NCBI GenBank assembly: GCA_944350325.1
Contig: CALVOS010000088.1
Span: 1-34,077, forward strand
Length of the DNA stretch: 34,077 nucleotides
Source of the DNA: an uncultured Bacilli bacterium
Lineage (GTDB): Bacteria > Bacillota_I > Bacilli_A > RFN20 > CAG-826
Reading direction: 5' to 3'
Each line of letters starts with the position of its first letter. Within the stretch, counting starts at the first letter, position 1. Positions 1 through 34,077 of this stretch are shown piece by piece. A program made the position numbers and the translations under genes. Below the pieces are notes generated by a model. That model worked only from the letters and a program-made list of their open reading frames with translations, was not told the DNA's origin and ran no database searches.

Positions 1-35
1 CCGGCCAGCTCGGGCCCGATCTCTCCGTGCGCCAT
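1..35 (-). CDS. 5' end of an unidentified gene, cut by the window edge
   Basis: An ATG at 33-35 on the minus strand opens a frame reading M-A-H-G-E-I-G-P-E-L-A up to the window edge. A GGAGG Shine-Dalgarno at 44-48 lies eight bases upstream of it. Only about eleven codons are visible, so no function can be given. The Shine-Dalgarno is also the 3' arm of an inverted repeat (43-49 with 66-72). That sequence could instead be a terminator for the upstream gene, which would make this ATG fortuitous. Confidence 0.35.
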   Translation of the reverse strand, partial: MAHGEIGPELA

Positions 36-38
36 CAG

Positions 39-72
39 AAAAGCCTCCGATCACAGTAGGGTAACCGGAGGC
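39..72 (-). promoter_or_regulatory. Hairpin covering a Shine-Dalgarno: terminator or translational switch
   Basis: On the minus strand GCCTCCG (72-66) can pair perfectly with CGGAGGC (49-43) across a 16-base loop, followed by TTTT (42-39). It can be read as an intrinsic terminator of the membrane-protein gene ending at 159. It can also be read as a stem sequestering the GGAGG of the ATG at 35. A second imperfect stem (GGACCCCG with CGGAGTCC, about 101-121) lies upstream in the same transcript. The stems are visible; the roles are inference. Confidence 0.4.
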
Positions 73-158
73 AGAAACCTTTGGGGGCTTTTTGTTTCGG
101 ACTCCGAATTACGGGGTCCAGATTACCGAAGGCGGCCCTTTCCAAACGGCAGGAAAGT

Positions 159-1400
159 CTATTCCTTGGGGTTCCCCTCGCCTTCCGCCGGCTTGTCCTC
201 AGGAACGGGGGCCTCATCCTTCTCTTCCGGCGCGGAAGGCTCCTCCTCGTCGCCGACGTTATAGGCGCTCAAATCCCAGTCGGGATGAGCCTTGTGAATC
301 ATCTTCAGCCCGTCGACGATGAGGTTCTCCTCGAGGGCGCGCTTGCCCTCCGGACTCTTGCGGATCGCGCGGTCGCTTTCGTCGAGCGCGCGGATGGTCT
401 CCTGGTAGGAGCCGTCCACGAGGCCGGAGATAACGAGGTGGGCGCGGACCGCGGGAGCGCTCCCGAGGAGAGAGGCATGCTTCTTGTCCTCGATGGACAT
501 TTCCTTATAGGCAAGAAGACCCTTCTCTTCCTCTCCCGCGAGAAGGAGGAGCGACACCCTCTGGCAGCTCGCCTCATGGACGAGGCGGGCGGAGAGGGTC
601 GCCTGGCTCCGGACGGCCTTCTCGGCGATCGAGGCGGCCTCCACGAGCTTCCCTTCGCCGATCCGGCGATAGAGGATGATGTCGTTCACCCCGTAGGTGA
701 AGTCAGTTACCTCATCGTAGACATCCATCTCCTCGGCCTTCTCGCCGACGAGCATCTGGTAGTTTCCAAGAAGAAGCCTGTTGTAGGCGACGCGGTTCGT
801 CTGGTTGGTCAGGACCGTCAGGAGATAGCCGTCGTTTTTGCTGTCCAGGGGGGCGGGGAAGATGTCGTAGAGATAAAGCATCCCGCCGACGGTTAGCGCG
901 GCGATCGCGAAGATCTCCCACCAGACGAGGCCGGCGTTCCCGGAGTTCCTTCCGACCTCGCAAAGGACGATCCAGACGACAAGCGCGACGACCTCGACGA
1001 AGAAGAGGACGAGAGGCATGTACACCACGGCCTGCGGCTTGCTCTTCTCCACGTCCTTGGGGTAGAGAACCGTCTCGCCCGTGAGTCCGTCATAGGAACG
1101 GAAGGAGAAGGAGACGCCCTTCCCCTCCTTCTTCTTCTGGAAGTTGAAGAAGAGGACGTTCACAGAATGGATGCCGTACTTCCCGATCAGCGCCCCGAGG
1201 AGATGCCCGACCTCGATGAGAAGGGCGTTCAGGATCAGCGAGGCGATGACGGCGAGGACGAGGAGCAGGATGGGGTTCATGATCTGGTCGGCGTCGTTCG
1301 CTCCCTGGATCATGGGCTGGATGACGCCGAAGCCGATCCCCAGCACAAGGGCAAGCATCGCCCCGTAGGCGATCCACCCGAACATTTCGTTTTTCTTCAT
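159..1400 (-). CDS. Membrane protein resembling an inactive M50 (site-2) protease, with acidic C-terminal tail
   Basis: A 413-residue protein. TM segments are visible at about 8-30, 43-61, 126-148 and 161-178, followed by a soluble C-terminal half and an E/P-rich acidic tail from about residue 385. Residues 62-66 read I-E-V-G-H at the end of a TM helix, followed by LLGALIGKYGI. This has the shape of the M50 HExGH motif with the first metal His replaced by Ile. Residues 181-191 (FPAPLDSKNDG) follow the third hydrophobic block and resemble the second M50 motif, N-x-x-P-x-x-x-x-D-G. If homologous, the protein is a non-catalytic S2P relative or a highly diverged enzyme. A strong AGGAGG lies seven bases before the ATG, and a TATAAT at 1484-1489 probably drives it. 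No family is firmly recognised; the M50 link rests on motif shape only. Confidence 0.6.
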   Translation of the reverse strand: MKKNEMFGWIAYGAMLALVLGIGFGVIQPMIQGANDADQIMNPILLLVLAVIASLILNALLIEVGHLLGALIGKYGIHSVNVLFFNFQKKKEGKGVSFSFRSYDGLTGETVLYPKDVEKSKPQAVVYMPLVLFFVEVVALVVWIVLCEVGRNSGNAGLVWWEIFAIAALTVGGMLYLYDIFPAPLDSKNDGYLLTVLTNQTNRVAYNRLLLGNYQMLVGEKAEEMDVYDEVTDFTYGVNDIILYRRIGEGKLVEAASIAEKAVRSQATLSARLVHEASCQRVSLLLLAGEEEKGLLAYKEMSIEDKKHASLLGSAPAVRAHLVISGLVDGSYQETIRALDESDRAIRKSPEGKRALEENLIVDGLKMIHKAHPDWDLSAYNVGDEEEPSAPEEKDEAPVPEDKPAEGEGNPKE

Positions 1401-1483
1401 CTTTCCTCCTAGGCCGGAAGGCCGTGCCGGTGTTGGCCACCGTGCGTGCGCCTGGGCGCGTCCTCCCTATTGGAAGCGGGGTG

Positions 1484-1489
1484 ATTATA
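1484..1489 (-). promoter_or_regulatory. -10 element upstream of the M50-like gene
   Basis: A perfect TATAAT on the minus strand lies in the 104-base gap between the TetR-family gene and the membrane-protein gene. No good -35 hexamer is visible at 16-18 bases. It gives the downstream gene its own promoter, leaving a leader of roughly 75 bases before the ATG. Confidence 0.5.
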
Positions 1490-1504
1490 GTGCAAACAAA
1501 CCCG

Positions 1505-2062
1505 TCAGCGTCCCCCTTCCTCCTCAGCCATCCTCACCATCGCCGGATAGATGGATTCCTGGGTGAGCTGGGCGAACCTCCGCATCTTCCGTTCGAAGCG
1601 GGTCACGGTGATGTCGGTGTCGCGAAAGACGTGGCTGAACTCGTTCTCGATGAAGGATCCCATCCTTCGCGCAAGAAGCCTGGCGGAGGCCTTGCCAAGG
1701 GACCCCCCTTCCGGGGTCGAGGCGATCTCCAGAAGCCTCGTCATCGACTTGGAAAGGATGAAGCTGTCGACGATGTCATGGGCGCTTGAGGAATAGGCGG
1801 CCTTAAGAAAGGCGAAGTTCGCCTTCGCGTAGCCCACCAGGGCCATGATCAAGTCCTTCGCGTTCTTGGACTTGTCCAGGTCCTTGACCTTCTCGCCCAG
1901 GAAAATCTCGCCCAAAAGGTCGTATATGTTCCGATAATGGTAATAGAAGGTCTGGCGGTGCACGCCGCAGGACTGGCAGATCGAGGTGACGTTGATCTCG
2001 TCCAGCGGGGTCGTCTCCATCATTTTCTGGAGCGCCTCGCGGAACCGGGACGAGGCCTTCAT
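1505..2062 (-). CDS. TetR/AcrR-family transcriptional regulator
   Basis: A 185-residue protein whose N-terminal helices carry a TetR-type helix-turn-helix at about residues 21-45 (INVTSICQSCGV then HRQTFYYHYRN). The HRQTFYYHY recognition helix is characteristic of the family. The C-terminal all-helical part (about 55-185) would bind ligand and dimerise; the ligand is unknown. Its ATG overlaps the psuG stop in an ATGA, so it is the last gene of a coupled P-type ATPase-psuG-regulator unit and probably controls that unit. The basic stretch RFERKMRRFAQL near residue 155 is an ordinary helix. The family call is firm; target and effector are inference. Confidence 0.85.
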   Translation of the reverse strand: MKASSRFREALQKMMETTPLDEINVTSICQSCGVHRQTFYYHYRNIYDLLGEIFLGEKVKDLDKSKNAKDLIMALVGYAKANFAFLKAAYSSSAHDIVDSFILSKSMTRLLEIASTPEGGSLGKASARLLARRMGSFIENEFSHVFRDTDITVTRFERKMRRFAQLTQESIYPAMVRMAEEEGGR

Positions 2063-2973
2063 CGCCCCTCCTTTTGGAGAGAAGAAAGCGCGCAGGCGAT
2101 CTTCGCGCCGAGCCTAGCGTTATTGATCGCGAGAGCGACGTTGGCCTCGAGGCTTTCCCCGCCGGAAAGCTCCACGATCTTGGCGAGGAGATAGGGGGTC
2201 GACGCCTTGCCTCGAATTCCTTCGCGCTCAGCCTCATCCAAGGCCTTCGCGATCACGGGGTCGATCTTTTCCCGCGGCAGGGCAAGACCCGAAGGGCACG
2301 GGTTCGACACAAGGATTCCGCCTCCAAGGGAGAGGTTCCTCCTAGCCCGCACGATCCGCGCGATCTCCTCCGGAGCATTCGCGACGTAGTCGACGGGAAG
2401 GCCCGAGTCCTGGCTATAGAAGTCGGCAAGGTGCGGGGCCTGGTAGGAAAGGACGGTGACCCCCTCCGTCTCGAGCACCTCCAGGGTCTTCGGAAGGTCA
2501 AGGATCGCCTTCACCCCGCTAGAGACGACCGTGATGTCGTTTTCCCCTAGCTCAGGAAGGTCGCGCGAAATGTCGAAGGTGCTCTCCGCGCCCCTATGCA
2601 CCCCGCCGATCCCTCCTGTCGCGAGCACCTCGATTCCCGCCTTGGCGGCAAGGATGATGGTCGCGCTGACCGTCGTGGCGCCCCACCTTCCAAGGCCGAT
2701 GGCGATCGGCAGGTCCCGGCGCGAGAGCTTCATCACGTCCCCCCTCGTCGCGATGGCGAGAAGCTCCTCTTCCGAAAGCCCGACGACGGGATCGCCCTCA
2801 ATGACCGCGATCGTGGCGGGGATGGCGCCCTCATCCCTCACCGCGCGCTCTAGCGCCTTCGCCGTCTCGAGGTTCCGTGGGTATGGCATCCCGTGCGCGA
2901 TGATGGTGCTTTCCAGCGCGACGACCGGCTCATGACGGACGATCGCCTCCGCGACTTCCTTGGATATCCTCAT
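2059..2973 (-). CDS. psuG: Pseudouridine-5'-phosphate glycosidase
   Basis: A 304-residue protein of normal length for PsuG. The family reversibly cleaves the C-C glycosidic bond of pseudouridine 5'-phosphate to uracil and ribose 5-phosphate in the cytoplasm. Conserved stretches are VALESTIIAHGMPYP (about 17-31), the GAESTFDIS block, the VVSSGVKAILDLPKT block with the presumed catalytic lysine, and SNPCPSGLALP. I chose the ATG at 2971-2973 because it overlaps the P-type ATPase stop (ATGA) and begins the conserved sequence; the frame stays open another 48 codons upstream without homology. No pseudouridine kinase (psuK) or nucleoside transporter is nearby, although psuG is usually paired with psuK. 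The family assignment is secure; its link to the ATPase is unexplained. Confidence 0.92.
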   Translation of the reverse strand: MRISKEVAEAIVRHEPVVALESTIIAHGMPYPRNLETAKALERAVRDEGAIPATIAVIEGDPVVGLSEEELLAIATRGDVMKLSRRDLPIAIGLGRWGATTVSATIILAAKAGIEVLATGGIGGVHRGAESTFDISRDLPELGENDITVVSSGVKAILDLPKTLEVLETEGVTVLSYQAPHLADFYSQDSGLPVDYVANAPEEIARIVRARRNLSLGGGILVSNPCPSGLALPREKIDPVIAKALDEAEREGIRGKASTPYLLAKIVELSGGESLEANVALAINNARLGAKIACALSSLQKEGR

Positions 2974-5426
2974 TTCTTCTGACCCTTCCTCTTGTTCCAG
3001 CGATCGATAAGCGGGGAAAGGGCGAGGTAGAGCGTCCCGAGGCCGATAGAGAGCCCGGCGATGATTCCCCAGTGCGCCGCCGTGATTCCGTCGATCTTGA
3101 TGTCGAAGATTCCCCACCCAAGGCCGACGTCAAGCCCGAAGGCGAGGAGGGCGAGGGCGAAGATCCCGAAGAAGACGATCGCCCGATAGAGGTCAAGGGG
3201 GAGACAAACTTTGAAGAATACGAAGTAGGCGATGATGGAGAAGGTGATGACGGCGACGTAACGCGCGGTCTCAAGATCAAGAAAGCCCGGGTTCGCGAAA
3301 TGGATGATATAGACGATCAGGACGGCGAGGATCGAAGCGCACCCAGCAGGGACCGCGCGAGAGATGATGTTTCTCACGAACGAGCCCTCGAGCCTGTCGT
3401 TCGTAGGCTGGAGGGCGAGGAAGAAGCCGCCCGCCCCGATTGCGCCCAATTCCCATACGTACATGTTCGTCGTGGTGAAGGGATAGTCTGGGCCGCCGAA
3501 CCAGGAGACGATGATGAAGAAGAGGGAGAGCACCATCGCGAAGGTGGTCTTGCTCAGGAACAAGGAGGCGGTCCTCTGGAGGTTGTTGATGACGCGGCGG
3601 CCCTCTGCGACCACGTTAGGAAGCTTCGAAAAGTCGTTCTCAAGCGAGACGATGTGAGAGGCGTTCCTTGCCGCGCTGCTTCCGCTCGCCATGGCGATCG
3701 AGCAGTCGGCCTTCTTAAGGGCGATGATGTCGTTCACTCCGTCCCCGGTCATCGCGACCTTGTGGCCCATCCCTTGCAGCGCTTCCACAAGCATCGCCTT
3801 CTGTTCCGGCTTTACTCGACCGAAAACGGAGTATTTGCCTGCGATCTGCGGGATTTCCTCGTCGCTCACCTCTTCCATCGACAAGTAGTTTCCTGCGTTC
3901 GGGACCCCGCATTCCTCGGCGATCCGAGAGACAGTGGTCGCGTTGTCTCCGGAGATGACCTTGACATCGACGCCGTTGGAGACGAACCAAGCGATGTTCG
4001 CCTTGGCGTCCTCCTTAACGTGGTCGCTCAGAACGGCGAGGGCGATCATCTCCAGCTTCGTGGGAAGGGATCCCGGGGCGAACTCTTCCTTCGAGCGGTA
4101 GAGCCCGATCGTCCTCAGGCCCTCCTTGGCAAGGGAGAGGGATCTTGCCCTGAGCTCCTCTCCGACCTTTGCCTCGACGATGTCAGGGGCGCCCATGACG
4201 AAGGACCCGATTCCAGGAAAGCTCGCCGCGCTCCATTTCCGGCTCGAGTCGAAGGGGATCGCCGCCTTGAAGGAATAGGCGCTTCCGTCCCCGGCGTACT
4301 TCCTAAGCGCCCTGGCAGTCCCGTTGTCGTCGCTCGTCGCAAGGAACAGGGAACGGAGGAGCCGCTTGATCTCCTCCCTCGTAACCTTCGTCCCCAGATA
4401 GACGTCCTTCACCTCGAGGGCCCCGTCGGTGAGCGTCCCCGTCTTGTCGAAGCAGAGGACGTCGACCCGGGCCAGCATCTCGATGCAGTAGAGCTCCTGG
4501 ACGTTCATCTTCTTTTGCGAAAGGTTGATGACGCCGACGGTGAGGGTCAGCGAAGTGAGCAGGTACAGGCCTGCCGGGATCATCGCCGTGAGGGATCCGG
4601 AAAAACGGACCGCGAAGTCCTGGTAGGAGGGGTAGTCGATGCCCGTTCCGTCCATGTAGGAAAGCACGACCCACGTGATCGCGGTGACGACGCCGATGGA
4701 GATGGCGATGATGCCGCAGATGAGGAAGAGCTTCATGTAGGTGCCCTTCAGCTCGCTATCCGGCCTCTTGAACTGCCCGGCCGCCTCCCGGAGGCCTTCG
4801 ATGTAGTTGGCGGCGCCGACGCGGTTCACGCGGCAGAACACCTTCCCGGCGCGGACGTAGGAGCCGGAAAGCAGCTGATCGCCTGCCCGCTTCGGAACGG
4901 CGTCGGTCTCTCCGGTGAGGAGGGACTCGTCCATGTCGCAGCGCCCGTTCACCACCACGCAGTCGGAGGGAACCTGGTCCCCGGGTGAAAGGATGATGAT
5001 GTCGGAAAGCACGAGCTCCGACGGCAGGAGAGAGATCTCCTTGCCGCCTCTCAGGGCGGTAGCCCTTGGGTCGGTGAGAAGACGCATCTTGTCCACGAGC
5101 CGGCGGGCATGGATGTCCGCGAGAAGGCCAAGGAAGATGTTGCAGAGGATCGGGCCGAGGAAGAAGAAGTAGGTGATCTTCGCCTGGGCGACAAGAAGCA
5201 TGACCGCGATGCCAAAGAAAACGAGGTTGAAGAAGGAGAAGACGTTCTCGCGGATGATCTCCCAATAGGTCTTGGTAACCTTCTTGGCCGTCTTATTCGC
5301 AAGCCCCTCCTTTACCCGGGCGGCGACCTGCCCCTCGCTCAGCCCTATGGTGAAATCGGGATCGTATTCCTCTGCCTCAAGAATTTTCCTTTCGACTTCT
5401 TCCTTGCGGAGGCTTCGTCTGGCCAT
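2970..5426 (-). CDS. P-type (HAD-IC) cation-transporting ATPase
   Basis: An 818-residue integral membrane ATPase. Visible motifs in order: actuator loop LLTGETD (about 169-175), M4 sequence IPAGLYLLTS (283-292), phosphorylation site DKTGTLTD (327-334), and the hinge GDGVNDIIALKKADC. About ten TM segments are expected, including the pairs near residues 63-105 and 232-256 and a C-terminal bundle. There is no N-terminal heavy-metal (CxxC) domain and no CPx motif in M4, which argues against copper or zinc export. The IPAGL M4 recalls the CtpE-like or uncharacterised Bacillota branch, for which calcium has been proposed, but the ion cannot be read from sequence. No strong Shine-Dalgarno precedes the ATG. 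It overlaps psuG by four bases, so the two are translationally coupled. Confidence 0.88.
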   Translation of the reverse strand: MARRSLRKEEVERKILEAEEYDPDFTIGLSEGQVAARVKEGLANKTAKKVTKTYWEIIRENVFSFFNLVFFGIAVMLLVAQAKITYFFFLGPILCNIFLGLLADIHARRLVDKMRLLTDPRATALRGGKEISLLPSELVLSDIIILSPGDQVPSDCVVVNGRCDMDESLLTGETDAVPKRAGDQLLSGSYVRAGKVFCRVNRVGAANYIEGLREAAGQFKRPDSELKGTYMKLFLICGIIAISIGVVTAITWVVLSYMDGTGIDYPSYQDFAVRFSGSLTAMIPAGLYLLTSLTLTVGVINLSQKKMNVQELYCIEMLARVDVLCFDKTGTLTDGALEVKDVYLGTKVTREEIKRLLRSLFLATSDDNGTARALRKYAGDGSAYSFKAAIPFDSSRKWSAASFPGIGSFVMGAPDIVEAKVGEELRARSLSLAKEGLRTIGLYRSKEEFAPGSLPTKLEMIALAVLSDHVKEDAKANIAWFVSNGVDVKVISGDNATTVSRIAEECGVPNAGNYLSMEEVSDEEIPQIAGKYSVFGRVKPEQKAMLVEALQGMGHKVAMTGDGVNDIIALKKADCSIAMASGSSAARNASHIVSLENDFSKLPNVVAEGRRVINNLQRTASLFLSKTTFAMVLSLFFIIVSWFGGPDYPFTTTNMYVWELGAIGAGGFFLALQPTNDRLEGSFVRNIISRAVPAGCASILAVLIVYIIHFANPGFLDLETARYVAVITFSIIAYFVFFKVCLPLDLYRAIVFFGIFALALLAFGLDVGLGWGIFDIKIDGITAAHWGIIAGLSIGLGTLYLALSPLIDRWNKRKGQKK

Positions 5427-5443
5427 TGCTTGAGTGTATCAGA

Positions 5444-8320
5444 TTATCCCGCCCGAAGGGCGACGGCAGGGTCCTTTTTCGAAGCGATTCTGCTGGGAAT
5501 GAAGCCGGAAAGAAGGGAGAGCAAGGTGGAGATGAGGATCATCGCGAACGCCGCCAACGCGGTGAGGCTTGCGATGGAGCCAAGGATCTGGCCGGGGAAA
5601 AATGAGGCGAGGAGAGTGTTGATCGGGACGGACAGGACGAGCGTGGCCAGGATGCCTATGACCCCGCCGAGAAGCCCGATCACGAGGCACTCGGCAAGGA
5701 AAAGGCGCCCGACGTCCCTCTTCCTTGCCCCGCAGGCGCGGAGGATTCCGATTTCCTTCGTCCTCTCGATGACCGAGACATACGTGATGATCGCCGTCAT
5801 GATCGAGCTGACGACGAGGGAAAGCGAGCCAAAGACGACCAGGACGAGGGAAATGAGGTCGATAAGGGTGCTGAGAGCGTCCGTGAAGCTCCCCATTATG
5901 TCGGTGTAGTAGATCCTCTCGCTCAGGGGACGAGTCTCGTTATACGCCTCAAGCCGCTCGATGATCGATGGCTTTGCCGTGAGGGACTCGGGGAAAATCA
6001 GGATGGAGGTTATGTTCGAGTAGGCAGAGATATAGGCAAGGAAGTCGACGAGGGAAAGGCCTTCCGCATAAGGGTCGAGGAAGTCCTTGCCGATAGCCTC
6101 CCCGAGCAAGGCGAGCGCCTCGGATGAGGAAAGCTTCCCCTCTTCCTGCATCCGGGAAAGCAGCTTCGCCACCTCGTCTTCCTTGAAATCAGCGCCAATC
6201 GAGCGCGCTTTGCTCAAAAATCCGGTGTAAGAGGTATAGCGGGCAAGGCCTCCCTCCTCGTTCAAGTAAGTGAAGTCCAGCCAATAGACGTTCTTCGCGA
6301 TCGTCCCCATGGCGTTCTGGAGCTTCTGGGAAAGCGCAAGGGCGTCGCTAGCGCTCCCGCTCGTGGAGCCAAGCGCGGAAGCGATCTCCTGGAAGGCCTC
6401 CTTGAGAGAGGCGTTCAGCCGTTCCAGCCCGTCCGCCTCGCCGTTTTCGTCGCTCCATGTCCTCGGCACGAACCAGGCGGAGGTCGCGTCTTCCCCAAGC
6501 GACTCGCCTTCCGGGGTGGAGACGTCCCCCGCCATGGCTTCCGCTAGGGAGGGCAGGAAGCCGATGGAGCAGGGCATCAGGTTAAAGTAGGAGTTCTCGC
6601 TCGGACGGATGACCCCGACGATCCGGAGCTCAATCCCTTCATCGCTTTCATACATCCTCTTCAGGTCGTCGGGGGCGGGATGGATGGAGAACTGCCTTTC
6701 GACAAGGCTCCCTTTCGCAAAGTCCCCGCCCAGGAGCCCGCGGGCGACGTCGAAGTCGTCGATCTCATAGACCGTTCCCGTCACTTCCTTCACATCGCTT
6801 AGGTACTCCGAGCTCTTGAAGGCCTTGTACCTCTTGCCCCCGGAAGACTCGGTCCCGACGATGTCCTTAAAGGAGATCTCCTTTGGAAGAGGCGTGTCGC
6901 TCTCGAAGAACCCAAGGCTCCTCAAGGTGTTGATGTCGACCCTGTTGTACTGGTCGAGGATCAGGACCAGCTCGTCCGCCCTCTCGGGGAACTTCCCATA
7001 GACGAGGTCGTACATGGAGGAAAGGCCGTCCTCGTCCGCGTACACCTCGTGGAAGATCATCGCAGGAAGCGGGGTGATCCCGCTGAACATGTTGTTCCCG
7101 AATCCAGCGGACTGATATTGGTTGATCTCGAGGAACGTCCCGGACCCGCTTCCGACCCCCTCCTCTGTGATGAGGTTGAAATCAAGGCCTTCCCGATTAA
7201 GAAGGACGGATCTCGCGAGCCCATCCTCCACAAGGGGCATCAGCACCCCGTCGATGTAATCCCTATTGTTCAGGTCATTCGTATGGCTGACGTAGGTCTG
7301 GGTGGATGTGTCATGGACATAGAGGACATCCTCGTCCGGGAATCGCTCGGGCGAAGGCTCGTCTTCGTCCTCGACAATGCTGTAGTGGTTGCGGGAAATC
7401 GTCATTGGGACCGCCGCGGCAACCTCCTCCTCGACGTTCGTCACGAAGTTCCCGAAGCCGTTCGAGATCGCAAGGACAAGCGAGACCCCCAGGACCCCGA
7501 AGGCCGAGGCGATGATAGTGAGGGAAGTTCTTCCCTTCTTTGTCCAAAGCGCCCCAAGGCTGCTCCTTAGCGCGGCGATCGGCCCCATCGAGACCCTTGG
7601 TTTTCGGCTATTTGGAAGGGAAAACTGATCTTTTGCGAGTGTTTTGCAGGGATTTGAATCACTCACTATCGCACCATCTTCCATCTCGATAAGGCGGTCC
7701 GCGTAATGCTCAGCCAAAACGCGGTTGTGGGTCACCATCACGACGAGGCGGTCCTTGGAGATGCCCTTAAGAAGGTCCATGACCTGCGTCGAGGTCTTGC
7801 TGTCGAGCGCGCCTGTCGGCTCGTCGGCAAGGATGATTGCCGGGTGGTTGGCGATCGCCCTTGCGATGGCGACCCTTTGCATCTGGCCCCCGGAAAGCTC
7901 TGAAGGCTTCTTCCCGGCCTGGGGAAGGACCCCGACCTTCTCCAGCGCTTCAAGGGCCATCCGTTCCCTTTCCTTCCCTCGCACTCCGGCGAGGGAGAGA
8001 GGGACGGCGACGTTCTCAAGGACGCTTTGGTGGGGTATGAGATTGTAGTCCTGAAAGACGAAGCCGATCCTCTCGTTCCGGTAGGAGTCCCAGTCCCTTT
8101 CCTTGTAGTCCCTCGTGCTATCCCCGTCGACAAGGATCTCTCCTTCGCTTGGGCGGTCCAGCCCGCCGATAAGGTTGAGGAGGGTCGTCTTCCCGCACCC
8201 CGAAGGACCGAGGATGGCGATGAAGCCCTTATCCGGAAGGACGAGGTCCACGCCCTGGAGGGCAGGGAACTCCCCGGCCTTGGTCCGGTAGACCTTCTTG
8301 ATCCCCTTGAGCTCCAGCAT
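5444..8320 (-). CDS. MacB-like ABC transporter: ATPase fused to FtsX-type permease
   Basis: A 958-residue single-chain half-transporter. The N-terminal ATPase has Walker A GPSGCGKTT (38-46), Q-loop FVFQDYN, signature LSGGQ (142-146), Walker B IILADEP (162-168) and H-loop THN. One TM helix follows at about 267-287. An unusually long extracytoplasmic segment of roughly 500 residues comes next, then three C-terminal TM helices with the FtsX hallmark RTKEIGILRACGARKRDVG and the terminal DPAVALRAG. MacB-type proteins work mechanically as dimers to export peptides, lipoproteins or antimicrobials; the substrate here is unknown. A GAGGA Shine-Dalgarno lies before the ATG, and only nine bases separate it from the tadA stop, so cotranscription is likely. 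Confidence 0.9.
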   Translation of the reverse strand: MLELKGIKKVYRTKAGEFPALQGVDLVLPDKGFIAILGPSGCGKTTLLNLIGGLDRPSEGEILVDGDSTRDYKERDWDSYRNERIGFVFQDYNLIPHQSVLENVAVPLSLAGVRGKERERMALEALEKVGVLPQAGKKPSELSGGQMQRVAIARAIANHPAIILADEPTGALDSKTSTQVMDLLKGISKDRLVVMVTHNRVLAEHYADRLIEMEDGAIVSDSNPCKTLAKDQFSLPNSRKPRVSMGPIAALRSSLGALWTKKGRTSLTIIASAFGVLGVSLVLAISNGFGNFVTNVEEEVAAAVPMTISRNHYSIVEDEDEPSPERFPDEDVLYVHDTSTQTYVSHTNDLNNRDYIDGVLMPLVEDGLARSVLLNREGLDFNLITEEGVGSGSGTFLEINQYQSAGFGNNMFSGITPLPAMIFHEVYADEDGLSSMYDLVYGKFPERADELVLILDQYNRVDINTLRSLGFFESDTPLPKEISFKDIVGTESSGGKRYKAFKSSEYLSDVKEVTGTVYEIDDFDVARGLLGGDFAKGSLVERQFSIHPAPDDLKRMYESDEGIELRIVGVIRPSENSYFNLMPCSIGFLPSLAEAMAGDVSTPEGESLGEDATSAWFVPRTWSDENGEADGLERLNASLKEAFQEIASALGSTSGSASDALALSQKLQNAMGTIAKNVYWLDFTYLNEEGGLARYTSYTGFLSKARSIGADFKEDEVAKLLSRMQEEGKLSSSEALALLGEAIGKDFLDPYAEGLSLVDFLAYISAYSNITSILIFPESLTAKPSIIERLEAYNETRPLSERIYYTDIMGSFTDALSTLIDLISLVLVVFGSLSLVVSSIMTAIITYVSVIERTKEIGILRACGARKRDVGRLFLAECLVIGLLGGVIGILATLVLSVPINTLLASFFPGQILGSIASLTALAAFAMILISTLLSLLSGFIPSRIASKKDPAVALRAG

Positions 8321-8329
8321 GGGCTTCCT

Positions 8330-8788
8330 CTATTCCTGTCCCGCCCTCTTATGCCGGAACCACTCGGAAAGGAAGGCGGAGCACTCCTCGTCAAGGACGC
8401 CGAAGTCGACGAGCGGCCTCTCGTGAAGGGACGGGGCGTCGTAGACCCGGTATCGGGAAACGATCGCGCCGTCCTTCGGGTCCTTGGAGGCGAAGACAAG
8501 ACGGGAGACGTGGGACTGGAGTATCGCTCCCGCGCACATGAGGCAGGGTTCGAGAGTCACGTAGAGGGTGCATCCGGAAAGGCGCCACGTGCCGAGCAAA
8601 GACGCGGCCTTCCGAAGGACGACGATCTCCGCGTGGGCGGATATGTCGAGCCCCTTCTCCCTTTCGTTATGGCCAAGGGCAAGTGGCTTCCCGTCCCGGG
8701 ATAGGAGCGCGCCGACCGGCACTTCCCCCTCCAAGGCGGCCTTCCGTGCCTCCTCGAGGGCCATCTCCATGAACGCCCGATCTTCCAT
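8330..8788 (-). CDS. tadA: tRNA-specific adenosine-34 deaminase
   Basis: A 152-residue cytidine-deaminase-fold enzyme that converts A34 of tRNA-Arg(ACG) to inosine for wobble decoding. The zinc site is clear: HAE at about 52-54, with His as ligand and Glu as proton shuttle, and PCLMC at about 81-85 supplying two Cys ligands. LGTWRLSGCTLYVTLEPC is the typical TadA core. Length is normal. The Shine-Dalgarno is poor, the nearest being an AGGAAAA about 10 bases upstream. The ATG at 8788 nevertheless gives a normal N-terminus. Placement beside the SRP RNA gene and serS matches Bacillota gene order. Confidence 0.95.
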   Translation of the reverse strand: MEDRAFMEMALEEARKAALEGEVPVGALLSRDGKPLALGHNEREKGLDISAHAEIVVLRKAASLLGTWRLSGCTLYVTLEPCLMCAGAILQSHVSRLVFASKDPKDGAIVSRYRVYDAPSLHERPLVDFGVLDEECSAFLSEWFRHKRAGQE

Positions 8789-8805
8789 AGGGAAATTTTC
8801 CTACC

Positions 8806-8898
8806 AAACCAAAAAGAAAACCACCGCGCAAGGCATCCGGCCTTAAGGCTGCTCGGTTCCCCGCCTGACCTGGTTCGGCCCTCCGCCCTCGCGGTGGC
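8806..8898 (-). ncRNA. ffs: Signal recognition particle RNA (small bacterial type)
   Basis: The minus strand contains the universal SRP helix-8 core: CCAGGTCAGG, then CGG-GGAA-CCG with a GGAA tetraloop, then AGCAGCC. The RNA ends pair: CCACCGCG (8897-8890) with CGCGGTGG (8828-8821), followed by a T-rich tract (TTTTCTTTTT, 8820-8811) that serves as terminator. It would be an RNA of about 80-90 nt without the Alu domain, binding Ffh for cotranslational membrane targeting. A perfect TATAAT sits at 8905-8910. Its position between serS and tadA matches scr/ffs neighbourhoods in other Bacillota. Confidence 0.93.
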
Positions 8899-8904
8899 GT
8901 GAGG

Positions 8905-8910
8905 ATTATA
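8905..8910 (-). promoter_or_regulatory. -10 element of the SRP RNA promoter
   Basis: TATAAT on the minus strand, ending six to seven bases before the predicted 5' end of the SRP RNA stem. The -35 region would fall inside the last codons of serS and is weak (TTCTCC at a 16-base spacing). Confidence 0.7.
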
Positions 8911-8915
8911 GCGAA

Positions 8916-10193
8916 TTACTTCTTCGGGAGAATCCTTTCCTGGCCGCCCATATAGGGACGGAGCGCCTCCGGGATGAGGATCGATCCATCCTCCTGCTGG
9001 CACTGCTCGAGGAGGGCGGGGAACACGCGGGAGGTGGCAAGGCCCGAACCGTTCAGCGTATGGCAGAAATGAATCTTTCCCTGGGCGTCCCGGTAGCGGA
9101 CCATCCCGCGCCTGGCCTGGTAGTCCCTCGCGTTGGAGACGCTGCTCACTTCCTTGTAGATCCCCATCGAGGGGATCCACACCTCGATGTCGTAGGTCCT
9201 TGCCATCGAGTGGGAGCAATCGCCCGCGGCGAGCTTGTCCAGGCGGTAGGCGAGCCCAAGTCCCTGGAGGAGGCTCTCGGCCTTCCCAACCATCTCGTCG
9301 AAGGCGACGTCGCTCTTGTCCTCCTCTGTGTACTGGACCATCTCGACCTTGTTGAACTGGTAGCCGCGGATCATGCCGCGCTCCTCGGTGCGGTAGCTTC
9401 CCGCCTCCTTCCGATAGCAGGGCGTGTAGGCGAAGTACTTCCTCGGGAGGTCGTCCAGGGAGAGGATCTCGTTCCGGTGGAGGTTGACCAGGGCCGTCTC
9501 CGCGGTCGGGAGAAGGAACTTCCTCGGCTCCATGCCCTCCATGTAGAACACCTCGTCCCGGAACTTGGGGAACTGGCCGGAGGTGTAGCCGCTCTCGACG
9601 TTCAAAAGGTGCGGGGGAAGGATGAAGGTGTAGCCGTCCCTGAGGTGGGCGGCGATGACGTAGTTGAGGAGCGCCCACTCCAGCCTCGCCCCGTCGCCAA
9701 CATAGATCCAGGTCCCCGAGCCGGAGATCTTCGCCGCGCGGCGATAGTCGATGATCCCGAGGCTCTCCGCAAGGGTGACGTGGTCCTTGGGCTCGAAGGA
9801 GAAGGAGGGCTTCCTGCCCCACTCGCGGATCGGCGCGTTGTTCTCCTTTCCGCCGGCAAGGAGATCGGGATCGGGGAGGTTCGGGAGCACCTCGATCGCG
9901 GCCTGGATCCCCTCCTCGACCTCCCTCAGCTCCGCCTCGCGGTCCTTGTTCTCCTGGGCGAGGCGCTTGACCTCGCGGAAGATGGGGGAAGGATCCTCCC
10001 CCGCCTTCTTCATCGCCGGGACCTTCGCGGTCAGGCGGTTCTGCTCTGCCTTGCTCGCCTCGACGGCGTGAAGGAGCTCCCGCCTCCGCCTGAACATCCC
10101 GAGGACGGGCTCGGGCTCGAAGTCCCAGCCCTTCTTGAGGAGCTGGGCCCTGACGTAGTCAGGCTTCTCCTCGATCAGCTTCCAATCGATCAT
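8916..10193 (-). CDS. serS: Seryl-tRNA synthetase
   Basis: A class II aminoacyl-tRNA synthetase of 425 residues, the usual length, that charges tRNA-Ser. The N-terminal part (about 1-105) is the long antiparallel coiled coil that grips the tRNA variable arm. The catalytic core carries motif 2 (CYRKEAGSYRTEERGMIRGY) and motif 3 (LNGSGLATSRVFPALLEQ), with the QQEDGS serine-enzyme signature and a LRPYMGG tail. Two ATGs are possible. The one at 10199 overlaps the upstream stop as ATGA but is one base from GGAGGA. The one at 10193 is seven bases from it and begins MIDWKLIEE, so I chose 10193. It lies downstream of gyrA and a glycosyltransferase gene. Confidence 0.95.
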   Translation of the reverse strand: MIDWKLIEEKPDYVRAQLLKKGWDFEPEPVLGMFRRRRELLHAVEASKAEQNRLTAKVPAMKKAGEDPSPIFREVKRLAQENKDREAELREVEEGIQAAIEVLPNLPDPDLLAGGKENNAPIREWGRKPSFSFEPKDHVTLAESLGIIDYRRAAKISGSGTWIYVGDGARLEWALLNYVIAAHLRDGYTFILPPHLLNVESGYTSGQFPKFRDEVFYMEGMEPRKFLLPTAETALVNLHRNEILSLDDLPRKYFAYTPCYRKEAGSYRTEERGMIRGYQFNKVEMVQYTEEDKSDVAFDEMVGKAESLLQGLGLAYRLDKLAAGDCSHSMARTYDIEVWIPSMGIYKEVSSVSNARDYQARRGMVRYRDAQGKIHFCHTLNGSGLATSRVFPALLEQCQQEDGSILIPEALRPYMGGQERILPKK

Positions 10194-10195
10194 GG

Positions 10196-11203
10196 TCATT
10201 CCTCCCCGGCCAGCGGCCGGTAACGCAGGAAGAGCCGCTTCCCGAGGTCGAGAAGGGACTCCGCGCGAGCGAGGCGGTAGGCCCGCTCGATAAGGGAATC
10301 ATAGTCCCCGGCAAGTCGCGATTCGACTGCCTTGACGAGCGCGGACGGCGTTTCCGCGAGAATCGCGTTCTCCTCAGGCCGAAGCGGGGATCCGTGGCCG
10401 GGATCGCGGAAGAGGATCACCGGGGTCTTGGACGCCATCGCCTCAAGCGCGAGGATTCGCGGGGCTTCGCCCATGAAGAAGGCGAAGGAGGCCGAGCGAA
10501 GGAGGCTTCGGAAGACGTCGTCCTCGATGATTCCTTCGAAACGGACGTTCTTCGGCCCTTTCTTGGAAAGGCGCCTCCTGCGAGAGCTCATGAATGCCTG
10601 ATATTTCTCGTAACCTATGAAAATCAAACGAAACGAGGGGAGATTGCCGGCGATTTCCTCAAGTGCTTTGAATGGTCTCCCGCTTTCATAGTCGCCGAAC
10701 ACGACGGCGACGCTCTCCCTGTCGCGGATATTGAAGTACTGGCGGTAGACGTCCTTCTCCGCGGGGTCGAGCCCTTCGAAGCGGGAGACGTTCACCCCAG
10801 GGGTCAGGATCTCGACCTTGGAGGAGGGGATTCCGGAATCGACGAGAATTCCCTTTTCCCTAAGTCCGGGGACGAAGATGAGGTCCGCGTGGCGAAGCAT
10901 CCGCGCGGCGCGAGGCTTGATGGGGCGGAAGCCGTCCTCCTCCGCCTCTCCGAGGTAGGAGGCGGAGGGCTCGCCTTCGGCGTAAAGGGCGCTCACGACA
11001 ACCTTCGCCCCGTATTCCCGGGCCTTCTCAAGGAAGGGGCCGTCGTCCGGCGAGATCAGATGGACGATCGAGGGCCCCGCGTCGAGGCTGTCGACGAGCT
11101 GCGTCTCCGTGCTCTCGAGGGCACCCTTGAGGTTCTTTCGGAGACGGACGGCGAGGTAGGGGGGCTCCCCCTTCCCCGCCTGATAGCGGACCAGCGCCTT
11201 CAC
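10196..11203 (-). CDS. GT4-like glycosyltransferase (group 1), acceptor unknown
   Basis: A 335-residue protein with a GT-B layout. The N-terminal half has HLISPDDGPF and IFVPGLREKGIL strands. The linker sequence VEILTPGVNVSRFEG (about 130-144) is the classic GT4 hinge. The C-terminal nucleotide-sugar half has IFIGYEK, NVRFEGIIEDD and the E-x7-E element GEAPRILALEAMA (245-257). It would transfer a sugar from a nucleotide donor at the inner membrane face, perhaps to a glycolipid; donor and acceptor are unknown. It starts with GTG three bases after the gyrA stop, preceded by GAGG, and ends overlapping serS, so it appears to be part of a gyrB-gyrA-serS transcript. The family is fairly sure, the specific role is not. 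Confidence 0.8.
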   Translation of the reverse strand: MKALVRYQAGKGEPPYLAVRLRKNLKGALESTETQLVDSLDAGPSIVHLISPDDGPFLEKAREYGAKVVVSALYAEGEPSASYLGEAEEDGFRPIKPRAARMLRHADLIFVPGLREKGILVDSGIPSSKVEILTPGVNVSRFEGLDPAEKDVYRQYFNIRDRESVAVVFGDYESGRPFKALEEIAGNLPSFRLIFIGYEKYQAFMSSRRRRLSKKGPKNVRFEGIIEDDVFRSLLRSASFAFFMGEAPRILALEAMASKTPVILFRDPGHGSPLRPEENAILAETPSALVKAVESRLAGDYDSLIERAYRLARAESLLDLGKRLFLRYRPLAGEE

Positions 11204-11206
11204 GCG

Positions 11207-13861
11207 CTATTCCACCTCGTCGGGCGTCGGGTTATGGACAGGGGCCTCGCCCGCCTCTTCCTTGGGGGCAAGGGAGGGGTTGACCTCCTCTTCCTCGAGG
11301 GACTCCTCCTCCAGGGGTTTCTCCTGGTGGGGGAGGATCGCGATCGAGGCGACCTTCTGCCGTCCTTCGAGACGGATGACGATGACGCCCTGGGTGTTGC
11401 GCCCGCACACCTTGACCTGGTCGAGGGGCGTGCGGATGACGATGCCGCTGGTGGTGATGACCATGAGGTCCTCGTCCCCCTGGACGGCCCTCATCGCCGC
11501 GAGCTCGCCGTTCTTGGCGCTCATCTTGAGCGAGAGCACGCCCTTCGTCCCGCGGCTCGTCAGGCGATAGCCGTCGTAATGGTGGGTGTTGCCGTCCGCG
11601 TCGGTGACGATGGTGTCCTTCGCGTAGCTGATCTTCCCGAACCCGCGGGTGGTCAGGACGAGGATCTTGTCGCCCTCGAGGGAAGTCGTGAGGTCGATGG
11701 CCCTCTCCTCCCCCTCGAGATGGATCCCGCGGACCCCGGACGCGGTCCTGCTCATGGGCCTGATTTCTTCCTCGCGGAAGGAGCAGACGCGTCCGGAGGA
11801 GGAGGCGATCGAGACGATGGCGCTCCCGTCGGTGCGCTTCACCCCCAGGAGCTCGTCCCCTTCGCGGAGGGAGAGCGCCCTCTTCCCGTTCACGTTGATG
11901 TTGCTGAATTCCGAGATGGGCGTCCTCTTGGCCAGCCCGTTCGTCGTGGCGAAGAGCAGGTACTCGCCCTCCGGGTAGTCGTCGCAGGGCACGATCGAGA
12001 CGATCTGCTCGCCCTCGTCGAGGCGGAGAAGGTTCACCGCCGGGATCCCCTTCGAGTCGCGCGCCCCGTCCGGAAGCATGTAGCCCCGGATCCGGTACAC
12101 CTTCCCGAAGCTTGAGAAGAAGAGGAGGTCGGTGTGGGTGCGGGCGTGGATGACGATGTTGGCGACGTCCCCGGCGACCATGCGGATGCCGGTCACGCCC
12201 CTGCCGCCGCGGTTCTGGGTGCGGAAGGTGTCGTCGTCCATCCGCTTCACGTAGCCGTTCTTCGTGAGGATGATGACGATCTCTTTCTCAGGGATGAGCG
12301 ACTCCGAGTCGATCGAGGCGGCCTCGTCGCTGATCTCGGTGAGGCGGCGGTCCCCGTACTTCCGCTTGATCTCGAGCAGCTCCTGGATCATGAGGTCGAT
12401 GATGTTCGCCTGGTCGCTCAGGAGGCGGCGGTACTCCGCGATGCTCTTCATCAGCTCGTCGAGCTCCTGGTGGAGCTTCCCTTGCTCGAGGCCCTGGAGG
12501 CGGCGGAGGGTCATCGCGAGGATGGCCTGGCACTGGTCGTCGGTGAGGGAGAAGCGCGCCTTCAGCTTCCCGGTGCTCTCCTCATCGCTCTGCGAGCTGC
12601 GGATGAGGGCGATCACCTCGTCGATGTTGTCGTGGGCGAGGATGAGCCCTTCGAGGATGTGGCTCCTCTTGAGGTCGCGGTTGAGTCGGAACTTGGTCCT
12701 TCTCGTCAGCACCTCGACCTGGAAGTCGATGTAGTTCTGGAGCATCTCCTTCATGCCGAGGGTCTTCGGCTCGCCGTTGACGAGGCAGAGGTTGATGACG
12801 CCGAAGTTGACCTGGAGCTGCGAATGCTTGAGAAGGTTGTTGCAGACGACCTCCGGCACGAAGCCGTGCTTGACGTCGATGACGACGCGGATGCCCTCCT
12901 TATTGCTCTCGTCCCGGAGGTCGCTGATCCCGTCGACAACCTTGTCGCGGACGAGCTGGGCGATGCCCTCCACCATCGTCGCCTTGTTCACCTGGTAGGG
13001 GATCTCGGTCACGATGATGCGCGAGCGTCCGCCCGATAGCTCCTCGATCGAGTAGCGGGAGCGGATCGAGACGGTGCCGATGCCCGTCTGGAAGTAGTCG
13101 CGGATTCCCCCGCGGCCGAGGATGACCCCTCCGGTCGGGAAGTCCGGGCCGTGGAGATGGCGCGCCATGATGTCGAGGACGTCCATGTCGGGGTCCTTGG
13201 CCAGGGCGCAGATCGCGTCGATGGTCTCCGAAAGGTTGTGCGAGGGCATGTTCGTGGCCATGCCGACGGCGATCCCTTCCGAGCCGTTCACGATCAGGTT
13301 GGGGAAGCGGGAGGGAAGGACGACCGGCTCCTTCTCGGTGCCGTCGTAGTTATCGGCCCAGTCGACCGTGTCCTCGTCGAGCCCGTCGACCATCTCGACG
13401 GCAAGCTTCGCCATCCTGGCCTCCGTGTAACGCATGGCGGCGGCCTCGTCCCCGTCGATCGAGCCGAAGTTCCCGTGCCCGTCCACGAGGGGATAGCGGA
13501 GCGAGAACTCCTGGGCGAGGCGGACCAGCGTCATGTAGATCGCGGAGTCGCCGTGGGGATGGAAGCGGCCCATGACGTCGCCGACGACCTTCGCCGACTT
13601 CTTGTAGGGCTTCCCGGGGGTCATCCCCATCAGCTGCATGCCGTAGATGACGCGGCGCTGGACGGGCTTGAGGCCGTCGCGCACGTCCGGAATGGCGCGG
13701 GCGGTGATGACCGACATCGAGTAGGCGAGGAAGGCGGAGCGGACCTCGTTGACGATCTCGCGGTCGGTGAGCCCTGACTCAATGCCGGCCTTGGGGGCGT
13801 CGTCCCCTCCCTGATCCGACGGGGAACCCCGCAGTTCGTCCTTCTTTTCTTCGTTATCCAT
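11207..13861 (-). CDS. gyrA: DNA gyrase subunit A
   Basis: An 884-residue breakage-reunion subunit of DNA gyrase. The catalytic tyrosine is Tyr145 in AAMRYTEARM. The quinolone-determining region reads HPHGDSAIYMT with the susceptible-type Ser at position 106. The C-terminal DNA-wrapping domain contains the GyrA box as QNRGGRG, which separates it from topoisomerase IV ParC. The last 40 residues form an acidic tail (LEEESLEEEE onward), and residues 1-30 are a charged extension before the conserved LTDREIVNEVR. A GGAGGAG lies six bases before the ATG, and 12 bases separate it from gyrB. It acts with GyrB to introduce negative supercoils. Confidence 0.97.
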   Translation of the reverse strand: MDNEEKKDELRGSPSDQGGDDAPKAGIESGLTDREIVNEVRSAFLAYSMSVITARAIPDVRDGLKPVQRRVIYGMQLMGMTPGKPYKKSAKVVGDVMGRFHPHGDSAIYMTLVRLAQEFSLRYPLVDGHGNFGSIDGDEAAAMRYTEARMAKLAVEMVDGLDEDTVDWADNYDGTEKEPVVLPSRFPNLIVNGSEGIAVGMATNMPSHNLSETIDAICALAKDPDMDVLDIMARHLHGPDFPTGGVILGRGGIRDYFQTGIGTVSIRSRYSIEELSGGRSRIIVTEIPYQVNKATMVEGIAQLVRDKVVDGISDLRDESNKEGIRVVIDVKHGFVPEVVCNNLLKHSQLQVNFGVINLCLVNGEPKTLGMKEMLQNYIDFQVEVLTRRTKFRLNRDLKRSHILEGLILAHDNIDEVIALIRSSQSDEESTGKLKARFSLTDDQCQAILAMTLRRLQGLEQGKLHQELDELMKSIAEYRRLLSDQANIIDLMIQELLEIKRKYGDRRLTEISDEAASIDSESLIPEKEIVIILTKNGYVKRMDDDTFRTQNRGGRGVTGIRMVAGDVANIVIHARTHTDLLFFSSFGKVYRIRGYMLPDGARDSKGIPAVNLLRLDEGEQIVSIVPCDDYPEGEYLLFATTNGLAKRTPISEFSNINVNGKRALSLREGDELLGVKRTDGSAIVSIASSSGRVCSFREEEIRPMSRTASGVRGIHLEGEERAIDLTTSLEGDKILVLTTRGFGKISYAKDTIVTDADGNTHHYDGYRLTSRGTKGVLSLKMSAKNGELAAMRAVQGDEDLMVITTSGIVIRTPLDQVKVCGRNTQGVIVIRLEGRQKVASIAILPHQEKPLEEESLEEEEVNPSLAPKEEAGEAPVHNPTPDEVE

Positions 13862-13873
13862 GGAATGCTCCTC

Positions 13874-15913
13874 CTAGTAGTCGAGATTCTCCGCGAAGCG
13901 GGCGTTCTCGCTGATGAACTTCTTGCGGGGCAGGACCTCGTCGCCCATGAGGTCGGTGAACACCTTCTCCGCCTCGACGGCGTCTTCGAGCGTGATGCGG
14001 ATCATCTTGCGGACCTTGGGATCCATCGTGGTCTCCCAAAGCTGCTGGGCGTCCATCTCGCCTAGTCCTTTGTAGCGCTGGAAGGGGTAGCCCTCGCGAA
14101 GCTGGAGGGCGCGCTTCAGCTTCTCGAGCTCGGCGTCGTTATAGGCGTAGTAGGCGTTCCCCTTGTAGTCGATCTTGTAGAGGGGCGGCTGGGCGATATA
14201 GACGTAGCCGCCTTCGATGAGGGGGCGCATGAAGCGGTAGAAGAAGGTCAAAAGCAGGATGCGGATGTGGTCGCCGTCCACGTCGGCATCCGTCATGATC
14301 ACGATCTTGTGGTAGCGGATCTTCGAGACGTCGAAGTTCTCGCGGATGCCGCCGCCGATCGCGAGAATCATGTTCCCAATCTCGGCGTTCTTGAAGATCC
14401 GTTCCTCGCGGGCTTTCTCGACGTTCAGGATCTTGCCTCGCAGCGGGAGGACGGCCTGGGTCTCGCGGTCGCGCCCGTTCTTCGCGGAGCCACCGGCCGA
14501 GTTCCCCTCGACGATGTAGAGCTCGCAGACCTCCGGATCCTTGCTGGAGCAGTCGGCGAGCTTTCCGGGGAGGGAGCTGATGCCGAGGGCGCCCTTCCGG
14601 GCCGTCTCGCGCGCCTTCTGGGCGGCGATCCTTCCCTTGGCGGCGAGCTTCGCCTTCTCGACGATCGCGCGGGCGGAGACGGGATGCTCCATGAGGAACT
14701 GCATCAGCTGCTCGCCGACGATCGCGGACACGATCTTGCGGACCTCGCTGTTCCCGAGCTTCGTCTTCGTCTGGCCTTCGTACTGGGGGTTGGGGTGCTT
14801 CGCAGAGATGACGCAGGTGAGCCCCTCGCGGCAGTCGTCGGTCGCCAGGTTCGGGTCCTTCTCGCCCAGGAGCTTCGCCTTGCGGGCGTACTCGTTGATC
14901 ACGCGGTTGAGGGCGAGGTTGAAGCCCTCGACGTGGGTACCGCCCTCCTTCGTGGAGATGTTGTTGCAGAAGGAATAGATGCCGTCGGAGTTGTAGTAGT
15001 CGGTCCACTGGAGGGCGACCTCGCAGTAGATGCGAAGCTTCTCGCCGGAGACGAGGGTGACCTCCTCGGCGCCCTGGCAGTAGATGACCTCGGGGGCGAT
15101 CGGCGTCTTCCCGGAGTTGATGAAAGCGACGTACTCGCGAATCCCGCCTTCGTAGCGGAACGTCTCCCCGACGGGCTCATCGCCCCGCAGGTCCTGGAGG
15201 GAGATCTCCACCCCGCCGTTCAGGAAGGCCATCTGGCGCAGGTGGTTCCGGATGGTGTCGTAGTTATAGACGGTCGTCTCCGTGAAGATCTGCGCGTCGG
15301 GCTTGAAGGTGACCTTCGTCCCGTGCTCATTCTCGCCGACGTCCCCGATGCGGGCGAGAGGGGCGACGATGTTGCCGCCGTTCTCGAAACGGACGCGGTA
15401 GAGGCCGCCGGCCTTCTTGACCTCGACCTCGCACCACTCGGAAAGGGCGTTCACGACGGAGGCGCCGACGCCGTGAAGGCCGCCGGAGACCTTATAGCCG
15501 CCTCCTTCGCCGAACTTTCCGCCGGCGTGGAGGATGGTGAAGGCGGTCTCGACGCCGGAAAGGCCGGAGTCCTGGACGACGTCCACGGGGATGCCGCGCC
15601 CGTCGTCGGTGACCGTGACGGAGCCGTCCTTGTTGAGGGTCACGGAAATGCGCCCGCAGTAGCCGGCCAGCGCCTCGTCGATCGCGTTGTCGACGATCTC
15701 CCACACGAGGTGGTGCAGGCCCGGGGCGGCCGTCGTGGCGATGTACATGCCCGGACGGGTCCGCACGGCCTCAAGGCCCTTCAGGACCTGGATGTTCGCC
15801 GCGGTGTAGTCCGCGTCGGCCTTCTCCACCGCCCTTTCGTTCGCGGGAACCTCGACGGCGCCGTAGGTGATGCCGTCCTCTTCCCGGACTTCCTTCTTTT
15901 CTTCGTCGCTCAT
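13874..15913 (-). CDS. gyrB: DNA gyrase subunit B
   Basis: A 679-residue ATPase subunit. The GHKL ATP site shows NAIDEALAGYC and GGLHGVGASVVNALS. The TOPRIM domain has EGNSAGGSAKNGRDRETQA and DADVDGDHI. The C-terminal QRYKGLGEMDAQQLWETTMDP block is typical. I took the ATG at 15911-15913, which has GGAGGAG seven bases upstream. The open frame extends far upstream to 17125, but that extension is an antisense-like shadow of recF. The start overlaps the end of the recF control signals (recF TGA two bases before), so recF and gyrB are coupled. It is followed 12 bases later by gyrA. Confidence 0.97.
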   Translation of the reverse strand: MSDEEKKEVREEDGITYGAVEVPANERAVEKADADYTAANIQVLKGLEAVRTRPGMYIATTAAPGLHHLVWEIVDNAIDEALAGYCGRISVTLNKDGSVTVTDDGRGIPVDVVQDSGLSGVETAFTILHAGGKFGEGGGYKVSGGLHGVGASVVNALSEWCEVEVKKAGGLYRVRFENGGNIVAPLARIGDVGENEHGTKVTFKPDAQIFTETTVYNYDTIRNHLRQMAFLNGGVEISLQDLRGDEPVGETFRYEGGIREYVAFINSGKTPIAPEVIYCQGAEEVTLVSGEKLRIYCEVALQWTDYYNSDGIYSFCNNISTKEGGTHVEGFNLALNRVINEYARKAKLLGEKDPNLATDDCREGLTCVISAKHPNPQYEGQTKTKLGNSEVRKIVSAIVGEQLMQFLMEHPVSARAIVEKAKLAAKGRIAAQKARETARKGALGISSLPGKLADCSSKDPEVCELYIVEGNSAGGSAKNGRDRETQAVLPLRGKILNVEKAREERIFKNAEIGNMILAIGGGIRENFDVSKIRYHKIVIMTDADVDGDHIRILLLTFFYRFMRPLIEGGYVYIAQPPLYKIDYKGNAYYAYNDAELEKLKRALQLREGYPFQRYKGLGEMDAQQLWETTMDPKVRKMIRITLEDAVEAEKVFTDLMGDEVLPRKKFISENARFAENLDY

Positions 15914-15915
15914 GC

Positions 15916-16974
15916 TCACTCCTCCGAGTCTTTCTTGCCGATATGGAACCGGCGCGCTCCCGCGACGTGCGCGGTCGTGCCGGTGATGAAGCTCTGGCCG
16001 AGCCGGGGAAGGATGGCGACGAGGCGCCTCCTTCTCTCCTGATCCAGCTCCCCGAAGACGTCGTCCAGAAGGACGACAGGCCTTCCCGCCCCCTTCGGGA
16101 TCAGGGCGGGAGCCAGGCGGAGGGCGAGGGCGAGGGCCCTGCTTTCCCCCTGCGAGGCGTAGGAGGCCGCCTCGCGGCCGTCCAGGGTCACGAGGAGGTC
16201 GTCCCTTTGGGGGCCTGCCTGCGTGCTTCCGAGCACGAGGTCCCTCTCCTTCTGGGAGAGGTGGAGCGCAAGGGCCCTTCTCGCGAAGTCTTCCCCAGGC
16301 TCGAGGAAGCGCTTCAGGCGAACCCGCGCCTCCCGCCCTTCGCCCAGAAGGGCCGCCGAGAGCGTGCCGAAGGCCCCTTCCAGCCGCTCGAGGAAGCGCC
16401 CTCTTAGCGCCTCGACCCTCTCTTCCTCCACGACAAGGCGCTCCGTGAGCGTCTCCAGGAGGGGGGTCCACCTGCCGCCCTTCAGGGCCCGGTTCCGCTC
16501 CTCGAGGAGGTGGCGGAAGCGCCCGTAGGCGAGCAGGTAGTCGCCCGAGAGGCGGGAAAGCGCCTCGTCGAGGAAGGCCCTCCTGCCCGAGGGGGATCCC
16601 CGGAAGAGGGAGACGTCCTCCGGCGTGAAGCGGACGGCGGAGAAGGCGCCCCTGAGGTCGGAGAGCCGCGCTAGGGGCTTCCCGTCCAGAAGGACGGCGC
16701 GGCCCCCGCCGCGGAAGGAGACCTCGATCCTCCGCGTGATCCCTCCTTCCTCGACCTCGCCCCGCACATAGGCCTCGCTTTCTCCTTCCTGGACGACGTC
16801 GCCCATGTCGGAAGTCCGCCAGCTCCGTCCTAGGGAGAGGAAGTCGATCGCCTCGAGGACGTTCGTCTTCCCGGCCCCGTTCGGCCCAACGAGCTCGTTT
16901 GCCCCGAGGGACGGAGCGATGACGAGTTTGCGGTGGTTGCGGAAGCGGAGGAGCGTGAGGGAACGAAGGATCAT
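15916..16974 (-). CDS. recF: RecF, recombination mediator ATPase
   Basis: A 352-residue SMC-like ATPase that helps load RecA at gaps with RecO and RecR. Walker A is GPNGAGKTN (about 30-38). The middle has the GPQRDDLLVTLDG block, the ABC-type signature is SQGESRALALALRLA, and Walker B is VVLLDDVFGELD followed by the D-loop. The ending TGTTAHVAGARRFHIGKK is typical. Length is normal. Its ATG overlaps the last codons of yaaA (ATGA), and its TGA lies directly before the gyrB ATG, giving the conserved yaaA-recF-gyrB arrangement. Confidence 0.96.
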   Translation of the reverse strand: MILRSLTLLRFRNHRKLVIAPSLGANELVGPNGAGKTNVLEAIDFLSLGRSWRTSDMGDVVQEGESEAYVRGEVEEGGITRRIEVSFRGGGRAVLLDGKPLARLSDLRGAFSAVRFTPEDVSLFRGSPSGRRAFLDEALSRLSGDYLLAYGRFRHLLEERNRALKGGRWTPLLETLTERLVVEEERVEALRGRFLERLEGAFGTLSAALLGEGREARVRLKRFLEPGEDFARRALALHLSQKERDLVLGSTQAGPQRDDLLVTLDGREAASYASQGESRALALALRLAPALIPKGAGRPVVLLDDVFGELDQERRRRLVAILPRLGQSFITGTTAHVAGARRFHIGKKDSEE

Positions 16975-17213
16975 TCCCCTTCCTCGGGAACCAGGCGGAT
17001 GAGGCGCCCCTCGGCCAAGAGGGTGTCCCCAGGCCGGAGCTTCCTTCCCCGACGGGTTTCCGGCTCGCCGTTGACGAGCGCCTTCCCCGCGGCGAGGAAG
17101 GGCTTGGCCATGGACCCCTCGTCAACGAGGCCGGCGTACTTCAAAAGCTGGCCCAGGGTTATGTAGGGGGTGCGGATGGCGATGGTCTCTTCCCTTGGCT
17201 CCACGTTAGGCAT
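16971..17213 (-). CDS. yaaA: S4-domain RNA-binding protein YaaA
   Basis: An 80-residue protein with an S4 RNA-binding fold: ITLGQLLKYAGLVDEGSMAK, then LVNGEPETRRGRKLRPGD. It is the standard small gene between dnaN and recF; in Bacillus its relative has been linked to ribosome assembly. The ATG at 17213 has no Shine-Dalgarno. Instead a perfect 8-bp inverted repeat (17214-17232) abuts the start codon. The first 17 residues are less conserved, and a GTG four codons in could also serve as start. Its stop overlaps recF. Confidence 0.88.
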   Translation of the reverse strand: MPNVEPREETIAIRTPYITLGQLLKYAGLVDEGSMAKPFLAAGKALVNGEPETRRGRKLRPGDTLLAEGRLIRLVPEEGE

Positions 17214-17232
17214 TTTACTACATAGTAGTAAA
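17214..17232 (-). repeat. Perfect inverted repeat against the yaaA start codon
   Basis: TTTACTAC - ATA - GTAGTAAA, 8-bp perfect arms with a three-base centre, ends one base before the yaaA ATG and occupies the place where a Shine-Dalgarno should be. It lies just after the dnaN terminator, so it could be an operator overlapping a promoter or a structured leader. The repeat is seen directly; its role is inference. Confidence 0.6.
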
Positions 17233-17243
17233 GCTGGCTAACG

Positions 17244-17265
17244 AAAAAGGCGCCCTGGGCGCCTT
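17244..17265 (-). terminator. Intrinsic terminator after dnaN
   Basis: On the minus strand AAGGCGCC - CAG - GGCGCCTT is followed by TTT, 14 bases beyond the dnaN stop. This splits dnaN from yaaA-recF-gyrBA at the transcript level, unless read through. Confidence 0.8.
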
Positions 17266-17278
17266 CTCGGAGTGTTCC

Positions 17279-18415
17279 CTAGGCTCGGCCGTCAGTGCTC
17301 CTAGGGCTCAGGAGCTCGACGATCGAGGGGTCCTCTGGGTTATGGATCAGGAAGGGGTCCTTCTCGCCCCCGAACGCGAAGGTAACGTCTTCCGAGCCGA
17401 GCGCCCGGATCGCGGCGATGACAGAGTCCCCGCTAAGCCCGATGTCCAGCGCGGGCCCCGAATAGGAGCAGTCCCGCAGTGTCTCCGTGGCCTCCCCGTT
17501 CGCGTCGGAGTAAGAGGCGACCTTCACGACGTCCCCGTCGGCGGAGAGGGTGATCTTCTTGGTCTTCTCCGTCGTGGCGATGGCGAGCACCCTTTCCACC
17601 GCGGCAATGAACTGCCGCGAGGAGACGACGAGGGTCCGGAGGAAGCGGTCCGGGATTCTGACCTGCGGGAAACGGCCGCTGATGAGCCTGGTGGTGGCGA
17701 CGATGTCCCGGCAGGAGAAGACGGCCCTTTCCTCGCTGGCGGAGAAGGTGACCTCGCCCTTGTCCTCGAAGAGCCGCGCGATCTCGCGGAAGGAGTCCGC
17801 GGGAATCGTGCAGTTGAGCGCCAGGTCGGGATCGCAGGGGATCTTCTTTTGGGAAAGCCTCGCGCGGTCCGTGCCGGTGGCGGTAAGGGTGCCGTCCGCC
17901 CCGAGGATGTTCACCCCGCCGATGACGGGCATCCCCACCCGCGGGTTCGGGTCGGTCGCGAAGACGGTCTGGTCACAGAGCTCGGCGAGGTCGGGGCCGG
18001 AGATCTTGAAGGTTTGCGACGTGTGCTCGAAGTCGATGTCCGGGAACTCGTCGGCGTCGCGGCAGCTTGGGCTAAAGTCGCTGTTGTCCCCGCAGAGGAG
18101 CTTGGCGAAGGAGCGGTCCACCACGTCCAAGGTGATCTCGTTCCCGTCAAGCCGGCGCACGATTTCGTTCAACACGCGGGCATTGAAGAGAGCGGCCCCG
18201 GGGGACGGATCCTTCACGACGATTTCGTCGCCCTCAGAAAAGGGGATCGAGGTCCAGATGGAAATGCCCCCGTTGCTCGCGGTTATCTCAACGGCGGAGT
18301 CTGATACCGCGATCTTGTAGTAAAGCAGGAAGGCGTTCGTCGCTACGCCGGGGATTGCCCTTCCGGCTGTTGCTAGCGCCTTGGCGAATCTGGCTGTCGG
18401 CATCGTGAAGCGCAT
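17279..18415 (-). CDS. dnaN: DNA polymerase III sliding clamp (beta subunit)
   Basis: A 378-residue beta clamp, the normal length, consistent with three repeated clamp domains of about 120 residues each. It starts MRFTMPTARFAKALATAGRAIP, with the pattern F-x-x-A-L-x-x-A-x-x-A-I typical of clamps. Later come the VIGGVNILGADGTLTATGTDRARLS segment (the conserved G-x-L-x-x-x-A-T-D-x-x-R-L) and a C-terminal FAFGGEKDPFLIHNPED block. It encircles DNA and tethers Pol III. An AGGAGGT lies five bases before the ATG. It is separated from dnaA by 151 AT-rich bases that hold a DnaA box, and a terminator follows. Confidence 0.95.
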   Translation of the reverse strand: MRFTMPTARFAKALATAGRAIPGVATNAFLLYYKIAVSDSAVEITASNGGISIWTSIPFSEGDEIVVKDPSPGAALFNARVLNEIVRRLDGNEITLDVVDRSFAKLLCGDNSDFSPSCRDADEFPDIDFEHTSQTFKISGPDLAELCDQTVFATDPNPRVGMPVIGGVNILGADGTLTATGTDRARLSQKKIPCDPDLALNCTIPADSFREIARLFEDKGEVTFSASEERAVFSCRDIVATTRLISGRFPQVRIPDRFLRTLVVSSRQFIAAVERVLAIATTEKTKKITLSADGDVVKVASYSDANGEATETLRDCSYSGPALDIGLSGDSVIAAIRALGSEDVTFAFGGEKDPFLIHNPEDPSIVELLSPRSTDGRA

Positions 18416-18566
18416 TTTCGACCTCCTAGTAATTAATCCAGTTAATTAGTCTATTTCTTATAACAACGATAAGGGCTGGTGGATATGTGGATAAGTTGGC
18501 CACGATCTCTTACAAATTAGACTTCGTATAGTTTGCGAACACCTCTAGAATTCTTCGATTCCATCG
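18416..18566 (-). other. dnaA-dnaN intergenic region: possible second oriC subregion
   Basis: This gap is AT-rich against GC-rich surroundings. It holds a perfect DnaA box TGTGGATAA at 18486-18494, then an AT-rich stretch (18416-18475) that could be the unwinding element, including the inverted repeat AATTAA-N5-TTAATT at 18431-18447. In Bacillus subtilis the origin is bipartite and the unwinding element lies between dnaA and dnaN, so this arrangement is plausible here. A dnaN promoter probably lies here too, but no convincing -35/-10 pair was seen. Confidence 0.6.
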
Positions 18567-19919
18567 CTACTTCAGCTTCGACTCAATGCGTTTCACAGCA
18601 CGCTGCAGCTCCTTATCCGAGGAGAGGGATTTTTCCACTTTTTCTACACCGTTCATCACGGTCGTGTGGTCACGCCCGCCGAACGCCGCCCCGATCTTCG
18701 CGAAGGGGGCGTCCATCAGGTCACGGCAGATATACATGGCGATGTGTCGCGCGAGGGCGATCTGCGCCGTGCGGATCTTCCCGGTCAGCTGCGCGGCGGT
18801 AAGGCCGTATGTCGTCGCCACAGCGGCGATGACCTTCTCGATCGTGAGCTCCGCCAGGTCCCCTTCTACCGCGGCGAGGGGGTTCACGGCTTCAACGGCG
18901 GTTTTGAGGTCGATGCGCTTCCCGGGAGCCAGGTTTACGGCGTAGAAGAGAAGCCTTGCGAAAGCGCCCTCAAGCTCGCGGATATTCTTGCCGAACTTAT
19001 CGGCGAAATAGGTGATCACGGCGGGGTCGAAGTCTTCCAGGCGGAGACCGTTTGACTCTATCTTCAACTTAAGGATTTCTTCGCAAACCTCGCGTTCCGG
19101 GGCGGAAATCGTAAGGGGTAATCCAGAAACGAACCGCGTCTTGAGCCTGTCCGAGAGCCCCGAGAGCCTATAGGGGTGTTGGTCGCAGGTGAGGACGATT
19201 TGCTTGGAGGAGGCGACAAGCTCGTTGAAGATGGTGAAGAAGGTCTCCTCGGTATTCGGCTTGTTGGCAAGGAACTGCACGTCGTCCACGAGGAGCACGT
19301 CCGCGTTCTCGCGGAACCAACCAACGAACGACTCGGTCTTGTCGCTCCGCACGAAGCGCGTGTACTCTTCGATGAAATCGTGCGACGAGATATAGACGGC
19401 GCGGGTGTTCGGCGAGTATTCCCGGATGCTGTTTCCGACGGCGTGAAGGAGATGGGTCTTCCCGAGCCCTGAATCTCCATAGATGAGAACAGGGTTCGAG
19501 AACGCCCCGGGATTCTTGGCCGCGAGAATCGAGGCTTGGTAGGCCTCGCGGTTGCTTGCGCCCACCACGAAGTTGCGGAACGTGAAGTTCGGGTTTAGCT
19601 TCGCGTTCGCGAAAAACGACGATTTTGAAGAGGAAACGCTTGGTTTTTCGCTAAGTTTCTTGGGGATGAAGCAAACGGAGTAATCGCTTTGCGTTACTTC
19701 TTGGACGGCCTGGTCGGTTATGTCCTTGAAGGGCGCGCGGGAAAGGGTTGCCACGGCAACCGAGGAATTGGCAATGACGTAGATGGTCTTGCCCTCCACC
19801 CTGTCCACGGCGCTGTCCGCAAAGAAGGGATCGAAGTATATGGGTTCGGGAAGCCGCGACTTGATCAGCTCAAGGGCGCGCGACCAGAGTTCCCCGATTT
19901 GCGTGCCTGCGTTTCCCAT
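18567..19919 (-). CDS. dnaA: Chromosomal replication initiator DnaA
   Basis: A 450-residue AAA+ initiator that binds DnaA boxes and unwinds oriC. Domain I is about 1-85, a short Ser-rich linker lies at about 90-105, and the AAA+ domain is marked by Walker A GDSGLGKTH (148-156), Walker B LLVDDVQFLA (209-218) and RLKTRF (258-263) near the sensor/arginine-finger region. Domain IV carries the DNA-binding signature GRDHTTVMNGVEK. I chose the ATG at 19917-19919 (MGNAGTQIGELW). The open frame continues 24 codons upstream through DnaA boxes, which is unlikely to be coding. AGGTGG lies about 15 bases upstream of this ATG, closer to an in-frame CTG, so the exact start is uncertain. DnaA boxes in its leader suggest autoregulation. 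Confidence 0.95.
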   Translation of the reverse strand: MGNAGTQIGELWSRALELIKSRLPEPIYFDPFFADSAVDRVEGKTIYVIANSSVAVATLSRAPFKDITDQAVQEVTQSDYSVCFIPKKLSEKPSVSSSKSSFFANAKLNPNFTFRNFVVGASNREAYQASILAAKNPGAFSNPVLIYGDSGLGKTHLLHAVGNSIREYSPNTRAVYISSHDFIEEYTRFVRSDKTESFVGWFRENADVLLVDDVQFLANKPNTEETFFTIFNELVASSKQIVLTCDQHPYRLSGLSDRLKTRFVSGLPLTISAPEREVCEEILKLKIESNGLRLEDFDPAVITYFADKFGKNIRELEGAFARLLFYAVNLAPGKRIDLKTAVEAVNPLAAVEGDLAELTIEKVIAAVATTYGLTAAQLTGKIRTAQIALARHIAMYICRDLMDAPFAKIGAAFGGRDHTTVMNGVEKVEKSLSSDKELQRAVKRIESKLK

Positions 19920-20347
19920 ATCGCGGGGCAGTTTACCACCTGAGACCTCTATACACCATTCGCATTGTGGATAACTATGTGTTTTCCACATTTAGAAATG
20001 ACAAGTTACTAAGTAATCACCGAAGAAATCTCGTTTTCCACAACATTTAAGTGTGGAAAACTTGTTCCTTACAAAATTGTGGATAACGCCTCTGTTGATA
20101 AGTCCCTTTATTTGCCTGATTTCCACAACAGTCAGGTGCCAAATTCCTCGCGTGAAACCGAATGTTCCTGGAACTTCCCACATTTTCCACAACGCCTTTT
20201 CCACAGGATTGTGGATTTGTGGACAACCACCCTTTGGGATCGTTTCCCCTTCGCGCGTACGCTTGAACGCACGCGATTTTGTTTGAGAAGGGAGGCGGGG
20301 CTCTCTATAATCGCTCCCGCTACTAAGCCAACTCGGAGGAACATCAG
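19920..20347. other. Chromosomal replication origin (oriC), DnaA-box cluster
   Basis: This 428-base gap between divergent dnaA and rpmH holds many DnaA boxes. Perfect TGTGGATAA occurs at 19966-19974 and 20078-20086. One-mismatch TTTTCCACA/TGTGGAAAA copies lie at 19982-19990, 20034-20042, 20052-20060, 20183-20191 and 20197-20205. TGTTGATAA is at 20093-20101, TGTGGATTT at 20210-20218 and TGTGGACAA at 20218-20226. Boxes point both ways. The interval 19960-20140 is AT-rich relative to the flanks. All genes left of it read left and nearly all genes right of it read right. The last 65 bases carry the rpmH promoter and leader. Confidence 0.92.
20283..20311 (+). promoter_or_regulatory. Sigma-A-type promoter of rpmH
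   Basis: TTGAGA (20283-20288), a 17-base spacer and a perfect TATAAT (20306-20311) lie about 36 bases before the rpmH start. It is the strongest promoter seen in the window and would drive rpmH-rnpA-yidC-jag. Upstream DnaA boxes end at 20226. Confidence 0.85.
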
Positions 20348-20482
20348 ATGAAGAAAACGTACCAGCCTTCCAAGATCAAGCACGCCCACGTCGCCGGCTT
20401 CCGTGCCCGGATGGCGACGCACAACGGGCGCAAGGTCCTTGCCCGCCGTCGTGCCAAGGGCCGCGCCAAGATCTGCGCCTAG
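20348..20482 (+). CDS. rpmH: 50S ribosomal protein L34
   Basis: A 44-residue, highly basic protein, too short for simple ORF lists. It begins [20 protein letters not shown] and ends [12 protein letters not shown], matching the L34 pattern TxQPSxxK...GFRxRMxTxxGRKVLxxRRAKGR. The segment [11 protein letters not shown] differs from the common RKRxxxHGF form. A GGAGG (20336-20340) lies seven bases before the ATG. As usual in bacteria it neighbours rnpA and the origin. Confidence 0.96.
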
Positions 20483-20505
20483 GCCCGCGTCGCGGGCTTT
20501 TCTCT
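20483..20505 (+). terminator. Hairpin with T-run between rpmH and rnpA (attenuator)
   Basis: GCCCGCG-T-CGCGGGC directly follows the rpmH stop and is followed by TTTT. As rnpA starts about 20 bases later with no other promoter seen, this probably attenuates rather than fully ends transcription, giving more L34 than RNase P protein. Confidence 0.65.
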
Positions 20506-20521
20506 AGACTCGGAGTGAGTG

Positions 20522-20866
20522 GTGAGGCGTGAGTTCCGGATCCTGAAGCACGAGGAGTTCCTCGACATCCAGCGGAAGGGCAGGCGCGCAAAGGGGGGCG
20601 CGACGGTCGTCTTCTGGAGGAAGAATCAGGCAGGGAAGTCCCGCATCGGAATCCAGGTCACAAAGCGTTGCGGGAACGCCGTCCGGAGAAACCGGATCAA
20701 ACGGCAGATCCGCTCGATCCTCGCCTCCTCCCACGACTTCCGCAAGCCCTTCGACATCATCATCGCTGCCAGGCCGGAGTTCGATACCGCATCCTTCGGA
20801 AAGGAGAAGGAGGAGCTCCTCGCCTTGTTGGCAGAACTGGAGAAGACAAGTGAAGAAAAGCACTAA
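20522..20866 (+). CDS. rnpA: Ribonuclease P protein component
   Basis: A 114-residue basic protein subunit of RNase P, which matures tRNA 5' ends with the rnpB RNA (not in this window). Family features: REFRILKHEEFLDIQRKGRR near the N-terminus, SRIGIQVTKRCGNAVRRNR, and the RNR signature RRNRIKRQIR. Two adjacent GTG codons (20519 and 20522) could start it. I chose the second because GGAG then lies six bases upstream. It overlaps the yidC start by 17 bases, so the two are coupled. Confidence 0.93.
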   Translation: MRREFRILKHEEFLDIQRKGRRAKGGATVVFWRKNQAGKSRIGIQVTKRCGNAVRRNRIKRQIRSILASSHDFRKPFDIIIAARPEFDTASFGKEKEELLALLAELEKTSEEKH

Positions 20867-22442
20867 AGCGAAAATTCTTGGCGGGATGGCCCTTCTTATG
20901 GGAGGGCTCATGCTTTCCGGCTGCACGGCGAGCTTCTGCACGAACCTCGACCGCGCCAACATGGCTTACCCCTATGAGCAGGGCGTCACGGTGTACGTCG
21001 ACAAGGACGAGGTTCCCGCCGACTACGCCGACGTCGCCTGGCCCGTCTATGGCGACGAGGGGAACGACACGCTCTACGCCTACATCCCTGTCGACGAGGA
21101 TGGCAACTTCACCGCCAAGAACGCCACCCTGGTGAACGCCCTCGTGTCCTCGATGGAGGCCCAGCGCTTCATCGTGCCGAGCTACGACTACTTCAAGGCG
21201 ATCGACCAGCTCGTGCTGGACGCCGCGGTGGACGCCGCCATCGATAACGGCGAGGCCGTGGACAAGGCCTCCCTCACCGCCGACGACGTGAACCCTTGGA
21301 CCGAGCCGGATGTGCTCGGGACGGAGGAGGGGATCGAGGCAAACGAGGACAGCCTCCTTCGCCGCTACGGGTTCCTTAAGTTCTACGGCTATGACGAGGA
21401 GGGGAACGGAAACCTCTGGATCAACTACGATCGCTGGAACGACGAGCTTGCGATCGAACTGGGGGCCGGGAACGCCCCGAGCTTCGACTGGATCACCGCC
21501 TACAAGAACCAGATCAACAGCGCCATCTCGACAAGCATCTCGTGCATCACGAACATCGAGGGCTCCTTCGGCCACTACGGTCCGGAGCAGAACTGGGAAG
21601 TCTCGATGGAGATCAAGGACTGGGGCTATGCCTGGAGCAAGGGCTTCCTCGAGGGCCTGATCGTATATCCGGTCGCCTGGCTCCTCGACACCCTTTCCGT
21701 GTCGTTCGAGCCCGCCCTCACGGGCTTTGGGCAGATCTGGGCCCTCATCCTCGTGACGATCATCGTCCGCCTTGTGGTCCTGGCGCTTACGTTCAAGTCC
21801 ACGATGGACCAGCAGAAGATGCAGGCCCTGCAGCCTCAGATCGCGAAGATCCAGGCGAAGTACCCGAACAGCAACACCAACCAGGCGGAAAAGCTCCGCA
21901 TGGGACAGGAGCAGATGGCGCTTTATAAGAGGAACCACGTCTCGCCGTGGTCGATGCTGATCGTCCTCGTGTTCCAGTTCCCCATCTTCATCGCCGTCTG
22001 GGGCGCCCTCCAAGGCTCGGCGGCGCTAGGGACGGGTGAGTTCCTCAACCTGTCCCTCTCGGAGACTGTTTCAACCGCCCTCATGGATTTCAATGGGGCG
22101 TGGTACTACAACTCCAACGGCTGGTGGACGATGGTCGTCATCTTCGTGGTGATGGTCGCGCTCCAGGTCCTCTCGTTCCTCTTGCCCCAATGGATCAACA
22201 AGAGGCGGACGAGGAACATGACCAAGACCGGGGTGAACCCTGCCGCCGAGAAGACCCAGAAGACCATGAAGTGGGTGAGCATCGGCATGCTTGTCTTCAC
22301 CATCATCATTTCCTTCAACCTCCCGAGCGCCATGGCGGTCTACTGGGCCATCGGCTCCCTCATGAGCATCGTGCAGACGCTCTTCACCCAGCTATATCTC
22401 TCCAAGCACTTCGTCAGGAAGGCGGAGAAGAAAGGAAGGTAG
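20850..22442 (+). CDS. yidC: Membrane protein insertase YidC, lipoprotein type with large extracytoplasmic domain
   Basis: A 530-residue Oxa1/YidC/Alb3 insertase. Residues 1-25 are a lipoprotein signal with lipobox LSGC (22-25), as in Gram-positive SpoIIIJ/YidC. The core runs from about residue 262: TM helices near 270, 297-314 (with the conserved groove Arg307 in TIIVRLVVLAL), 368-386, 426-446 and 474-512, plus a cytoplasmic hairpin rich in Gln and Lys. Between lipobox and core lies an acidic extracytoplasmic domain of about 235 residues, roughly doubling the length seen in Bacillus. The GTG start has GGAG seven bases upstream and lies inside rnpA. It inserts membrane proteins with or without SecYEG. 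Confidence 0.94.
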   Translation: MKKSTKAKILGGMALLMGGLMLSGCTASFCTNLDRANMAYPYEQGVTVYVDKDEVPADYADVAWPVYGDEGNDTLYAYIPVDEDGNFTAKNATLVNALVSSMEAQRFIVPSYDYFKAIDQLVLDAAVDAAIDNGEAVDKASLTADDVNPWTEPDVLGTEEGIEANEDSLLRRYGFLKFYGYDEEGNGNLWINYDRWNDELAIELGAGNAPSFDWITAYKNQINSAISTSISCITNIEGSFGHYGPEQNWEVSMEIKDWGYAWSKGFLEGLIVYPVAWLLDTLSVSFEPALTGFGQIWALILVTIIVRLVVLALTFKSTMDQQKMQALQPQIAKIQAKYPNSNTNQAEKLRMGQEQMALYKRNHVSPWSMLIVLVFQFPIFIAVWGALQGSAALGTGEFLNLSLSETVSTALMDFNGAWYYNSNGWWTMVVIFVVMVALQVLSFLLPQWINKRRTRNMTKTGVNPAAEKTQKTMKWVSIGMLVFTIIISFNLPSAMAVYWAIGSLMSIVQTLFTQLYLSKHFVRKAEKKGR

Positions 22443-22445
22443 CCT

Positions 22446-23045
22446 ATGAAGCAGTACACAGCGAAAACGCTTGAGAAGGCCGTCGAGCAAGCCTCCCTCG
22501 AGCTAGGCGTTGAGCCGGATAAGCTCGAATACACCCTTGTCGAGGAGAAGAAGGGGCTCTTCTCCAAGTCGGTGACCATCAGCGTCGCCTCCATCGAGGA
22601 CGCGCTCGAGTACGCCCAGGAGTATCTCCGGGAGGCGATCGCCGGGCTTGGGGTCGAGGTCACCTCCGACGGCTACATCGACGAGGACATCATCCACATC
22701 ACCCTCGATAGCCCGCGCAACCCGATCCTGATCGGAAAGGGCGGGAAGACCCTCCAGGCGCTTAACGAGCTCGCCAGGCTCGCGGTGAGCGCCCACTTCC
22801 GCCACCGCTACCGCATCCTTCTCGACGTAGGGGGCTACAAGGAGGATCGCTACGACCGCGTCGCCCGGATCGCCCGTCGCGAGGCGAGGAACGTCCAGCG
22901 CTCCCATGTCGACTGCAAGCTGGAGCCCATGACTCCGGACGAAAGGCGCATCGTCCATAACGAGCTGAACGGCCTCGAGCACATCCAGACGGAAAGCGAG
23001 GGCGTCGGGGACGAGCGGGCCGTCATCATCAAGTACGTCGACTAG
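22446..23045 (+). CDS. jag: Jag/KhpB (EloR) RNA-binding protein
   Basis: A 199-residue protein with the three standard parts. The Jag-N domain is at about 1-50 (VEQASLELGV and EEKKGLFSK). The KH domain has the GxxG loop GKGG (97-100) in LIGKGGKTLQALNEL. The C-terminal R3H domain has Arg167...His171 in MTPDERRIVHNEL. In streptococci KhpB/EloR regulates elongation and mRNA levels together with KhpA; that role is family knowledge. AAGGAAGG lies before the ATG, which is three bases after the yidC stop. A terminator follows immediately. Confidence 0.95.
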   Translation: MKQYTAKTLEKAVEQASLELGVEPDKLEYTLVEEKKGLFSKSVTISVASIEDALEYAQEYLREAIAGLGVEVTSDGYIDEDIIHITLDSPRNPILIGKGGKTLQALNELARLAVSAHFRHRYRILLDVGGYKEDRYDRVARIARREARNVQRSHVDCKLEPMTPDERRIVHNELNGLEHIQTESEGVGDERAVIIKYVD

Positions 23046-23048
23046 TCC

Positions 23049-23073
23049 GGCGGGGCCAACGGCTCCGCTTTTT
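23049..23073 (+). terminator. Intrinsic terminator of the rpmH-jag operon
   Basis: GCGGGGCC - AAC - GGCTCCGC pairs fully with one G-U pair and is followed by TTTTT, five bases after the jag stop. Confidence 0.9.
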
Positions 23074-23081
23074 CCATAAGT

Positions 23082-23109
23082 ATGCCGGCTTTGCGAATAT
23101 AATGCCGGC
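23082..23109 (+). promoter_or_regulatory. -10 element flanked by ATGCCGGC repeats
   Basis: A TATAAT at 23098-23103 lies 17 bases before the ATG of the next gene. Two identical ATGCCGGC copies (23082-23089 and 23102-23109), 20 bases apart, flank and overlap it. GCCGGC is itself a palindrome, so the pair also forms an inverted arrangement, which suits a dimeric repressor. No clear -35 hexamer is seen. The repeats are direct observation; operator function is inference. Confidence 0.55.
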
Positions 23110-23120
23110 GAGGAATTGTC

Positions 23121-24257
23121 ATGAAACGCCTCTGCCACATCACGTCCCTCATCGTGAACCTCCTTCTCGGGCTCATGGTGCTGGTCATTTCCCTTAACGC
23201 CTTCTTCGGTTGGTGGGCCCCTCTTCGGCAGAGCCTTCCCTCCGGAGCCATGGCCTTCAGCGACTTCACTCTGGACGCCGCAATCCTTTTCATGGTGAGC
23301 GCGTTCATCACCTTCCCGTTCGATATCATTGCCCTGACTCGCGGAGCCTACGAGATCCCGCATTGGGTGCGCTCGCTGAAGCTCGTCGCCGTGGCGACGC
23401 TCGTCACCTCGCTCCTCTTCTCCCTCATCTACATCTACCCTCTTTCGGGCGAGACGAAGCAGGACCCGAACGAGCTCGTGAACGTCGTGGACACCCTGTG
23501 GATCCGGACGCTTCTCCCCATCCTTTCGCTCGTCTCCTTCATGACCGTCGAGCACGAGACGAGGCTCAACCTTTTCGAATCTCTCCTCGCGATCGTGCCT
23601 TCCGCCATCTACTTCGCCTCGCTCCTTCCCCTGATCTATGGATCTACGATTGGAGACCCCTACCCCATCCTCGAGGCGGAGGAGCCAACGAACCTGATGC
23701 CGGTCATCTATGGGCTCGTGATCATCCTCGGGGTGTTCCTTGTCGCGCTCATCATCATCCCGATTCGGAACAGGATTGATCGCGCTTGGTCCCGGACCGT
23801 CACGATAGCCTCCGCGGAATCCGCCCAGCTTTCGAGCGCGGTGAAGCGTGCTGAGGCCGTGGGTCAGGAAAGCCTCGCTCCCCTGCCTGGGAAAGAGCCC
23901 GACCCTGCGGCCGCCCCGATCGTTGAGGAATCTCCCGCTGAGGGGGCCAAGGACGAGGTCGACGTCAGCTACGCCGACGAGGACAGCGAGGAAGAGGAAG
24001 AACTGCTAGAGCGCCAGGAGGCGGAGGAACTAAGGAAGAAAGGGCCTGGGTTTTATAACGGAAGGGCTCGTGTCTACCACATCAGCCGCCAGAAGGATGG
24101 CGTCCGCTGGCAGGTCCGCCTTGCCACGGGAAAGAGGGCGATCCGCCTTTTCCCCACCCAGAAGGAAGCCCTTGCCTACGCTAAGGAGCTCTGTCTCCGC
24201 AATGGAGGGAGCATCCGGATCCACTCCCTGAAGGGGAAGATGAGAAGGGAGAAGTAG
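23121..24257 (+). CDS. Six-TM membrane protein with C-terminal DUF2188 domain
   Basis: A 378-residue protein. Hydrophobic helices lie at about 7-28, 52-72, 86-107, 126-143, 152-173 and 193-215. A charged linker follows with an acidic run (about 286-302, mostly D and E). Residues 317-378 (RVYHISRQKDGVRWQV, TQKEALAYAKEL, GGSIRIHSLKGK) match the DUF2188 pattern, a small domain of unknown function. The fusion of an integral membrane part with DUF2188 is unusual to me and I do not know its function. GAGGA lies before the ATG. Its TAG overlaps the mnmE GTG by one base, so it is the first gene of the mnmE-glmU run and has its own promoter. Confidence 0.7.
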   Translation: MKRLCHITSLIVNLLLGLMVLVISLNAFFGWWAPLRQSLPSGAMAFSDFTLDAAILFMVSAFITFPFDIIALTRGAYEIPHWVRSLKLVAVATLVTSLLFSLIYIYPLSGETKQDPNELVNVVDTLWIRTLLPILSLVSFMTVEHETRLNLFESLLAIVPSAIYFASLLPLIYGSTIGDPYPILEAEEPTNLMPVIYGLVIILGVFLVALIIIPIRNRIDRAWSRTVTIASAESAQLSSAVKRAEAVGQESLAPLPGKEPDPAAAPIVEESPAEGAKDEVDVSYADEDSEEEEELLERQEAEELRKKGPGFYNGRARVYHISRQKDGVRWQVRLATGKRAIRLFPTQKEALAYAKELCLRNGGSIRIHSLKGKMRREK

Positions 24258-25579
24258 TGGACCGGGAGGCCATCGTCGCCCTGGCGACCCCGCCCATCCG
24301 CAGCGCCCTTCTGATCGTCCGCTCAAGCGGAGCGGGAGTTCTTTCGATCCTTGTCGATTTGCTCGGGCGCCCATCTGTCCGCTCCATCGAGGAGCGCTCC
24401 AGCTTCGTAGGGCTCCTCCATGACGAAGAAGGCAGGCCCATTGATCGGGTCGTCGCCCTTGCATATCCGTCCGGCAAATCCTCGACCGGAGAGGAATCCG
24501 TGGAAATCATCGCGCACGGAAACCCCGTCATCGGGGAAGGAATCGTCAAGGCGTTCCTTGCGAAAGGGGCGAGGATGGCAAGGCCTGGGGAATTCACCCT
24601 CCGCTCTTTTCTCAACGGGAAGATGAGCCTGGTGGAGGCGGAAGCGGTGAACGCGCTCATCGGGGCCTCGAGCCAGGAGGGCGCCTCTTTGTCCCTGATG
24701 GCCTTGGAAGGGGCTGCCTCAAGGAAAACCGAATCGGCGCTTCAAGAGGTCGCCTCAATGCTTGCAGCGGTGGAGACCAGCATAGATTTTCCCGAATACC
24801 GCGACTTGGAAGAGGATTTGCTGGGAAAAATCCAAAGGGAGGCTCCCTCTGTCCAACGGATCCTTGACGAACTCGTCCGGCAAGGTCGCGCCGCGACCGC
24901 CCTCATCAAGGGGGTGGACGTCGCCATCGTGGGTCTTCCGAACGTGGGGAAATCCTCGCTCCTCAACGCTTTCCTTGGGCAAGAGAGGGCGATTGTGACC
25001 GACATCCCCGGGACCACCCGGGACGTCGTCACGGGGGATGTGGTCTATAAGGGGATTCCTATCCGTTTCTATGACACCGCGGGGATGAGGGAAGCCAAGG
25101 ACCCTGTCGAAAGAAAGGGCATCGCCCTTGGGGAAGGCGCCATCCGGAAGGCGGACGTCGTCCTCGTGGTCTCCGATATCCGCGACGGGGCCGAGCCGCC
25201 TCTTCCCGAGGGGGTCCGCTGCCCCATCATCCATGTGAAAAATAAGGCGGATCTCTGGGAAGGAGGGTCGGAAGGCGTCCTCGCCTCTGCCATCAAGGGC
25301 GAGGTGGGTGAGGTCCTTGAGGCGATCGTTTCCGCCCTTTCCCTGAGCGCGGTCTCCTTGGATTCCCCGGCCCTGGTGAGCGAGCGGCAGCTTGATTTGG
25401 TTTCCCGGGCATCCTGCGCCTTGAAGGAGGCGGAATCCCTTTCCCGCGAGATGGCTCCCCTTTCCCTTGTCGCCCCCTCCCTTCAGGAGGCATACGCTCT
25501 TCTCAAGGAAGTCCTCGGAGCCTCGGCCTCTTCCGATATCGAGGACGAAATCTTTTCTCGCTTCTGCGTGGGAAAATAA
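24257..25579 (+). CDS. mnmE: tRNA uridine-5-carboxymethylaminomethyl modification GTPase MnmE
   Basis: A 440-residue GTPase which, with MnmG, modifies the wobble uridine of certain tRNAs. The N-terminal folate-binding domain contains [18 protein letters not shown] and [22 protein letters not shown]. The G domain has GLPNVGKSS (226-234), [12 protein letters not shown] (273-276) and NKAD. The C-terminal catalytic Cys is in the final CVGK (437-440). It starts at a GTG overlapping the previous stop (TAGTG), with GGGAGAAG upstream. Its usual partner genes mnmG and rsmG do not follow here; tatD does. Confidence 0.95.
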
Positions 25580-25582
25580 GGC

Positions 25583-26362
25583 ATGGAACTGTTTGACACC
25601 CATACGCATCTGAACGACCCTGCCCTCTTCGAGGAAAGGGACAGCATCATGGCGAGAGCGAGGGAGGAGGGGGTTCGTTTCCTTTTGGTGGCATCCTATG
25701 ACCTCCAAAGCGCCAGACGAGCTCTGGTTCTTTCCGAGGAATACCCGGAATGCCATCCGGCGATCGGGCTTCATCCCGAGAACCTTGAGGAGTCGTCCCC
25801 TGGGGACTGGGAGGACATTTGGGACCTTGCTTCCAGGAGCTGCGTCCTCGCGATCGGCGAGACCGGCCTCGACTACCACTGGGTGAAGGACCCCGGGTTC
25901 AGGGAGCGGCAAAGGGAAAGCTTCGTCCGCCACATCGAGTTCGCCGATTCTCTGGGCCTTCCCCTGACCATCCATTCCCGGGATGCTGCGGAAGATACGC
26001 TGAAGATTTTGAAAGAGCACACGCCCAACCACGGGGCCGTCATGCATTGCTACGGCTATAGCGCGGAGATGGTCCATGCCTTCGCCAGCCTTGGGATGTA
26101 TTTCGGCTTCGGAGGGGTGCTGACGTTTAAGAACGCGCGTGTCGCGAAAGAAGCCCTTCTGGCATGCCCAAGGGACAGGATGATTTTCGAGACGGACGCC
26201 CCCTATCTATCCCCCGAGCCTTTCCGCGGGAAAAGGAACGAGCCTTCCTATGTCAAATGGGTATACAGGAAGGCTGGCGAACTCCTGTCTCTTCCTACGG
26301 AAGAGGTTGCCGCGATCGCGAAGGAGAATGCGGAAAGAATATTTCACGTGAAACATATATGA
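25583..26362 (+). CDS. tatD: TatD-family metal-dependent DNase
   Basis: A 259-residue TIM-barrel hydrolase. Metal and catalytic residues are visible: DTHTHL (His7, His9), GETGLDY (Glu93), HSRDA (His131), HCYGYS (His155) and ETDAPYL (Asp205). The family has 3'-5' DNase or general phosphodiesterase activity. Its last codons (F-H-V-K-H) contain a parS-like site at 26340-26355. The stop overlaps the rnmV start as ATGA. The order tatD-rnmV-rsmA is conserved in Bacillota. Confidence 0.94.
   Translation: MELFDTHTHLNDPALFEERDSIMARAREEGVRFLLVASYDLQSARRALVLSEEYPECHPAIGLHPENLEESSPGDWEDIWDLASRSCVLAIGETGLDYHWVKDPGFRERQRESFVRHIEFADSLGLPLTIHSRDAAEDTLKILKEHTPNHGAVMHCYGYSAEMVHAFASLGMYFGFGGVLTFKNARVAKEALLACPRDRMIFETDAPYLSPEPFRGKRNEPSYVKWVYRKAGELLSLPTEEVAAIAKENAERIFHVKHI
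26340..26355. promoter_or_regulatory. parS-like centromere site 1 (ParB binding)
   Basis: TATTTCACGTGAAACA differs from the Bacillus parS consensus TGTTTCACGTGAAACA at one position. It contains the 12-bp perfect palindrome TTTCACGTGAAA and lies in the 3' end of tatD, four bases before the rnmV ATG, about 6.3 kb from oriC. The match is direct; ParB binding is inferred from the consensus. Confidence 0.85.
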
Positions 26363-26895
26363 GCAACCTCCGTCCGGTGATCGTCGTGGAAGGAAAGACA
26401 GATGTGCAGTTTCTTTCCTCCTTTGTCAAAGCGGACTTTGTCGAAGTTAACGGTTCAGCGATTTCACGTGAAACAATATCCTACATCTCAACCTTAGCAA
26501 GGACACGAAGGGTAGTTGTGCTGACGGACCCCGATGGCCCAGGGAAGAGAATCCGGAAGGTGCTAGACGAGGCCGTTCCTGGGCTGGCCCACGCCTTCGT
26601 CCCTAAGGAGCGGTGCATTCGCGGCAAGAAGGTAGGGATCGCCGAAAGCGATAAGGAAAGCGTGCTTCTCGCTCTTGAAAACGTCGTGCCGGGGGAGGAA
26701 GCCCCCTTAAGCGATCTCGATGAGGCTTCCCTTTTCCGGCTCGGGCTCTTAGGGCAACATGACAGCGCCCGGCTTCGCAAGACCCTTGGGGAAAAGCTTC
26801 ATATCGGGGAGGCCAACGGCCGTTCCTTCCTCAAGAGGTGCAGGGCCCTCGGCCTGATGGAGGAAGATCTGCGGAGGCTCCTGGATGGACGTTGA
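26359..26895 (+). CDS. rnmV: Ribonuclease M5
   Basis: A 178-residue TOPRIM nuclease that matures 5S rRNA precursors in Bacillota. TOPRIM motifs: VVEGKTD (Glu11) and LTDPDGPGKRIR (Asp57, Asp59). I chose the ATG at 26359 because it overlaps the tatD stop (ATGA) and starts the conserved sequence; the frame is open farther upstream inside tatD. No Shine-Dalgarno is visible because the parS-like site occupies that position, so translation probably depends on coupling to tatD. A second parS-like site encodes residues 35-39 (ISRET). It overlaps rsmA by 11 bases. Confidence 0.93.
   Translation: MSNLRPVIVVEGKTDVQFLSSFVKADFVEVNGSAISRETISYISTLARTRRVVVLTDPDGPGKRIRKVLDEAVPGLAHAFVPKERCIRGKKVGIAESDKESVLLALENVVPGEEAPLSDLDEASLFRLGLLGQHDSARLRKTLGEKLHIGEANGRSFLKRCRALGLMEEDLRRLLDGR
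26460..26475. promoter_or_regulatory. parS-like centromere site 2 (ParB binding)
   Basis: GATTTCACGTGAAACA shares the same 12-bp palindrome TTTCACGTGAAA plus the CA flank, with two differences from the Bacillus consensus at its first two positions. It lies within rnmV exactly 120 bp from site 1. Confidence 0.8.
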
Positions 26896-27685
26896 GAAGT
26901 ATTTCGAAAATGTTCGGTCCTACATGCTTCTTGCGAAAAAGGAGGTAGGGCAGAACTTTCTTGTCGACTCCCGGGTGGCGGGACGGATCGTGGAGGCCCT
27001 TGATGCAAGGAGCGGCGATCGAGTCCTTGAGATAGGGCCAGGGGCCGGCTCGCTTTCCTTCTTCCTTGCCCAAGGGGAGGGAGACTCTCTTCTCGTGGAC
27101 ATCGACGAGGCGCTCATCGCCAAGCTGGAGAAGGATTTCGAAGGGAACCCCCGCGTCACCCCCGTCAAAGGAAACGCGTTGGAAACGGACTTCAGTCAGT
27201 TCGACCGAATCATCGGCAACCTTCCCTACTACATCACGACCTCTCTTTTGGAAAAGGCCGCCGTCGAGATGAAAGAAGGCGCTCGCGCGGTCTTCATGAT
27301 CCAGAAGGAGGTGTTTCGCCGGGTCATAGCAAAGCCGGGAGAGGAAGGCTACGGCCCGCTTTCGATCCTCCTTTCCTTATCTGCGGAAACGCAGAAGGAG
27401 ATGGTCGTGCCCCCTACTGCCTTTGTTCCACCTCCCCATGTGGAAAGCCTTGTGTTTTCCCTGTTGTTTTCCAGAAATTTTAATTTTGACAGAGGAGAAT
27501 TCCTTCTTTTTCTAAAGAAGCTTTTCCTTCACAGAAGAAAGCGGATCCTCTTTGACCTTACCTCGATGACAGGCAAGGAAGGCGCCTTGGCGGCGCTTGA
27601 GAATGCCGGCATTCCCGAGACCGAGCGGGCGGAGAGCGTCTCGCCTTCCCGATTCCTCCGCTTGTTTGAAGGAATGGGGCGGTGA
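26885..27685 (+). CDS. rsmA: 16S rRNA dimethyladenosine transferase (KsgA)
   Basis: A 266-residue SAM-dependent enzyme that dimethylates two adjacent adenosines in the 3' hairpin of 16S rRNA. Markers are KKEVGQNFLVD (18-28), motif I EIGPGAGSL (49-57), VDIDEALI, and the catalytic motif IV NLPYY (112-116). PPTAFVPPPHVESLVF and the C-terminal helical domain are typical. CGGAGG lies seven bases before the ATG inside rnmV. Length is normal. Confidence 0.96.
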   Translation: MDVEKYFENVRSYMLLAKKEVGQNFLVDSRVAGRIVEALDARSGDRVLEIGPGAGSLSFFLAQGEGDSLLVDIDEALIAKLEKDFEGNPRVTPVKGNALETDFSQFDRIIGNLPYYITTSLLEKAAVEMKEGARAVFMIQKEVFRRVIAKPGEEGYGPLSILLSLSAETQKEMVVPPTAFVPPPHVESLVFSLLFSRNFNFDRGEFLLFLKKLFLHRRKRILFDLTSMTGKEGALAALENAGIPETERAESVSPSRFLRLFEGMGR

Positions 27686-27702
27686 GAGGGCGCCTCGTGC
27701 GC

Positions 27703-27708
27703 TACAAT
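27703..27708 (+). promoter_or_regulatory. Possible -10 element upstream of ispE
   Basis: TACAAT lies 22 bases before the ispE ATG in the short rsmA-ispE gap, one mismatch from TATAAT. No supporting -35 sequence is clear, so the promoter is tentative. Confidence 0.35.
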
Positions 27709-27730
27709 CGGGATAGTCGGAGGAGGAAGG

Positions 27731-28588
27731 ATGGAGCGCTTCGAACCAAAGGCCAAGATCAACGTCGCCCTTAGGGTGGTTGGCCGTCGCGAGGACGGCT
27801 ATCACGACGTGGAGATGGTCAATCTCCCCCTCGCCATGTCGGATACCCTCGAGATCGGGCTTGCGGAAGGGGAAGAGGACATCCTTGCCGTCAGCGACGA
27901 TCGTCTCGCGGATCCGGAGAAGAACCTCGTGACGAAGGCCTTCCGCGCCTTCCGCAAGAAGACTGGAAGAAACGTTTGGTTCCGGGCCGTGCTCCAAAAG
28001 AGGATTCCCGTCGAAGCGGGCCTTGGAGGCGGCTCATCGGACTGTGCCTCCGCGATTATTGGAGCCTACCGCCTTGCCGATATCGACGATCTGGAGGGGA
28101 TGCGCTCGCTCGCTCTCTCACTAGGGGCTGACGTCCCCTACTTCCTGAACCCTTCGCCATCTTACGTGACGGGGATCGGCGAGCTCGCCGAGCCGCTAGA
28201 TGGCATCCCTTCCTTTCATGTCCTTCTCGCCAAGCCTGCCCAAGGGCTCAGCACGAAGGTCGTCTATTGCGCCTCTGACGCGATGAGGCGCCTTCCCATC
28301 GATTGCCAAAGGCTTATCGACGCCCTGAGAAGGAAGGACCTTGCCGAAGCCTCCCGGTTCGCCGGGAACGACCTCCAGGAGGCCGCCTGCTCCCTTCTTC
28401 CGAAGGTGTGCGAGCTGACCAGGATCATGCGCGGGTTCGGGTTCCCCTTCGTCCAGATGAGCGGATCGGGAACCTCGGTGTTCGCGATCGACGAAGATCT
28501 CGATCGGCTGGAGGCCGCGCGAAAGAAGCTAAGGGAAGACGGCTACATGGCAAGAATCACGACCACGATGGCAAGCCCTGCGAAATAA
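27731..28588 (+). CDS. ispE: 4-diphosphocytidyl-2-C-methyl-D-erythritol kinase
   Basis: A 285-residue GHMP kinase of the MEP isoprenoid pathway that phosphorylates CDP-ME. Family features: KAKINVALRVVGRREDGYH (8-25), the ATP loop EAGLGGGSSDCA (95-106), catalytic Asp134 in GADVPYF, and the C-terminal MSGSGTSVFA. Length is normal. GGAGGAGGAAGG lies just before the ATG. Presence of IspE implies the non-mevalonate route. It is followed at once by glmU, whose Shine-Dalgarno abuts the ispE stop. Confidence 0.95.
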   Translation: MERFEPKAKINVALRVVGRREDGYHDVEMVNLPLAMSDTLEIGLAEGEEDILAVSDDRLADPEKNLVTKAFRAFRKKTGRNVWFRAVLQKRIPVEAGLGGGSSDCASAIIGAYRLADIDDLEGMRSLALSLGADVPYFLNPSPSYVTGIGELAEPLDGIPSFHVLLAKPAQGLSTKVVYCASDAMRRLPIDCQRLIDALRRKDLAEASRFAGNDLQEAACSLLPKVCELTRIMRGFGFPFVQMSGSGTSVFAIDEDLDRLEAARKKLREDGYMARITTTMASPAK

Positions 28589-28596
28589 GGAGTCTT

Positions 28597-29976
28597 ATGG
28601 ATAGATACGCGATCATCCTTGCCGCTGGCAAGGGAAGCCGGATGAAGAGCCGGCGTGAGGACATCAGCAAGGTTTCCTTCCCGATTCTGGGAAGGCCCCT
28701 CGTCAAATGGATCATCGAGGCACTCAAGCCCCTTGGGGCAAAGAGACTTATCGCGATCATCGGCTTCGGGGGCGCCACATCTAAGCCGATCGTGGAGGAA
28801 GACTGCGAGGTCGTCTGGCAGAGGGAGCAGAAAGGGGCGGGCCACGCGGTAATGCAGGTCGCCCCGCTTCTGGAAGGGAAGGAGGGGCAGACCATCATCT
28901 GCTGCGGAGACACCCCTCTTATCACCACGGATCTCTACCAAGGCCTGTTCGATGCCCATGAGGCGGGAGGGAATTCCCTCACCATCATGACTTCGGTTCT
29001 TGAGGAACCCCATGGATACGGAAGGATCGTCCGGGATGCTAAAGGGAACGTCATCCAGATTCGCGAGCAGAAGGACTGCGACGAGGAGGCCGAGAAGATC
29101 CGCGAGGTGAACGCCGGGGTCTACGTCTTCGATAACAAGGAGCTGTTCGAGGCGCTTCACCACATCACCACGAACAACGCAGCCGGTGAGTACTATTTGA
29201 CCGATGTCATCGAACTTTTCGCCAAGAAAGGCCTGAAGGTGGGAACCTTTGAGGTCGCGGATATCGATGAGACCATGGGGGTGAACGACCGCTACCAGCT
29301 TTCCGTCGCCGAAGCGAACCTGAAGGCAAGGATCAACCGGGAGCACATGCTCCGCGGCGTCACGATTGAGGATAGCGATTCGACATTCATTGGGCCGGAC
29401 GTCGTCATCGGCGCGGACACGATCATTCGCCCCGGCTGCTACATCATGGGGGAAACGGTGATCGGGGAAGGAAACATCATCGGCCCCAACTCCTACATCG
29501 AAAACTGCGTGATCGGGTCGGAAAACCACATCCTATCCTCCTGGCTAAATGACGTCGTGGTCGGAGACGACAACCAGATTGGGCCCTATTTCCACGCGAG
29601 GTGCGGAACGACGATTGCCTCCCACACGTCGCTTGGGAATTTCTGCGAGTTTAAGAATGTGCGGGTCGACAGCGGCGCAAAGGCCCATCACCTCTCCTAC
29701 ATCGGGGACGCGATCGTTGGTGAGGACGCGAACATCGGCTGCGGTGTCATCACGGCGAACTTTGACGGAGTGAACAAGAACATCACCACGATCGGAAAGG
29801 GCGCCTTTATCGGCTGCGACAGCGTACTCGTCGCTCCCGTGGAAATTGGGAAGGAGTCCCTGGTTGCCGCCGGAAGCGTCATCACGGAGAACGTCCCGGA
29901 TGGCGCGGCCGCTTTCGGAAGAAGTAGGCAGACGAACAAGCCTGGCACAGCCAAAAGACTTCTGAAGAAGGACTAA
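28597..29976 (+). CDS. glmU: Bifunctional N-acetylglucosamine-1-P uridyltransferase / glucosamine-1-P acetyltransferase
   Basis: A 459-residue enzyme making UDP-GlcNAc for peptidoglycan. The N-terminal pyrophosphorylase has LAAGKGSRMKS (8-18), QKGAGHAV and the metal Asp105 in CCGDTPL. The C-terminal half is a left-handed beta helix of hexapeptide repeats, with the acetyltransferase sequence KAHHLSYIGDA, then GCGVITANFDG and GRSRQTNKPG. I used the ATG at 28597 (AAGGAG four bases upstream); the frame is open upstream inside ispE without homology. Slight deviations (HHL for NHL, GCGVIT for GAGTIT) are conservative. Peptidoglycan precursor synthesis argues against a wall-less organism. Confidence 0.95.
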   Translation: MDRYAIILAAGKGSRMKSRREDISKVSFPILGRPLVKWIIEALKPLGAKRLIAIIGFGGATSKPIVEEDCEVVWQREQKGAGHAVMQVAPLLEGKEGQTIICCGDTPLITTDLYQGLFDAHEAGGNSLTIMTSVLEEPHGYGRIVRDAKGNVIQIREQKDCDEEAEKIREVNAGVYVFDNKELFEALHHITTNNAAGEYYLTDVIELFAKKGLKVGTFEVADIDETMGVNDRYQLSVAEANLKARINREHMLRGVTIEDSDSTFIGPDVVIGADTIIRPGCYIMGETVIGEGNIIGPNSYIENCVIGSENHILSSWLNDVVVGDDNQIGPYFHARCGTTIASHTSLGNFCEFKNVRVDSGAKAHHLSYIGDAIVGEDANIGCGVITANFDGVNKNITTIGKGAFIGCDSVLVAPVEIGKESLVAAGSVITENVPDGAAAFGRSRQTNKPGTAKRLLKKD

Positions 29977-30080
29977 GTAACGCAAACAGCGTTACGTAAA
30001 TCTATCGATTCAATCGAAAGATTTTCGAATTTCACAGATGTATATCATTACATCTTTGAATGTAACGCAATCCGCGTTAC
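29977..30080. repeat. Cluster of inverted repeats upstream of the RHH-macrodomain unit
   Basis: The AT-rich gap is bracketed by two copies of a perfect palindrome GTAACGC-N5-GCGTTAC, at 29977-29995 (N5 AAACA) and 30062-30080 (N5 AATCC). Between them lie TCGATT-C-AATCGA (30005-30017), TCGAAA-GAT-TTTCGA (30014-30028) and AGATGTA-N6-TACATCT (30036-30055). The two outer copies share arms but not loops, as expected for protein operators. The second ends nine bases before the next ATG. Autoregulation by the RHH protein is inferred; a promoter with TATCAT at 30043-30048 is possible but weak. Confidence 0.8.
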
Positions 30081-30089
30081 GATTGAGGT

Positions 30090-30356
30090 ATGGCAAAGAC
30101 AACTTTGAATCTTCGCGTCGACCCGCGCGTGAAAAAGGACGCTGAGAAGGTGTTCGCCAAGCTAGGCATTTCGATGACGTTCGCTGTCACGGAATTTCTG
30201 AAGGCCTCCGCTAGGGATGGCAGGCTTCCTTTCTCGCTTGAGTTAGGGAAGGCCTCTCCCAATAAGCCTGTGGCGAGAAAAAAGGCGGCTCCTATGCCCG
30301 CCAAGGAAGAAAAGAAGCCCCCTCTCACGCTAAAGAAGGCTTTGGAGTACCTTTGA
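30090..30356 (+). CDS. RelB/DinJ-like ribbon-helix-helix protein, no partner toxin
   Basis: An 88-residue protein. Residues 4-52 (TTLNLRVDPRVKKDAEKVFA, LGISMTFAVTEFLKAS, GRLPFSL) follow the RelB/DinJ antitoxin pattern: a DNA-binding beta strand (TLNLRV), then two helices. The C-terminal third is Lys/Pro/Ala-rich and may be disordered until bound to a partner. GAGG is one base before the ATG, so initiation is probably weak. A RelE/YafQ toxin would normally follow. Instead the next gene, three bases away, encodes a macrodomain hydrolase. Inverted repeats upstream are likely its operators. The fold is quite sure; the function as antitoxin, regulator or both is unknown. Confidence 0.82.
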   Translation: MAKTTLNLRVDPRVKKDAEKVFAKLGISMTFAVTEFLKASARDGRLPFSLELGKASPNKPVARKKAAPMPAKEEKKPPLTLKKALEYL

Positions 30357-30359
30357 GTC

Positions 30360-31142
30360 ATGGAAGACCTAGCGAGGGTCGAACGTCTTATTCAGATCCT
30401 TCTCCTTGATCATCCTGAGCACGCCTTCCTGGTAAGGCAATACGGGAGAGGCTATCGCGAAAGAAGGAAGCTTCTTCAAGGACTCATGGCGCTTCGTCCC
30501 GCCGGTCCCTTGTCGCAGGAGTTCCTAAGGCTCGAGGGGGCCTTGCTCGATGAGGAACGGGAAGAGTCCGGACTCATCGACATCCTCTCCCTTGCTGCCT
30601 CCGTCTTCCCGAAGATCACGCATTTCCACGGGGACATGCTCCGCCTTCGGGCGGACTGCTACGTGAACGAGGCGAGCCTCGAGCTCCAGGGGTGTTTCGT
30701 CCCTGGGCACCGTTCGCTGGATGCCAGGATCCATTCCGCCTCCGGCCTTGAGCTAAGGAACGCCTGCAAGAGGTTTTCGGACCAGGTTTCCTCCGTCCGG
30801 CCGGGCCTTGTCTGGATCACCGAAGGCTACCACCTCGCCGCGAAGCGCGTGGTGCACGCTGTCCCGCCCTCTGTCCGCGGGAGGCTTCGCGACATCGACG
30901 CCCGCGATCTCTCCTTGACCTACGAAAGGGCGCTCCGCCTTGCCGAGAAAAGCGGCATGCGCACGGTCGCCCTCCCCTGCCTATCCACCGGGGAGAAGGG
31001 GTTCCCAAGAAAGGATGCCTGCGGAATCGCGATCGATGCCGTCCTTGAGGAGATCTCCTCCTCGAAGGATGCTCCGATCGTCTGCTTCGTCACGGAGAAG
31101 GAAGAGGACAGGGCGCTCTACGAAGAAAGGCTGGGCATCTAG
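30360..31142 (+). CDS. Macrodomain protein-ADP-ribose hydrolase, zinc-macrodomain (SirTM-linked) type
   Basis: A 260-residue protein. The N-terminal extension (1-85, with LLQGLMALRPAGPLSQEFL) matches that of bacterial zinc-dependent macrodomains rather than generic MacroD. The macrodomain runs from GDMLRLRADCYVNEAS (91-106) through GCFVPGH and ARIHSASGLELR, ITEGYHLAAKRVVHAV (153-168) and the loop CLSTGEKGFPRKDA (207-220). These enzymes remove ADP-ribose from proteins and normally sit with SirTM, GcvH-L and LplA2, none of which is here. As I recall the family, zinc is held by Cys-His-Cys in GCFxPxHxC. Here Cys112 and His117 remain, but the last ligand is Ser119. The second Asn of the usual VNAAN is also changed (VNEAS). 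Activity is therefore uncertain. Confidence 0.82.
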   Translation: MEDLARVERLIQILLLDHPEHAFLVRQYGRGYRERRKLLQGLMALRPAGPLSQEFLRLEGALLDEEREESGLIDILSLAASVFPKITHFHGDMLRLRADCYVNEASLELQGCFVPGHRSLDARIHSASGLELRNACKRFSDQVSSVRPGLVWITEGYHLAAKRVVHAVPPSVRGRLRDIDARDLSLTYERALRLAEKSGMRTVALPCLSTGEKGFPRKDACGIAIDAVLEEISSSKDAPIVCFVTEKEEDRALYEERLGI

Positions 31143-31144
31143 CG

Positions 31145-31324
31145 ATGTGTTTCCGTCTTAGAAGGAGGAAGCCATCCTTCCCGCTTAAAGAAATCGAGCG
31201 CGAGCGCCTCCTTGGAAACAGGAACAAGGCCGCCGCCCTCCTTGAGAAGGCTCATCGCTCCGGCGAGATCGGCGAGGCCGCCTACCGCATAGAGAAGGAG
31301 CTTCTCCTCAAGGAACTAGACTAG
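31145..31324 (+). CDS. Small basic protein, 59 residues, unknown function
   Basis: An ATG two bases after the macrodomain stop opens a 59-codon frame ending in TAG at 31322-31324, just before the terminator. It begins MCFRLRRRKPSFPLKEIERE and ends RIEKELLLKELD: a very basic N-terminus followed by a helix-prone segment. Only a weak Shine-Dalgarno is seen. Tight spacing and placement before the shared terminator support it as the third gene of the unit. I recognise no family. Confidence 0.55.
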   Translation: MCFRLRRRKPSFPLKEIERERLLGNRNKAAALLEKAHRSGEIGEAAYRIEKELLLKELD

Positions 31325-31333
31325 GAGAACAAG

Positions 31334-31363
31334 AAAGGCCCCTCCTTCCGGAGAGGCCTTTTT
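31334..31363. terminator. Bidirectional intrinsic terminator
   Basis: AAAGGCCCCTCC-TTCC-GGAGAGGCCTTTTT is a 12-bp stem with one mismatch and T5 on the plus strand. The minus strand reads into TTTCTTGTTCT. It lies between convergent genes, the RHH-macrodomain unit and ppdK, and can end both. Confidence 0.9.
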
Positions 31364-31381
31364 GTCCTTTGGGGACGGGGG

Positions 31382-34036
<2,655 letters not shown>

Positions 34037-34059
34037 TGATTCCTCCTGAGACAATTCGC

Positions 34060-34072
34060 GGGCCATTGGCCC
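34060..34072. repeat. Short inverted repeat in the ppdK leader
   Basis: GGGCCA-T-TGGCCC, 6-bp perfect arms, lies 23 bases upstream of the ppdK start at the window edge. It could be an operator or leader stem, but too little flanking sequence is visible to say. Confidence 0.35.
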
Positions 34073-34077
34073 AACAG

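Follow-up and report, generated by a model that had tools for sequence, protein, structure and literature searches.

Organisation of the locus

The locus raises the question of what a macrodomain protein does when its gene lies directly behind an antitoxin-type gene in an operon that encodes no known toxin. The window (the whole stretch of DNA analysed, 34,077 nucleotides) belongs to genome G000, which has an assembly of 1.24 Mb and is 94.6% complete. Three genes on the forward strand stand close together in it: one for an 88-aa RHH protein of the RelB/DinJ family (30090..30356), one for a 260-aa macrodomain protein (30360..31142) that follows after 3 bp and, 2 bp further on, an ORF of 59 codons (31145..31324). 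The group is flanked by glmU and by a convergent ppdK. The surrounding genes, which by eye from the ORFs we take to be dnaA, dnaN and gyrase genes, would place it in a chromosomal stretch. The tight spacing suggests that the RHH gene, the macrodomain gene and the small ORF are co-transcribed.

Every element of the layout given in the original prediction was found again, from the two exact palindromes to the closely packed reading frames of 88, 260 and 59 amino acids. A terminator shared by the operon and ppdK had been proposed as well, and this point is less secure: a candidate stem at 31334-31361, between the small ORF and ppdK, is compatible with such a terminator, but the scan reports the stem on the minus strand only.

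The RHH protein and its putative operators

The first gene product matches TIGR02384 (RelB_DinJ) with 57.1 bits against a cut-off of 45.65 and Pfam RelB with 27.9 bits against a cut-off of 22.4. A profile of its orthologs retrieves DinJ and RelB structures (4q2u, 4ml0 and 9lew are DinJ). The RHH occupies approximately residues 1-53 and is followed by a variable linker and then by a conserved C-terminal motif, LTLKKALEYL in the window (30324..30353, forward strand; consensus S-L-K-x-A-I-D-K-L). Among 27 aligned orthologs, a set that omits the near-duplicates G024, G021 and G001, Ala84 is invariant and Leu88 nearly so; the AF2 model places a helix at 81-86 with low confidence. The locus RHH, assigned by operator, place or C-terminal motif, is present in 30 of the 37 genomes of the genus. 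Pairwise dN/dS (Nei-Gojobori, here and below, with dS near saturation in some pairs) is 0.05-0.14 among the window, G018 and G032, and 0.07-0.19 in seven other pairs.

YafQ-paired antitoxins, represented by three examples from the genus and one from G167, end in a sequence similar to the C-terminal motif and possess in addition a central part that is missing from the locus RHHs, where the variable linker replaces it. At the level of sequence, the likeness to DinJ/RelB antitoxins comprises an RHH domain above cut-off and palindromic operators; the locus differs from DinJ/RelB systems in this linker and in having no adjoining toxin gene. An RHH tree based on 60 columns is silent either way on the locus RHHs as a single clade.

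Two exact copies of the palindrome GTAACGC-N5-GCGTTAC precede the gene. Putative operator O1 (29977..29995) starts directly 3' of the glmU stop codon, and putative operator O2 (30062..30080) ends 9 bp 5' of the RHH start codon. With up to 3 mismatches allowed, the window has no other site; across 100 shuffles the mean at this threshold was 0.45 sites, and 7 of the 100 reached 2. The 1.24-Mb assembly contains no further exact palindrome and one additional site with 2 mismatches. When all 37 genomes were scanned, each of the 12 exact palindromes, from 9 genomes, was located immediately 5' of a locus RHH gene, a distribution by which autoregulation of this putative repressor via GTAACGC-N5-GCGTTAC is well supported. 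One-mismatch palindromes (each place counted once) are immediately 5' of an RHH gene in 6 of 17 cases and elsewhere in 11. At up to 1 mismatch the palindrome is present in 22 of the 37 genomes, and a reversed control pattern occurs at 4 places in total. Six of the 11 off-locus one-mismatch sites are an identical sequence, found in G009, G006, G001, G031, G020 and G003; in the three of these genomes inspected it lies between genes that, judged by eye, are presumably SPFH-like and Asp23-like.

G018, G032, G022 and G011 have a palindrome at the position corresponding to O1. The inspected genomes that have glmU or ppdK flanks and no macrodomain show GCGTTAC half-sites at the RHH locus, and where the order is glmU-RHH-ppdK there are two such half-sites 5' of RHH. 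In G028 and G019 a TGTATATACA-like sequence stands in place of the GTAACGC palindrome, and the RHH strand differs as well (KTVVNIR and NTIINLR, against KTTLNLR and similar). A sigma-70 promoter scan found no promoters. A possible promoter picked out by eye on the forward strand (30056..30083), with TTGAAT at 30056-30061 and TACGAT at 30078-30083 separated by 16 bp, overlaps O2; the pair matches 8 of 12 consensus bases, which is under the threshold of the scanner.

A macrodomain with a degraded active site

The second gene encodes a Zn-Macro-family protein with an N-terminal helical extension. Pfam Macro matches it with 81 bits, and NF003163 (protein-ADP-ribose hydrolase) matches over the full length with 178.6 bits, under the equivalog cut-off of 272. 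The AF2 model has a pLDDT of 93.6. Its best Foldseek matches are the Zn-Macro structures 8rsm, 8rsi/8rsj, 5kiv and 8rsl (TM 0.88-0.92, identity 28-34%), with 8rsm at the top (TM 0.89/0.91). AF2, Foldseek and the alignment agree on a MacroD-type fold with an N-terminal three-helix extension, and SauMacro (5kiv/8rsl), SpyMacro (8rsm) and MorMacro (8rsi) have this fold in common with the window protein over the full length, including the helical part.

A published account of this family (PMC11490716) defines Zn-Macros by Cx4HxC, NAAN, an arene and an Asp/His pair, describes them as erasers paired with SirTM writers, and states that in the SauMacro mutants tested activity was strictly associated with zinc coordination. 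Aligned with these enzymes, the segment encoded at 30666..30734 (forward strand) comprises NEAS, for NAAN, and CFVPGHRSLDARIH, which contains the zinc loop C112-x4-H117-x-S119 together with D121 and H125. The position of the zinc loop and the Asp/His pair (Dx3H) are shared with the Zn-Macros of SirTM operons, and C112 and H117 are kept. Unlike those proteins, the window macrodomain has Cx4HxS, the third zinc ligand having changed from Cys to Ser (C119S); it has lost the last Asn of NAAN (N106S); and the codon at 30996..30998 (forward strand) specifies K213 at the position of the active-site arene (Phe/Tyr), a replacement of F by K. Retention of D121, H125, C112 and H117 speaks against lost catalysis, and the serine could still hold metal weakly. 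Even so, the window macrodomain is probably non-catalytic. The hydrolase of the original prediction is weakened: the protein is a member of the Zn-Macro family with D121 and H125 in place, but its zinc motif, NAAN and arene are all altered, and G000 gave no match to SirTM, SIR2 or DarT.

Across the 18 RHH-linked copies, Cx4HxC is present in 9, NxxN in 4, the Asp in 11, the His in 14 and the arene in 1, if the partial G002 row (L080), ended by a frame change, is scored as having no arene. The complete set occurs once, in G005, and at least one catalytic feature is missing in the other 17. The corresponding figures for eight other macrodomains are 8 for Cx4HxC, 7 for NxxN, 8 for Asp, 7 for His and 8 for the arene, with the complete set in 6; these eight include L077 (G014), the N-terminal part of which is truncated with a stop, and SirTM was searched for only in the genus rows among them. 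The tally leaves out L082_G167_2, a shorter MacroD-type protein, and a second macrodomain of G017, which has a canonical zinc loop and arene and lies on a 3.1-kb contig, is in neither count.

In G012, G035, G030, G002, G019 and G013 none of the three Cys/His zinc ligands is left. Some of these copies have Asp or Asn at two of the ligand positions, and weak metal binding by Cys/His-free copies is conceivable. G028 contains both kinds of macrodomain: the SirTM-linked copy keeps the zinc motif, the Asp, the His and the arene and has lost the first Asn of NxxN (DxxN), and the RHH-linked copy keeps the zinc motif, the Asp and the His and has lost the arene and the last Asn.

Linkage and selection within the genus

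The pairing extends well beyond the genome of the window, a point on which the original prediction depended. A macrodomain search of 193 relatives gave matches in 64, of which 20 are in the genus, and 18 of its 37 genomes have a macrodomain as part of the RHH locus. The two genes are directly adjacent in 12 of these (-4 to +15 bp) and 76 bp apart in G019, and a DUF362 gene intervenes in the remaining 5 (G012, G035, G030, G002 and G005, the last with its locus spread over two contigs). In G014 and G027, the other genus genomes with a macrodomain match, a SirTM gene lies near the macrodomain copies. The pair is also kept in G013, where the fetched stretch contains neither glmU nor ppdK, and in G016, G026, G034 and G036, where the neighbours are other than glmU and ppdK. 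As had been proposed, the operon opens with an antitoxin-type RHH gene that has putative operators of its own and continues with a Zn-Macro gene; both the linkage and the operator sequence are conserved within the genus.

The RHH gene occurs without a macrodomain at the locus in 12 of 30 genomes (G031, G024, G003, G006, G021, G001, G008, G020, G009, G010, G014 and G033). Since these 12 keep RHH alone, the protein presumably does something without the macrodomain. Its C-terminal motif is conserved whether or not a macrodomain is the neighbour; it is thus not macrodomain-specific, and its persistence where the macrodomain is absent argues against an exclusive partnership. An obligate partnership of the RHH protein with either the macrodomain or the small protein is not supported by these figures, nor by the finding of the small ORF at 9 of the 18 macrodomain loci (window counted).

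The 59-codon ORF itself looks like a real gene, because it has relatives in 8 other genomes (G018, G032, G012, G035, G030, G002, G019 and G028) and a dN/dS of 0.19-0.20 for the window against G018 and against G032. A Pfam search of the small ORF gave no family above cut-off: GvpG reached a best E of 0.034, in 3 of 7 members and far below cut-off, and SHOCT, which had been suspected, was not reported.

In the macrodomain tree a single branch with support of 99/97 parts 17 RHH-linked rows (the G002 row is absent from the trees) from 15 others, setting the RHH-linked macrodomains apart from SirTM-linked and other Zn-Macros. The same branch is recovered, again at 99/97, after removal of window residues 102-126 and 207-217, which bear the motifs. 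G028 and G019 have long branches. The RHH-linked macrodomains are under purifying selection, even those without Cys/His zinc ligands: dN/dS is 0.17-0.18 among the window, G018 and G032, 0.256 for G022 against G011, and 0.114 for G035 against G030, neither of which has such ligands. In three more pairs dS was saturated, and no ratio is given. With a dN/dS of 0.05-0.10, glmU evolves more slowly than the macrodomain.

Writers, toxins and mobile elements

The original prediction called for a check for an ADP-ribosyltransferase of the SirTM or DarT type elsewhere in the genome. G000 gave no match to the SirTM, SIR2 and DarT queries, models that are not exhaustive for ADP-ribosyltransferases, in an assembly of 94.6% completeness. 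SirTM matches occur in 15 of the 37 genus genomes and are clear in G028, G027 and G014 only; in the remaining 12 genomes the matches are weak and overlap those to SIR2. The SIR2 query matched in 26 of the 37, with no match in G000, G018, G032, G022 and G011. The window locus differs from SirTM/Zn-Macro operons in having an RHH gene in front and no SirTM gene beside the macrodomain, and a reading as a SirTM operon was dropped, G000 having neither a SirTM nor a SIR2 match.

DarTG has a macrodomain in a short operon of toxin-antitoxin flavour, and in this respect the present locus resembles it. The DarT query found nothing in any of the 37 genomes, and the macrodomain of the locus matches Zn-Macro structures; a DarTG reading was rejected. 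YafQ matches are present in 8 of the 37 genomes (7 above cut-off) and ParE/RelE matches in 15 (14 above cut-off). G000 has no match to either query, and no known toxin gene lies in the operon or adjoins the RHH gene; the plain toxin-antitoxin reading was rejected on these grounds.

The original prediction also allowed for a defence unit, and the viral, phage and plasmid sequences searched gave nothing in favour of this. Viral contigs, scanned with two peptide patterns, contained no relative. Five phage records matched the query, one of them covering at least 80% of it, and 95 plasmid records matched, seven with at least 80% coverage; all of these matches are distant (<60% identity). Four of the seven high-coverage plasmid records were inspected: three have a Sir2 annotation under the match, and one is unannotated but SirTM-linked.

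A proposed binding module under a probable autorepressor

We propose that a toxin-less, DinJ-derived autorepressor controls a co-opted, non-catalytic Zn-Macro that has been kept as a binding module, and regard the chances for and against this reading as evenly balanced. An RHH dimer would bind O1 and O2 and shut the operon, as the conservation of the operators suggests. The operon under its control would supply the Zn-Macro-family protein, joined in 9 of the 18 macrodomain-bearing genomes by the small protein. The macrodomain, produced alongside RHH, is probably no efficient eraser in G000; its ligand would most likely be ADP-ribose or an NAD-derived metabolite, and it would act on a protein partner. 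Because the protein retains its fold and some of the pocket, and selection holds it, a binding role would be the simplest account. The partner might, speculatively, be the RHH repressor itself, contacted by the macrodomain in the place that the toxin takes as co-repressor in RelBE-type systems.

The strongest rival denies any functional coupling. Here an orphan RHH autoregulator is kept vertically, and a Zn-Macro from a former ADP-ribosylation operon hitchhikes beside it and slowly decays. Absence of the macrodomain from 12 of the 30 genomes with a locus RHH would fit this, as would the G002 macrodomain gene, split across two frames, the long branches of G028 and G019, and a chromosomal place that is identical in many genomes. 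Decay agrees poorly with the purifying selection between G035 and G030 (dN/dS 0.114), which persists without Cys/His zinc ligands, with the predicted fold of the window protein, which appears intact, and with retention of the pair in altered neighbourhoods (G013; G016, G026, G034 and G036). We consider hitchhiking unlikely, if a serious competitor.

A more specific form of the binding-module reading is that the DinJ-type autorepressor swapped its toxin for a catalytically dead Zn-Macro, a sensor of ADP-ribose, NAD or O-acetyl-ADP-ribose that adjusts repression via the C-terminal motif of the RHH protein. This version is doubtful, and if true it would describe a metabolite-sensing switch in which an eraser enzyme has been combined with a toxin-antitoxin regulator.

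Improbable in our judgement is a macrodomain that has remained an active ADP-ribosyl hydrolase, either needing no zinc or working with a weakened zinc site, and that under RHH control reverses the modification made by a transferase. D121, H125, C112 and H117 of the window protein are compatible with activity, as are Cx4HxC in 9 of 18 copies and the complete set in G005; set against them are C119S, N106S and the exchange of F for K at the arene in the window, the zinc requirement given for SauMacro in PMC11490716, the lack of a SirTM, SIR2 or DarT match in G000, and the persistence of sister copies without Cys/His zinc ligands. A toxin-antitoxin unit, with an RHH antitoxin and the macrodomain or small protein as toxin, or with the macrodomain as antitoxin as in DarG, is very improbable, for in spite of the RHH family, the shape of the operon, the autoregulatory palindromes and a C-terminal motif resembling the ends of YafQ-paired antitoxins, RHH lacks the macrodomain in 12 genomes, the small ORF is present at 9 of 18 loci, DarT is found in 0 of 37 genomes, G000 has no YafQ or ParE/RelE match, and a variable linker replaces the central part of YafQ-paired antitoxins.

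The RHH-linked Zn-Macros are a lineage, in genomes mostly without SirTM, that shows a varying loss of catalytic residues and yet stays behind a conserved putative autorepressor, which hints at an enzyme turned sensor or binding partner. Between G005, whose active site is complete, and G035, which has no Cys/His zinc ligand, these copies make up a natural series in which a transition from enzyme to binding protein could be tested. In addition, 30 of the 37 genus genomes retain an antitoxin-family RHH gene that has no toxin gene next to it.

Related loci outside the genus

Among the titles and abstract beginnings listed from the open-access literature there was no description of an RHH-Zn-Macro arrangement, which is weak evidence of novelty. 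None of the RHH matches listed lies beside a macrodomain match from outside the genus, except in G167, where the RHH gene is part of its own YafQ pair. A scan of genome contigs with two peptide patterns, which covers close relatives only, turned up 11 loci; six belong to the genus and five (L138-L142) do not, and no RHH match was found at these five. One of them, the Methanomassiliicoccus SirTM/Zn-Macro operon L139, is unlike the window locus in that SirTM adjoins the macrodomain and no RHH match is present; like 5 of the 18 RHH-linked loci, it has a DUF362 relative near the Zn-Macro gene. The named members in the contig scan are uncultured Firmicutes/Bacilli MAGs, one of them from horse faeces.

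Gene neighbourhood of the RHH and macrodomain genes

In five genomes of the genus, the RelB/DinJ-type RHH gene is separated from the macrodomain gene by a gene encoding a DUF362 [4Fe-4S] protein (loci L073, L079, L078, L080 and L096/L068, the last split over two contigs; L073:6000-7115, for example). In a Methanomassiliicoccus operon (L139), a DUF362 relative comes after SirTM. Close DUF362 relatives are also found in G029 and G007, among genes that by eye appear to be of Fe-S type; searches of these two genomes with RHH and macrodomain queries matched neither. At one of the five loci (L080, genome G002), the macrodomain coding sequence is spread across two frames (L166:180-1060), reflecting either a pseudogene or an assembly error.

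In several genomes, a protein of 84-91 amino acids (MDWTCVYGRDVYLN...) is encoded between glmU and the RHH gene (L073:7595-7870, L096:1994-2260 and L079:7153-7407). A Pfam scan of two copies gave no family above cut-off. In G014, an AbiEii-type gene (L077:6849-7679) lies between the macrodomain and SirTM genes.

RHH translation start and an additional operator-like site

Inspection by eye upstream of the RHH start codon (window 30056-30092, and G018, G032, G022 and G011) revealed no well-spaced Shine-Dalgarno sequence, and thus the RHH message may be leaderless.

Six related genomes that lack the macrodomain share an operator-like site with one mismatch, flanked in all three loci inspected (L144, L145 and L151, around 1501-1519) by genes resembling, by eye, SPFH and Asp23 genes. 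This site might be another target of the RHH protein, or a chance resemblance passed down from a common ancestor. The window also encodes a bacterial small SRP RNA (8815-8900, minus strand).
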